Assembly: GCA_904066235.2 (NCBI GenBank)
Contig: CAJFCV020000005.1
Span: forward strand, 10,597,501-10,661,500
DNA from: Bursaphelenchus xylophilus
Lineage: Eukaryota; Nematoda; Chromadorea; Rhabditida; Aphelenchoididae
Length of the DNA: 64,000 bases
Direction of reading: 5' to 3'
Shown here: positions 1-64,000 of the stretch, in pieces
Numbering within the stretch: position 1 is the stretch's first letter
How the letters are laid out: every line of letters starts with the position of its first letter
Notes under the pieces: model-generated
The model's input: the letters and a program-made list of their open reading frames with translations, nothing else
What the model was told of the DNA's origin: nothing
Databases searched by the model: none
Program-made: the position numbers and the translations under genes

Positions 1-87
1 TAGATTTTCTGAAAGTTTAGAGGCTGAAGACGATTTTCATAGCCATTTTGGATAAATCAACCACATTTTTCGATATAATTTTTGACT

Positions 88-93
88 TTTATT
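88..93 (-). terminator. Polyadenylation signal of lysozyme copy 1
   Basis: AATAAA on the minus strand, about 20 bases past the stop codon at 114-116. The short spacing is normal for nematode 3' UTRs. Confidence 0.5.
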
Positions 94-113
94 ACTTCAT
101 CCACATCAAATAT

Positions 114-1889
114 TTAAATTACTATACGACTGACAGAACTCAAAATTTCATCGCTGTTTTGGTCGCTCAGTCTGACATGTTCATAGACGTTTTGATTCAC
201 CAACACCTCGCACACATTCTTGGTCTGGCCGTACTGTTTTACCAGGGCTTTTTGGAAGGTCCCGAACGGTCGGAAGTCTTCCAAATTGGCCGGAGTTTGA
301 GCCGCTTCTCCGGTCCCAAGAACATTCCAATACCAAAGAGTTGGAGCCGACAGCGCTCGAGAGTTGCCTGTGATCACTTTGTAGTCGTACCAGTTGGTGT
401 AGAAGCTGACAGCAACTTTGTTTGCCTAGATTAAAATTTTCGTCATGGTTAATATAAGAAGTCTCGGATTTTCGTCAAAAAAGTGTCATTTTTTCGAGTA
501 AAACTTAAAGTCATCTTACCGCGGCCTCTTTGGCAAACTCTTGGATGAATTGCACATTTTTGGCGGTGATTTTGCTCCAGCTCAGAGGTGAGGTGATCTG
601 CAGCCAAAGTCCTCTAATGCCCCATCCCTTCTTTTTTGCGACCGACAAAACCTCCGAGACTTGGGTTTTTGGAGTCTTGAGGCCGTCAAGTTCGGGAACG
701 ATGACAAGTTGAACACTCAGGTCGTCTGAAATTTTTTGTGAAACTTTTTTTGCTACCACATGTGGCCACATAAAATTGCAAAAGAATCGGTCAATGTTTT
801 TGCATCCCGAATTTTCGAGTCCACAAAAAATCGACTTACAGTGAGGGAGCAAAAGCGTACCATTTTGCATCCGGGAAGTATCAAAAAGTATAGCAAAATG
901 TCTCCCCTTTCAAGTGAAAAAACTTCGTTTTGAAGGACCCTATGCGCCCTTTCCCTCACAAAAAGAGCCGGCGCGCCTTTGAAATGGGATTTTTTCCCTT
1001 GGAGAGGGAGATATTTTGCTACATTTTTGGTACTTCCTGGGTGCAAAATGTTAAATTTTTTGCCACTGGATCAGGTCCCCCACTGTATACTTGTCGTAGC
1101 GCAGGCAGAGGCCCAGAAAAAATCATACGAGGTGCCTGAGGCCAGGGGTGGCCACCCGGGCCCGTTTAGGCCCGTTTTATTTGACAAAAAAAAATCCCGC
1201 GCTTTTTTCTGAGTAACCGGATGGCTTTGAAACTTCGGCTAGCCCTGGGTTTATAGGGGTGCTGACCCTGCAAAATGTTGTCAGATTTTTGATATCTCTT
1301 CTCCAAAGCGAGATATCGTAATTGCGGGAAAAGTAAGACGGGCCGAAACAGGCCCGAACGGGCCTAAATGGGCCCGGGTGGCCACCCATGCCTGAGGCTT
1401 AACAAAGCCGCTGCAAGCCTTCTCCGACTTTCTGCGAAGGCGGAGAGTTTGCGGAGATTTATTAGTCTGTCGGGAAAATAATCAGCACTCTGTCGCTGCG
1501 CCGACCACGTCTCTGAAGTGAAAAAAACTATGGATTTTGCCACGACACAATTCATTTTTTCTAGACAGCAATGCGATTTTCGATGCAACAGTGTGCTTAT
1601 TATTTTCCCGACAGACTGATGGTCCTAGCGACAATTTTTTATCCCATTTTAACTCACCGTAGACGGCGAGCAAGTTCTTGAACCCAACCTCATCCGGTTG
1701 GCCGTTGTAGATCCGAACGAACGCCATTCCATAGCCCCAACGTTTGAAGCATGCGGAGTGAGTGGTATTAACTGCAGCGGTAAAGTCAACTCCTCGAATA
1801 AGCGTCACTCGGGAGGCGTTGCCATTACTTTCGGTTGGAGTTGCGTTGGCCAAAACGATTAGAAAAAGAAGAGCGGCAAATTTCAGCAT
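114..1889 (-). CDS. LYS-type (GH25) lysozyme-like protein, copy 1
   Basis: Three exons read on the minus strand: 1889-1658, 725-520 and 425-114, giving 249 residues. Phases agree at both joins (donors GTGAGT and GTAAGA, acceptors TTTCAG and ATCTAG). The protein opens with a hydrophobic signal peptide (MLKFAALLFLIVLANA), so it should be secreted. It then shows the GH25 N-terminal strand RGVDF, the strand IRGLWLQITS, the YTNWYDY strand and a KQY segment near the C-terminus, in the order seen in nematode LYS lysozymes, which cut bacterial peptidoglycan. The second catalytic site, normally D-x-E after 'WL', reads Q-I-T here, so muramidase activity is doubtful. The next gene upstream is a paralogue with the same exon pattern (exon 2 is 206 bases in both). 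Intron 1 carries an A-family MITE, another foldback and a B-family MITE. A TGATAA site lies about 60 bases upstream of the start. Family call is secure; activity is not. Confidence 0.85.
837..1087. mobile_element. A-family MITE, copy 1 (intron 1 of lysozyme 1)
   Basis: Ends are CAGTGAGGGAGC and the inverse of CAGTGGGGGACC, flanked by TA on both sides as in Tc1/mariner derivatives. The arms continue inverted through ACGTACCATTTTGCATCC and GTGGCAAAATGCCTCCC. It has no coding capacity. Confidence 0.8.
1134..1396. repeat. Foldback element with GGTGGCCACCCGGGCCC termini
   Basis: About 45 bases at 1136-1178 recur inverted at 1345-1396 (GGGTGGCCACCC followed by GGGCCCGTT-type repeats). The centre has no ORF. 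It lies in intron 1 of lysozyme 1, directly after the A-family MITE. Confidence 0.6.
1463..1620. mobile_element. B-family MITE, GAGC subtype
   Basis: Both termini are present (AGTCTGTCGGGAAAATAAT at 1464 and its inverse ending at 1619). The interior has the TCGCTGCG and AATTCATTTT blocks typical of this subtype. It lies in intron 1 of lysozyme 1. Confidence 0.75.
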
Positions 1890-2442
1890 GACTGTTGCAC
1901 GTCTATGTTCTAAATTAGAATTGACTTTAATTAAATTTAATAACTGTTATCAACTGTTTTCATATCGATAATTGTCTCTCTTTTGTTCTGTTGTCATAGA
2001 TTAGATTAGTAAAGTAGGGTTAGGGTGACCATGACGCTACTTGTGTCAACTTTCTTGAAGGTCTTTTGGCCCACTTTCGAGCTTGTTCGTTTCTGTAGGG
2101 CACCCGCTAAATGCCTTAAAGCTCTCGTAGATGCCTCTTAAAGAATCGCATGACCGAAACGTCTGAAATTGCGACATTAAAGGATTGATATTGCCCGCTG
2201 CACGTCAAACTGAGATAAGCTAAAACAGTCCGGTGGAATGGCAATAACCTTGAATATCAACTGGAGTAGATAGGTCACTGCAATCCAAATTTGTGCTAGG
2301 TTTCATCGAGATCTGCGCGACACAATTTGGACACTTTGCTTGACAACTTATGCTTTACTTGTTGTAAAAATCTCATCAAAATTTCGGCCAATCAATTTCA
2401 ACTTTTACTCTCTCGCAGATCATAAAAAATTCAACCAAAATA
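1890..2442. other. Spacer between the lysozyme genes
   Basis: Holds the promoter side of lysozyme 1 and the 3' flank of lysozyme 2. I see no gene and no named repeat between 1975 and 2440. Confidence 0.5.
1947..1952 (-). promoter_or_regulatory. GATA-factor site upstream of lysozyme 1
   Basis: TGATAA on the minus strand about 60 bases before the start codon, with a second GATA-containing site (ATCGATAAT) about 20 bases further upstream. TGATAA is the site used by intestinal GATA factors (ELT-2 type) in rhabditids, and lysozymes are typical gut genes. Regulation is inferred. Confidence 0.4.
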
Positions 2443-4368
2443 TTATTCTTTCTTTCCCACAAATTCCACGCCGTTCTCCGGCTTCCCTTGCAACGAGCTC
2501 GTCACATAGACATCCTGATTCACATACGTTCCGCAGACGTATTTATCCTGCCCGTATTGCTTGAAGAGGGCGCTCCTGAAGGGCCCAAACGCGCGGAAGT
2601 CGTTGAAGTTGGAGGGGGTTTGGGCGCCTTCGCCGCTGCCCAGCACATTCCAATACCACAGCGAGCCGGTGGCGATGAGGCGCGAGTTGCCGGTGATCAC
2701 CTTGTAGTCGTACCAGTTGGTGTAGTAGTTGATTTTCACTCCTTTGGCCTGGAATTTCGGGAGTATCTTTGTGGCACGATTTAAACGAGCTATAGCTTCT
2801 TTCGACCGAAAAAACAACCGAAACGACCGAAAAAATGAACTCCAAGAATAAGTCCGATAACTGTAGATGACACTTACGCATGTATAACATATTTGGTATC
2901 TGACAAAATGGGGATGTCTGAGGATTCAGGGGAAAAAAGAATTTTAAGATTTGGCCAAAAACTAAAGAAGTTATAGCCAATTTAAGTAACATATGTATAA
3001 CATATTTGGTATCATACAAAATGGGGATGTCTGAGGATTCAGGGAAAAAAAGAATTTTACGATTTGGCCAAAAACCAAAGAAGTTATAGCCAACTCAAAT
3101 CGGGCCACAACGATGCCCCACGCTGTATAATATGTATTTTTTTTGTCAATTGTGACATTTTTTGGACGAAATTCGGAAAGCAAGCGCCAATAATGAGCCC
3201 GGCAACTTTCCGGAAGGGCCAGCAATCCACTTCTCAAAAACCCCGCCTTACATTTGCCTCTCGGACGAACTCCTGGATGAAGTAGACGTTCCGGGCGGTG
3301 CTCTTGTCCCAGCTCAACGGAGATGTGATCTGCAGCCAGATGCCTTTGATGTCCCAACCTTTGGCCTTGGCCGCGTCCAAAATCTCATTCACTTGATATG
3401 TGGCGGTCTTGGCGCCGTTCAACTCCGGCACAACAACCAGTTGGACGGTCAGGGTTTCTGAAACCCGTGGTTGAAGTATCATACAGTGGGGGACCTGGTC
3501 CGTGGCCAAAAACGTACCATTTTGCATCCGGGAGGTATCAAAAGTGTGGCAAAATGCTTCCCTATCCAAGTGAAAAAAACCTCGTTTTGAAGGGCACACC
3601 CAGAAAAAGAGAGCGCGCTTTTGAGATCGGAGTTTTTTCACTTGGAGAGGGAGGTATTTTGCCACATTTTTTGATGCTTCCTGGATGAAAAATGGTACGT
3701 TTTTGCCACTGGATCAGGTCCGCCACTGTATCATCCGGAAAGGGCGATTTTGCCACAAAAAAAATTAATTTTTTTTTGCTCGAAATGGGATAATACGCGT
3801 TCTATCTCTGACTGCTCTCAGCATTGCGAAAATTTTGCGTTGCCGGCCGCGCGGTGCAAAGACATGTCAAGGTTTCAGCTCACCTATCAGTATCAGTCTG
3901 TCGGGAAAATAATGTGGATTGTCGCGCCTTGGAATCGCCCATCATTGCTCTGAGACGGCTGGCTGCAGATTTGGTGCGCAACTGCGACGATACGAGACAC
4001 TTTCCTCCGACAAATCCACATTATTTTCCCTACAGAGCGACAGTAAAAAGAAATCCCCGGTTATTACTGACGGTTCTCTTAAAACTTGAGTTATGCAGCA
4101 AAAGCAATTTGTTAAGTCATTGTTTTGTTTTGAACTTACTATAGACCGTGTCCAAGTTCCTAAATCCGACCTCATCGACTCCACCATTGTAGATTCGAAC
4201 CAGCACCAAATTATAGTTCAAATTCCGGAAGCAAGTCACATGACGGCTGTCGATTTCATCGACAAAATCCACTCCATAGGTCAACGTGTCCGCCGCTTCG
4301 ACCTCCTTCTCCGCCGGTGCTGCTGCCGCCAACGCCAGAAGGCAGCAGAGTGAAGTCAACGTGAACAT
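2443..4368 (-). CDS. LYS-type (GH25) lysozyme-like protein, copy 2
   Basis: Three exons on the minus strand: 4368-4140, 3457-3252 and 2748-2443, giving 246 residues, with phases matching copy 1 exactly. I chose the ATG at 4368 because it begins a clean signal peptide (MFTLTSLCCLLALAAAAPA); the frame is open slightly further upstream but only from a TTG. The mature part shows YGVDF, IKGIWLQITS, YTNWYDY and KQYG. As in copy 1, the catalytic D-x-E pair reads Q-I-T. The sequence from TNWYDYKVITGNSR to the C-terminus is very close to copy 1, so these are tandem duplicates. Intron 1 carries A-family and B-family MITEs, and intron 2 a 113-base direct duplication. A TATA box and TGATAA sites lie upstream. 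It is probably secreted, perhaps in the gut, and binds or cleaves bacterial wall, but catalysis is questionable. Confidence 0.85.
2879..3105. repeat. Direct duplication of about 113 bases
   Basis: The stretch starting CATGTATAACATATTTGG at about 2880 recurs with few changes at about 2993, including AAATGGGGATGTCTGAGG. It lies in intron 2 of lysozyme 2. Confidence 0.8.
3482..3730. mobile_element. A-family MITE, copy 2 (intron 1 of lysozyme 2)
   Basis: CAGTGGGGGACCTGGTCC at the left and its inverse at the right, TA on both sides, with the same inner arms as the copy at 839. Confidence 0.85.
3891..4042. mobile_element. B-family MITE, GTGG subtype
   Basis: Begins CAGTCTGTCGGGAAAATAAT and ends with ATTATTTTCCC followed by a diverged right tip. 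The inner block GAATCGCCCATCATTGCTC is typical of this subtype. It lies in intron 1 of lysozyme 2. Confidence 0.8.
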
Positions 4369-4398
4369 GACTGCTTCCAAATGTACTCGTTGAGCTGC

Positions 4399-4405
4399 TT
4401 TTTAT
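4399..4405 (-). promoter_or_regulatory. TATA box of lysozyme 2
   Basis: TATAAAA on the minus strand about 33 bases before the ATG at 4368, which would leave a very short 5' leader. Confidence 0.5.
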
Positions 4406-4447
4406 ACTGTCTTGCATTGTTATCGGAAATTTTTAATTGTAGGTTCA

Positions 4448-4481
4448 TATCAGCTCATTAATTTTCGCTTTGTTTATCAGT
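4448..4481 (-). promoter_or_regulatory. GATA-factor sites upstream of lysozyme 2
   Basis: ACTGATAAA at 4473-4481 matches the extended intestinal GATA site; a second TGATAT is at about 4449. The spacing to the start resembles that of lysozyme 1. Confidence 0.45.
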
Positions 4482-4602
4482 TAAGTTAGCCAACAAAGGA
4501 AGTTCAACTGCTTATATTACACAGATCAGAATAGAAGCGAAACCGAAAATTATAATAATTTTCATATGGCAAAATAAACGTTTATTTACAAGAATTTTAA
4601 GA

Positions 4603-4985
4603 GCAGTCTGTCGGGAAAATAATGCGGATTTGACATGAAATAATCTCTCATCACAGAAGCACACCAAATCTCCAGCCGTGGCTAGCCATTGTAAAGCGAT
4701 GATGGACGATTCCAATTCTATTCAATTCAATTTATTTCCGCTGATCATCTATCAAAAGTGGAGAAACCGGCCATGACTCGGGGCCAAGATGGGGATGTCA
4801 CGTCGGTTCTCCAGCGTGCCAATCCTCAAGAAGGTCCTGCCACGGGTTGAGCTTCTGCCATCCTCCGGAGGGGTTGTTGCCAGCAACGGCATCGTCGGCA
4901 GGAAACCCAACCGCTCACCGCGGTGTGAACGGAAACCTTGGACGGTTCCAAGGCGCTACAAATCCACATTATTTTCCCGACGGAC
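4603..4985. mobile_element. B-family MITE (GTGG) split by an insertion
   Basis: The left part runs to GATGATGGACGATTCCAA at about 4709 and the right part resumes at TTCCAAGGCG at about 4945, so TTCCAA is duplicated around the insert. The right terminus reads CACATTATTTTCCCGAC. Confidence 0.7.
4710..4949 (-). mobile_element. Probable non-LTR retrotransposon or SINE 3' fragment
   Basis: About 240 bases inserted in a B-family MITE with a 6-base duplication (TTCCAA). Read on the minus strand it ends in a TTGAATTGAATAGAA-like tail, the kind of short repetitive 3' tail seen on some LINE or SINE copies. The body is GC-rich, unlike its surroundings. No protein domain was recognised. Confidence 0.45.
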
Positions 4986-5424
4986 AGAAAAACCTCTGAT
5001 AAAATAATTATTGTTCTTTCTGCAATTTTTTGAGATGTAAGTTAGTCGAACATTTTTGTGAAATTAAGCAGAAGACCTTCCTCTTATACATATATATACC
5101 ACATGCCATTTATATATTTCCCCTCTTTTCTATGTACAGAATCCCCATGCCAAACCGAGGCTTTCTCATTTTAATTCGCCGCCTTAATTACGCCAAGACA
5201 ATCGCCGAGAATGGAGGTCAAAAACACTGCTGGAGATTGGAATGAAAGGTAAAAGAGGGGGCGCAAAAAATCAAGAAATAATGGGATTTGAAGAGGCTGC
5301 CCTTGTATGGATGCAAACACAAAAGGTCGTAAATTGCGACAGATTTGGAGCGGGGATATTCGAGATTTGCATAAATATTGAAATTACGGATGAATAAGGT
5401 TCTACTGTTCATTTTTGTATGATT
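4986..5424. other. Unassigned AT-rich stretch
   Basis: No coding, RNA or recognised repeat signal. Confidence 0.4.
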
Positions 5425-5527
5425 TGTCGGGAAAATAATGTGGATTTATCTCATCATTTCCGCTAGCCGTCGAAACGCGGAGATGGGTGATTCCGAAGGG
5501 CAGTTAATCCACATTATTTTTCAGACA
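5420..5527. mobile_element. B-family MITE, short GTGG-type derivative
   Basis: TTGTCGGGAAAATAATGTGG at the left and AATCCACATTATTTTTCAGA at the right, with a shortened interior. Confidence 0.65.
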
Positions 5528-6002
5528 GGGAAATTTTTTTAGACGATTGATTTTTCGCTGTAAGATGATTTAAATTTAAAAGACGATTTTTGGCTCGCTG
5601 CGTCAGCCGCGGACATTCAAAAAAATTTTTTTTGAGTTTTTTAGCCTCAAATGTTGGTATAGGTCACTAAAACACATTCCTAAAATTTTTTTGCCCAGTG
5701 ATGCCCGGAAGGTAGAAATTTGCATACGGTTATAACCGTCCTTCTGAGCTCTGCTGTTGCCGTCGCAATAAAGACAGCTTGACGAAACCGACACTATATA
5801 GGTTTTGGTGGATGGCGAATTTAAAAATCGCAATTTCAAGTTGGTAGGATTACTGTAACATACAGTTTTTGACCTTCGGTCGATAAAAATCGACCGTATC
5901 TCCTTCAAATCAAAAATCCCACAAGATTTTATTGCAGATTTGCAATCAGCGTAAAATTCTGGTCTAGGAACATGTAATTTGCATCCTTGATTCCGTGGCA
6001 GA

Positions 6003-6075
6003 TAAATCATGGCGCAGTGGGTTTTGACGAAAACTAGTAATCTGACGACCCTGGTTCGATCCCCGCTGGAGACAA
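6003..6075 (+). other. tRNA-like Pol III segment in the left arm of F copy 1
   Basis: A-box match TGGCGCAGTGG at 6010-6020 and B-box match GGTTCGATCCC at 6053-6063, separated as in a tRNA gene. No clean acceptor stem, so this is a tRNA-derived promoter rather than a tRNA gene. Confidence 0.6.
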
Positions 6076-6901
6076 ATATTGTAAAAAAGATGGAAATGAC
6101 GTTTAATGGAATTATGAGGGTTGTATGAGCAACGCTGAGTATTTTGAGACATCAATGGAACATGAATTTGAGGTTAAAACAGGATTTATATTATTTTAGT
6201 CTCGGAATCCGTGAAAAATAAAACTGCTTCAAACGGGCTGAAATTGATAACACTTATTCTAGGCCTAATTCTTAGAAACTTTTGCGTTAACTTTTTTTCG
6301 TTAGATTACTGTATCGTGGATTACGGTAACATAAAACCCAATTATGTTTTTTCATGCCACAAGGCGCAGAGCCATCGGAATATCACGAAGATTGTAGGAA
6401 TGGTTAAGAACGAGTGGGCTTGCGCATTAATAGTTCGTTTATGGCCGTACGTTTTGAAATACCTGAGTTATCTGACACAATATCACCAATGGATGATGAT
6501 ATTAATTCACACTGAAAATGAGTTAAAATTGCATTTTAAATATGAGGCATGCCCGCTTTCTGCCGTTTGAATAATATAACCAAAAAAAATTTTAATTTTA
6601 TTCGAAGATTTTGAAGCAATCGCCTTTAAGGAGGCCGAGCTTTTTGTTACCGTAATCCACGATACAGTAATCTAACAAGAAAAAGTTAACGTAAAAGTTT
6701 CTTAGAATTAGGCCTAGAATAGGTGTTATCAATTTCAGCCCGTTTGAAGCAGTTTTATTTTTCACGGATTCCGAGACTAAAATAATATCAACCCTGTTCT
6801 AACCTGAAATTCATGTTCCATTGATGTCTAAAAATACTCAGCGTAGCTCATACAACCCTCATAATTCCATTAAATGTCATTTCCATCTTTTTTACAATAT
6901 T

Positions 6902-6968
6902 TGTCTCCAGCGGGGATCGAACCAGGGTCGTCAGATTACTAGTTTTCGTCAAAACCCACTGCGCCATG
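6902..6968 (-). other. tRNA-like Pol III segment in the right arm of F copy 1
   Basis: Inverted counterpart: B box on the minus strand at 6913-6923 and A box at 6956-6966, both intact. Confidence 0.6.
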
Positions 6969-7609
6969 ATTTATCTGCCACGGAATCAAGGATGGAAATT
7001 ACATGTTCCTAGACCAGAATTTCACGCTGATTCCAAATCTGCAATAAAATCTTGTGGGATTTTTGATTTGAAGGAGCTACGGTCGATTTTTATCGACCGG
7101 AGATCAGAAACAGTATGTTACAGTAATCCTACCAACTTGAAATTGCGATTTTTGAATTCGCCGTCCCGCAAAACCTATATGTAGTCGGTTTCGTCAAGTT
7201 TTCTTTATTGCGACGGCAACAGCAGAGCTCAGAAGCACGGTAATATCCGTATGCAAATTTCCACCTTCCGGGCATTTCTGGGCAGAAAAATTTTGGGAAT
7301 GTGTTTTAGTGACCTATACCAACATTTTAGGCCAAAAAACTCAAAAAAAAATTTTTTGAATGTCCGGCCCCTCGTATTGGCTGACGCAGCGAGCCAGAAA
7401 TCGTCTTTTAATGTGTCGACTGTTAACCCCGTCCAGCTGACCCGTGAAAGCCTCATAAATCAGTGAAAGGGGGCAAACCGCTGCACATGTTAGCCATTAA
7501 CCGAAAATTAACAACATATTTCAAGCTTTATGTTGTCCGAGTTTTTTCTGTTCCAATTTTATGCCTCTGGCTCTTGAAATTGGTTTGCTTTCACTCAACT
7601 AAATCCAAG

Positions 7610-7906
7610 ATAAGGGCTGTTTGAAAGCGATGGTAATTCAAACCCCACTGTTTTGTCCATTTCACACCCCCATAATGAAAAAATTAGAATAATACAAAAA
7701 ATGCAAATTAGAGTAAAATGACTCCAGGCGTTTTAGCTCAACCCCCCAGTTACCGTCCAAATTCTTTCTCGTGGTTCAGGCAGCGATAGTCGTTGCCGAG
7801 AGAACCCAATCTCGAGTAGGCGCTTCAGATTGGATGAGGGGGTTTGTACTGGGTCAACGGGGGCTGAACTGGACTGGGGGGTTGTACTACCTTAGCCCCC
7901 ATTTTT
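7610..7906. mobile_element. D-family element, copy 1
   Basis: Right end GGGGGGTTGTACTACCTTAG followed by CCCCC. The interior block from AAACCCCACTGTTTTG through AATAATACAAAAAATG is shared with the copy at 44355. The left end is degraded. Confidence 0.6.
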
Positions 7907-8640
7907 TTGTTACAACAATCGACAATAAATTTTTGAAACAAAAAATTACCAACCATTGCCTCAAGTACTTCAAAAAGCCCAATCGTTTCTTGTGTCTGCG
8001 TTTTATTTTCATTGGCAACCCTAATTTTCGCTTTGAGACTGAGAATTTTAGTCATTGGGGGCCGATTGGGGGCCTGGCGGGGGCCCCCGGTCGGCCCGGC
8101 CCGGCCCACTAGCCATGTCTAGTCTACACCTTGGTTATTGATGTTTATAAGCATAATAAATAGAATTTTTTAGATAAAACTTGTTTATTGGGCTTCTAAT
8201 TTATTGGCTTTTTGCTGATAAGGCTATCAAGTGTCAAGTGATAAAAATTTGAAGCGATTATATTAGGCTTATTGAAGTTATTTTATTAGGCTTAGAAATA
8301 TAACCGTGCCGTTCTTTTCGCTGTGCATTTTTTGCAGGTAGAATTAAAGTTTTCGAACATATGTTAACAGAGTCTGAAAGAAGGTTGAAAACGCTATCTA
8401 CTGATATATATATTCCGTGCGGTCAGGCTTATTCTCACGGTTTTTATAAAGCTTCGAAGATGACCAACTTTAGTCCCAGAAGAATGCCGTTTTCGGGAAA
8501 TTTTTCCCTGCATGTGTAATGCGAGGAAAAGCCCGGTGACGCATGGCTTACTGAACCTTACTGTGGTTGTGCTTTGTAAAAAAATCAGTCGGGAATGGAT
8601 TCAGCGTTTCAAATCCCGTGATTTTTCTGATTTTCCAACC
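7907..8640. other. Unassigned stretch
   Basis: A C/G-rich patch (GGGGGCCTGGCGGGGGCC) at about 8060-8110, otherwise AT-rich. No supported gene. Confidence 0.4.
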
Positions 8641-9095
8641 CATTTAAAAAAGGAGTTACACCCAAGTGCGGTTCTCAGAATTTCTTCAAATTTTACACAT
8701 ATTTCTGGGACAGGCCATATATAAATTCTAGAAGGTTTTAGCTCGCGCTTTGCAGGAATGGCCAAGAAATTCAGCGATTTTCGCGGCCCATAGAGCATGC
8801 GAAAGGCGAAGTGGTTAGAGAGAAAAACATTTTTCGGCGATATCTTTGCCAGTGTCGCGCGGAAAAAATTGGTTTTCAGTGGAAACATTGCTCTCTGTTA
8901 TAGAAATAGGTATGGGACTTTTCTAAATTTGCCAAAAAGTCTTGAATTTTTGCCAACTTTCGACCTCAAAAACCTCGGTCGTTTTTGCAAAGTGCGAGCT
9001 AGGAAAATCGTAGATTTCATATAAAAAATTTATTAAATTTATGTCATTTTTCATCATAACCGAGCGTCGCACTTGTGGCGATTTTCCAGTTATAT
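8640..9095. mobile_element. C-family element, diverged copy
   Basis: Contains the family landmarks AGTTTTAGCTCGCGCTTTGC (with changes), GCGCGGAAAAAATTGGTTTT and, at the right, GAGCGTCGCACTTG. The terminal repeat is eroded. Confidence 0.55.
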
Positions 9096-9448
9096 AACTT
9101 TACCTATTATGTAACGAAAAACCGCTCCAAAGATACAAATTGCATCTTCAGCCATTGAATGTCAAGTATAATATCCATATCTCCCACCAAACCCATTTCC
9201 GATCAAAGGCGCCCCTCTTTTTCCCTACTTATCCCTCCGTTTTCTCCCTTTCGTTTCCCATGATGTTGATCTGACCTTGACGATGCGCCTCCTTGTATTT
9301 CCGCGGCAGAGAATGGTCACTTTTGAAACAATTACCATTTGAAGAAATGGACTTTCCGGATTTCCCTCTTACCCGTTTTAGAGAATTTGAATTTCAAATC
9401 GAATTTTGGAGGCTTTCTTTACTTTTACTTTGATTTCCAGAGGGAAAT

Positions 9449-9603
9449 ATCAGTCTGTCGGGGAAATAATGAGCACTCAGTCGCATTGAAAATTGCATCG
9501 CTGTAGAGACAATGAATTGTCTCGCGGCAAAATCAAGTTGTTTTTCACCTCAGCGACGTCATTGGCACAGCGAAATTGTGCTCATTATTTTCCCGATAGA
9601 CTG
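9449..9603. mobile_element. B-family MITE, GAGC subtype
   Basis: Complete: CAGTCTGTCGGGGAAATAAT to the inverse at 9603, with the AGCGACGTCATTGGCACAGC block. Confidence 0.8.
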
Positions 9604-9629
9604 GTATTTCTCATCGCATTTAGGAAATT

Positions 9630-9705
9630 GAGTCTGTCGGGGAAATAATGTGGATTCGTCGCGGATTGGAAATGGCCTTTAATTTCTTTGCGGCACACAT
9701 CAGAT
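9630..9705. mobile_element. B-family MITE left end, GTGG subtype
   Basis: GAGTCTGTCGGGGAAATAAT then GTGGATTCGTCGC; the right half is missing. Confidence 0.6.
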
Positions 9706-11080
9706 ACAAAATTTTTTTACTTAAATTGAGGAATCTAATTTGGAGGTTCTATTAGCATTGGTCCATATAGGAAATATCCAAAATATTATCAAAATTCGTC
9801 TATTCAAAAAAAAGTTGATGCGATTTGAAAATTTAGGATTAAAACAGGGGTTTTTGGAACTGAAAACAATTGCGATTGTAAAAATTACGGGTTTTCTTCA
9901 CCAATCATCCTCTTTTACACCTAATCTATCAATTACTGGGTGAAAAAGTTGGTATTCACAGTGTACCATAACGTCAGCATGTTATACATGACAATATTCA
10001 CTATTAAATTTTTTAAGGTTTTAAAGCTACAAATCATTCTTACGAAAAGGGGGATTTATTATAAGATCAAATTAGTTTCAAAACATCCGTTTTTACCCTA
10101 AAAAGTTCAAAAATTGAGGAACTAGGTTGTTGTATAGATCATGTATAATATCGAAATTTGTACCAAAAAACAGATGATAGACTTCGAAAAAAGAATTAAA
10201 ACTATGTTACTAACTAAACACGTCAATGGGTCAAAGAAATAATCCGTATGATCCTCACTTTGCATGTCTGTATCAATTCCGTATTATCCATGACAGTGAG
10301 ACCATCTTAGGAGGCTATGTCGCCGGCCGACTCTTTGGCAACGCGGCAACGCCGTTCTAATTTTTATGCAAAGGGGACACATTTACAAGTCCAAACGAGG
10401 TATTAGCCCAACTGCTAGTCCTTTTTTGAATCTTATTTTAATCATGTTGTACATGGTAAAATTTTGAAAACATATGGTGGAGATCCTTCCCCATCTAAAA
10501 AGAAATACGTAGACAACGAAGGGACGTTATTACGTTTTCAAAACATAGATTACCGATGCAGCAAACGCGAATATGAACATGTGAAGACGTATGTTATCCA
10601 TGCTAAATTGATGGCAAAATGTCATTTAATTTGGTATTTTTGGGTCTGACGGAAGGTTTTAGAAAGTGAGATACCCTACAATGAATATTTACATCCAGTG
10701 AGCAGCCTTCACCGCTGCTAAATCGAAAATTTTTTTAGATATACCCAGTTTGATGTCTTTCGCCATCATCTCCAAAACTTCCAGACCAATTCTGCCGAAA
10801 CTTGTCGTATAGAAAGAAAATAACATTATTGATAACTCCTCCAAATCAGATTCTTTGATATAAGTTGCGTCTTGGCAAAATTCGGATCAGCGTTTTCAAA
10901 AATTCCAAATTTAGCAACGTTTTTGCAGGGTTCCCATGAGGTCGCCATACCCGCAATTAATTTTTAAAGATAGGTAGCTGTCTTTTCTTTAGTTTGGTTC
11001 ATAGTTTGGAAGAATGCCGCGATCATACCTTGTAAACTATCAATTTTCCCGAGGTCCATAAAAAAAATTTAAAAAAATAA
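9706..11080. other. AT-rich stretch without recognised features
   Basis: No ORF with a recognisable domain, no RNA gene and no member of the named repeat families. Confidence 0.45.
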
Positions 11081-11114
11081 ATGCCAAAAATCCTTGGCAT
11101 TCCGTTTGTATCTG

Positions 11115-11403
11115 ATGTGCGGCACCATGGCTGGAGACTTGTTACGGGACAGCTACGACGCGAGAAATTTTGCTGCAACAAATCCACATTATTTTCCCGA
11201 CAGACTGAGCAAAATAATGGGGATTCGTCGCGCCTTGGAATGTCCTTTCATCACTTTGCGACAGAAAATAATATGGATTTGTCGCGCCTTGGAAATGGCC
11301 TTTCTTTGCCTTGCGACACCTTGGCTGGTGACTTGTTACGCGACAGCTGCGACGCGAGAAATTTTGCTGCAACCAATCCACATTATTTTCCCGACAGACT
11401 GAT
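11115..11403. mobile_element. Composite of B-family MITE fragments, GTGG subtype
   Basis: Two nearly identical right halves (ending 11213 and 11402, each with ACGCGAGAAATTTTGCTGCA) flank two left fragments, so two or three copies inserted into or recombined with each other. Confidence 0.65.
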
Positions 11404-11794
11404 AACAAAGCCTTCTACTCCCTTGTTGTTACATCTAAATAATGAGATATATCGGTTTTCCCGACAGACTAATATATTTGTACATACATATAGTCGTCCG
11501 TTTCTTTACTTGATCCTTAAAAGGGCAGGGATACTCTCATGCTTTCATTATCCCGTTCACTGGTTTAATGGGGAAAATATTTACGAGTTCATCGTATTTC
11601 TTGCAATACTACTCTTCTTTTCATTTTAAGGCTGACTGCTCTTTTGATATTATTCACGCAAAAAAATACGGAATTTCCTTTCAGCTCCGCGAATCTTTCC
11701 GGGAGCTTTTCATGGGGCAATCTAGAGCTGTCGGGGGCCATTTAAAATTGAGATTTTTACAATTTTAGGGGAGAATAAGCAATTTTTTAGTTCC
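11404..11794. other. Unassigned stretch
   Basis: No coding or repeat signal seen except a lone CCCGACAGACT B-family tip at about 11460. Confidence 0.4.
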
Positions 11795-12284
11795 ATAAAG
11801 TGCATCGACATACACCTCTCTTCCGCACTGTGCATTTTGAGCTTTTTCGCACGCTTGTCGCTTTCGCACAGTGCAATTCGAATTTTTCTTTTTTCGCACC
11901 GTGCAAATCTCAGAAAAATCCGTTTGCACTGTGCAGAGATTTCTGTTTTTTTGCACAGTGCATTTTGAGCTTTTTCGCACGCTTGTCGCTTTCGCACAGT
12001 GCACTTTAAAAATTTTTTTTCGCACAGTGCATTTATTTTTTCCCACGCTTGTCGCCAACGCACAGTGCATTTTTCTCTTTATTTTTTTCGCACCGTGCGA
12101 ACCTCAGAAAAATCCGTTTGCACTGTGCAAATTCTTGTCGCAAAGTCGAAACTTGCTTCTGTCGCAGCGATATTTCGATGCACAGTGCGAAAGCGAAACA
12201 AGTGAGATGCACGGTGCAAAATGTGGGGGTTTTTGTGCAGTGCGGACTGCAAAAAATGTCCATGCACTTTATGAAAATACACAA
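11795..12284. repeat. E-family element with GCACNGTGC array, complete
   Basis: Terminal inverted repeat related to TTTTCATAAAGTGCATGGAC at both ends (11795 and 12285). Between them are about fifteen copies of the odd palindrome GCACNGTGC (N = A, T, G or C), spaced 20-60 bases apart by T-rich or A-rich linkers containing TTGTCGCCAACG and CAAACCTCAGAAAAATCCG-like blocks. Apparent ORFs here are only repeats of this motif. Confidence 0.8.
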
Positions 12285-12285
12285 T

Positions 12286-12420
12286 CAGTCTGTCGGGAAA
12301 ATAACGAGCACATTTTCGTTGCGCCAATCATGTCACTGAAGTAAAAAGAAGTTTGATTTTATCGCGACAAAAATGCGATTTTCATAGTAAAAGAGTGCTC
12401 ATTATTTTCCCGACAGACTG
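12286..12420. mobile_element. B-family MITE, GAGC subtype
   Basis: Complete, abutting the E-family element at 12285; interior shortened to about 95 bases. Confidence 0.75.
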
Positions 12421-12917
12421 TTAGTAAGCTATTTTAATTTCCATAAATGAGCCAATTTTCGCATTTGCACCCCATCTTTCACGGTTTCTGGCCCTTAAAA
12501 GGTCGTCCTATAAATCCTCAGCCTATAAATCCACCAGAAAGCCTTTTATCATCCCAAACAACCGAAAATATGACAAGCAGCCTGCACTTTTTCCTGTACG
12601 AGTTTCTCCCTCGGCTTTCCCATTTCTCCCTTCACCCGAAAACCTCGTTTTCCCCACTCGGTAAACGACCTTGAACAGCTCCATGCCGAAAAAATTCTAG
12701 CGACAACAAGAGGGGAAACGACGCAGCGATCCTTTTGCGCGCTGACCAAAAAAGTGAACGGTCGAAAAAATGGGTGCACTCTGTTGTGAAGGGGGTATTC
12801 GTTGGGTTTAAGTCAATGTTTTTGTAGTAAAATTGGGGGTGATGGGGGTGAAATACGACATATTTTTGATGAATGATTTTTTTGATGAGATTTGGAGAAG
12901 AGTAGTGATATTATTAT
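12421..12917. other. Unassigned stretch
   Basis: Pyrimidine-rich patches only; no supported gene. Confidence 0.4.
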
Positions 12918-13440
12918 TTTCATAAAGTGCATGGACATTTTTCCTTTTTTGCACAGTGCATTTTGAACCTTTTCCCACGCTTGTCGCCAAAGCACAGTGC
13001 ATTTTCCTTTTCGCACAGTGCATTAGTGCATTTTCTTTTTTGCACAGTGCATTTTGAACCTTTTCCCACGCTTGTCGCCAAAGCACAGTGCATTTTCCTT
13101 TTCGCACAGTGCATTAGTGCATTTTCTTTTTTGCACAGTGCATTTTGAATCTTTTCCCACGCTTGTCGCCAACGCACAGTGCATTTTCGTTTTCGCACAG
13201 TGCGTTTTCAATCTTTTCCCACACTTGTCGCCAACGCACAGTGCATTTTTGTTTTTCTCTTTTGCACAGTGCAAACCTCAAAAAAGCCGTTTGCACTGTG
13301 CAAATTCCTCCGCAGCGACGGAGTTGAAACTTGCTTATGTCGCAGCGATATTTCACCGCACAGTGCAATTTTTTTTCTTTTTTTTCGAAATTCACGGTGC
13401 GAAACTGGGGTTTTTTTGTGCACGGTGCGGGCGGCTCTCT
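12918..13440. repeat. E-family GCACNGTGC array
   Basis: Starts with TTTTCATAAAGTGCATGGAC. A roughly 103-base unit (CACAGTGCATTTTGAACC, CCCACGCTTGTCGCCAA, two further 9-mers) repeats about three times, followed by the family core TTGCTTATGTCGCAGCGATA at about 13331. The right terminal repeat is missing. Confidence 0.8.
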
Positions 13441-13659
13441 GGGCCGCAAAGATCGTTTAATATCTCGGCTGGGCTGGTGAAAGGTAAGCTAAAAATTTTT
13501 AGAAATGTATCTGTAGGGGTAGGCCGAAAATTTGTGGCAAATTTAGAGGAAGTTTGAAATTTGTTTTTGTTTTTGTTTTTTTTTTTTTTTTTTTGATTTT
13601 CCCCGTTTTTTAGTCTATTTGCTCATAAAAAAAGGCAAAAACACCTACTTCCAGCATTT

Positions 13660-13912
13660 TCATAAAGTGCGTAGGCTTGTTGCCTCCTGGCGAAAATCTC
13701 CAATTTTGCACAGTGCATTCCATTTTTTGAAAATTCTCGCATCGTGCATCAAAATATCGCCGATTCGCACAGTGCGAACCGCTTTTTTCATGTTTGCACG
13801 GTGCGAAAAAAATCGAACTGCACTGTGCGCGAGAAATAGAAGAAAAATGCGAAATGCACGGTGCGTTCGCGATAAAAAGCGAAAAAAATGTCTACGCACT
13901 TGATGGAAAAAC
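13660..13912. repeat. E-family element, short version
   Basis: TTTTCATAAAGTGCGTAGGC at the left and an inverse variant (GCACTTGATGGAAAA) at the right, with about eight GCACNGTGC copies between. Confidence 0.7.
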
Positions 13913-14290
13913 TAGTAGCTCGTATTTTACAAATAATCTCAAATATTTTTTCCCCAATTTTTTCGTTCTGCACAGTGCCATGCTCCATTCTCTATTATAT
14001 GTAATATCCAAATTTCCCATTCCCAATTGTTTTTTATTGCGCAAACGCCGGCTTCCGTGCGCTTTTCCCGCCTGAATCCAGGTCATTTTGCGTTTTTAAT
14101 CCCTTTCCCGTTGACTCCAAATATAATACGTATACTCGACAATTGGTTTCCCTCCAAGACTTTTCCAAATTACAGGGTTCAGTTTTGTCGCGGGCTTGTT
14201 GACTTTTTGATGTCTGGGGGTTTGAAGAGGCGGATGTTTGGTGACTTAATATATCGTATAGTTTACGACGGCGTATTTTACAAAATAAAT
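13913..14290. other. Unassigned stretch
   Basis: One isolated GCACAGTGC at about 13971; nothing else recognised. Confidence 0.4.
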
Positions 14291-14292
14291 AT

Positions 14293-14440
14293 CAACTTGT
14301 CGGGAAAATAATGTAGATTTTTTGCGCCTTCAAATTGCCCATCATCGCTTTTGGAGGGCTTGCTGCAGCTGGGCATTTCGTGGGCGCCGAGACAAGATAT
14401 TTTGCTTCGACAAATCCACATTATTTTCCCGACAGTATAA
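14293..14440. mobile_element. B-family MITE, GTGG subtype
   Basis: CTTGTCGGGAAAATAATGTA to AATCCACATTATTTTCCCGA; near-complete termini. Confidence 0.7.
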
Positions 14441-14467
14441 GTTCAAAATTGAAGAACAAATATTTTC

Positions 14468-14720
14468 GCTTTGCACCGTGCAATTTCATCATTTTAGCAC
14501 CGTGCAATAGGCTTTTTCTGGCTGTCGCTTGCACCCTGACGTTTTTTGCACAGTGCAAACACAAAGAAACCCAACATCAAGAAGTCATTTCGGCGACACG
14601 CACTGTGCGAAAACAAAAGTTCACCTTGCACTGTGCAATTTCTTGGTCTTCGCACCGTGCAAAAGGCTTTCTTTGGCTTTTGGCTGCCACTCGCATCTTG
14701 ACATTTTTTGCATAGTCTAT
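14468..14720. repeat. E-family GCACNGTGC cluster
   Basis: About seven copies of the 9-mer. Segments such as AAAAGTTCACCTTGCACTG recur near 48420 and 49760, a sub-lineage of this family. Confidence 0.6.
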
Positions 14721-14758
14721 GTCGCCGAACTCACCGGCACGGCTTTACAAGCGAGCTA

Positions 14759-14914
14759 TCAGTCTGTCGGGAAAATAATGAGCACCCTGTCGCATTGAAA
14801 ATCGCATCGGCGCCGAGAAAATAAATTGTGTTGCGGAAAAATCGAATTTCTTTTCGCTTCAGCGACATAGTCGTCGGAACAAAATTTTGCTCATAATTTT
14901 CCCGACAGACTGAT
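14759..14914. mobile_element. B-family MITE, GAGC subtype
   Basis: Complete, with ATATCAG-type tips on both sides. Confidence 0.8.
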
Positions 14915-14918
14915 ATAA

Positions 14919-15062
14919 ACCTGTCGGGAAAATAATATGGATTTGTCGTAGCAAAAAGTCTCGTCGCTTCGCGCTTCAAATCTCCAGCCGCGGCTAGTCG
15001 TTGCAAAGCGATGATGGGCGATTCCAAGGCGCGACAAGTCCACATTATTTTCCCGACAGACT
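14919..15062. mobile_element. B-family MITE, GTGG subtype
   Basis: Follows the previous copy after about 5 bases; contains the GCAAAGCGATGATGGGCGAT block inverted with respect to the copy at 3891. Confidence 0.8.
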
Positions 15063-15563
15063 CACAAGAATTAAGGAGGCTTCAAATTCACTAGGAGGCC
15101 TTTTAAAATCACGATGCAAGTTTTTTCCGTGAGATTCAAGTCATAGTTTCTGCGTCTTTGTTGTTGTACATAGAGCCTTTTGATGTGTGTTTTTAGACTG
15201 TTTTCTAATCCCTGACTTCTGGTTTATGTAATCTCAAAGGCTTATAATACTCTGTTTTTTATACTTCTTTACAAATCAAAAGCTGATTACTGTTATTTTT
15301 TCCACTTACATTATATTTAATAACGTATCATGTACATATACATGTATATGTGTCCTAAATACTCATAATTTTTGTCTTTATATGTGTCCTAAATGTCCCA
15401 TCATTTACGCCTCTTTACCTTGCACTTGACTACGTCTGATTTTTTTACACATAAACATACATACCACAAGTTCTAAACGACAATTTCCAGGGCATTTCCA
15501 CTGCATTTGATCTCATTTCCCCCCATTTTTGTGCCACACTTTGCACTCTGAGCAAGTGCACGA
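15063..15563. other. Upstream region of the claudin-like gene
   Basis: AT-rich with short TA-rich direct repeats (ATGTGTCCTAAAT twice at about 15347-15395). No clear TATA box or trans-splice acceptor was identified. Confidence 0.4.
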
Positions 15564-17565
15564 ATGTCGGCCTCCAATGCGGCCCGATTTACTCGAGTGA
15601 TCGCAGTGGTCATATCACTCTTCCTGCTGGTCACGGGGCTGATTTTGAACGCCATTGGAGCGCTGAGTCCGTCATGGCAAGTTGTGGACATTCGGGAGTT
15701 CCAGGCGGAACATCATGTAAGATTTTAGCGCTTTTTTTGTTTTAAAAATATGTTCTTTTAAAAATAATTTTGAAAAATCCCGCCTATTATCCAGACATTC
15801 CAACGTTGCGACTTATATTTCAAATTCTTCAATTTTCAGCACGGCCTGTGGCTCGATTGCACCCGCGCCGATCGCGCTTTCATGTCGCCGAATCGACTGG
15901 TCGACAAAAGTCCTCTCCACTGCACCTACAAGTTTGATCAAAACGCGGCTCAGGTGCTAGACGAGAGCCAACGCGATGCGGATGCGCACTCGTCCGCCGC
16001 CGAAGCGGAACATCATCACTTCTACGGCTGGCACAAGGCCGTCCTCCTCTTCATTGTGCTGTCGTTCGGGGCGGGCTGCATGGCCGTCATGGTGGGGTTC
16101 TGTTCGCCGTGTGCGCCGGCCTACGCGCTGATCTACGCGTTCTTGAATTTCACAACTTGTAAGTTCTTCAGTTTGAATGGGCTTCACAATATTTAGGGTA
16201 AAATATGTCCTCCTGAGGTTCGCGTGAAAAAAATGAGAAAAAGACCATTTTGTCGGGAAAATAATATGGATTTGTCGCCCCTTTGAATCGCCCATGATTG
16301 CCTTGCGACGGCTAGATGGAGGTTTGGCGCGCGACTGCGTCAAAAGGCAACATATTAGGGTGTCCCATAAGTCTTGCAAATTTTTGGGTTTAAGATTGAA
16401 CGTCTCATTTCTAACCACGTGGCCACCGGGCAAATACTTAACATTCTTTAATATCATCCAGTTTTGGGAAGCGTTAGGAAACCGATCCCGTTCTTTGTTA
16501 AGTGAGGCTGCACCTTTGCAACCACACTTTTTAATAAATCTACTGGGTGCTCTGTTTTTAAATATCTTTCCACTGAATTAGAGCTTATGACGCTGTCCGC
16601 ACGTTCCTTGTATCAGGCGTCATGGTGAATATCACGATGTACACACTTTTGCGTATAAAATCTTTTTGAGGGTGGTTTCTCAGGTCGCGCGGTTACCATA
16701 ATGAAAATAGCATTAGATGTATGCGTTTTAAGTACAATCCACATTATTCTCCCGGCAGACTGATAGTGAAGTGCCCGTTACAAAATCTCAGTTGATGATG
16801 ATTCTTGTTTCGCGATGTTTCCGTTGTACGGTGCAAAATAAGAGCTTTTGCACGGCGCCACAAAAAGTCTGCGCATTTTTGACAAAGCGTTGCATGAAGA
16901 TGGGTTTTGTGGTACGGAGGTCGGTTGTTGCATAAAATTCGCTCTGTTGGCTTCTAAAAATGCTTGTTATAGACAAGTATTGTCTTGCGCAGGCTCACTG
17001 AAAAAATAAATGTCAGTATGTCGGGAAAATAATGAGCATTGTGTCGATGAACTGAAAAGCAATTTGATTTGACAGCGACACAATTCATTTTCTCGGCGGC
17101 GATGCGATTTTCGATCCGACAGTGCTCATTATTTTCCCGACAGACTAATAGTACTTTCGATATTCAATATAAATCATGTGGTTGGCAAAAATGATATATT
17201 TTTACTGCAGGGTTTGGCGGAGCCTGCGCCGTTGCGATCTTCTTCTTTGCGGCGCATCGAGTGGACGCCCGGTTTGTTCAAGGGCTGGTTGCCACGTATG
17301 AGGTAAGTCAACTTCTTTTTTTGCCTTTTTAAAGCTTTTTATTTACCACCATCATTTCTACTTTTCATAATTTCTATTCCAGCAATCAATCGGATCTGCA
17401 TTTTACTTCTACACCATCGGCGTCATCCTCCACTTTTTCGTCTTCATTCTCAGCGTCATCACGGCGTATCAGGCGGTCCGCCGCGGCGATGGCGACGATG
17501 AGTTGCCCATCCGAGAGCTGGCTCCCCTTTATCGACATCAAATGTACGGAAAGACGGCGGTTTGA
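15564..17565 (+). CDS. Claudin/PMP22-like four-transmembrane protein
   Basis: Four exons: 15564-15716, 15840-16158, 17211-17302 and 17383-17565, giving 248 residues with phases consistent at every join. TM1 is about residues 11-33 (VIAVVISLFLLVTGLILNAI). The first extracellular loop carries the claudin signature: a Trp in SPSWQ, then GLWLDC across the exon 1/2 join, then a second Cys in LHC. Two further hydrophobic helices follow (VLLFIVLSFGAGCMAVMVG and the FGGACAVAIFFF region), then a last TM (FYFYTIGVILHFFVFILSVI) and a short cytoplasmic tail ending GKTAV, which looks like a PDZ ligand. Claudin-family proteins act at cell junctions or as channel modulators in nematode epithelia. The His/Asp-rich loop around residue 100 and the wide spacing between the two loop cysteines are unusual. 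Intron 2 is about 1 kb and filled with two B-family MITEs. The exact family member cannot be named from sequence alone. Confidence 0.8.
16249..16764. mobile_element. B-family MITE (GTGG) with nested insertion
   Basis: The left half ends at about 16348 and the right tip is at about 16735-16764. It lies in intron 2 of the claudin-like gene. Confidence 0.6.
16349..16730 (+). mobile_element. Possible mariner-type fragment
   Basis: Begins TTAGGGTGTCCCATAAGTCT, which resembles the terminal repeat of mariner-type transposons. No transposase frame and no matching right end were found, so the assignment is tentative. Confidence 0.3.
16825..16862. repeat. Small E-family remnant
   Basis: Diverged 9-mers (TACGGTGCA, GCACGGCGC) in the claudin intron. 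Confidence 0.35.
17013..17148. mobile_element. B-family MITE, GAGC subtype
   Basis: Complete; lies 60 bases before exon 3 of the claudin-like gene. Confidence 0.75.
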
Positions 17566-17610
17566 GGAGCCATGACCAAGTATAATATCATCAAACAGCG
17601 TATAGGGAAA

Positions 17611-18048
17611 AGTTTACAGTACTCCGAGTGCGACGCTCGGATTTTCCTCAAATTTTACGTACAATTTGGGCATGGGGCACGTATTAATTGCTGAAAATTT
17701 TAGCTCGCCCTTTGCAAGCGCGGCTGAGATATTCAACGATCTTTGCGGCCGAGAGAGTAGGCGAAATGCGGAGAGCGGTCAGACAAAAGCTCTTTTTGGC
17801 CGTATCTTTGGCAGTTTTGCGCGGAAAAAATTGATTTTTTGTGGAAATATTACTCTGTACAGTAGAAATAGATACGATATTTTTTGTGCCAAAATTCGCA
17901 AAAAAATTTTTCCTTTTCTTTCAAATCTCAACTAAAAAATCAATTGCCTAGCTAAAAGTCTCGTATATGCTCTAGAAAAAATCATTCTAAATGTTTACCA
18001 AGTCTCATCAAGATCTGAGCGTCGCATTTGGGGTGCTTCCCTTGTAAA
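17611..18048. mobile_element. C-family element, complete
   Basis: Left end CTCCGAGTGCGACGCTC and right end GAGCGTCGCATTTGG form the terminal inverted repeat. The interior carries AGCTCGCCCTTTGC and GCGCGGAAAAAATTGATTTT. About 440 bases, non-coding. It lies directly downstream of the claudin-like stop codon. Confidence 0.75.
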
Positions 18049-18168
18049 TCGTAAAAAATTTGAGAACTAAAATCGCCATAATTTTTGCGGCATAATATTT
18101 GTTTCGTTTTAAAAAAACTACTTTATTGTTAAAGTCCATTACTTTTTTATATTATTTTTTATTTTATC

Positions 18169-18313
18169 AGTCTGTCGGGAAAATAATGAACATCGAAAAT
18201 CGCATCGCCCACGGGAAAAATGAATTGTGTCGCGACAAAATCAAACTGCTTTTTTTAATTGAACGACAAGATTTTCGATGCGAAATTGTGCTTATTATTT
18301 TCCCGACAGGCTG
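18169..18313. mobile_element. B-family MITE, GAGC subtype
   Basis: Complete termini; interior shortened. Confidence 0.75.
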
Positions 18314-19210
18314 AAGAATTTTTTTTTAACTTTATTGTTTTTGTTTGTACATAACGTCATTGTCAAGTAAAGAATAAAAAAAATATATCATAAAAAATAA
18401 ACTACCCGGATCGCGCGAATTGAACGAAATGAACATTAGAAATGTCCATGCACTTTATGAAAATGCTAATAGAAGCGAGCCTAGCCTATTTTTTATATCA
18501 CGACTTTTTCTCCCTTCTAGTATAATTTGAATAAACAACAAAACTCACTGCGAATTTGCCACCTTTGCTGCATACAAAACAGCCCCAGAGTATCGCTTTT
18601 CCAGTCGCCATAGAAAAGGAGTTCTAGAATCTAAAGAGTTTGGGGGCTCGGAACGCCTTTTTAACGAGGATTCCGCTGGCTAATAACTAATTAACCATCC
18701 TTCGAGAGCCCTCCGTAACGCTTACGTAAAATCGCTCAGCGGCTCTCGTGCAGAGCGCAGCCACATGCCGCCGTACGTATTTGTTGTTTTTTTGGAGGGC
18801 GATGATTTTGGGAGATGTTATGAGTTTATGAGTTTTAGATTTTTTGAAGGTATTTAGTAAATAAGAGGCTTGAAATCCGTCACTACAGCCCCATGCGGGC
18901 TGTATGTTAATTTCAAAAATTGCGGCTAGATCATTGCTAGTAGAGGTGAGAAATTCTTCAATCAGACAGAAGGTTGACGGATTTTCGGTCACTTTCAATA
19001 TTAGCATTTTGTTGGCGATAGTGCCAAATTTGCATAATGGATTCGGCTATAAAAGCCACAAGAATACACTTTTTGTCTCATTCTTTTTTGTCTTTTGAGG
19101 AATAAACTCTCCGTCTTGACCGGTCGACTACTCTTTGCCGTTATCCTCTCGTCTCTCGACTACCAAATCTCCTTGCCGTTGTCTTTCGTTATATGGGGAC
19201 TCAGCCGGTT
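18314..19210. other. Unassigned stretch
   Basis: Contains one solo E-family terminus (TGTCCATGCACTTTATGAAA at about 18447). No supported gene. Confidence 0.4.
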
Positions 19211-19212
19211 GT

Positions 19213-19530
19213 CCATCACAAAGTGCATGGACATTTTTTCGCTTTCAGACAGTACACAGTTCATCTTGAATTTTCATCGTCAAAACACTGTAGATTTTTG
19301 CCTTTGCGCATGATGCAAGCTTCAAAAAATCCGATTGCTCTGTGCATATTTTTGAGCAACCCGCAGTTGAGAAGCTTACGTCACAGCGATACTTCAAAGG
19401 CGCAGTGCAAAACCAAGAATTTTTGGTTCGTCTATTAGCATTTTCATAAAGTGCATGGACTTTTCGTATTATAAAATTGCACTGTGCAGGAAGTGCAAGA
19501 AGGTGAACTGCACAATGCATTTGATTTTTC
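19213..19530. repeat. E-family element, eroded
   Basis: AAAGTGCATGGACATTTTT near 19217, the core GTCACAGCGATACTTCAAAG at about 19380, and a second terminus TTTTCATAAAGTGCATGGAC at about 19440. Many of the 9-mers are mutated. Confidence 0.6.
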
Positions 19531-19561
19531 AAACAAAATCGCTGCGTAGCATGCTTTTTCT

Positions 19562-19718
19562 ATCAGTCTGTCGGGAAAATAACGGTGGGTTGTCGCAGCG
19601 AAACGTCCCGCCTCGTCGCAGCCGCGCACCAAAACCCCAGCCGCGGCTTGCCGTCGCAAAGCGATGATGGGCGATTCCAAGGTGCGCCCATCCGCCATTA
19701 TTTTCCCGACAGACTGAT
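19562..19718. mobile_element. B-family MITE, variant GTGG interior
   Basis: Left end continues ACGGTGGG and right end CCGCCATTATTTTCCCGACA, a variant of the GTGG subtype with a higher G+C interior. Confidence 0.75.
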
Positions 19719-19894
19719 ATAGCGGCGCTGCGATTGACCGACCAACATTTGATATGCAAGCAAGCAAAAAATCTCGCATATAACTTTCATCAAAATCAGC
19801 GCATCCAGTTTTGTAATGTTCTCATAAATCCCCATACGTATCTTTGATTTCTTGAGCACGTCGTATTTTACCAATCCCAAAATTTCTGACATAC

Positions 19895-20784
19895 AGGGTC
19901 TTTCAAGAAATGTGCAGGATAGTAGGAGGCTATAACCTTCGGCGGAGGCGGCGCAGAGAGTTCGTTTTTGGAATATGTATTTTTCAGTGACATTATTTTT
20001 TGCCTACGAAATAACAAGCTTTTAGAGTGCAAACTGAGGTCGCTACGACCTTCTGAAGTAAAGGCATCTCTACCCCGAAAACCAGGGTTTTTCGTTTGAA
20101 AATGATAGAGAAATTTCAGAGTTTTTCGGTCGAAAATCACCGAGAAATGTCGGGTTTTTTGGGGGGTTTCGATAGAGCTGACGTTGAAAACAGGGAAGGG
20201 TATTGCCAACACGTTGAAAATTAAGCAAATATTCGGCTGCTCTTCATTCTGACACTTTGGCTAGCCAACCAGTTTTTGTTAGCAGTTTAAAAGTTTGGTT
20301 GTCATTCCTGTCCTTTGACGCCCATTACACCCTTTGACTAGTTTTTATAAGACTTCACAGCCATTCTGGTGCCTTGGCTAGCCGATTCCAGGTTCCTCAA
20401 ATCCCTAAATGACGTCACGCTTCTTCGCGGAAGATACCGAAAAATAAACTCGAAATCTGCCCCAAGTTGAGGCTAGCCGAATATTTGCTAAATTTCCAAC
20501 GTGTTGGCAACATCCTTCCCTTTTTTCAACGTCAACTCTATCGGAACCCCTGAAAAAATCCGACATTTCTTGGTGATTTTCAACCGAAAAAACCTGGTTT
20601 TCGGGGTAGAGATGCCTCTACTTCAGAAGGTCGTAGCGACCTCAGTTTGCACTCTAAAAGCTTGTTATTTCGTAGGCAAAAAATAATGTCACTGAAAAAT
20701 ACATATTCCAAAAACGAACTCTCTGCGCCGCCTCCGCCGAAGGTTATAGCCTCCTACTTTCCTGCACATTTCTTGAAAGACCCT
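19895..20784. mobile_element. Foldback element with AGGGTCTTTCAAGAAATGTG ends
   Basis: The first roughly 310 bases are repeated inverted at 20500-20784, including GGCGGAGGCGGCGCAGAGAG and CTTTTAGAGTGCAAACTGAG. The central 270 bases are unique and non-coding. Confidence 0.8.
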
Positions 20785-21119
20785 TTATTTTAACAATGTA
20801 AAAAATGTGATCTTTATCACAACTTGACTATCTCAACAGATGTTGCAAACCCCTCAAAACCCCCTTTATCTTCGCTCCCTTCATCCCCTTGGCCACTTCA
20901 AAAATGTTGTCTTGTCCAGACGATTTTGTGGTTCAAAGTGCGATCTTGCGGGGTTACAGGATCTCTCGAAAGCTCGCGGGAAATTCCTCAAAGATTTCTT
21001 TTTTGCTTTTTAAACCCCCTCGAGGACTTGTGAAGTCCCATTGTGAGCGAATTTTAGTTTGTTTTTTAATTTATTTTTATTGTTGCTTCCGATGAAGTGC
21101 CGACGTAATATTAAATACG
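20785..21119. other. Unassigned stretch
   Basis: No gene or known repeat recognised. Confidence 0.4.
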
Positions 21120-21269
21120 TTTGTCGGGAAAGCAATGAACAGTCTGTCGTAGCGAAAATCACATCGCTTGGGAGAAAATGAATCGTGTCGCGGAAAAATC
21201 GAATTGCTTTTCAATTCAGCGACGCGTTCGGCGCAACGACAGAATGTTCATTATTTTCCCGACACCCTT
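21119..21269. mobile_element. B-family MITE, GAGC-like variant
   Basis: TTGTCGGGAAAGCAATGAAC at the left; GTTCATTATTTTCCCGACA at the right. The terminus has AAC where most copies have AGC. Confidence 0.65.
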
Positions 21270-21392
21270 CATTAATTTTATGAGGATTTTGCCGCCGACT
21301 GTGATAGGGGCATATGAAAGTGACACTGCGCATAGACTTTTTGTCGCGGCGCACACTGCAGCACGCTCTTTTAGTCGAACGCAGCGGGAATC

Positions 21393-23510
21393 CTTCGATT
21401 GCGACCCCGCTCGATTGCGACCTCGCATCGATTGCGACCCCGCATCGATTGCGACCCAAAATGGGGTAAAGCGACCCCGGGATGAAAATTCTTTGATTCT
21501 CTTCGGGAAAAACTTGCTTCAGGGAGCTGTCCGACTAACAGAGCGTACGTTTTTTCCGTACCTTTTGGTCAGAGAAGCGAAAAGATCTCGAATTAGCGAG
21601 AGAGTCCGAGAAAAACCGTTCCTCTTGATCCAAAACCTGGAGTAGGTCTCAAAGTTGGAGCCATAACTTTTGAGCCAGTGGTCGCAAGTTGATGAAACTC
21701 GCAAGGTTTATAGAGTACACAATTAGCTTTCTATGAATATAAAAATCGTCATTAAACATTACAGTATACCCAAAGCCGCTTTCATTTTACTTCAAAAAAA
21801 TAAGAAATCCGCTTGAAAACACAAAAAAATCCGCAGTTTTTAAATTTGGGCTCATAGATCTGCTGAACCGTAAGCTAGAATGCTCAATTTAAAGCTGGGT
21901 GTCCTATGAAGTACCACCTTTCATAATTTAAAAAGAGGGTATAACATTTCAACACGTAGCGGATACTGTAACCTCGGAAATCTTTTTATGCACGCATTTT
22001 GTACCGTATCTCTCCCTTCTTCCTTCGCTTTTGTGGACAGAAAAGTTCGAAAAAAGGCGCCCCCAAAAAGATTTCCGGGCTTACAGTATCCGATACGCAT
22101 CAAAATATTATGCCGTCTTTTCAAATTATCCAAGGCGCTACTGCATAGAACACGTTGCGTTAATTTCAGAATTCTAGCTCAATTTTCAGCTGACTTATAA
22201 ACCCAACTTCAAAAACTTTTGGATTTTTTGTGTTTTTTCAGGAAAATCAAGGCGGATTTGGCTATACTGTAACATTAAATAACAATTTTTATATTGCTGT
22301 AAAGCTAAATGTCCACTCTATAAGTTGATAAAATTTCATCAGTCTGCAGTCAACGACTACAAAGTTACAGGCCCAACTGTGAAGCCCCATCGAGGATAAT
22401 CGAGCCTCCATTTTCATCGAAAAAGCGAAAAGAAAAGCGCGGGAAATGATCGGAAATGGGGTGCACAATAAAGTTTTTGGGTTTACTGTGCACGTTATTG
22501 GCCAAAATTTTTTGCCATCTTCCCAAAATAATGACGACAATTGTGCCAAGACTTGCCGTTTTTAATTTTAGCACTCTAGCTGAACTTCTAGCTGACTTAT
22601 AAGCCCAACTTTGAAACAATACGGATTTTTTGTGTTTTTGGAGTAAAATCTAGGCGGGTTTAGGTATACTGTAACATTTGAGGACGATTTTTATACTCTT
22701 ACAAAGCTAATTGGGTACTCCATAAGCCCTGTAAGTTTCACCAACTTACGACCACCGGCTCAAAAGTTATGGCTCCAACTTTGAGACCTACTCTAGGTTT
22801 TGGATCAACAAGAGCGGTTTCTCTCGGACTCTCTCGCTAATTCGAGATCTTTTCGCCTCTCTGACCAAAACCGTACGGAAAAAACGTACGCTCTGTTAGT
22901 CGGACAGATCCCAGGGGTTTTCGAGGGTGCTGATTTCGAAAATGATGTTCATTTTTCCTCTAGTACTACATAGTACTGTCTGATACTATATAGTACGAAG
23001 TGGAAATATGGCTTTTGACGTTAATGGTGTTGGTTTGATGCTTAGTACTCTTCAAAAACACGTTTTAAAGACTTGGTGCTATATAGTACTGTCTGATACT
23101 ATTTAGTACGAAGTAAAAATAGGCGTACTAAACACCAGAACAACACCACGAACGCCTAGAGGCCAACTTTACACCTCGTACTACATAGTATCAGACAGTA
23201 CTATATAGCACCAAGTCTTTAAAACGTGTTTTTGAAGAGTACTAAGCATCAAACCAACACCATTAACGTCAAAAGCCATATTTTCACTTCGTACTATATA
23301 GTATCAGACAGTGCTATGTAGTACTAGAGGAAAAATGAACATCATTTTCGAAATCAGCACCCTCGAAAACCCCTAAAGCAAGTTTTTCCCGAAGAGAATC
23401 AAAGAATTTTCATCCCGGGGTCGCTTTACCCCATTTTGGGTCGCAATCGATGCGGGGTCGCAATCGATGCTGGGTCGCAATCGATGCGGGGTCGCAATCG
23501 ATGGAATTCA
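21393..23510. mobile_element. Long foldback with GGGTCGCAATCGATGC end repeats
   Basis: Each end is a short tandem array of a 17-base unit (CGATTGCGACCCCGCAT at the left, inverted at the right, about four units each). Behind the arrays roughly 900-base arms mirror each other, including GGGATGAAAATTCTTTGATT and AACCGTTCCTCTTGATC-like blocks. No ORF with a domain. Confidence 0.75.
22916..23372. mobile_element. Nested foldback with TAGTACTACATAGTACTGTC motifs
   Basis: Interrupts the right arm of the larger foldback: the mirror of AACTTGCTTCAGGGAG is split here. Its own arms begin AGGGGTTTTCGAGGGTGCTG and run inverted for about 200 bases. Confidence 0.7.
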
Positions 23511-23574
23511 ACGCAGCGAGCTTTTGTTTTTTCGCGCAGTGCAGACTTTGGCCCTTTTCTTCTCAAACGCACAC

Positions 23575-23669
23575 GGCATTTCCTTTTTTTCTGGACATTT
23601 TGCCACATTTTTGATGCTTCCCGGATTCAAAATGGTACGTTTTTTGCCACAGGATCGGGTCCGTCACTG
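23575..23669. mobile_element. A-family MITE right end
   Basis: AAAATGGTACGTTTTTTGCC then GGATCGGGTCCGTCACTG; left half absent. Confidence 0.6.
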
Positions 23670-23845
23670 CACGTCACTCCAAAATAGAAGAAGAAATTTC
23701 ACGCCCCTTTTTGGTGATTCATTCGAAACGAAATGACACTATCCGATAAAAAGCATTTTCTTATCTTTTTTCTTCCTTTTCGAGAAAAAGCGATTATTCC
23801 GGGCGAGAAAAAGTGCCGATAATTTCGCGACATTTCGTCTGTCTT

Positions 23846-25677
23846 TTAAAAGACGATTTTTGGCTCGCTGCGTCAGCGGTGGACATAGGAAAAAATCGAT
23901 TTTGGGTTTTTTGCATAAAAATGACCGTCGACATGTGCTAAGGAAAAGCAAACAACAGTTTTTCTCAATTCTGCCCGGAAGGCATAAATTTGCTTAAATT
24001 TGTCTTTTTTGGAATTTTCGACCTGGTGACGTCATAGAAAGAGCAAATCACCCAAAATTTTGCTTGTATACGTTTTCGACCATTGGGAACTCATTTTTTT
24101 GAAAATTAAGTCTCTCAGATTACTGTAACACAGGCATATTGTAATCCGGTCGATAAAAATCGACCGTAACTCCTTCGTATCAAAAATCCCACAGGATTTT
24201 ATTTCAGATTCGGAATCAGCATAAAATTCTGCATATTATACACATAATGTGAGGTCATAACTCCAGGGGGGAGATCGCGTAGTATATTGGATTTTGGCAA
24301 AAATTACGTTTGAAAGGTCGCGGGTTCGATCCCCGCTTGGTGCAAATATTGAAAACACAGCGGAAATCGCGTTTAATGGATACCTCAGGGTTATGTGAGA
24401 TACAATAAGCAATTTTAAACATTAACGCGTATCTAATTGCGATTAAAACTGATTTTATATAATTTTTGGAGACTGAAAATGCAAAAAATGAAACTGCTTC
24501 AAACCGCTTGAAATTGGCGACACTTATTCTAGGGTCAATTATAAGAAACTTTTGTGTTAACTTTTTTCGGTAGATCACCGTACCATGGATTATTGTAACA
24601 TTAAACATGATTTGGTTTTTCGTGTACCACATGGCGCAGAAAAGTCGGACTGTCGTCATTGTGCTCAGAATGGTTAAGAAAGAGTTTTCTTGTGTACAAA
24701 AAAAATTTTATGGCTGTACCGTTTGGAACGGCCGAATTATTTGACGCAATTTCACCATTTGATTATGACATCAAGACGCGTTACAATTAAGGGCGAATTT
24801 TCTTTCAGATATAGAAAGTGGATCTTTTCGCTGTCTAAAGCGACTAATTAAAACGATTTATTATTTTATGCAAGAATTTTGAAGAAAATTGCTGTTAATC
24901 AGGACACGTTTAATGCTACAGTAATCCATAGTACGGTGATCTACCGAAAAAAGTTAACACAAAAGTTTCTTACAATTGACCCTAGAATAAGTGTTGCCAA
25001 TTTCAAGCGGTTTGAAGCAGTTTCATTTTTTGCATATTCAGTCTCCAAAAATTATATAAAATCAGTTTTAATCGCAATTAGATACGCGTTAATGTTTAAA
25101 ATTGCTTACTGTATCTCACATAACCCTGAGGTATCCATTAAACGCGATTTCCGCTGTGTTTTCAATATTTGCACCAAGCGGGGATCGAACCGGCGACCTT
25201 TCAAACGTAATTTTTGCCAAAATCCAATATACTACGCGATCTCCCCCCTGGAGTTATGACCTCACATTATGTGTATAATATGCAGAATTTTATGCTGATT
25301 CCGAATCTGAAATAAAATCCTGTGGAATTTTTGATACGAAGGAGTTACGGTCGATTTTTATCGACCGGATTACAATATGCCTGTGTTACAGTAATCTGAG
25401 AGACTTAATTTTCAAAAAAATGAGTTCCCAATGGTCGAAAACGTATACAAGCAAAATTTTGGGTGATTTGCTCTTTCTATGACGTCACCAGGTCGAAAAT
25501 TCCAAAAAAGACAAATTTAAGCAAATTTATGCCTTCCGGGCAGAATTGAGAAAAACTGTTGTTCGCTTTTCCTTAGCACATGTCGACGGTCATTTTTATG
25601 CAAAACCCAAAATCGATTTTTTCCTATGTCCCGGGTCCATTACGGGCTGACGCAGCGAGCCAAAAATCGTCTTTTAA
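23846..25677. mobile_element. F-family TTAA foldback element, copy 2
   Basis: TTAA plus AAGACGATTTTTGGCTCGCT at both ends, arms of about 900 bases meeting near 24760. The right arm carries an extra CCGGGTCCATTACGGG that the left lacks; in the copy inside the retroelement the same insert is in the left arm, so the two copies lie in opposite orientation. Confidence 0.85.
24270..24345 (+). other. tRNA-like Pol III segment, left arm of F copy 2
   Basis: Degraded A box around GCGTAGTATATTGG (24277-24290) and a perfect T-arm and B box: GCGGG-TTCGATC-CCCGC at about 24320-24337. The mirror copy on the minus strand is at about 25178-25250. Confidence 0.5.
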
Positions 25678-25754
25678 ATCAATGAAAACGACACGAAGTT
25701 TCGAAACGGTTCAGGAAATGCGCTGGATTGACGTCGCCGCGACTTTGCTAAAGA

Positions 25755-25902
25755 ATTTTCACAGTGCAAACGGCTTTTTTTTTTGAGGTTTGCACGGTGC
25801 GAAAAAGGAAAATCCACTATGCGTTAACGACAAACGTGGGAAAAAGTTCAAAATGCACTGTGCGAAAGCGAAAAAATTTTTATGCACTTTACGAAAATAA
25901 CA
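25755..25902. repeat. E-family element fragment
   Basis: About four 9-mers and a right terminus (TGCACTTTACGAAAAT). Confidence 0.6.
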
Positions 25903-26144
25903 ATACAGTATGTGGCTGGCAATTGTTTGGAGACTATTTTAGCGGGATTCATATTGCCTTAGAAGCGCAGAAATTAATACAATGTCTTCTGAAGGCTACA
26001 TACTGGACTTTTCGATTGCAAAAATGATGATTTATCTTGGGGCTTTGTTTGAATTATATGTGTTTTTTCTTTATCCAGATGCGGTCTGTTGCCGAATCTT
26101 TGTCTAGAAAATAGATAATTTATAGACCAATTGATCAAACTTTT

Positions 26145-26245
26145 ATATCAGTCTGTCGGGAAAATAGTGGTGGGACCTTGGGATCGACGATAATCGCTCT
26201 GCAACGGCAAACCGCGGCTGGGAGATTTTTGGTGCGCGACTACAC
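26145..26245. mobile_element. B-family MITE left part
   Basis: ATATCAGTCTGTCGGGAAAA then a GTGG-type interior; the right terminus is missing. Confidence 0.6.
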
Positions 26246-26281
26246 CTTTTTTTTGACGAGCTGAAAGATTTTACTGACTAA

Positions 26282-26527
26282 TACAGTGAGGGACCGGATC
26301 CAATGGCAAAAAACGTCTCATTTTGCGTCCCGGAAGGGACCAAAATGTCTCCAAACCCTTCCCTTCTCTAAGCTAAAAGACCCAGCTTTGAAGAGCCCGC
26401 CTTGAAGGAAAGATCGCGCTTTTCGAAGCGGAGTTTTTTTGAATAGGGAATGGTTTGGAGTCATTTTGGTCCCTTCCGGGATGCAAAAGGAGACGTTTTT
26501 TGCCATTGGATCAGATCCCTCACTGTA
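26282..26527. mobile_element. A-family MITE, subfamily variant
   Basis: CAGTGAGGGACCGGATCC to its inverse with TA flanks. Inner arms read GGACCAAAATG where other copies have GTATCAAAAATG, so this is a distinct lineage of the family. Confidence 0.8.
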
Positions 26528-27073
26528 AATAGACGGTCAGAAAACACTTTTGGCCAAAACTTTTCGAATTTTACGTCAAAAATCGCGGCGATATTTTAAT
26601 CCACGCAAAAACCGCGCAAAAAGGTCGGATGCACTGTGCAAAATGAGGGTTTTTGGCCTGGCGACAAAAAGTCGGCGCACTTTTGCAAAAGAATACACCG
26701 TGGCATTGTCCTGCTATTCTACTAATCTCGGTCGACGCCATTCATTAATTCGTCAATTAGTCCCATCGCTTGAAAGAAGAAGCTTGTTTACGGCGCTTCT
26801 TTTCGCCGTATTGAATGCCGAAACGGTTTTCTCATAACTTTTGGGCCACGAAACCCAACCTGTCTAGACACAAAATCTGAAAAACAAATTTTGTTAAAAT
26901 TCAATGTTTCGTCGGGTTCTGACTTTCAATCTTCTTGATTCTAGGGAGTTTTAGTCTCTGAAGAGTGATACTATTTATGAAAGTACTGTAAAATATGCAT
27001 ACAGCACTTTCATAAAGGCATGGACATTTGTGGATGTACAAAAAATACCCCCATTTTTCAACATGCTTCATTC
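26528..27073. other. Unassigned stretch
   Basis: One GCACTGTGC at about 26631 and an E-like end (CACTTTCATAAAGGCATGG) at about 27005; no gene. Confidence 0.4.
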
Positions 27074-27230
27074 TCAGTCTGTCGGGAAAATAATGTGGAT
27101 TTCTCGCATCAAAATTCTTCGTTTTGTCGCAGTGGTGCACAAAATCCTCGGCCGCGGCTAGTCATCGAAAATGATAGGTGATTTCAAGACGCGAAAAATC
27201 CACATTATTTTCCCGACAGACTGATATAAC
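27073..27230. mobile_element. B-family MITE, GTGG subtype
   Basis: Complete, with the GCGGCTAGTCATCG block. Confidence 0.8.
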
Positions 27231-27242
27231 AGCTCGTAATCG

Positions 27243-27395
27243 CGCCATAAAGTGTGTAGATTTTTTTTGCGTCGCACAGTGCATTTTTCCTTTGCACTGT
27301 GCAATTGGTGTCGCTCGCCGAAAATGCGCGGCGACTTTTTAATTGCACAGTGCAAAAAAGCTTTGCGACGAAAAGTCTGCGCACTTTAAGGAACG
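27243..27395. repeat. E-family element, short
   Basis: CATAAAGTGTGTAGATTTTT to an inverse-like right end (GTCTGCGCACTTTAAGG) with three or four 9-mers. Confidence 0.65.
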
Positions 27396-27424
27396 ACTAA
27401 TGTCTCCCTATGACGTTGTTTCAA

Positions 27425-27990
27425 ATGTGCGCGGACTTTTTTGCAGCTACGCACCGTGCAAAAAAAACCCCATTTGCACTGTGCGTCTGAAATTTTGCAC
27501 TGTGCAATCAAAGAATCGCGCGGCAAAAGCCGTTTTGCCCCGTGCAAAACGTTCGAAAAGCAAACAAACAAAAGCACTGTGCATGAGCGATAAAAAGGAA
27601 ATGCACTGTGCCCTTTGCACTGTGCGAAAAAAGACAAAACGCACAGTGCAAAGAGTTCGAGAAGCCCGCACCGTGCGAAAAAAGGCGCACTGCACTGTGC
27701 AATCAAAATATCGCGCGGTAAAGGCCGTTTTGCACCGTGCAAAATGTGCGAAAAGCCGCACAGTGCGGTGCGAAAAGAATTAAAATGCACAGTGCAATAT
27801 GTTTGAAAATCTGCACCGTGCGAAAAAAATGGCAAAATGCACTGTGCATCTGCCATTTTGCACCGTGCAGTCAAAATATCGCGCGACAAAATACTTCTTG
27901 CACAGTGCAAAATGTTCGAAAAGCTCGCACGGTGCGCAAAAAAATGACAAAATGCACTGTGCGCCGCGGCTTAAAAATATCTACGCACCT
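27425..27990. repeat. Dense GCACNGTGC array
   Basis: About 24 copies of the 9-mer in 565 bases, alternating GCACAGTGC, GCACTGTGC, GCACCGTGC and GCACGGTGC. The linker ATCAAAATATCGCGCGGTAA recurs with about a 190-base period. All six frames stay partly open because the unit lacks stop codons; none of this looks like protein coding. Confidence 0.8.
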
Positions 27991-28009
27991 TTTTGAAAAC
28001 ACGTAGTAT

Positions 28010-28802
28010 ATAATACCTTATGCAACAACTAATCGCCCGAGTTTGCACTAAACTCCACGGAAGTACTTACTAAACGTTCCACGGTAAATCCGGCGAATCC
28101 CGCAAAGCTCCGTTGGGAAATAGCGAAAGCGGGGCGCTTTAATCCCTTTTCTTGGCCGGGTTATTCGAAAGGGCTTAGCCCCAGCCCTACCTACGGTTAT
28201 CTCTATTTGTTTCCCATGCAATTGCAGAATATTTTTAAATAATCATAATGGTACATCGCGCTTGTTTTTCTGTTTATTTTCCGTTTTACGAAGGGGGCTT
28301 TGAACATTTCCGGAGATTTTAGAAGGCACTTTTGAAGGCTCGGTAGAAAAATAAGTAAAATCTTGGGTTGCAAAATGGCGAAGGGGTTATCAGTCCGTCG
28401 GGAAAATAATGAGGACTCTGTCGCGTAAAAAATCGCATCGCCGCGAAAAAAGAACTGTGTCGCACAACGAACAGAAATAGAATGCCAAGAATTTTGGCAT
28501 TAATTTTCTCAATTTTTTTAAGACAGGTCGGATAAATCAGGCTCATACGCCATCAAAGGGCCATAATTTTATTAAGTTTATTATATCATATGAAAGGTAA
28601 TCCGTTTCAGTTTATTATAGTTCGATTTTTTTAGATAACAAACTTATGGTTTTATGGTAAAACTGGCCGAAAATATGCCCGTTTTTGCAAAAGTTTTGGC
28701 TCTTCTAGAGTGTAAAGTACTTTTTTTGACAAATCTGATCAGGGAGGATTGTTCAACATGTCTTTCTCTTCGTGTGGGCTAAGTTTCAACAAAATTGGTC
28801 TT
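28010..28802. other. Left flank of the retroelement
   Basis: Holds one B-family left end (about 28390-28480, GAGC-like). No gene recognised. Confidence 0.4.
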
Positions 28803-29264
28803 TGTCACGGCCGGGAATAGGCTCGGTGACAATTTGGGAGTCGGCCGGCTGGGTTTGCCGACTCCTTTTGAGAATCTTACAATTCTCCTACCTTTTCGCG
28901 GGGGTGCTGGGGATGGCGACGCTGACTGACAACAACAACAGTTGATTTTGCGATATTTTTATTGTGGGAATTTTCAGGCTTATATATTATCATCAAAAGG
29001 GCGGGATTAGCTGGAGTGTCCTAGGGCTGGGCCAAGGGGGTTGGGTCCGGCCCTAGGACACCTCATAAGTGGAATCATAAAGCAGGAGATACGGAGTGAA
29101 TGATCCGTGCTTACTCAGGCGTTTGCACGGAAAGCGGTGATTAAGAGGCAGGGGAAATGAATGTTATGGCAATCAAGAATCTTCTCGGCCCAAATTAATC
29201 ATCCAATCGGCCTATTGAAAGAATTCCTTTTTGCTATTTTTAGTATCGCGAGGGTGTCGCGACA
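28803..29264 (-). repeat. 3' LTR
   Basis: 462 bases matching 41439-41900 along its full length as far as I can see by eye; ends TGTC...GACA, followed on the left by the GTCTT duplication. Confidence 0.95.
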
Positions 29265-29414
29265 CTCCGGGGGAGGGAGAGGGAGGAAGAAGAGGAGGGA
29301 ATTTTTGGGTTACAAAAGTTTGGAACAGAGTACAGAGATTACAAAATTTTACAATAAATTTATAGTGAGCTTATCTAATTACAATAAATTTTATAGACAG
29401 GTTATCTTATCTTT
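29265..29414 (-). other. Segment between the accessory ORF and the 3' LTR
   Basis: The 45 bases next to the LTR are polypyrimidine on the coding strand (polypurine on the plus strand: GGGGGAGGGAGAGGGAGG). A polypurine tract on the coding strand would be expected here to prime plus-strand synthesis. The rest is AT-rich. Confidence 0.6.
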
Positions 29415-30863
29415 TTAGAAAGTGGGTTCCTCCGGTTCCTCTGGGCTGGTATCCGGTTGGCGGTGGCGGGAGTCGATATGTAGAGGGGCGCGGCAATTGG
29501 GGCACGTCGGGTTCTGATGTTGGTTGAGCTGGCTGGTGATCCACTCGTCTAGGCAGATCTGGTGGAAGAGATGACCGCAGTATGTGCGGGTCACTGGTCG
29601 GTCGTCCCCGGTGAGGCATATGGGGCACTGGTCCTCGTGTGCTCTGGAGGTGCTGGGCCCAGGGACGTCGTGGGGGGTTCCCAGGGCGCACAGCGAGGTG
29701 TGATGCCATTGTTTGCAGTGTAGACACGTTTTTCTGCTTGGGCATCTGATGACATCGTGTCTTCCCAAACAGTTGACGCACCGGTCGCCGATAAGTCTTC
29801 GGCGGACCGAGCGGTCAACAACGACCGTACAGTCGAGAGGGTTATGGTCAGCCGAGTTACAGTAGGGGCACGGCTGACGGCGTGCTTTATGCGGCCTCCT
29901 CATTTCTTGCTCCAAATTGTGGCGGAGGGAGGCGGCCAGGGTTTCGGCTTCATCCAGTCTGGTCAAACTTCGCCGATGCCTTTCTTCCTCGTTTTGTAGC
30001 AAGGCGCTGAGCTGATTGATCTCCTCGGTGAGCTGAGCGCCCACCTCCGCTGCGGCTAGTTGCTGGTTTCGCGAGGCCTCCCGGAGTGCTTGGATTGCCC
30101 GGTAGTGCCTCTCGTTGTCTTCTGCTAAGATGCGCCGGGTTCGGCGAGCTTCGTTCAGGGTGTCGGTGAGGGCCTGTGCCTCCTCCTCCGCCTGGTTACG
30201 GGCGGCGGCGGAGGAAGAGGCTTCGGCAGACAATTCCTCGTTGCGTTTCCGGAGTTGTTCGTTCTGTCTCAGGAGGCGCTTGGCCTCCTCCTCCGCCTGG
30301 TGTCGGGCGGCGGTGGAGGAGGAGGCCTCCGCGGTGAGCGCTTCGTTCTGCGCTCGGAGAGATTCTACCTCGCGTTGAAGTTCCTGGATTGCGTCCGACA
30401 TGGCAGGATCTTGTGGTGCGGACGTAGATGGGCCGGGGATGTCGGCGAAGTTGATTATGTCTAGCAGCGGAATTGGGCGGCAGTGGCGGTGGCGTTCGAT
30501 AAATTCTTCGTATTGAGCTTGGGTGAGTTCATCCAGGTATCTGCAGCTGTACTGGAAGACTTTGAAGAGTTCGGTCGCGACGGTTGGGTTGTTGGATTTA
30601 TCCGGATGTAGACGGAAAGCGGCCCGCCTTCGGATGCTGGCCCATCGGGACTGTGTGCGGCTTTGGAGATTTATCAGACCTAGTGCTAGGATGGTTGAAT
30701 ATATGGTAAGCAGGTCTTCTTCGGAGGGGTCGAAAAGATGGCGACATTCGTCGTTTTGCTCCTTCTGTTGGTTTCTTTTTCCACTCATGTCTGGAAAGAT
30801 TGGTATGAGACGACCGGCCATAGATTCCGGATTTTTTCGGGGGAGGGTGTTGTTTTTCAGCAT
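29415..30863 (-). CDS. Retroelement accessory protein: J domain, coiled coil, zinc knuckles, RING-H2
   Basis: 482 residues starting at an ATG. Residues about 55-112 resemble a DnaJ J domain, with HPDK at 86-89 after an arginine-rich helix and ELFKVFQYSCRYLDE after it; such domains recruit Hsp70. Residues 155-325 form a long coiled coil with an internal duplication (AEASSS...QAEEEA twice). Three Cys/His knuckles follow (CPYCNSADHNPLDC at 332, RCVNCLGRHDVIRC at 361, TCLHCKQWHHTSLC at 379) that parallel the gag knuckles of the same element. The C-terminus has a complete RING-H2 finger at 413-457: CPIC, TYCGH, FHQIC, CPNC, as in E3 ubiquitin ligases. It begins 268 bases after the env stop, inside the LTRs and on the same strand, so it belongs to the element. 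I know of no standard BEL/Pao protein with this layout. Function is inferred only from the domains. Confidence 0.85.
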   Translation of the reverse strand: MLKNNTLPRKNPESMAGRLIPIFPDMSGKRNQQKEQNDECRHLFDPSEEDLLTIYSTILALGLINLQSRTQSRWASIRRRAAFRLHPDKSNNPTVATELFKVFQYSCRYLDELTQAQYEEFIERHRHCRPIPLLDIINFADIPGPSTSAPQDPAMSDAIQELQREVESLRAQNEALTAEASSSTAARHQAEEEAKRLLRQNEQLRKRNEELSAEASSSAAARNQAEEEAQALTDTLNEARRTRRILAEDNERHYRAIQALREASRNQQLAAAEVGAQLTEEINQLSALLQNEEERHRRSLTRLDEAETLAASLRHNLEQEMRRPHKARRQPCPYCNSADHNPLDCTVVVDRSVRRRLIGDRCVNCLGRHDVIRCPSRKTCLHCKQWHHTSLCALGTPHDVPGPSTSRAHEDQCPICLTGDDRPVTRTYCGHLFHQICLDEWITSQLNQHQNPTCPNCRAPLHIDSRHRQPDTSPEEPEEPTF

Positions 30864-31130
30864 TACAGTTCATTTGTAATTGAACTGCTAGTGGTGACGC
30901 TCCCGCGGAGGGAAGTGTTGAGGAACCGGAGGATGTGGGGTTTAGGATACGAATTTTGACGACAATGGTTAGGATAAAGCAGTGGTAAAATTTTGGCAAA
31001 AGATGTGGGTTGCGTGGAAAAAACTTCTCCCGATCCATGTTTTTTTTTGTTTTGTGTGTCGAAAAATAGGAGTTGTGGTTTTTGCTAAGGACGAAAGGGA
31101 TCGGAAGAAGGGTAAGGGACCAGTGGTTGG

Positions 31131-32526
31131 TTAATGGTGGTGGGGCTTAGCCCGTTTGGGCAGGAGACCACGGCTTTCGGGGAGTTGTTGGTGCGGGCGA
31201 GGTCCGAGAAAGATCGCAGGTGGGGTGGAAGGGAAATTGTAGCGGAAAAGAAAATAAAGCATGATAACGACAGTTGCCATAACAATTAACATAAGGAGGG
31301 GATATTGGAAGATTAAAGAAGGGAAAAACCAAGCGACTTTTTCCAGAAATTGTGTAATATCGCGTAGAATGTTTCCGATCGGAACTTCATCGGCGGCTCT
31401 TGCCCACCACTGTCCAAGTTCCTTGGACGGGGGAGGAGGAATCGTCATGGTGTGAAGTTTTCCGAAAAGGTGTAGAGTTCCGTCAGATTTATCGGAGCAG
31501 GAGTAGGGACAGTTTTTGTTAAATTCAGCTTCATCGGTGTAGATGTTGAGTTGGAAGGTAATGTTGTTGCAGGGAAATGATTGGACATTTGTTCCATCAC
31601 ATTCGACATTGATAGTCGTTGGGAGTTTGGATTGGCAGAAAATGATAGCTTGTGCTCCCGAATGACAAGACTTGCATCCGGTCAATTGTTGTATCACGGA
31701 AGGTGCACACTTTGCACGATAATGAAACGTAGATATCGTTGTGTTTTGGAAGGCGATGTGAACCAGAATGGCGGTCTGTTGAGCGATTTCTGCCGTGATG
31801 GTGTGATTTTGATAGTCGATCTTTATTGGACCCGAAGTGAACGGGAGTTTTACCTCCTGGTTGTGCCATAGGTCCATAGGGTTGCGGTAGTTGCATGTGC
31901 ATTTGGTGTGGAAGTCGCTGGGGCTGCATGAACAAGTTTCATGGGGGAATGTACACTGGAATCTTCTGGCATCGTCTTCTGAGCGGCATTGGAAGACCCC
32001 TAGGCTGCCCGGAGCAGGTTGTTGGGGGTCAGAGGCTGCGGTGGTGATGGCCTCGTTGGTTCCCACTTTTATAACCATAGGTTGATACAGAATCGGTACC
32101 TGCGGAGTGGATATGGCCTGTAGAGTGAAGATCTCGTTTCCGACGTGGACGGGCTTGGCAGCCACCAGTTGTATGAGGGACGTTTTTTCGCCCACTTCTA
32201 GGATTACTGACGCGGTTATAGTCCACGTGGGGCAACGTCCTATTTGGTAAATGTTGTTGGTTTTTGGTAAGGCATAGAGGCGCCAGAAGTTACATCCCGG
32301 ACTGCAGAGGAAGCAGCCACAAGTGGCGCACCCACAGGCCCGGGTACAGTGGGAGTAGCCGGGGGCCCGACGGGCTAGGAGTGAAAATTCGGGGAGGTCG
32401 TCGGACGTGGAGACCTTTTCACATTGATATCCTTGACAGTACGAATTCGATGCCATATCACATCGATGGACGGATTCAACTGTGGTGGCAAAGTCTCGTG
32501 TATGGTAGCCGTATTTAAAGTTACAT
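31131..32526 (-). CDS. Envelope glycoprotein, distal part (phlebovirus Gc-type)
   Basis: Open from the inner edge of the TTAA foldback to the stop at 31131, about 464 residues; its beginning lies on the other side of the foldback (34361 upward). The many paired cysteines (for example CGCATCGCFLCSPGC) and the cysteine spacing resemble the phlebovirus G2/Gc class II fusion glycoprotein (Phlebo_G2 family), known in nematode BEL/Pao envelopes. Potential N-glycosylation sites are visible (NHT, NTT, NIT). A single C-terminal membrane anchor (LLMLIVMATVVIMLYFLF) precedes a short basic tail. It has no start codon of its own outside the inserted element, so as it stands the envelope gene is interrupted. 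Confidence 0.8.
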
Positions 32527-34360
32527 TTAAAAGACGATTTTTGGCTCGCTGCGTCAGCCCGTAATGGACCCGGGACATAGGAAAAAATCGATTTTGAGTT
32601 TTTTGCATAAAAATGACCGTCGACATGTGCTAAGGAAAAGCGAACAACAGTTTTTCTCAATTCTGCCCGGAAGGCATAAATTTGCTTAAATTTGTCTTTT
32701 TTGGAATTTTCGACCTGGTGACGTCATAGAAAGAGAAAATCACCCAAAATTTTGCTGGTATACGTTTTCGACCATTGGGAATTCATTTTTTTGAAAATTA
32801 AGTCTCTCAGATTACTGTAACATAGACATATTGCAATCCGGTCGATAAAAATCGACCGTAACTCCTTCGTATCAAAAATCCCACAGGATTTTATTTCAGA
32901 TTCGGATTCAGCGTAAAATTCTGCATATTATACACATAATGTGAGGTCATAACTCCAGGGGGGAGATCGCGTAGTATATTGGATTTTGACAAAAATTACG
33001 TTTGAAAGGTCGCGGGTTCGATCCCCGCTTGGTGCAAATATTGAAAACACGCCGGAAATCGCGTTTTATGGACACCTAAGGGTTATGTGAGATACACTAA
33101 GCAATTTTAAACCTTGATGCATATCTAATTGCGATTAAAACTGATTTTATATAATTTTTGGAGACTGAATATGCAAAAAATGAAACTGCTTCAAACCGCT
33201 TGAAATTGGCAACATTTTTTCTGGGGTCAATTGTAAGAAACTTTTCTGTTAACTTTTTTTGGTAGATCACCGTACCATGGATTACTGTAACATTAAACCT
33301 GATTTGGTTTTTCGTGTACCACATGGCGCATAGAAGTCGGATTGTCGTCATTTTGCTTAGAATAGTTAAGAAAGAGTTTTCTTGTGTACAAAAAAAATTT
33401 TATGGCTGTACCGTTTGGAACGGCCGAGTTATTTGACGCCCTTTCACCAATTCATTATGACATCAAGACGCGTTGCAATTAAGGGCGAATTTTCTTTCAT
33501 ATATAGGAAGAGGATCTTTTCGCTGTCTAAAGCGACTAATTAACACGATTTAATATTTTATGCAAGAATTTTTAAGAAAATTGCTGTTAATCAGGACACG
33601 TTTAACGCTACAGTAATCCATCGTACGGTGATCTACCAAAAAAAGTTAACGGAAAAGTTTCTTACAATTGACCCTAGAATAAGTGTTGGCAATTTCAAGC
33701 GGTTTGAAGCAGTTTCATTTTTTGCATATTGAGTCTCCAAAAATTATATAAAATCAGTTTTAATCGCAATTAGATATGCATCAAGGTTTAAAATTGCTTA
33801 GTGTATCTCATATAACCCTTAGGTGTCCATAAAACGCGATTTCCGGCGTGTTTTCAATATTTGCACCAAGCGGGGATCGAACCCGCGACCTTTCAAACGT
33901 AATTTTTGTCAAAATCCAATATACTACGCGATCTCCCCCCTGGAGTTATGACCTCACATTATGTGTATAATATGCAGAATTTTACGCTGAATCCGAATCT
34001 GAAATAAAATCCTGTGGGATTTTTGATACGAAGGAGTTACGGTCGATTTTTATCGACCGGATTGCAATATGTCTATGTTACAGTAATCTGAGAGACTTAA
34101 TTTTCAAAAAAATGAATTCCCAATGGTTGAAAACGTATACCAGCAAAATTTTGGGTGATTTGCTCTTTCTATGACGTCACCAGGTCGAAAATTCCAAAAA
34201 AGACAAATTTAAGCAAATTTATGCCTTCCGGGCAGAATTGAGAAAAACTGTTGTTCGCTTTTCCTTAGCACATGTCGACGGTCATTTTTATGCAAAAAAC
34301 TCAAAATCGATTTTTTCCTATGTCCACCGCTGACGCAGCGAGCCAAAAATCGTCTTTTAA
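32527..34360. mobile_element. F-family TTAA foldback element, copy 3, inserted in env
   Basis: TTAA on both sides, AAGACGATTTTTGGCTCGCT termini and mirrored arms meeting near 33440. It is very similar to the copy at 23846. It carries no transposase. Its inverted arms contain stop codons that end the polyprotein frame at 34209. Confidence 0.9.
32965..33035 (+). other. tRNA-like Pol III segments of F copy 3
   Basis: B box GGTTCGATCCC at 33015-33025 in a perfect T-arm (GCGGG/CCCGC). The mirror on the minus strand is at 33873-33883. The A box is degraded as in copy 2. Confidence 0.5.
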
Positions 34361-37300
34361 ACTTTAGCTGGAGGGTAGTCAAGCGGAGCATATATGATCC
34401 GTTGAGTGGGGTGGTGATTCGGAGACAGCTTGTTTCGTTGATGGGCCGCAAACTGAGTTGGATGGATTGGGAGAGGGAACAGGTCTCGACGTTGGATTCT
34501 TCATCAAAACGGCAGTTGTGAGTGCTCGCGGTTAAGGCGGTTACCTCTGAGCAACCATTAACCCACGGAAAGAGTCCGAAGAGGAGGTAAATGGTGCCTG
34601 TCGTCCGAAGAAGACGTCGAATTCGGTGTGGAGCCTGGTATCGTGGTTGCCGAGGGTTTTGTGGACGGCATCGAGTCCAGATCCATCTGACTGTTCGCCA
34701 AATCCAAGTGTGTATAGCTAGTAGGATGCAAATGAAAGGTATCAGAGCGAGTAATACTCCCATCCAGATGAAGATTCCTGTTTTTTGGATAGCTGTGCAG
34801 CAATCCCACCTCCAAGGGGCACAGTCCTCTGCTGTACAAGGGTTGGGCAGGGAATCCGTGGCCGAAACGGTGTTAATAAGAACTACGCCTAGAAAATAGG
34901 CGACTAGTGTGGTGGAAGAAGAATTCTTTCTCGGACTCCGTCTGGGTGGCGGTGGGCTATCTTGCTGGTTGGACGTTCTTGGGATTCCTTCAGTTGCGTT
35001 TGGGATCTCGGGTTGAAGTTCGAGTGGATAGAGGTGTTTCGGGGATCGGTGGAGGACCAAATGAGGCGGTGTAGCGAGTTGAATTTTGATTTTGTTTGGA
35101 GTGACGATCTCCAAGATCTTCGCCATTTGCCACTTTCCTCTTCCGAGTCCTTCCTCATGGACAAGCACGACTTCTCCTTTCAGTGGGAGTCGATCGATCG
35201 CAGATCTGTCCTGTTTGTGGGTTGTTTGATGTCGCTCGGCCAGAGTGAGGAGGTATTCCGAGCTCCAAATTTTCCAGAATTGGTTAATGATTCTTTGTTG
35301 CTTTCTCCAAAGATCCATTAACTTGGTGACCGATGACGGCTTAGGCTCGAAGGTGCCATCCTCGGGATCCCAAGGGTCGAGGAGAGGGACTCCGATGAAG
35401 GCTCCTGGTTGGATGCAATCGATGGGTCGGATCGGGTGAAATGATTGATCATCGATTTTTGAGGGTACAAATGTCAGTGGACGGGAATTGACGATAGCTT
35501 CTACCTCGGTTAATACCGTCATCATTTCAGGCAGCGAGATCTTTTTCTTGCCGATGGCTCTCTTGAGTGCCGTCTTCGTTACTCCCATCAATCTTTCCCA
35601 CGATCCGCCCTGCCAAGGGGCAGATTCGGTGATGAAGCTCCATTTAATTCCGCGCGTTGCCAAATACGATTGTACGTCTTCGGATTCAGCCCATGCAAGG
35701 GTGATTGCTTGAGTTGCGAGGCGGAATTGGGGGGCATTGTCGCTCCAGACTTCGGCTGGGGTGCCCCGTCGAGAGATGAATTTTCGAAGGGCCTGGAGGA
35801 AGGCGAGGGTGGAAAGGTCCAATACGAGCTCGAGGTGTACGGCCCGTGAGGTTAGACAGGTGAACAAACAGATGTATGTTTTTATGGTGTCGGTAGTGGT
35901 GATGCTGACAGAGATGGGACCACCGTAATCCAGGCCTGTGTAGTGGAATGGAGGGTTTGGTTGTACACGCATGTGTGGGTAATTGGGAAAGGGTGGAAGC
36001 GCGAACGGCTTCAACGTTCGGCAAGAACATTGGCGAATGCTGGATTGGACAAGGCGTCTGGCTTTTGGAATCCATACGCGGTAACGAAGGTGACATAGAG
36101 TAGTTGAAGTGGACGCATGTCCCAATAGTTGGTGGATATGATGGATGTAGAGTGCGGTCCCGTAATGGGGAGATGGTAGGAAGATGGGGTTTTGTGCTGT
36201 CGTAGGGAGAGAAGCATGGGCGAGCCGAGTACGACAGCGAAAAATTTGTTCAGAATCTTGATACAGGTTGAGCTCGTGCTGTTGAGCTTTTGTTGGGGGT
36301 CGTTCTTGTTGCATTAACCGAAAGAACAATTTCTCTGCAGTATGAAATTGGGTTGTGTGTGGGGTGGCCGGCGTGATGTACACGGAAAGCCAGGGATATT
36401 TCCGTTGAGCGGTATTACTGGTCGAGAGTGCGGTCGCCAGGTACTGCAGTACACACACAAGGGTGTGGATGAGGATGGTCCAACGGCTGAACCGAGTAGC
36501 ATCGATGAGGGGTATGGGTGCCATTGTTACTTCAGCGACGGCAGTGATATCCTCCGGAGCTTCGTAGAGTTCCGGTTGATTTGGCCATTGGCTTGTTGGC
36601 TGCCGGAGCCAAGCGGGACCTTCGAGCCAAAGTTGTGAAGGTGGGCAACGTTTGGTAGCCGAGTCAGCTGGGTTTTCTGCCGTGGGAACGTATCGGATCA
36701 AGGCGTTGGGGACATTTTGCCAGATGGAGTTGACTCGATTCTTGACGAAGATTGGAAGTGTTCGACGAGAAAGAAGCCATGTGTGGACGATCCGTGAGTC
36801 TGTCCAGAGGAAGATGTTGGTGAGCCGAATTGACGGTAGCTCAGTCGCAATTGTGCGAGCAAGGTTAGATCCAATGAGAAGTCCGAGGAGTTCCAGGCGG
36901 GGCACGGTCATGCCTTTTATGGGTCCCAGACGGCTTTTACCGATTAGGAATGACACATCGATAAGGTCGCCTGACTGAGTGCGAAGATAAGCGACTGCGG
37001 CATAAGCTCGGTCAGAAGCGTCACAGAACACGTGAAGTTCAGCGGAGTCAGAAGAAAATGGGCATACGTGGCGTTGGAGTGTGGGCATTGTGGATGTCTC
37101 GAGTAACGATTGAATTTGATTCCATTCAGAAAGAAGGTCTTCCTGTAGTGGGATGTCCCAGTCTTTACCTTGTTGCCACAACTTTTGGAGGAGGAGTTTA
37201 GCTTGGAGGATCAAAGGTGCATGAAAGCCTAAGGGGTCGAACAGGCTAGCGATCCTTTTGAGGATGGTTCTCTTTGTGGCAAGCTGTTCGGAGTTTGGGG

Positions 37301-40300
37301 TTTTCCAGGGCACGAGAGTGAGGATATCGGTGTTTGTATTCCACTGTAGGCCTAGAAATTTGACAATTTCCGGGATCTTTTCTCCTTGTTGTTCCAAAAA
37401 AGCCTTGACTGTTGGATGGCTGGATTGAAACTCTCGGAGGTTCATTTTTGCTTCGCTGAAGATTTGTCGTGAGAGGTGATAAGCGTCGGTAGCTTCTTGG
37501 ACGTCGGAACATTCGATAAGTACGTTATCGACGTACGAATTTTTTCGCATTGCTTTGGCCAAGGGATGTGGGTAGTGTTGGAGATGGTAATCCACGCAGG
37601 CGGCGAGGAGGAAGGGTGATGAAACGACTCCAAAACAAACCCGATTGAAGCGGAAGACCATCAGGTTGGCACCTTCCGCGGGTTGGGTGACGTCACGGAC
37701 CCAGAGGAAGCGGGTACAGTCGCGGTCACGTTCGTCCAGTGATAATTGGAGGAAAGCTTTCTCAACATCGGAAAGCAATGGGATCTTGGTAACACGAAAT
37801 CGAAGAAGCATGCCAACCAGTTCGGGGAGGAGGACTGGTCCGCGGAACATGTGGTCATTCAGGCTCTTCCCGTTGGGAGTTTTACAGCTAGCGTCATAAA
37901 CCACACGTAATTTGGTCGTGGTTTTGTCGGGGGTGATGACAGGTTGGTGGGGGATGTAATGGAGAGGTCCCTGACTCGGTTGATTGAGAGGGACTTCCTC
38001 GATAATGCCCTTGGTGAGTTGATCGGAAAAGATCTCACTATATTGTTGGAGGAGGGTTGGATTAGCGCTAAGGCGGCGGAGAGTAGAACGAAGTCGCCCG
38101 AGGCAACGGCCGAAATTACTTTGAAGAGTGGTAGGAGTGCCTTTCCACGGCCATCGACAAACGTATCGACCTTCTTCATCACGAGTGACGGTTTTGAGGA
38201 AGGCTTCCATGGCGAGATCGTCGTCGTTACGACTGGGGTCGTCGTGGATTCCCAAGTGTTCGAGGGTCCAGAATTTGGTGAGTAAGGAACTGAGCTGCTT
38301 TTGTTCCGTATGTTTCACGCAAATCGACACAGGCTCGGTTGAAGAATCGTTGGGGGTCTCCTCTGTCGGTATGGATATGTGGAATACTTGTGGGGAATGC
38401 TGGGTGGTGTATGCTGTATCACAAGTTGGGCAAAGAGTAGCATACTTGTCCTTACCGCCGACCCACTGAGAAATATCGGTGGGATCGGTGGGATTCGGGA
38501 CAATCCTTTTGCTGTAAGAGGCCGGTTCACCACAGATATCACAATTTCCGAGCAGAGTATGACGGAGATCCGCAATGGCCCATAATGGAGCGAAGTTGTA
38601 GTTTGTCTTCGGCGTAGGATTGTCGAGATAAGTCCCGTTTAGGAGTCCGGTGACGATGACTGTCTTACCGAGGTCGCGAATCTTCTGGCAGACTACAGCC
38701 AATTCGGGGAAAAAATGGGCATCGTCGATGGCCAACACGTCGTAGGCATTCAGTAAGGCAATCGTACTATTGAGGTCGGCGATTCTCATGCAGGCGTGGG
38801 TCTGGCCGTCATGAGTCACGATTTGGTTACCTTCAGTGTATCTGATGTCCGCCACGTGCCGTATTCTCAGGATACGGGATTGCTCAGGAAACTCATTCAA
38901 TTTTTCCAAGAGGAGAGTTGTTTTTCCTGACCACATAGGTCCAGCGATGGCGGTGATAGATCCTTCTGTTGTAGGCAGAGGGATCGCCATTTCCATCATG
39001 TAAGAATGGTGGGTATGGGCATTGGTTCGAGGCACTGGACTTGCCTTTCCTTCTCCATAGATGAATCGCCCTATCTTGGAGTGTGAGAGCTTGAAGCCCG
39101 AGGGGAGGTCGACTGGCTCTCCGGTACTCCGACAGATGTCGAGATTGTCCATGCCGAGAAGGATGGAGGGTCGGACTTTCGTCACGGTCAGTGGCGTTTC
39201 ATGGAAATCGCTAGGGAGGGCAGCCAGCATCGAACTGGTCATATTGGGAATGGAGAGAACGGAGATTTTGGTTGTCTTCTTTGGGTGCGCTGGATCGCGG
39301 ATGAGTAAGTTGTACGTTTTGGTGTTGAAGGTCTCGCTGTGATCTCCAAATGTGTTGACGTTGACTGTGGTTATCTCGTCGGAGAGGGGTCTCAGTTTTA
39401 AGTTGGACGCGAGTTCTTCGGTGATGAAGCTGCGAGTGCTTCCGGAGTCACTGAAAAGAACAGCAGGTCTGCTTACCTTCGAGACGTCGGGGTTGATTGC
39501 TTCCACTTCGGTGGTCATGAGTAGAGTTGTTGATAGTTTGGGCTTTGGCTTGGTATTTGTCAGGAAGGCTTGTTCTGACTGTTCATTGTCGTCCAATTCA
39601 TCTTCGTTAATAACGACATGAGTTTTTTCCTTTCGTGGATTGGAAGGCGGCCTAGTTTTAGCCGAAGGGGTGGTTTTGGCGGGTTTCGGAGCAAAGGTTA
39701 CTTTCTGCGCTGGTTTGCTTTTTTGAGCTGGTCTGCTTGGCCCGGCCGGGTTGTTACGGAAGCACATTGAGGAGTGGTGCCGTTGGTTGCAATGGCGGCA
39801 GGAATGTTTGGAGGGGCATTCGGGGACGAAATGTCCAGGGAGAAGACAATTGCGGCACAATTTCTTCAAACTTGCTTGTCGTTGTCGTTCTTGGGGTTCG
39901 CCATATTTGGAACACTTGTAGGTGAGATGTCGGCCTTCGCACAGGTGGCAGGAGGGCCCATTGGGATTTTTCTCGTCTTGGTCGGCGTTATAATGAGAGA
40001 GCACTTGATCGGGCCGTCGGGGTGTATTTGGCCGATTTGGGAGGCGTTTCTGGTCTCCATGGTTGTCGGAAATCATTCGATCGATATTTGCCTCTTTGCG
40101 GAGGACGTCTCCTACGGCATCTAACATTTGTTTTCCTTTTGGGATGATGGTGGCATCCTTGTATACTTTTTGGAGTACGTAGCGCGGGAACTTGCTTTCA
40201 ATGACCTGGGCTAGGAGGGTGGTGTCGGCTGGGTCACCCATGGACAGGAGTTGGGAGTACAATTGGTGTAGACGGGACCATCCTCGGTAGAGGTTGATGG

Positions 40301-41159
40301 ATCCCTTGTCAAGGATACGGAATTGAAGGATTTCTGCGCGGAGTCTGTGGGTGACTCTGAGGGGGTCACCGTAGAGGTCCTTGAGGGTTTGGACGGCAAT
40401 GTTGTAGTCGGCGTTAGAATTTCCAAGGTGGGAAAGCGCTGCTTTTGCCTCACCTTCGAGGCATGATCGGAGTTGGAAGAGCTTCAGGCACGGCTCCAAT
40501 TTTCGGTTGTTTACCATGGCGTTGAACAAATCCCAGAATTCATTCCATCGGCTTGGATTGCCGTTGAACTGGGGGATTGAGACGTTTGGAAGGAACAGGA
40601 GGTCCATCCAGCCGGGAGAGGGCTGGCTTAGTTCGGCGGGAGGGTTTACCTGAGTCGCAGGAGTAGCCGGCGTGCTGGGACGGGTCGGCGTGGTTGGGGT
40701 GGAGAACACGGCATCATTAGAGGGGACGATGTCCAGTGTTCCCTCGCCATTGTCGTACAGGTCATTAGGGTCGGTCAGTTCGAGTCGGTTTGATGTGGCT
40801 TCGCGCAGAAGTCCGATGCGGAGTCGGAGGTGGTCGACGGCGGTGCGACCTTCCTCGACGAGGGGGCGGAAGTCTCCATGAGCGGTAATGTAGTTGTCGA
40901 AGGTGGTCTGTTCGGATGGGTTGGTTTCGATGATGCGTTGCCATTGGTTATGGAGCTCGTCTAATCGTTGAACATTTCGGGATAGTCTTCGGAAAACATC
41001 ATGGGCAGTTTCGAAGGTGTTATAGAGTTGCTCGTCATTGATTTCAGCGGGATTTAGGTCTATTTCCTTTTGGATTTGTAGGTAGGATCGGAGGGCATCT
41101 TGTAGGCGGCGTTTTGCCAAGCCGATTGCTTGGCGGATTTTGCCGGAAGGGGAGTCCAT
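34209..41159 (-). CDS. BEL/Pao polyprotein: gag, protease, thymidine kinase, RT, RNase H, integrase, start of env
   Basis: I take the ATG at 41159; the frame is open 14 codons further but only from a GTG. Residues below count from that ATG. Pao-type gag about 185-360 (LPNVSIPQFNGNPSRWNEFW); zinc knuckles 404-466; protease with DSGS at 571-574; TK1-type kinase 734-916; RT about 1040-1290 with first Asp in LLSDVEKAF and YVDN at 1209; RNase H with D1380, E1423, D1454, D1499; integrase zinc region about 1670-1715 and catalytic D1744, D1807, E1855; then the C-terminal DUF5641-like domain to about 2050. The frame then runs without a stop into an env leader: hydrophobic segments at about 2085-2103, 2129-2152 and 2187-2201, followed by a cysteine-rich start of the phlebovirus-type glycoprotein. 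True element sequence ends at about residue 2266; the last 50 codons belong to the inserted foldback. RT has YVDN rather than YVDD, a change also found in other BEL/Pao elements. Confidence 0.93.
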   Translation of the reverse strand: MDSPSGKIRQAIGLAKRRLQDALRSYLQIQKEIDLNPAEINDEQLYNTFETAHDVFRRLSRNVQRLDELHNQWQRIIETNPSEQTTFDNYITAHGDFRPLVEEGRTAVDHLRLRIGLLREATSNRLELTDPNDLYDNGEGTLDIVPSNDAVFSTPTTPTRPSTPATPATQVNPPAELSQPSPGWMDLLFLPNVSIPQFNGNPSRWNEFWDLFNAMVNNRKLEPCLKLFQLRSCLEGEAKAALSHLGNSNADYNIAVQTLKDLYGDPLRVTHRLRAEILQFRILDKGSINLYRGWSRLHQLYSQLLSMGDPADTTLLAQVIESKFPRYVLQKVYKDATIIPKGKQMLDAVGDVLRKEANIDRMISDNHGDQKRLPNRPNTPRRPDQVLSHYNADQDEKNPNGPSCHLCEGRHLTYKCSKYGEPQERQRQASLKKLCRNCLLPGHFVPECPSKHSCRHCNQRHHSSMCFRNNPAGPSRPAQKSKPAQKVTFAPKPAKTTPSAKTRPPSNPRKEKTHVVINEDELDDNEQSEQAFLTNTKPKPKLSTTLLMTTEVEAINPDVSKVSRPAVLFSDSGSTRSFITEELASNLKLRPLSDEITTVNVNTFGDHSETFNTKTYNLLIRDPAHPKKTTKISVLSIPNMTSSMLAALPSDFHETPLTVTKVRPSILLGMDNLDICRSTGEPVDLPSGFKLSHSKIGRFIYGEGKASPVPRTNAHTHHSYMMEMAIPLPTTEGSITAIAGPMWSGKTTLLLEKLNEFPEQSRILRIRHVADIRYTEGNQIVTHDGQTHACMRIADLNSTIALLNAYDVLAIDDAHFFPELAVVCQKIRDLGKTVIVTGLLNGTYLDNPTPKTNYNFAPLWAIADLRHTLLGNCDICGEPASYSKRIVPNPTDPTDISQWVGGKDKYATLCPTCDTAYTTQHSPQVFHISIPTEETPNDSSTEPVSICVKHTEQKQLSSLLTKFWTLEHLGIHDDPSRNDDDLAMEAFLKTVTRDEEGRYVCRWPWKGTPTTLQSNFGRCLGRLRSTLRRLSANPTLLQQYSEIFSDQLTKGIIEEVPLNQPSQGPLHYIPHQPVITPDKTTTKLRVVYDASCKTPNGKSLNDHMFRGPVLLPELVGMLLRFRVTKIPLLSDVEKAFLQLSLDERDRDCTRFLWVRDVTQPAEGANLMVFRFNRVCFGVVSSPFLLAACVDYHLQHYPHPLAKAMRKNSYVDNVLIECSDVQEATDAYHLSRQIFSEAKMNLREFQSSHPTVKAFLEQQGEKIPEIVKFLGLQWNTNTDILTLVPWKTPNSEQLATKRTILKRIASLFDPLGFHAPLILQAKLLLQKLWQQGKDWDIPLQEDLLSEWNQIQSLLETSTMPTLQRHVCPFSSDSAELHVFCDASDRAYAAVAYLRTQSGDLIDVSFLIGKSRLGPIKGMTVPRLELLGLLIGSNLARTIATELPSIRLTNIFLWTDSRIVHTWLLSRRTLPIFVKNRVNSIWQNVPNALIRYVPTAENPADSATKRCPPSQLWLEGPAWLRQPTSQWPNQPELYEAPEDITAVAEVTMAPIPLIDATRFSRWTILIHTLVCVLQYLATALSTSNTAQRKYPWLSVYITPATPHTTQFHTAEKLFFRLMQQERPPTKAQQHELNLYQDSEQIFRCRTRLAHASLPTTAQNPIFLPSPHYGTALYIHHIHQLLGHASTSTTLCHLRYRVWIPKARRLVQSSIRQCSCRTLKPFALPPFPNYPHMRVQPNPPFHYTGLDYGGPISVSITTTDTIKTYICLFTCLTSRAVHLELVLDLSTLAFLQALRKFISRRGTPAEVWSDNAPQFRLATQAITLAWAESEDVQSYLATRGIKWSFITESAPWQGGSWERLMGVTKTALKRAIGKKKISLPEMMTVLTEVEAIVNSRPLTFVPSKIDDQSFHPIRPIDCIQPGAFIGVPLLDPWDPEDGTFEPKPSSVTKLMDLWRKQQRIINQFWKIWSSEYLLTLAERHQTTHKQDRSAIDRLPLKGEVVLVHEEGLGRGKWQMAKILEIVTPNKIKIQLATPPHLVLHRSPKHLYPLELQPEIPNATEGIPRTSNQQDSPPPPRRSPRKNSSSTTLVAYFLGVVLINTVSATDSLPNPCTAEDCAPWRWDCCTAIQKTGIFIWMGVLLALIPFICILLAIHTWIWRTVRWIWTRCRPQNPRQPRYQAPHRIRRLLRTTGTIYLLFGLFPWVNGCSEVTALTASTHNCRFDEESNVETCSLSQSIQLSLRPINETSCLRITTPLNGSYMLRLTTLQLKFKRRFLARCVSGGHRKKSILSFLHKNDRRHVLRKSEQQFFSILPGRHKFA
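38412..38960 (-). other. Thymidine kinase (TK1 family) domain inside the polyprotein
   Basis: Lies between the protease and RT with no break in frame. Landmarks in order: P-loop GPMWSGKTT (residues 740-748), DIRYTEGNQIVTHDG matching the region before the THD of TK1, AIDDAHFFPEL (810-820) at the Walker B/catalytic position, LGKTVIVTGLLNGTY, then the TK1 zinc site: CDIC (873-876), SKRI, GGKDKYATLCPTC (second pair 910, 913). Both Cys pairs and the GG-x-DKY stretch are diagnostic of TK1-type rather than Herpes-type kinases. The usual catalytic Glu of IDEGQF is Asp here, a conservative change whose effect is unknown. Length (about 183) fits a complete TK1 core. It would phosphorylate thymidine to dTMP if active. 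Confidence 0.9.
39762..39950 (-). other. Gag zinc knuckles
   Basis: CHLCEGRHLTYKC, LCRNCLLPGHFVPEC and SCRHCNQRHHSSMC, three Cys/His units that bind RNA in Pao-type nucleocapsid. The last two are closely paralleled in the accessory ORF at 29415. Confidence 0.85.
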
Positions 41160-41415
41160 AGTTCGGGGGGACTTTGTTGGGTTGATATCGTCTTTTAGCA
41201 CAAATCAGATAAGCACAGGTAGAAGATTCAGCAAGTAAAAGGATACAGGTAGAGGTTGGGATCAATCTTCGAAGCAGGGATCCTGCGTGGGGACTTGCGC
41301 GTGGTCTCCGCGGTAGTTGAGCTTCCCTTTAGGGAGCTGACTTCTTAGCTACCCTTTTTTGGGAGCTGCCGTTGGTTTCAGAGGCGCGATCTAGGTCTAC
41401 CTTTGGCGGACCTAG

Positions 41416-41433
41416 ATCACGTCGGGGTCACCA
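41416..41433 (-). other. Primer-binding site for tRNA-Trp
   Basis: The plus strand reads ATCACGTCGGGGTCACCA, matching the 3' end of eukaryotic tRNA-Trp plus CCA. It sits 5 bases inside the 5' LTR (41439) and fixes the element's direction as minus. Confidence 0.85.
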
Positions 41434-41438
41434 AAAAT

Positions 41439-41900
41439 TGTCACGGCCGGGAATAGGCTCGGTGACAATTTGGGAGTCGGCCGGCTGGGTTTGCCGACTC
41501 CTTTTGAGAATCTTACAATTCTCCTACCTTTTCGCGGGGGTGCTGGGGATGGCGACGCTGACTGACAACAACAACAGTTGATTTTGCGATATTTTTATTG
41601 TGGGAATTTTCAGGCTTATATATTATCATCAAAAGGGCGGGATTAGCTGGAGTGTCCTAGGGCTGGGCCAAGGGGGTTGGGTCCGGCCCTAGGACACCTC
41701 ATAAGTGGAATCATAAAGCAGGAGATACGGAGTGAATGATCCGTGCTTACTCAGGCGTTTGCACGGAAAGCGGTGATTAAGAGGCAGGGGAAATGAATGT
41801 TATGGCAATCAAGAATCTTCTCGGCCCAAATTAATCATCCAATCGGCCTATTGAAAGAATTCCTTTTTGCTATTTTTAGTATCGCGAGGGTGTCGCGACA
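41439..41900 (-). repeat. 5' LTR
   Basis: 462 bases; followed on the right by the GTCTT duplication at 41901-41905. It should hold the promoter of the element. Confidence 0.95.
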
Positions 41901-41905
41901 GTCTT

Positions 41906-42736
41906 CAAGTTTTGCAGCAGTAGCAAAAATACTTCAAAATAGGCACCATCAATTCATTATTTTTTATTTTTTCTTTGTGTTTAAAATGCCCAGGCCCATC
42001 AAACCTCGAAGGAAAGGCCAGAATAAGCTCGTCTTGGCAACCCAAAAAGTAGTAAAGTACTTTTAGATGGAAAAATTATGTTATCCATGATCAAGATCAA
42101 TATCCTGCCGAGGAAGCGCCTCAGCAGGACTCCAAGGTAATGGAACATGTGAGCAGTTTTAAGACTATATTAGTTATGAAACGGGAGCAAATTGAGAGAT
42201 TTTACTAACCTCGATCGCGGAATTCTTGGAGAAGAAGATGCGCAGGTCTGGACTTGTCAAGAATGAGGTTTGGGGTCTTTAGAGAAGCGAAGAGGGAGAG
42301 TTTCGTCAACTGGGGCTCTTGTTTACCTATTTTATAGAATAATTGGGTCAAATCCGTAAAAAAAATTGACTTTAATTTTGTCATGTATAACATGGTTAAT
42401 ATCAGTCCGAAACGCCAAATTGGAATTTCAGATATGTGTAATAGTATAAAAAGCTATTTTATGACCAAATTGGTACAAATAAGTGATCAGCAAAGTTGCT
42501 AGGACGCACAACGGTATATTTGTAGGTCTTGACCTTCGATTGTAATATCGCTACTACTTTTTTTGCTGTAGACCGATTTTGATAAGATTTGGCATTTTTG
42601 ATCTTTGATTAAGTCTTAACAAAACTCCCTGATCAGATTCCTCATTTAAAGTAAAAAATTTTTCTGATCGTTGTGTGTCGCCGCAAAATTATGATATAAA
42701 TTACTTTTGATTTCGGCGATGCAAAAAGCGGAAATG
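41906..42736. other. Right flank of the retroelement
   Basis: AT-rich, no supported gene. A single B-family right tip lies at about 42737-42765. Confidence 0.4.
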
Positions 42737-42794
42737 TGCTCACTATTTTCCCGACAGACTGATATCCAGTACTAGGTGGGCCGAAAAGTTTTGA

Positions 42795-43370
42795 GATGCA
42801 CAGTGCGACAATGTTGCGGCATCTCCGCAACCCGCAACGAGATGGAATGAACTGTGCGCTCTAATCACGCACGGTGCAAAACGATTTTTTTGAAAAGGGT
42901 AGTTGATGATTTTGTCGCGCGATGAAACTGCACAGTGCGTTCTCTTATTGCGTCAGAAACGGCACAGTGCGTTTTTACATTGCTCCAGAAACTGCACAGT
43001 GCGTTTTTTGGCGCATCAGAGATTGCACAGTGCGTTTTTACATAGCTCCAGCAACTGCACCGTGCGTTTTGTCGCGCATCAAAAATTGCACAGTGCGTTT
43101 TTTTGCGCGTTAGAAACTGCACAGTGCGTTTTTTCGCGCATCAAAAATTGCACAGTGCGCTTTTTCGCGCATCAGAAACTGCACAGTGCGTTTTTTTAGC
43201 GCATCAAAGATTGCACAGTGCGTCTTTACATAGCTCCAGCAACTGCACAGTGCTTTTTTCATTCGTACCAGAAACTGCACAGTGCATTTTTCATTTGTCC
43301 CACTGTCAATTTTTTGTCGCCCGGAAAGTCCTCTCGGCCGTGCCGACCGCACAGTGAATTCTTTTTCTGC
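42795..43370. repeat. E-family tandem array with GCGCATCAGAAACT linker
   Basis: About a dozen units of 30-50 bases, each GCACAGTGCGTTTTTTCGCG followed by CATCAGAAACT or GCTCCAGCAACT. Unlike other E arrays nearly all 9-mers are in one orientation. The left edge has inverted units (42800-42880). Confidence 0.8.
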
Positions 43371-43397
43371 TTCATTTCAAAGTATTTTTATTTCCTA

Positions 43398-43553
43398 TCA
43401 ATCCGTCGGGAAAATAATGTGGACTTATCACGCCTTGGAATCACCCATTAGCGCGTTACGACGGCTAGCCGAGGCTGGGGATTTGGTGCCCGACTGGGAC
43501 GAGGCTAGATATTTTATGTCGACAAATCCACATTATTTCCCCGACAGACTGAT
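43398..43553. mobile_element. B-family MITE, GTGG subtype
   Basis: Complete; interior CGGCTAGCCGAGGCTGGGGA is close to the consensus. Confidence 0.8.
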
Positions 43554-43870
43554 GTATTCCTACGTAGCGTCACGCATAACCACCCCAAAACATTGCTGAG
43601 CCGTTTTTTCGAATTCCATTCCCTCGGAAATTTGAATAACCGAGAAGCCGCTCTCTTCCCTTTGCGTGTCCATTTTCATTCACAACCTCCCCAGATAGAT
43701 TATAATTACTGGGTTTGTCTTCATGTTGATATTTATGATTACACGGGGGATTCAGCTTTATAATTTTGGCCACTTTGCCGTACCTACCTCTAAATTTTGA
43801 TGCTCTTCGTATTCTTTGATTGTAAGGGGTGTTGTTGTTGTATAAGAAATTTAAAGAAGCTATGGTTTAT
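43554..43870. other. Unassigned stretch
   Basis: No gene or repeat recognised. Confidence 0.4.
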
Positions 43871-43889
43871 GATGGCTTTTTAGATAGCA

Positions 43890-43972
43890 TGATGGGATGA
43901 TTCCAAGGCGCGGCGGAGCCACATTATTTTCCCGACAAACTGATATTAGTGATATCAGTCTGTCGGGAAGAT
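43890..43972. mobile_element. B-family fragments, right end then left end
   Basis: A right tip ending at about 43943 and a new left tip at about 43953, separated by 10 bases. Confidence 0.55.
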
Positions 43973-44102
43973 AAAAACGACCATTGCTGTTTTAAAGATG
44001 CGAAATTTTACCTCTGGCTTTGTACTACACCTTCTCCAAATCGTGTAGACTATGTATTTTGAAACTTTTTATCTGAAAGAAATAGGGCGAGGCTTATACA
44101 TC

Positions 44103-44957
44103 TAACAGGGGAAGTAAATACTCCAAGTGCGACGCTCAGATTTTCTTTAAATTTTGCACACACGTCGGGTATGGACTGGATATCAATTCCTGAAAGTTTT
44201 AGCTCGCGCTTTGCGGGCGCCGCCGAGATATCGAACGATCTTTGCCGCCGAGAGAGCACGCTAGACGTGGAGAGCGGTCTGAGGGAAAAAACGCTTTTTG
44301 GCCATAACTTTGGCAGATTCGTGCGGAAAATTTTGATTTTTTGTAGGAACATTGGGGCTTCGGTAGTTGAGCCCCCCACGAAAGGTAGTTCAAACCCCCA
44401 CTGTTTTGCCCGTTTCACACCCCACATAATGAACAAATTAGAATAATACAAAAAATGTAAGTGGGGGTTTGATCTACTACGTTGGGGGTTTGATCTAAAA
44501 CGTAGGGGGCTTGACCTAAAACGTAGGGGGCTTTATCTAAAACGGAGGGGGCTTCATCTAAAACGTAAGGGGCTTGATCTAAAACGTAGGGGGCTTCATC
44601 TAAAACGTAGGGGGCTTGTGCTGGACCATACAACTTGGATTAATTCTTTGAAATAAATTTTGGGGTTCAGAACGGACGAGGGGGTTTGTACTGGGTCATG
44701 GGGGGCTAAACTGGACTGGGGGGCTGTACTACCTTAGCCCCGGAACATTATTCTTTGCGGTAGAAATAGGCATGAAACTTTTCATGCCAAAATTCGGCAA
44801 AAAGTCCTAAATTTTGGCCGACTTTCGATCGAAAAATCTCGGTTGTTTCTGCAAAGCGCAAATTAGGATTCTCGCATATATCTTAGAAAAAATTATTTTA
44901 AATTTGTGCCAAGTTTCATCAAAATCTGAGCGTCGCACTTGGAGTACTTCCCCTGTA
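44103..44957. mobile_element. C-family element with a nested D-family element
   Basis: Ends CTCCAAGTGCGACGCTCAG and the inverse at 44920-44957, next to GGGGAAGTA / TACTTCCCC. The interior matches the copy at 17611 on both sides of the insertion. Confidence 0.8.
44355..44748. mobile_element. D-family element, copy 2, with a 24-base tandem repeat
   Basis: GGGGCTTCGGTAGTTGAGCC at the left and TGTACTACCTTAGCCCC at the right. At 44460-44625 the unit TTGATCTAAAACGTAGGGGG repeats about seven times with a 24-base period; a peptide-repeat ORF on the minus strand is a by-product. Confidence 0.7.
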
Positions 44958-45159
44958 AACTCGAAAAATAGCGTGAGAATTTTACCAACTTTCTGACTTA
45001 AAATTTTGCCTGTTTCTGCAAAGCGCGAGTTGGAAAATCCTTGTAGATGAAGTGTTCCAAGTGTCCGACTTTGGCAGACTTTTGTAATCATCATTTTTCC
45101 CTGTTTCATCAATATCGATTTGCCCGAAAATTGCAGTTTCCCTAATGGTTAGACTCTTA

Positions 45160-45322
45160 TATCAGTCTGTCGGAAAAATAGCGAGCAAAAAGTCGCTGCT
45201 CCGTTCGTGTCGCTCAAATGAAAAGCAATTTGATTTTGCCGCGACACAATTCATTTTCTCGGCTAAAATGCGATTTTTGATTTTCGATGCGACACAGCCC
45301 TCATTATTTTCCCGACAGACTA
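45160..45322. mobile_element. B-family MITE, GAGC subtype
   Basis: Complete; interior slightly expanded around CTCGGCTAAAATGCG. Confidence 0.75.
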
Positions 45323-45548
45323 AAAGACCGGATTTTTAAAAAAAAATTTTCCTCATTTTCTGCATTTTTATCCCTCCTGTTTTTGACAGTTCCGCATTTT
45401 TCCACAAAAAAAGCCGGAAACCCCATTGCAGTGTCACACGTAAATCCGGGTCTCAAATTCATGTCCTCCTAATTTGGCTGATATCTGAGACCAATTGAGA
45501 CATTTTCAGAGTCAGAGGGAGTTCAGAGGCCTGCGAGTGACGGCCTCA

Positions 45549-47114
45549 ATGCCTGCAGGCGTGCGGTTGGTGGTGGTGCTGAATCTGGTCGTTGGTTTGA
45601 GGTGGGAATTTGATCCAATTTTTTAAGCATTATTTATAACATTATTCAGCTATTCAATCACGTCAACGAAAAAGCCGCTGCGATGGCGATCCCGCGACAA
45701 TCTCCGAGCCTTGTCGTCGGAGAGAGCCGCTGTTTTTCGATTCCCAAATAAGGAATTCGAAAAACACTTGAATACAAAAATCCCACACTTTGCCAGCGAC
45801 GAGCAGGTAAGTGTATCGATATTTTTTTCCCTTCGCACAGTGCTTTTTGAACTCTTCCCACACTTGTCGCCAACGCACAGTGCATTTTTATTTTGCTCTT
45901 TTCGCACAGTGCAAACCTCAAAAAAAGATGTTTGCACTGTGCCGACATTTGTTTTCCTTTTTGCACTGTGCTTTTTGAACTCTTTCCAACACTTGTCGCC
46001 AACGCACAGTGCATTTTTATTTTGCTCTTTTCGCACAGTGCAAACCTCAAAAAAAGATGTTTGCACTGTGCCGACATTTGTTTTCCTTTTTGCACTGTGC
46101 TTTTTGAACTCTTTCCAACACTTGTCGCCAACGCACAGTGCATTTTTATTTTGCTCTTTTCGCACAGTGCGAACTTAAAAAAAGCAGTTTGCACTGTGCC
46201 GACATTTGTTTTCCTTTTTGCACTGTGCTTTTTGAACTCTTTTCCACACTTGTCGCCAACGCACAGTGCATTTTTATTTTGCTCTTTTCGCACAGTGCAG
46301 TCCTCAAAAAAAGCAGTTTGCACTGTGCAGACATTTTTTTGCTTTCGCACAGTGCATTTTGAACTTATTCCCACGCTTGTCGCCAACGCACAGTGCGTGT
46401 TTGTTTTTCTCTTTTTGCACGGTGCATTTTTATTTTTCCCTTTTCGCACAGTGCAACCCTCAAAAAAGCAGTTTGCACTGTGCGAAATGGCGCAACCGCT
46501 GCGGCGAAGCCAGATTTTGCTTATGTCGCAGCGATATTTCAATGCACCGTGCAAAAACAAAAAAAAGTGAAATGCACGGTGCAAAATGGAGGATTTTTGT
46601 GCACGGTGCGAGGCGCGACAAATTCCGGGAAAAAAGCAAAATGCACAGTGCGTTCGAGAAAGAAAGAGCCAAATGCACGGTGCGCTCGAGAAAAAAACGG
46701 CGAAGCGCAGCGACAAAACGCACAGTGCATTTTCTCTTTCGCACAGTGCATTTTGAACTTTTTCCCATGTTTGTCGCCAACGCACAGTGCATTTCTATTT
46801 TTCTCTTTTCGCACAGTGCAAACCTCAAAAAATCCGTCTGCACAGTGCAAAATTCCTGGTATCAAATCATCTTTTTTTTCATTAATTATAATTTTCGGCA
46901 GACAAAGGAGGCGTATTTTACCCTTAAAGTCACTAAAAAATCAAAAATTTCCGGAACTCAAAAAATAAAAAAATTATTTTTTATATTATTTTAGGACTCA
47001 TACGAAGGCGACTACACAGCAGAAGAAGAGTACCAGCCGCTCCACAATTACGAAGGACCCCCGCAAATCCTTCCGGAAGACGTGGAGGCAACAACAACTG
47101 ATATGGAACTGTAA
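45549..47114 (+). CDS. Small secreted protein of unknown function
   Basis: Three exons: 45549-45601, 45650-45806 and 46995-47114, giving 109 residues, with phases consistent at both joins (acceptors TTATTCAG and TATTTTAG, donor CAGGTAAGT). The first exon is a signal peptide (MPAGVRLVVVLNLVVGL). The mature part has no cysteine: a basic first half (KKPLRWRSRDNLRALSSER, with dibasic sites) and an acidic, tyrosine-containing second half (SYEGDYTAEEEYQPLHNYEG). That shape fits a secreted precursor or peptide, but I recognise no family. The last codons CTG TAA overlap a good donor (CTGTAAGT), so the gene might continue into another exon. Intron 1 is only 48 bases; intron 2 is 1.19 kb, most of it the E-family array. 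Confidence 0.5.
45825..46860. repeat. E-family higher-order GCACNGTGC array, about 1 kb
   Basis: About 38 copies of the 9-mer. At 45838-46330 a unit of about 120 bases repeats four times (TTTTTGAACTC, CACTTGTCGCCAACG, CAAACCTCAAAAAAAG, GACATTTGTTTTCC). The family core TTGCTTATGTCGCAGCGATA is at about 46516, followed by the inverted half. It lies inside intron 2 of the small secreted gene. Confidence 0.85.
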
Positions 47115-47159
47115 GTCATCCATTTCTTCGGAGAGGGACTTCAAAATGTGAGCAAAACT

Positions 47160-47500
47160 TTGCAAGAACTTCTCAAACTGCGACGCTGAGATCTTTCTTT
47201 CAACTTTTGCGCATACTTTGGACATAGGCCACAGGTCAATCGCTGAAAATTTTAGCTCGCATTGAGCAGGCGTCGCCGAGATATTCAGCGATCTTTGCAG
47301 CCGAGATAGTACGCGAAACGTGGAGGGCGGTCAGAGCGGAAAACACTATTTGGCCGTATCTTAGTCAGTTTCGAGCGGAGAAAAACTGATTTTTTTGTGG
47401 AAATATCACTCTCTAGGGTAAAAATACTCATGAATTTTTCTTGCCAAAATTTGCGAAAAAATGCCACATTTTTGCCAAATTTCGGCCTAAAAATCTGTCG
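47160..47500. mobile_element. C-family element, partial
   Basis: AACTGCGACGCTGAGATCTT, AGCTCGCATTGAGC and GAGCGGAGAAAAACTGATTT; right end missing. Confidence 0.55.
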
Positions 47501-47905
47501 CTTCTGCAAAATTGTTAAGCAATACATTGTGGGTCATAACTATAGCCGCACTTTAAAAATAGATGTAAGTTTTGTGATTGTCAATAGAAATGTGTCATTT
47601 CTAGAACCAAAATTTTGGTACTTTTCGGTGCGAATTTTTGAGCAGCTTTTTTCGAAAATACGGAAACCTTTCAAAATAATTTTTTGGGACATCATTTCTA
47701 GTACACTGATGCACATTGGTGCCAAATATGACGCATTTCTACCCACAATCACAAAAGTTACACTCATTTTTTTAAATGGTTATAATTATGACCCACACTG
47801 TATTATTCTAAATCTTCCTTCAGTTTCATGCCGAAACCTATAAAATTCTACTGGCTATTTACCTCCATTACTCCTCAAAAAAACGCTGTTGAACTTTTAG
47901 TACAT
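47501..47905. other. Foldback-like stretch with GTCATAACTATAG / CTATAATTATGAC-type ends
   Basis: GTGGGTCATAACTATAGCC at about 47530 is roughly mirrored by GGTTATAATTATGACCCAC at about 47780, and TTTTGTGATTGT by ACAATCACAAAAG, so this is an inverted-repeat element about 260 bases long. Confidence 0.55.
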
Positions 47906-47909
47906 ATCA

Positions 47910-48388
47910 GTCAGTGTGCGAGCCAGAGATTGCCACGGTCAAAATTTCGGCTCCGGCTCCGGCTCTTAGCTCCCAGAGCCGGAGCCGAGGCCAAATTTGC
48001 AGCTCCGGCTCCGGCTCTTGGCTCCGTGCAAAATTTAAAAAGGCCTCCGGCTCCGAATCCCGGCTCCTATGCAAAATGTTTTTTTAAAAATATTTTTCCA
48101 AAAATAAGAGTTATTAGTGCCATAGGTCATACAGCCAACGTTTTTGCAGTCAAGTCACATCCTCCGCAGTGTTTTTTCAAGTAATTTGGTTTAACAAGAT
48201 CACGAAATTTTTACTTTTCTGACCGCTGGGAAGCCTGACTCCGACTTTGGGCTCGGGAGCCGGAGCCGACCCAAAATTTCCGGCTCCGGCTCTGGCTCCC
48301 GGCTCGGAGCCGGAGCCGCTCCGAGCCGGAGCCAAGAGCCGGCTCCGGGGCCGTGGCCAATCTCTGGTGCGAGCGACAGCCCAAAAAA
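47910..48388. mobile_element. Foldback element with GGCTCC hexamer arms
   Basis: GCGAGCCAGAGATTGCCACG at the left is mirrored by GGCCAATCTCTGGTGCGAGC at the right. Both arms are rich in GGCTCC/GGAGCC repeats, giving the most GC-rich patch of the window; the middle is AT-rich. Confidence 0.7.
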
Positions 48389-48465
48389 CCTATTGTACGG
48401 TGCAAAAAACAAGAAATTGCACAGTGCAAAGCGAACTTTTGTTTTCGCACAGTGCATGTGGCGAA
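48385..48465. repeat. Small E-family cluster
   Basis: Three or four 9-mers with the AAAAGTTC/GAACTTTTG linker also seen at 14620 and 49765. Confidence 0.5.
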
Positions 48466-49058
48466 ATTTGCTCCAGCGACATTGCAGACAAGCTAGTATC
48501 ATAATAGTAGCAAAAAATAGGACTCTGCTGTTTATTTACTTCCATTGCACCGCAAAAAAAGCTCTATTGAACCATCCGCATCCGCCGAATCCCTGCTTTT
48601 CTTGCAAAACACCAAAAAACTATCTGTTCCGTCTCCGAAACCCCCATGTGTCTCTCTTCTGCCTTCCCCCGTCTCTGCACGTCATGTTTGGGCGACGGCG
48701 GAAATCGGATTTGAATCGAGCGAAATTCGCGTTTAATGGCGACAAGTCAGAGATCCGGCCCGCAAAGCGTCGGGCCGCCGTATGCTCAGATGCCTTCTGC
48801 TCTATTGTAGCGCGCTATCGTGGACTCTGAGGTAGGTTGGAGGCGGCTGGGGGAGAAGAGTTCAACGGAAATAAAATTTGGTGGGAAATTGGAAAGGTTT
48901 TTGGGGCTAAAAATACAAGTTTTATCCCATGCGCTTGAAGGGAACAACTTAGAGCGGGAAATTTAGAGGAGTCTTGATATTTTTGGACCTTATGAATGGG
49001 TTATGTGAAACTCTGGGCTTTGTAAAATACGTGAATAGCTTTGCAGGAAAATTTGCTG
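48466..49058. other. Stretch without a supported gene
   Basis: A GC-richer open segment at about 48690-48830 ends just before a donor-like GAGGTAGGT, so an exon is conceivable, but no acceptor or homology supports it. Confidence 0.35.
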
Positions 49059-49059
49059 A

Positions 49060-49632
49060 TTAGTCTGTCGGGAAAATAACGTGGATAGAAATTTGTATCA
49101 GTCTGTCGGGAAAATAATGTGGAAAGAAAAATTTATCAGTCTGTCTGGAAAAATTATGTGGATGTGACTTTTTTATCAGTCTGTCGGGAAAATAATGTGA
49201 ATGGAAATTTGTATCAGTCTGTCAGGAAAATAATGTGGAAAGAAAATTTTTTATCAGTCTGTCGGAAAAATAATGTGGATGGAAGATTTTTATATCAGTT
49301 TGTCGGGAAAATAATGCGGATAGGATAGTAATGTTTTAGCAGTTCGTCGGGAAAATAATGTGGATAAAAATTTTTTATCAGTTTGTCGGGAAAACAATGT
49401 GGATAGAAAATTTTTATATCAATCTGTCGGGAAAATAATGTGGATGGAAGTATCATCTCATCCTGTCGGGAAAATAATGCGGATAGAAATTTTTTATCAG
49501 TTTGTCGGGAAAATAATGTGGATAGAAATTTTTTATCAGTTTGTCGGGAAAATAATGTGGATGGAAGATTTATCTGTTTGTCGTGAAAATAATGCGAGTG
49601 AAATTTTATTTCAGTCTGTAGGGGAAAAAATG
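49060..49632 (+). repeat. Tandem array of the B-family terminus
   Basis: About 15 head-to-tail units of about 39 bases, each the first 25 or so bases of the GTGG subtype (CTGTCGGGAAAATAATGTGG) joined to a short AT linker (ATAGAAATTTTTTATC). All units point the same way and none includes the MITE interior or right end. Confidence 0.9.
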
Positions 49633-49749
49633 TCACTTTCGGCCCTTCCCTTATCGATGCCTTACATGTATGATTTTTCCTCAAAAAATCGTGTATCCCA
49701 ACTTTCGAAAATTGAACTTCCACTGCTTGTCCGTCCGGTGGTTTTGGTG

Positions 49750-49845
49750 ACATGCACTGTGAGAAAACAAAAGTTCACTTTTCACCGTGCAATAGGCTTT
49801 CTTGGGCTGTCTGTCCTTGTTTGCACTGTGCCGACGCCAAAACAT
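49750..49845. repeat. Small E-family cluster
   Basis: GCACTGTGA, CACCGTGC and GCACTGTGC with the AAACAAAAGTTCAC linker. Confidence 0.45.
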
Positions 49846-50352
49846 CACTCTAGCGACTTTATGAACGAACTTGTAACCATAAGAAAACTTTTTTCTCCAA
49901 AATCGAAAAAAAGTTTTTTTTGAATGACCTTCACATCCTTCCACTAGCCAAATATCCGGCCGTTCTCGACGCAACGAAAAAAAACTTTCTTCCGCGACGG
50001 GCCTAATTCGACAAAATCCGGCTCTTTTTATTGGATCCGTGGGAAAAAACAAAGGTAAATTTACCTGCCGCTGTCGGGGAAAAAGGCCTCGAGAGTTTAT
50101 TTGCACAAAGCTGGCCACGGAAACATATTCCGCGGCTCGTATCGGATGCATTGTTTGAGCAAATTATTAAATCTCCGGCTCAAGCAGATGAACACGGGGA
50201 TCAGGGTTGTTGCGTTTGTTTAGAGGCAAAGTTAAAACTTGGAAGTCGGTGCTACCGTAAACTCGAACCGCACAGCCTGATTTTACGTGGGCGATTTTGA
50301 AGGGGTTCTCGGTGTATTGGGTTAACTATTTGTTGGAGATTTGATTGTGGGA
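49846..50352. other. Unassigned stretch
   Basis: No recognisable gene. Confidence 0.4.
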
Positions 50353-50495
50353 TTAGTCTGTCGGGAAAATAATGAGCACAATGTCGCTGCGTCAATCACC
50401 TCCCTGAAGTGAAGAGAAATTTGTAGCGGCATAATTTATTTCCTCGGCGGCGATTCGATTTTTTTTTATTTTGGTGCGACATAATGCTGATTATT
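50353..50495. mobile_element. B-family MITE, GAGC subtype, left part
   Basis: TAGTCTGTCGGGAAAATAAT with the GTGCGACATAATGCTGATTA stretch near the right; the final CCCGACAGACTG is missing. Confidence 0.6.
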
Positions 50496-50700
50496 TGAAA
50501 CCTTTTTTTGGCCAGATCTTTTCCAGTTTTATGCGGAAAAAATTGACCTTTGTGGACATTATGCATTAGTAGTAGAAACCATGATGTTTTTCTTGCCAAA
50601 ATTTGCAAAAAGTGCCATATTTTTCCCAACGTTCGGTCGTTTCTTCAAAAAATCAGCAAGCAAGAAGCCTCGCTTATGTCCCAAAATTTTTAACTATGAA
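50490..50700. mobile_element. C-family interior fragment
   Basis: TTTTGGCCAGATCTTTTCC, ATGCGGAAAAAATTGACC and TTGCCAAAATTTGC, abutting the truncated B-family copy. Confidence 0.5.
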
Positions 50701-51183
50701 AAACTTCTGACACTTCCAGGTCGAGACACATATCAAAAAAATCGTAAAATTAAGGCTTGTCAAGATACCAGAGTTTACTTAGTTCAAAACAAAGCTTTTG
50801 AATTGATAGTCAAAAAGGCTTTTGCGTGGTGTTGCAAGAAAAGTTCAGAGGATTTTCACCTTTACAAGCCAAAAGTAGGCAGCTAACTTTTACATATTCT
50901 GAATGAAAAATTTTGCGGTTTTTTTGATATACATATGTCTCCACCTATAACCCCATACCCCATAGAAGTACTTTCCTTGCAAAAAAATTACTCTAAATTT
51001 GTCAAATGGCAATTGCTTCAGCTGTGACCTAATTAGCATATAATCATTGTATGGTTTTCATTTTACCATTGTCTTTATTATTTACATCAACTTTCTCACG
51101 GCCTTTTATACATATGGCTTGACGAATTTTAGGCTCTTTTTACCCATGACGTTCAAATTCGGTGATATTTTAAAAAACACTTT
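50701..51183. other. Unassigned stretch
   Basis: AT-rich; no supported gene. Confidence 0.4.
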
Positions 51184-51334
51184 ATATCAGTCAGTCGGGA
51201 AAATAATGTGGGTTTTTCGCAGCAAAATATCTCCCCGTTGTAGTTGCACACCAAACCTCCAGCTACGTCGCAAAGCGATGATAGGAAATTCCACGGCGCA
51301 ACGAGCCCACATTATTTTCCCAACAGACTGATAT
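51184..51334. mobile_element. B-family MITE, GTGG subtype
   Basis: Complete; the left end reads CAGTCAGTCGGGAAAATAAT. Confidence 0.75.
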
Positions 51335-51791
51335 ATCTCATCGTTTTTTGCGTAATTTTCCTTTTTTTTGCATCACACGTCTAGTAGGGCTTACTAAATT
51401 AAAGCCCTCCACAAATGTCTTTTTTCGTACATTCCAAAAAAAGTACTAGACCTTTCCTCTCAAAAAAAAACTTTTTTAAATTTAGTGTTATGTCAAAAAC
51501 AGGCTCCAAAATCCTCGCCTTCGCTTTAATGAATATAAGTAAGGTATAAAGAAGAATATTCTCAGCCCCCGCCAGCAAAAACAATAAACCGCGGATTTTC
51601 CGGCGTCGGATTTTCCCCATTTGCGGCCGAAACTTGAGTGGAGGGAAATGGGCCCGCCCATTTCGCGGGCTTTTCGTATATGTTTTCCAAAAATTCGTTC
51701 GCCCATGACCTTCGGGGGCGCCTTTGTGCTCAACCGGGGTGGGATTTGAAACATACCAAGAGGTATTTTGATTATATTCAAGGTGTTTTTT
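51335..51791. other. Unassigned stretch
   Basis: No gene or known family recognised. Confidence 0.4.
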
Positions 51792-51947
51792 CAGTCTGTC
51801 GGGAAAATAATGAGCTCTTTCGGAGAAAATCGCATCGCTGAAGTGAAAAAATTTTTTTTTGATTTTGTCGCGAGAAAATTAATTTTCGAGACACCGATAC
51901 GATTTTTGTTGCGACAGAATGCTCATTATTTTTCCGACATACTGATT
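51792..51947. mobile_element. B-family MITE, GAGC subtype
   Basis: Complete, right end CTCATTATTTTTCCGACATA. Confidence 0.75.
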
Positions 51948-52598
51948 TAAAGTAATTTCTAAAAAAAATGTTTTTTGATGACTATTTAAATTTTGACTAA
52001 TAATTATTTTACAGTAATAAAAATATTTTCGAAATTTTCCAATAATACCCTCTTAGCCTCTCAAAATTTTATTACTGTAATTTCCAAAATCATTTTTTTC
52101 CGAATCCAAGTCAAGCCGAGGTTATTAAGGCCGGCTGTGCGCAACTTCCGTTGAAGTAATCTTAGTCCCCTCCCGAAAAAATTAATTAGCTCAATCTGGC
52201 CAGAAAAAATCCCTGGAACCGCCAAGTTTCCATGCCGCATACGACAGAGCGCCTAGTCAGCGATTCCGACGTCTGGCACGTTGCCCTTGTTTTAGTGGAT
52301 ATTTTGACGTTTTAGGGCGTAATTTGAATCAACTGTTTCGGTCGACAAGAATGTCGAGAAATTTGAAGCAGTAATAGGGGGATTCTGGAGTTGAGAGCTT
52401 ATTTTAAGGCCTTGTAAGGTTATAAAGTTTACTACAATGGATGATATAATAATTACTGATGATAATAATGACTTGATGGGTAGTGTGTAAAAGTAGCGTT
52501 ATTTTTGGGCAAGGTGGAGCAGTAGTGTGCGGTTCTGGACTTGAGAACTTATTTTAAGGCCTGTAAGGTCATAAACTTTACTACAATGAAAGATAATG
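51948..52598. other. Unassigned stretch
   Basis: AT-rich, with TTATTTTAAGGCCTTGTAAG and a near copy at about 52400 and 52550 (an imperfect direct repeat of about 150 bases). No gene. Confidence 0.4.
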
Positions 52599-52599
52599 A

Positions 52600-52990
52600 A
52601 AAATGATTAAGGTTGGTGACTACATCTTTATGTATTTCATACGAAAAAATCAGAAGTTAGTCGCAAACGTTTTGTCACACCTTTTCAATCAATAGAAAGG
52701 CCGAAAAAGAGACCAAACCGACTCCAAATTTGATGTCAAAAAGTATCATTGAGCCATACAAAGTCCGTTGGCCAAACAACTGTCTTTCTTTAAAAAGCCA
52801 AGTTTATTCTTTTTTGTCTTTGAGATATAAAACCTCTTTTTTGATATCAATTGCAAATTGGAATCGTTTTGAGCTCTTTCTCAACTTTTGTGTTGATTAA
52901 AAAGGTGTGACAGAACGTTCGCGACTAACTTCTGATTTTTTAGTATTAAATAAAGATGTAGTCACCGACCTTAATCATTTTTAGTTAGGT
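52600..52990. repeat. Inverted repeat element
   Basis: AAAAATGATTAAGGTTGGTG through ACGTTTTGTCACACC (52600-52685) is mirrored at 52890-52985. About 200 bases separate the arms. Confidence 0.65.
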
Positions 52991-53450
52991 TAATTCATAA
53001 GGCCAGAAACGCGGCCTAACTGCTACAGTTTGTCCAAAACAGCCGATAGAGCCTTTACAGTCTTTCATCAACTTGAAGTCATCATGTTTCATTTTTATAG
53101 CAAACTTTATGACCTTACAAGGCTAAAAACAAGTTCCTAAGCCAAGAACCGTCATCTTACTGCTCCAGCTTGCCTAAAACACCCGCTAACATAGCCTTTA
53201 TGCCCTAGCCATCAACGTGAAGTCATTATCTTTCATTATAGTAAAGTTTATGACCCTACAAGGCCCCATAATCCTATACATGTAACTCTAATCGCGTGCA
53301 AATTCCCAATTACGGCCATTGTCTAACCTTTTATTATATTTGCCAGTCGATGACTTTGCGCCTCCTCCCCAACTCACCATAGCCAATCACTCGGTGCGCC
53401 CCGACAAATACATATCGCTTTTTGCTCCAAATTTACCCCGCTCTTTACCG
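52991..53450. other. Upstream region of the GluCl gene
   Basis: Partly repeats the GACCTTACAAGGC sequence of the preceding region, inverted. No TATA box or clear trans-splice acceptor close to the start. Confidence 0.35.
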
Positions 53451-56400
53451 ATGACACGGTTTTTGAAACTGGCCGCCCTGATGACGGCCTTATTTGTACA
53501 GTAAGTCGAGTGTGTGTTCAAAATCGAAATAGCCATGATGCCGGCTCAAAGGCCATCATTATGTGCGGGGGGTTTTGGGAAAACATTGGGAAAACAAGAA
53601 AGGAAAAAATCTGCCGTTCATTAGGCTAATAAAGCGTAATGTAAATGGATTACTTTTCTAGGTCCGAAGCCAACACCGACACCGAAATCATCAATAAATT
53701 ATTGAACAGAGGCTACGATTGGAGGGTCAGGCCACCCGGAACAAATCTGTCGCTTCCGGGTAAGTCGAAATTTGCACTGTGGACATTTTATACGATGAAA
53801 AGTGTTTTGGCATAGACCGCTATGTCTTGATTAAAAAAGTTGGCAGAGAGAGAAATGACTTCAAATTTGGCGTCAAAAAGTATCATAGAGACAAAAAAAG
53901 ATTGTGGATTTTGAAGAGAGATTGGTTGAATTTTTATATGAGACCTTTTGCAACTCAAAACAAGTCTCATAAGGTATCCAAACAACCATCAAAAAATCGA
54001 TCTTTTTTATGACTCCATGATACTTTTTGATACCAAATTTTGGCTCATTTGCATCTCTTTTCCCTGTATTTTCAACAGCCTCATTACTATCAGTCTGTCG
54101 GGAAAATAACGAGCACAATCAAAAACCGCATCGCCACCGAGAAAATGAATTGTCGCGGCAAAATCAAATTGCTTTCACTTCAGCGATATGATCGGCACAG
54201 CGAGATTGTGCTCATTATTTTCCCGACAGACTTATAAACCATTTTTCATACCCCAAAATTAAATTTTTTTAGGTGCTCACGGTCCCGTCGTGGTTAATGT
54301 GAACATGCTCATCAGGAGGTAAGCAAGACATGATCACATATATTTCAAAGTAAAATATATGTTGCTCTTTTTTCACCCTTCTATTTCTCATTTGCAGCAA
54401 AAACCTTTTACCCCCGAATTTCTATTTTTTTATTTTTTTCTTGGGTTCCAAGTGCGTATTTTGGACCCGCTGACTTGACATGTCTCATTCGCGCGTCTCG
54501 TTGCACGTCACAATAGAAATTTTAGTTTGCTGGTTTCTTATTCTAATTTCCATAATTAGAAGAGCTCCACGAGGCATCAGTCTGTCGGGAAAATAATGAG
54601 CTCTCTGTCGCAGCGAAAACCGCATCGTCGGCGAGAAAATGAATTGTTTTGCGAAAAATTCAAATTGCTTTTCACTCCAGCGACGCAAGCAACACTGTGC
54701 TCATTATTTTCCCGACAGACTGATATTATATCTCGGGCACATTGTGTTGCTGACAGGCAAAGGATTTCGAGCGTGAAATTTTGAAAAAAAATGAAAATGT
54801 GGGTGTAAGAGGACAATAGACCAAGACAGTTAATTTACCAGGACCCTTAGATAAAGGATTTTTCTACAGGCCGATCATTCAGTCTGTCGGGAAAATAATG
54901 TGGACTCGTCGCGCCTTGGAATCGCCCATCATCGCTTTTCGACGGCTTGCGGCGGCTGGGGATCTACTGCGACAAATCCACATAATTTTCCCGACAGGTG
55001 TACATCGGCCTGTCGGGAAAATAATGCGGATTTGTCGCGCCCTGAAATTGCCCATCGTCGCTATGCCTCGAGGCAAAACATTTTTCTACGACAAACCCAC
55101 ATTATTTTCCCGACAAGCTACGCCTTTTTATAGGACGCATATCAATTCCTGAAAGTTTTAGTCTTAAAAAACATTTTTCTAAATACACGAGAACTTCCCC
55201 CGTAAATTAAATATCGTCTTGAAGCGACAAAACTCTCAAATTATTCAACATTATTTGATCTTTGCCCTCTAACTTTTTGTTGTTTCAGTATCTCCAAGAT
55301 CGACGACGTCAACATGGAATACAGGTGGGTGAGCACGTGCCGAGGCCCTCGGCCGTGTCAAAGGGCATTGTGCGGGCCCAGTCTTGCGCTGCAATTAGTT
55401 TTGCGAAACCGCGGCGCGGCCGCATAATTGACGCGAACCCGGAACTCTGGTGCCACCCAACAAGAGATGGCTTTCAAGTGGGGGACTCAGGCTCAAAAAA
55501 TTTTTTAATGCGACGTCTAAACTAGCCATATATCAAAACATCAAGGTTTCCGCCTAACTTTATCAGCCTGTCGGGAAAATAACGTGGATTCGCCGGGCCA
55601 TTGGAATCGCCCATCAAAGACTTGAGGCGGCTTGCAGTGGCTGGAGACTTGGCGCATGACTGCGGAACGTCATCGTTCTACGACAAATCCACACTATTTT
55701 CCCGACAGACAGATAGAGAACTTCCTGTTCACCCCAAGCCAAACGCTTCTCTAAAAAATTACATACGTTTTGCTAGGCATCGCCCAGCTTTTCCTGCGGA
55801 TAATAAGTCTGTCGGGAAAATAATAAGCACTCTGTCGCAGCAAAAATCGCATCACTGCCGAGAAAATGAACTTTGTCGCTGCCAAATCAAATTGTTTCTC
55901 ATTTCAGCGACATTGTGCTCATTATTTTCCCGACAGACTGATACTAGTGCTTACGTAACGCGCAAAATCATGTTGTCTTTTGGACGCGCATTCAAGTGAG
56001 CTCTTGCTCAAGGGGCGCCGATAAACAAGCGGTTGACACGCGAACGAGTTTTTACAATTCGTTCAGTTGCACCGCCGACATTAAAGAACATACGAAAACG
56101 GGGAAGAATGACCGAAGCGGCTTGACCGTTCAAGAAGCCCCGAGGGGACTTCGAGGACAAGAAAACAAAGCTGCAAAGTTCGTAATGGAAAAACAAGCAG
56201 TTGGAGATAAAACTGTAAAATGATTGGGAGGGTTCCAAAATCATCATAAAGCTTATGTCATCTAGAACATCTATGCAAAATTTAAAGATAAACTGACCGC
56301 AGAACACAAAATTACACAACTTTCTATGTCGCAACAACCTTTTTTGAACCCTTCACAATAATAAGCCGCCAATTTTCAGTGTCCAACTGACCTTCCGCGA

Positions 56401-59400
56401 AAGCTGGGTGGACGGGCGCCTCGCCTATGGTCTACCGAACGACGGCAAACCCGACTTTCTCATCCTCTCGGCCGGACAACAAATCTGGATGCCGGATTCG
56501 TTCTTTCAGAACGAAAAACAGGCCCAGAAACACATGATCGACAAGCCGAACGTGCTGATTCGAGTGCACAAGGACGGAAACATCCTGTACAGTGTGAGAA
56601 TATCGATGGTACTCTCCTGTCCGATGCATCTACAATACTACCCCATGGATGTGCAGACCTGCCACATTGATCTGGCTTCCTACGCCTATACCACTGATGA
56701 TATTGGTAAGACTGCTCGCCAAACCGTGTTAAATTACTGTATATAGAGTACAAATGGAAAGCGACGGATCCAGTCCAGCTGAAGACCGGGCTCGAGTCGT
56801 CGTTGCCAAGTTTTCAACTGAACAATGTTAGTACAACATACTGCACCAGCAAGACGAACACCGGAACCTATTCATGTCTAAGGACGGTGTTGACTTTGAA
56901 GCGACAGTTCAGTTACTATTTACTTCAACTGTATATACCAAGGTGAGTCCGAAGAAGAGTTAGCAGGGAGCGCCAGACAAAAACCGGGTTCCCCCTAGAA
57001 GGACCCGATCTAGTGGAAAAAAACGTACTACTTTGCATTCAAGAAGCATCCAAAATGTGGCAAAATGCTTCCCTCTCCAAGTGAAAAAAACTTCGGTTTG
57101 AAGCGGGTGCGCTTTTGAAATCGGAGTTTTTTCCCCTGGAGAAGGAAGCATTTTGCCACATTTTTGATACTTCCCTGATTCAAAATGGTACGTTTTTTTT
57201 CCATGGTCCCCACTGTAAATTTCTTGTTTACATAATGTCGCGAGCTATCATTTTTAAAATACGTGCTTCCGATGTATGATTTATTATCAGTCTGTCGGAA
57301 AAAAAATGAGCGCAATGTTGATTGATTACAGTGGCGGACCTGATCTAGCGGCGAAAAGCATACCATTTTGCATCCGGGAAGTATCAAAAAATGTAGCAAA
57401 ATGACTCCCTATCCAAGTGAAAAAACTCTGTTTTGAAAATAGCATTTTTCCCCTTGACAAGAAGAGTTTTTGAAATCGGAGTTTTTTCACACGGAGAGGG
57501 AGGTATTTTGTTGCAATTTTTGATACTTTCGGATGCAAAATGGTACGTATCTTGCCGCGGGATCAGGTCCGCCATTGTATGCAAATTTGGGTCAACTTTA
57601 ATTCAACTCTCAGAGAGCCCTGCTTTGTCAGATTCCCTTTTCAAATAAAACAAATCCTTTTTTCAGTACTATGTTAGTGATAGTCAGTTGGGTGAGTTTC
57701 TGGCTTCCGCGGACCGCCGTTCCAGCCAGAGTAACCCTCGGAGTCACAACCTTACTCACAATGACCACACAAGCATCGGGTATCAATGCCAAACTACCTC
57801 CGGTCTCCTACAGCAAAGCCATTGACATTTGGACGGGATGTAAGTTAATACAAAAATTGTCTCTAAGAATGTAGAACTAGCGCATTTTACCCAAATTTTT
57901 TCGTTTTCCAGCATGTCTCACATTTATTTTTGGAGCGTTATTGGAATTCGCCTTCGTGACCTATATGGCGTCCAGAGATCAGGCGAGAAGTAAGGGGAAT
58001 TTTAAAATAACTTAGTTCTAAAATAGCCATGCACGTCACACATCTGTTTTCAGAGAAGCAGAAAAAATCTACAGCAAGTCATCCGCCGGACGTCCAGATT
58101 AGCCGAGCGTTAGCCGGGCCAACAGGGAACCCCAGATTGACCTCAACGCCCCTGGTTGGATCAGAAAAGGTAAAGATTTCGGGTTAGAGGTACAGTGGGG
58201 GACCTGATTCAGTAGCAAAAAACGTACCATTTTGCATCCGGGAAGTATCAAAAATGTGGCAAAATGCTTCCCTCTCCAAGCGAAAAAAAACTCCGATTTC
58301 AAAAGCGCGCCCGCTCTTTTTGTGAGAGGAAGGGCGCGCCCTTCAAAACGAAGTTTTTTCACCTGGAGAGGGAAGCATTTTGCCACATTTTTGGTGCTTC
58401 CCGGATTCAAAACGGTACGTTTTTTGCCACTGGATCGGGTCCGTCACTGTAGCTTCTACGCGCGAAATAGGAGCCAGCAAAAAAACATCCGATTGCGGCC
58501 AGGAAGTATTCCGAATACCTCCAAATAATCCTCGGTCGAAAAAAGATTCATTTGAAGAGAACGCACTAGAATATTGTACCTTTGGAAAGAAAAGAAAGGC
58601 AAGCATTCAATGCCCCACGATGATGTTCATTTCATTCCAAAAGGACAATAATCTCGTGCTCTCTCTTCGGGAGAGCCCTATTTTCGGTTAGAGAATGTGT
58701 TTAGAGATATTCTTCAATTAGAAGTACATCCCGCATTCTGTACCAAGCAATCTCACAGGTCTAAAAAGTCCCTTTTATGCCAAAGTGAACCTCCGCACAG
58801 CGAAACTCTTCTATCAAGAAAATTTTTTGATCTCATGCAAATTCGTTTAAGCCAATTCTCACCATTATTACCATAATTTTTCAGCCATATCACGACGATG
58901 TTTGGCGACGTCGCCCTTCATCGCCGGCTCCGCTCACCGACGTAGTAGTCAGCTATCGAGGGAGTGGTGTAGAGCGACAGATTCGAGTTCACGATTACAC
59001 AGCGAGTCCGGAGCCAACGACACCCTATACCAATGGCCACTTCACATTCAATCGAAGGTTCAGCGAGAAATCGGGCAATTGGCTATTGAATTGCGTTCAA
59101 CGGATACCGATCTGTCGAAAGTTTATCAAACAAATGCAAATTGATGACAGAGCAAAAAGGGCAGACTATCTATCGAGTAAACCATTTGAAAAACTGCAGT
59201 GCGGGACCTGATCCAGTGGCATAAAACGTACCATTTTGCATCTGGAAAGTATCAAAAATGTATAAAAAGGGCGCGCCCTTAAAAACAAAGTTTTTTCACT
59301 TGGAGAGGGAAGCATTTTGCCACATTTTTGATGCTTCCCGGATGCAAAATGGTACGTTTTTTAACACTGCACGAGGCCCCCTAAACGACAAACAATATGA

Positions 59401-60169
59401 AAGTCCAAGGTTACAACTGACAGGGGAAATGCCCCTAGTGAAACGCTCAGATTTTGTTTTATGCCTTTTTTTCAAACAAAATTGGCAAAAAATGGCCAAA
59501 AAGTGCTTTTCGCTTTGACCGCTCTCCGCATCACACGTACTGCCGCTACCACAAAGATCTTTGAATATCTCGGCCGTCTCTGACAAACGCGAGCTAGAAC
59601 TTTACGGAATTGATATTTGGCCCTTACTCGACGTATGCGCAAAATTAAAAACTATTCTGATCTCCGCACTTGGGGTACTTCCCTTGTCAGCACTCGTTCA
59701 GAATATCATTTTATCACCTGCGGATCCTACAGGTTGTTTGGATGATCCCTTTGTACAGTCCAGGACAAGATTATGTGGCAAAAACGAATCCAATCGAATC
59801 ATTGTGCGAATAAATTGCATCCCCTTACATCAAATACTTCCCGTCTCTTCAAAAGAAACAGCTCTCTCAGTTAGAGAAGTGATGCAAAGAGAGACAATTT
59901 ATTGCATCAAACATGAAATTGGATGCGTTTCTTGCCACATGATCCTGTCCGGGACTGTACAAAGGAATCATCCAAGCAACCTGTAGGATCCTCAAATGAC
60001 ACAATGATATTCCGCAAGAGCGGTATATAACTCAATTAAAAATTTTTGGGCCAAAACACAAAAATTTTAGCTAATTGTTTCAGGACTGTTGTTCCCAATG
60101 CTATTTCTCACATTCAACATGGTCTACTGGCTTCGATACTCGCGATATCAAGTGTCATCGCCCAGTTAA
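53451..60169 (+). CDS. Glutamate-gated chloride channel subunit (Cys-loop, avermectin-target family)
   Basis: Eleven exons: 53451-53500, 53662-53759, 54273-54318, 55289-55324, 56380-56705, 56747-56942, 57667-57839, 57912-57989, 58055-58170, 58885-59176, 60084-60169; 498 residues, all phases compatible. Signal peptide about 1-17, then a ligand-binding domain with [27 protein letters not shown], the Cys loop [15 protein letters not shown] and the second GluCl disulphide pair around [17 protein letters not shown]1 starts at [12 protein letters not shown]; the PAR motif before M2 marks an anion pore, and M2 reads [20 protein letters not shown], the GluCl signature; M3 is [21 protein letters not shown] basic M3-M4 loop of about 140 residues leads to M4 ([20 protein letters not shown]). 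It acts as a pentameric chloride channel in nerve or muscle membrane. Closest by motif to AVR-14/AVR-15/GLC-type subunits; I cannot say which. AATAAA follows at about 60335 and 60349. Confidence 0.93.
53790..54042. repeat. Foldback in GluCl intron 2
   Basis: CAAATTTGGCGTCAAAAAGT followed by ATCATAGAG at about 53861 is mirrored by CATGATACTTTTTGATACCA at about 54017. Confidence 0.5.
54090..54234. mobile_element. B-family MITE, GAGC subtype (GluCl intron 2)
   Basis: Complete; ends 38 bases before exon 3. Confidence 0.8.
54577..54724. mobile_element. B-family MITE, GAGC subtype (GluCl intron 3)
   Basis: Complete; GTCGCAGCGAAAACCGCATC block intact. Confidence 0.8.
54880..55119. mobile_element. 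Two B-family MITEs, GTGG subtype, back to back (GluCl intron 3)
   Basis: First copy 54880-55001, second 55008-55119, each with both termini and with the interior shortened differently. A partial C-family right half follows (TCAATTCCTGAAAGTTTTAG at about 55143). Confidence 0.75.
55564..55714. mobile_element. B-family MITE, GTGG subtype (GluCl intron 4)
   Basis: Complete; GAATCGCCCATCAAAGAC block diverged. Confidence 0.75.
55806..55944. mobile_element. B-family MITE, GAGC subtype (GluCl intron 4)
   Basis: Complete termini. Confidence 0.75.
56985..57217. mobile_element. A-family MITE (GluCl intron 6)
   Basis: The left tip is eroded (AAGGACCCGATCTAGTGG); the right tip GGTCCCCACTG is followed by TA. 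Confidence 0.65.
57327..57579. mobile_element. A-family MITE (GluCl intron 6)
   Basis: CAGTGGCGGACCTGATCT to the inverse with TA flanks, about 110 bases after the previous copy; a B-family left tip lies between them at about 57288. Confidence 0.8.
58192..58451. mobile_element. A-family MITE (GluCl intron 9)
   Basis: CAGTGGGGGACCTGATTC to GGATCGGGTCCGTCACTG, TA on both sides, starting about 23 bases after a splice donor. Confidence 0.85.
59197..59380. mobile_element. A-family MITE, internally deleted (GluCl intron 10)
   Basis: The left tip CAGTGCGGGACCTGATCC is clear; the right side reads AAATGGTACGTTTTTTAACA and then diverges. Confidence 0.7.
59418..59690. mobile_element. C-family element, short (GluCl intron 10)
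   Basis: GACAGGGGAAATGCCCCTAG at the left; TTGGGGTACTTCCCTTGTC at the right. The interior is inverted with respect to the copy at 17611. Confidence 0.65.
59722..59993. mobile_element. Foldback MITE with GGATCCTACAGGTTG ends (GluCl intron 10)
   Basis: GGATCCTACAGGTTGTTTGG at the left is mirrored by CCAAGCAACCTGTAGGATCC at the right; arms of at least 90 bases. Confidence 0.75.
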
Positions 60170-61320
60170 CACCCATTACCAAATTTCTTTGTACCAAATT
60201 CTATTCAGGACGACCCAGAATGAGCATCGTTTCGCTTACTCGTTGTTACGTGTCTTACAAATTCCCAATTCACTTGTATAATTTTCACATTGAATTTTGT
60301 ACCTTTTTTGAGATTTCTTCCTACCCTGTCTCGCTCAATAAACCCGTGAAATAAACTAATTTCTAGTCGTATTTTAGAGAATTTTGAATAAATCAGACAA
60401 CAAGAAGCTTGAGATCGGAAACAGTTTTTTTTCTGGATCAAATTCTTCCAGACAAATGCACCAGCGCTTCCAAAAACGACGGCGGAAAAAACAGGAGGCC
60501 CGAAGAAACGGCGAGACGAACAGAATCCAAAGAAAAAACGCAGACGGGGCTCGCACCCAGCACCCCACCAACCCCCATCTCCACTCGACCATCCGAACAC
60601 GCACCGCTTTTCCGTCTCCCTTCCCCACAGCCCTCCCGAAACAACCACCCATTCTCAAAAAGGCCGCGTCCGCTAAACACGATATTTTTGGTAGTTTTGC
60701 ATAAAATAATGGGGTTTTTGACTATAATATCGCTTCATTAGGATGCCTACTTTGTTTTTAGTGTGTTGTTGTTTTTGTTTTTTGGGGAAAATAAAGACAG
60801 ACGGCATTTTGTCAATTTTCCCATGGATAATATAAAATTTTCGGAGTTTTGGCTTTTCCTCATAGTTTATACCAATGATTTGCCCCAATTATTCGTTAGA
60901 TGTCCTCTATAAACCCTAAGGACCATAAATAAACAAATTTTGATCTAATCAATGTTTACGTATTTACTCAAAATTTATATTTATCTTATACGTCTGATCA
61001 CCTTTTTTCTATTATAAAACCAGCGTATTATATGCTCTACGTCTCTTTCATTGACGGATTACTTGACTTTTCGATGAAAACCAGTCTCCGTCGACGGATT
61101 CAGACGCTAGAGATTTTGAATCAAGTCGGAAACTCGGAAGTTATATTCGACTTGGTTTTGACCCGAGAAATAGCGGTTAAACAACGATTTGTTAACCACA
61201 TTTGACAAAAACAATAAACGACGCAACCATTCTTCCAGGTCAACCAAAGATTACGCGTGAATTTACGGTTTTCGTAAAACCGACGAAAAAGAGAAAGAGT
61301 TGACTCACTTTGTTTGTTGT
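60170..61320. other. Spacer between the GluCl gene and the next gene
   Basis: Polyadenylation signals near 60335 and 60349, then no supported gene or named repeat. Confidence 0.45.
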
Positions 61321-61325
61321 GTCAA

Positions 61326-61393
61326 GTCTCGCGCCAGACTAGAATAATATAAAAAATCGCGGTTTTGGCGCGAGAAATTCCATTTTCCCGCGG
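61326..61393. promoter_or_regulatory. Cluster of E2F-like sites
   Basis: TCTCGCGCCA at about 61327, TTTTGGCGCGAGAAA at about 61363 and TTTTCCCGCGG at about 61383. These match the TTTSGCGC / TTTCCCGC pattern bound by E2F/DP (EFL-1 in nematodes). They lie within 110 bases upstream of the start at 61433. Confidence 0.45.
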
Positions 61394-61432
61394 TTATTGA
61401 ATACATTGTGAATATCCACTGATTTTGCAGGC

Positions 61433-62911
61433 ATGTCGGTACTTTGTGTACCACATAATTTTGCTGTGATTCGTCTGGATGAAGGGAATGAAGTAAAGAT
61501 TGTAAAAAGACGTCAATTGAGGTTGAAAGCCTTTGCAAATGGTGCTTCGTGCAAGCTGATCGTCCATGATGGTGTCCCAAGGAGTGCGAAGATTATTAGG
61601 ACGTTCACGACGAGCAACGATGCCAGAACTTACTTGGATAACATCAATACCGCAAAACAGGTAGGAAACCGTCTTTTCTTCGAGTTTTCTTCAAGTTTAG
61701 GTATGTAAAATGCTCTATTTTGCCGTTACAGAGTTGGGGCTTTACGACGAAGGCTGTGCCAAGCTTTCCGTCGTCAGAGGCGTCGACGTCAACACTTCAT
61801 CCACAGCCAAGTCGGACGAACATCTGTGAATCCAAAGGGCTCTCGGATTCAATCCTCCTGACCAATTCGGATTCCCTGGTCACTGTTGTCAAAAATCGAA
61901 CGGTACCAATTTCGGATCGGAAGAGGAAGAGCAAAAGCAAATGTTCGCAGCATGTAAAGATGGCTTATGTTCAAGGTCTTTTTGGACTGGGTAAACTTCA
62001 TGATTTTGAGCAAGAAGACCAGGAGGAAGATACGGAGTACGATCCTTTAAACGAGGTTGTGAGAAAAAGTAAGTGAATTATTTTCTTTCCTTTTTATCTT
62101 ATTTTAGATGTTACTCTATTGAAAATTGATAATTTCAGTGGACAGGCCACCTACGTCAGACAATAAACCACGTCGTGAGATGACCTACGACCTCAGTGGG
62201 CTGAACGAAGTGGATTCCGGCCTATCCGAGACCTCCAATGCCAACTCTTCGCCTGATTGCGCATCAGACAACTCTAATGGTAAGATAATTTAAAATTTTC
62301 GTTGATTCGGTCTTTAGATGAACTCCCAGTGTCTAAAAAGCTGCATAATGCCACAGTAGAGCCGGACGAAATCTGCTCAACATCAATGTCACTTCTGCCC
62401 AAGATTTTGCACAGCATTCAGAAGCAAAGTAAAGTGATAGGAGACATAAAAAGAGATCACGATGGCTTGAAGAAGACTCTCAGTAATGTCTGCGAATTCA
62501 TGGGAGAGCTCGAGCATACCAATCTGCTTCAAATCAATACGGGTAGCGGAATCGGTCACGACGGTAAGTACGATTTTTCGTCTGATTTATCTTGTACATG
62601 ATGGTTTAGAAGATTTTTTTGAAATTTTTATTTTTTTCGATTTTTTTGGATTAGTTATGTTGTTTTCAGTAGCAACACTAGAAATCAGCAAGGCTAGGCT
62701 GGAATTGATGTACATGAGCACCTGCACGAATCCGCTGGGCTTCTTTCAACTCCTTTGTCGGCTAGCGTTTGGCCGAGAGCAGGAGAATCCGTGGTCGTTG
62801 CAAGAAGATGCGCAAAAAACAGCGGTTCAGAACATTCTCAACCATTTCTTCCCAACGCCATCTCCAAACGAACGACTTCAGAGATTCGTTCAGAAGGTCT
62901 TCAACGAGTAA
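61433..62911 (+). CDS. Unrecognised five-exon protein
   Basis: Exons 61433-61660, 61732-62068, 62139-62279, 62318-62563 and 62670-62911; 397 residues, phases consistent throughout. The ATG lies 3 bases after TTTTGCAG, a likely spliced-leader acceptor, which supports this start. N-terminal 80 residues are compact and basic (VKIVKRRQLRLKAFANG). Then a low-complexity Ser-rich stretch, a basic patch (DRKRKSKSKCSQHVK) that could be a nuclear signal, an acidic patch (FEQEDQEEDTEYD), a short helical segment (SIQKQSKVIGDIKRDHDGLK) and a conserved-looking helical C-terminus (LGFFQLLCRLAFGREQENPW ... NHFFPTPSPNERLQRFVQKV). The last part faintly resembles a BEN domain, but this is a guess. E2F-like sites upstream and the possible nuclear signal suggest a nuclear role. 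A polyadenylation signal AATAAA is near 63081. Confidence 0.65.
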
Positions 62912-63078
62912 ATGGATTTTTTTTAAAAAGGCCATTTTTTCGGTTCACCGTCTTTTCCTTGTAAAATTTTTTCGCCCGTCTAACGGCTGATCCTCTTTTT
63001 CACGCATTTACAATGACTGTGATTCAATGTGTTTGTGTCAAAGTGCCGGCCACCTTGTCCATTAGCATGTCTAATGTA

Positions 63079-63086
63079 TCTAATAA
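63079..63086 (+). terminator. Polyadenylation signal between the last two genes
   Basis: AATAAA about 170 bases after the stop at 62911 and about 165 bases before the next ATG, spacing typical of nematode operons. Confidence 0.5.
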
Positions 63087-63247
63087 AACGAAAAAAACCT
63101 TTGAATTTCTTGAAGATTATTGAAGGAAAGGCGTTGAAATCGAAGTACTGTTAAGAAAGTCCTAGAAATTTTGCAAAAATCAACAAATTTTGAGGATTTG
63201 TTGATCCGTTGGTCAAGTGTAATATAAATTGATGAAATTTTAGCCGA

Positions 63248-63879
63248 ATGGGCGGGAAATTCCAGTGTTTCTATGGCTTCCAATACGAACGAAGGTCGGA
63301 TTACGGGCTGGATTTGAAGTACGCGTGTATTCGAGCGGATTGCGATGGAGCAATGACGTTGAGATCGAGCAAGGATTTTGTGCTGATCCGGCCGCATAAT
63401 CATCCCAGAATTGAAATTGACGACCCGGAAACGGTATGATTTTTCTTTGTTTTTCATTTTTTAGGGTCTCCGAGGAGTTCAAGTTTTGGATTTAATATTT
63501 TTATCATGGATAATGTCAGCTGTCTCATGGATAATATAATTTCCTCAAAATTTCCCAAGATTCGATCAATTTTTTGCAGGCCACCTCCTTCATCGTGGTG
63601 GAGGGAAAGAACAAGCGGTTTGCCAAGGTTTTCGAGCGACCTTCGTTGATCATCCGCGAAGGGAAGTGCGAAGTCGGCGGAGAGTGCGAGATCGCCGTCC
63701 GAAAGCACGAAAGGAGCAAAGCCGTGGTCCGGGGAATTTTCAAAGAGCGCGGCGATGCCGTTTTGATGATGTTGAACATTTGCGAAGAAAACGGAATCGA
63801 TTTGTGCGATATGGATGCGGAAGCAAAGGCGAAATGGGCAGCAAGTGCGGAGCCAAAGGTCAAACTGAGACCTCGGTGA
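63248..63879 (+). CDS. FLYWCH-like zinc-finger protein
   Basis: Two exons, 63248-63433 and 63580-63879, 161 residues. The ATG follows AATTTTAG by 4 bases, which looks like a trans-splice acceptor. Residues 1-55 contain F-x-CFYGFQYERR, then YACIRADC, then HNH: the spacing C-x4-C-x17-H-x-H preceded by aromatic residues fits the FLYWCH/WRKY-GCM1-type zinc finger that binds DNA. The second exon (FIVVEGKNKRFAKVFERPS and after) is basic to mixed and shows no second finger. The stop overlaps a possible donor (CGGTGAGG), so the gene could extend further. Short distance from the gene upstream suggests an operon with SL2-type processing. Family call is moderate. Confidence 0.6.
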
Positions 63880-63937
63880 GGACACGATTTTTTGTACTAT
63901 GTATCTATTATCCATGGGAAATTGAGACATTTTTTTG

Positions 63938-64000
63938 ATGATTTTGGCTCCCGAAGAAATCGAAGAGCTCAAACTTTTTCGAAAAATTTCAAACAGAGCT
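63938..64000 (+). CDS. Possible start of a further gene, cut by the window
   Basis: An ATG at 63938 opens a frame (MILAPEEIEELKLFRKIS) running off the window. The codons look coding and it lies 59 bases after the previous stop, but there is no clear acceptor and only 21 codons are visible. It could instead be a later exon of the FLYWCH-like gene. Confidence 0.25.
   Translation, partial: MILAPEEIEELKLFRKISNRA

What the first reader, a model, noticed from the sequence alone, without database searches (positions are those of the whole stretch)
38412..38960. A TK1-type thymidine kinase built into a BEL/Pao retrotransposon polyprotein
Seen: between the DSGS protease and the RT, in one unbroken frame, is a complete TK1-like core: P-loop GPMWSGKTT, the THDG segment, AIDDAHFFPEL, GKTVIVTGLLNGTY, and two zinc-binding Cys pairs with GGKDKY. 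Established: TK1 enzymes make dTMP from thymidine, and some retroviruses and retrotransposons carry dUTPase, so nucleotide-pool enzymes in retroelements have precedent. Inference: the element may raise dTTP for its own reverse transcription in non-dividing cells where host TK1 is low, or package the kinase with RT. I know of no described BEL/Pao element with a thymidine kinase.
Basis: partly seen in the sequence, partly recalled or inferred. Interest (0 to 1): 0.96.

Follow-up and report, generated by a model that had tools for sequence, protein, structure and literature searches.

The report
Retrovirus-like element carrying thymidine kinase
A retrovirus-like mobile element in a nematode genome (very likely that of the pine wood nematode) carries, inside its main protein between protease and reverse transcriptase, a thymidine-kinase-type domain whose DNA differences among copies show purifying selection and which is predicted to help supply thymidine nucleotides for copying the element's RNA into DNA.

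The parts
41438..41900 (-). 5' LTR (462 nt, TG...CA; the 463rd base matches by chance)
   Evidence: 463 of 463 identical to the other LTR; 5-bp target-site duplication AAGAC read from the flanks
34209..41201 (-). 2330-codon open frame: gag, PR, TK, RT, RNase H/integrase region, start of Gc-like envelope
40167..40568 (-). DUF1759 (gag region)
   Evidence: Pfam PF03564 E 3.6e-19 (coordinates)
39054..39449 (-). aspartic protease region, DSGS to IGRFIYG
   Evidence: motifs; no Pfam protease match; the assignment of the motif to a retropepsin is recalled knowledge
38421..38963 (-). TK1-family thymidine kinase domain (polyprotein residues 747-927)
36795..38273 (-). reverse transcriptase and following Pao peptidase region, FWTLEHLGI onward, YVDN at 37524-37535
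   Evidence: PF00078 E 1.3e-5 (25.4 bits, below its cut-off of 29.6), PF05380 E 7.9e-50; motifs
35097..36149 (-). integrase zinc-binding domain (36024-36149) and DUF5641 (35097-35309)
   Evidence: PF17921 E 5.7e-6, PF18701 E 1.5e-10
34356..34553 (-). first part of a phlebovirus Gc-like envelope domain
   Evidence: PF07245 profile 1-65, E 7.8e-7
32573..34325 (.). foldback insertion: 729-nt arms, 98% complementary, 295 nt between; it splits the envelope-like part in this copy
31758..32543 (-). remainder of the phlebovirus Gc-like envelope domain
   Evidence: PF07245 profile 60-323, E 1.1e-60
29415..30863 (-). separate 482-aa ORF with a C-terminal RING finger (29490-29633)
   Evidence: PF13639 E 2.6e-9; present in 4 of 4 full-length copies
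28802..29264 (-). 3' LTR

Best explanation
This is a BEL/Pao element with near-identical LTRs and a phlebovirus-type envelope domain that carries a TK1-family domain in its Gag-Pol frame between protease and reverse transcriptase, where it likely phosphorylates thymidine to dTMP next to the reverse transcriptase. Shown: the domain, its place, its presence in all four full-length copies, purifying selection on it, a confident predicted fold, near-identical LTR pairs. Inferred: recent mobility; that the polyprotein is cut (or left fused) so that the domain stays with RT in the particle; that it would raise the local supply of dTMP, and through host kinases dTTP, during reverse transcription in cells with small nucleotide pools. 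This would be the thymidine-salvage counterpart of the dUTPase that other retroelements carry in the same slot. Weakest inferred step: catalysis with Asp in place of the usual Glu.
Against: The proton-accepting Glu (human Glu98; LmTK E85, 'essential for catalysis' in PMC4433323, passage) is Asp in three copies and Gly in the C4 copy, whereas all 247 readable relatives compared have Glu. Gln100 is His and the P-loop Phe is Trp. The Phe133 equivalent, one of two Phe that stack on thymidine (passage), is Thr in alignment A2, in a longer loop modelled with pLDDT under 50 at residues 129-131; Val172, Val174 and Gly176 were not checked. No activity, expression or processing data. The host has its own TK1 gene. 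Only three distinct sequences underlie the selection estimate, and one of the four TK replacements is the catalytic Asp-to-Gly.
Confidence: 0.55

Rival explanations
1. The domain is a TK-derived pseudo-enzyme: it keeps the fold and nucleotide pocket and is selected for binding, for regulating RT, or as a spacer or assembly module, without making dTMP.
For: The catalytic Glu is replaced in every copy, by Gly in one copy with identical LTRs; Phe133 equivalent apparently lost; very long branch (4.9 and 6.7 changes per column) suggests changed constraint.
Against: P-loop, most pocket residues compared and the Cys are kept; Asp keeps a carboxylate; the ratio for TK (0.085) is near that of the post-RT part (0.132).
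Confidence: 0.36
2. Passenger capture: a TK segment was picked up by chance and hitch-hikes in one burst of copies, with no benefit.
For: Only one family in this genome carries an intact TK, and no polyprotein relative was found in the protein database.
Against: Synonymous excess in TK; identity to other TKs of 37% at most among the 120 listed implies long residence in an open frame; a diverged relic (gag 53% identical) may keep a TK start.
Confidence: 0.06
3. Assembly or annotation artefact joining a TK gene to a retroelement.
For: None found.
Against: Four copies on three contigs, each with its own TSD, same PR-TK-RT spacing, one unbroken frame; the host TK1 is a separate intron-containing gene.
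Confidence: 0.01

Closest known systems
Atlas virus, an endogenous belpaovirus of the hookworm Ancylostoma ceylanicum (PMC9094657, passages read)
   Same: Nematode BEL/Pao element, long Gag-Pol-Env frame, phlebovirus-type Gc envelope, YVDN in the RT, identical LTRs.
   Different: 'thymidine' has 0 occurrences in its main text; here there is a TK domain and a further RING ORF. Closeness in an RT tree was not tested.
Bdelloid rotifer Juno, Vesta and TelKA LTR elements with dUTPase (PMC5408684, passages read)
   Same: A nucleotide-metabolism domain of the thymidine branch, placed between PR and RT.
   Different: dUTPase, a different fold and reaction (recalled), in LTR elements of other lineages.
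TK1-type (type II) thymidine kinases, e.g. human TK1, T. brucei and L. major TK
   Same: Sequence family, predicted fold, P-loop, lasso Tyr, Cys4 site.
   Different: Catalytic Glu replaced by Asp or Gly; 25-37% identity to the 120 database proteins listed; embedded in a polyprotein.
eBxnv-1: nodavirus-like RdRp inside a degenerate BEL/Pao element of B. xylophilus (PMC5177903, passages read)
   Same: Same probable species, BEL/Pao element with a foreign gene.
   Different: Degenerate element, viral RdRp; 'kinase' has 0 occurrences in the text.

Membership tests
TK1 family (Pfam TK PF00265) | Full-length significant profile match | tested here: met
   95.3 bits against a cut-off of 20.6, positions 1-175 of 176; NCBIfam's PRK04296 equivalog model matches at E 1.3e-27 but stays below its cut-off of 183 bits (97.1)
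TK1 family (Pfam TK PF00265) | TK1 fold with lasso and zinc subdomain | tested here: met
TK1 family (Pfam TK PF00265) | Four zinc-binding Cys | tested here: met
   CDIC and CPTC align to the Cys pairs; zinc itself not tested
Standard catalytic TK1 enzyme | Catalytic base Glu (human Glu98) | tested here: not met
   Asp in 3 copies, Gly in 1; Glu in 247 of 247 readable relatives, one further row having a gap
Standard catalytic TK1 enzyme | ATP-dependent thymidine phosphorylation | not testable with these tools
   needs an assay
BEL/Pao LTR element | Order gag, PR, RT, RH, IN with Pao-type peptidase/RT region | tested here: met
   DUF1759, DSGS motif, RVT_1 (weak), Peptidase_A17, H2C2, DUF5641 in order; RNase H itself gave no Pfam match
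BEL/Pao LTR element | LTRs and short target-site duplication | tested here: met
   462-nt LTRs, 5-bp TSD in 4 of 4 copies
BEL/Pao with phlebovirus-type envelope (Tas/Atlas-like) | Phlebovirus Gc domain after the integrase region | tested here: met
   PF07245, two parts split by the insertion
BEL/Pao with phlebovirus-type envelope (Tas/Atlas-like) | RT phylogenetic place in the Tas/Atlas clade | not tested
   no reference RTs were fetched
Recent capture of host nematode TK1 | Groups with nematode TK1 | tested here: inconclusive
   outside the nematode clade (SH-aLRT 99) in the free quick tree, but the AU test rejects neither grouping with nematodes (p 0.839) nor with prokaryote/virus rows (p 0.135)

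The most novel reading that the evidence does not exclude
An endogenous-retrovirus lineage has evolved its own RT-coupled thymidine kinase, with an Asp catalytic base not seen in any of 247 relatives, that makes its dTTP precursor inside the reverse-transcribing particle: a retroelement with an in-particle nucleotide salvage step.
Probability: 0.28. Interest if true: 0.9.

Novelty: new variant of a known kind. Interest (0 to 1): 0.74.

Why it matters
Retroelements were known to carry dUTPase, which keeps uracil out and feeds dTMP synthesis (recalled); a thymidine kinase in the same slot would show a second, independent solution to dTTP supply and support the idea that nucleotide pools limit reverse transcription. 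It also offers a natural TK1 variant with a changed catalytic base that can be tested directly.

Tried and rejected
Rejected: a one-off insertion or assembly join. Rejected: a recent copy of the host TK1; the host gene has canonical IDEGQF, introns, and 30-32% identity. Tried without resolution: origin by tree (quick method; one search warned that long branches meet and that the element's letter make-up is odd; 11 of 76 rows were dropped). Relatives elsewhere: the TK piece alone found one protein, a Juncus TK; the TK region within a 1500-aa query scored none of 1007 candidates at E 0.001 (candidates limited to 825-2625 aa, so a 2747-aa polyprotein would be missed, and records of the window's own genome may be left out); an IMG/VR scan with exact peptide patterns of the PR-TK piece found nothing; seven phage records hold TKs at 28-32% identity. 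One search listed 120 of 536 TK proteins (7997 candidates scored, a cap); none of the source names shown is a retroelement, but many are unnamed. The TK loci (80 kept of 414, and 80 of 130) were not examined for context.

Relic at C2:9015733: 27 residues resemble the element TK best of 250 TKs (score 95, next 83; 0 of 2000 shuffles that keep the P-loop reach it), 96 nt after a gag piece 53% identical; but Pfam puts four other P-loop families above TK there, so it is only a possible relic. A joint alignment of BEL proteins put PR and TK out of register and was discarded in favour of motif spacing; only its residue counts within the window's own row are used. Two regex attempts were too strict. 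In one search one DSG hit (L028) and one of two (L013) were judged spurious; spacing was not measurable in 13 of the 20 other loci. L032, the 21st, was left out. In one search, 25 of 80 bacterial and 7 of 80 viral loci were left out because no open frame with GPM was found, and one viral row had a gap at the Glu site.

Literature (open-licence PMC only; listings and abstract starts seen): on TK in retroelements; two searches asked other questions. Searches found 0 papers. One search also gave 0 but is uninformative: its term 'BEL Pao' scored 0 in PMC9094657, whose text has BEL/Pao. Listings were partial: 15 of 40 (39), 15 of 36 (40), 15 of 187 (46), 12 of 92 (81), 1 of 1 (74). No title or abstract start shown describes a TK in a BEL/Pao element. 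PMC11118728 was seen in passages only.

Full report
What is there. The minus strand of the window has one open frame of 2330 codons at 34209-41201. Pfam finds, in order, DUF1759, TK, RVT_1 (E 1.3e-5, below its curated cut-off), Peptidase_A17, Integrase_H2C2, DUF5641 and the start of Phlebovirus_G2; the rest of Phlebovirus_G2 lies at 31758-32543, and a separate ORF at 29415-30863 ends in a RING finger. Two identical LTRs (462 nt) bound the element, whose outer ends are 28802 and 41900. In this copy a foldback insertion at 32573-34325 lies inside the envelope-like part.

Catalytic residues. The comparison used 120 database proteins, 55 of 80 bacterial loci and 73 of 80 viral loci (the rest had no open frame with GPM). 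The P-loop Lys and the equivalents of Asp58, Arg60, Phe101, Arg165 and Tyr181 and the Cys pairs are kept in the element. The Glu98 position is Glu in 120 of 120, 55 of 55 and 72 of 73 (one gap). The element has Asp there in the window copy and the two C1 copies, and Gly in the C4 copy. PMC8757434 and PMC4433323 (passages) name this Glu as the base. The Phe133 equivalent, named as stacking on thymidine, is Thr in alignment A2, in a poorly modelled loop. Activity is thus uncertain.

Copies and age. Whole-genome searches find the TK in four places, C5 (window), C1 twice and C4, plus exons of one host TK1 gene near C4:5.08 Mb. Each copy has its own 5-bp duplication (AAGAC, TTTTG, GAATT, GGGCT, read from the flanks). 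LTR pairs differ at 0 (window), 0 and 1 (the C1 copies) and 0 (C4) of 462-463 sites. The two C1 copies are identical over 3999 nt; the other pairs differ at 55-65 of 3999. The three other copies have open frames of 2686, 2747 and 2747 aa. Recent mobility is inferred from this.

Selection. Over the four copies (three distinct sequences) the TK has 4 nonsynonymous and 15 synonymous variable sites in 181 codons, a ratio of 0.085 (0.105 with transitions weighted 3:1), p 8e-7 and 6e-6. RT has 1 and 20 in 330 codons; post-RT 9 and 23 in 594; PR 4 and 5 in 132 (p 0.045, or 0.078 weighted); the linkers 1 and 0, and 2 and 5. One of the four TK replacements is the catalytic Asp-to-Gly. The RING ORF has 5 and 6, a weaker signal.

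Other BEL elements here. The RT piece matches 25 places, 4 being the TK copies (a lower bound, since only the best candidates are scored). Of the other 21, 20 were read: none has a P-loop, and in 15 of these the frame reaches far enough upstream of YVDN to judge. PR-to-RT spacing is 638 aa in all four TK copies and 374-416 aa in the 7 of 20 where it could be measured. A decayed stretch on C2 (gag 53% identical) may keep a TK start 96 nt after its gag piece; Pfam on that fragment puts four general P-loop families above TK, so this is suggestive only.

Host. Telomere-type TTAGGC repeats are abundant and start contig C1. Protein P0030, named as Bursaphelenchus xylophilus, lies on a contig of 12794883 bases, exactly the length of contig C4, and a survey of plant-parasitic nematodes gives 78.2 Mb for this species (PMC11118728, passage) against 78.25 Mb here. 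The identification is therefore very probable.

Origin. With 76 rows the element falls with the eukaryotic rows (SH-aLRT 97) on a branch of 4.9 changes per column, outside a nematode clade (99); the program warned of long branches meeting. With 65 rows its branch is 6.67; the AU test rejects neither union with nematodes (p 0.839; likelihood higher than the free tree, which the quick search had missed) nor with prokaryote and virus rows (p 0.135). The donor stays open; the lack of introns fits capture of a spliced message, an inference.

Mechanism. I take the domain to be a working part of the element, likely an enzyme that makes dTMP next to RT. The nearest precedent is dUTPase in the same slot of bdelloid elements (PMC5408684, passages). 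Shown: presence, position, conservation among copies, fold prediction. Inferred: recent mobility, processing, packaging, catalysis, benefit to reverse transcription. The main rival is a selected pseudo-enzyme.

Novelty. Eight literature searches on this point and three protein searches showed no thymidine kinase in a BEL/Pao element; one search is uninformative because its term misses the slash form, the listings were partial, and subscription papers and unannotated nematode assemblies were out of reach. Atlas virus (PMC9094657, passages) is the nearest described architecture found, without a TK mentioned.

Noticed in passing
window 29415-30863 (-): A separate 482-aa ORF after the envelope domain, with a RING finger, present in 4 of 4 full-length copies and in pieces elsewhere in the genome; its residues 314-403 resemble (33%) a stretch of the element's own Gag region and of other BEL elements. 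A RING-bearing accessory ORF may be as unusual as the TK.
   Followed up: partly
window 32573-34325: Foldback element (729-nt arms, 98% complementary) inside the envelope-like part of the window copy; no family was assigned.
   Followed up: no
window 42892-43291, 44442-44638, 45788-46866: Tandem arrays with units of about 32, 21 and 129 bp just outside the element's 5' end.
   Followed up: no
L039, C2:9014537-9015795: Stretch in which envelope-like and RING-like (overlapping), gag-like and TK-like matches lie within 1.3 kb in that order, as if from rearranged copies.
   Followed up: partly
L036 (C4 copy), residue 93 of the 200-aa TK piece: The C4 copy, with identical LTRs, has Gly where the other three have Asp at the catalytic position.
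   Followed up: partly
RT of the 24 BEL loci read: All 24, TK-bearing or not, have YVDN rather than YXDD at the RT active site, as described for Atlas virus.
   Followed up: no
window 29265-29294: The stretch just before the 3' LTR is pyrimidine-rich in element sense, where a polypurine tract would be expected.
   Followed up: no
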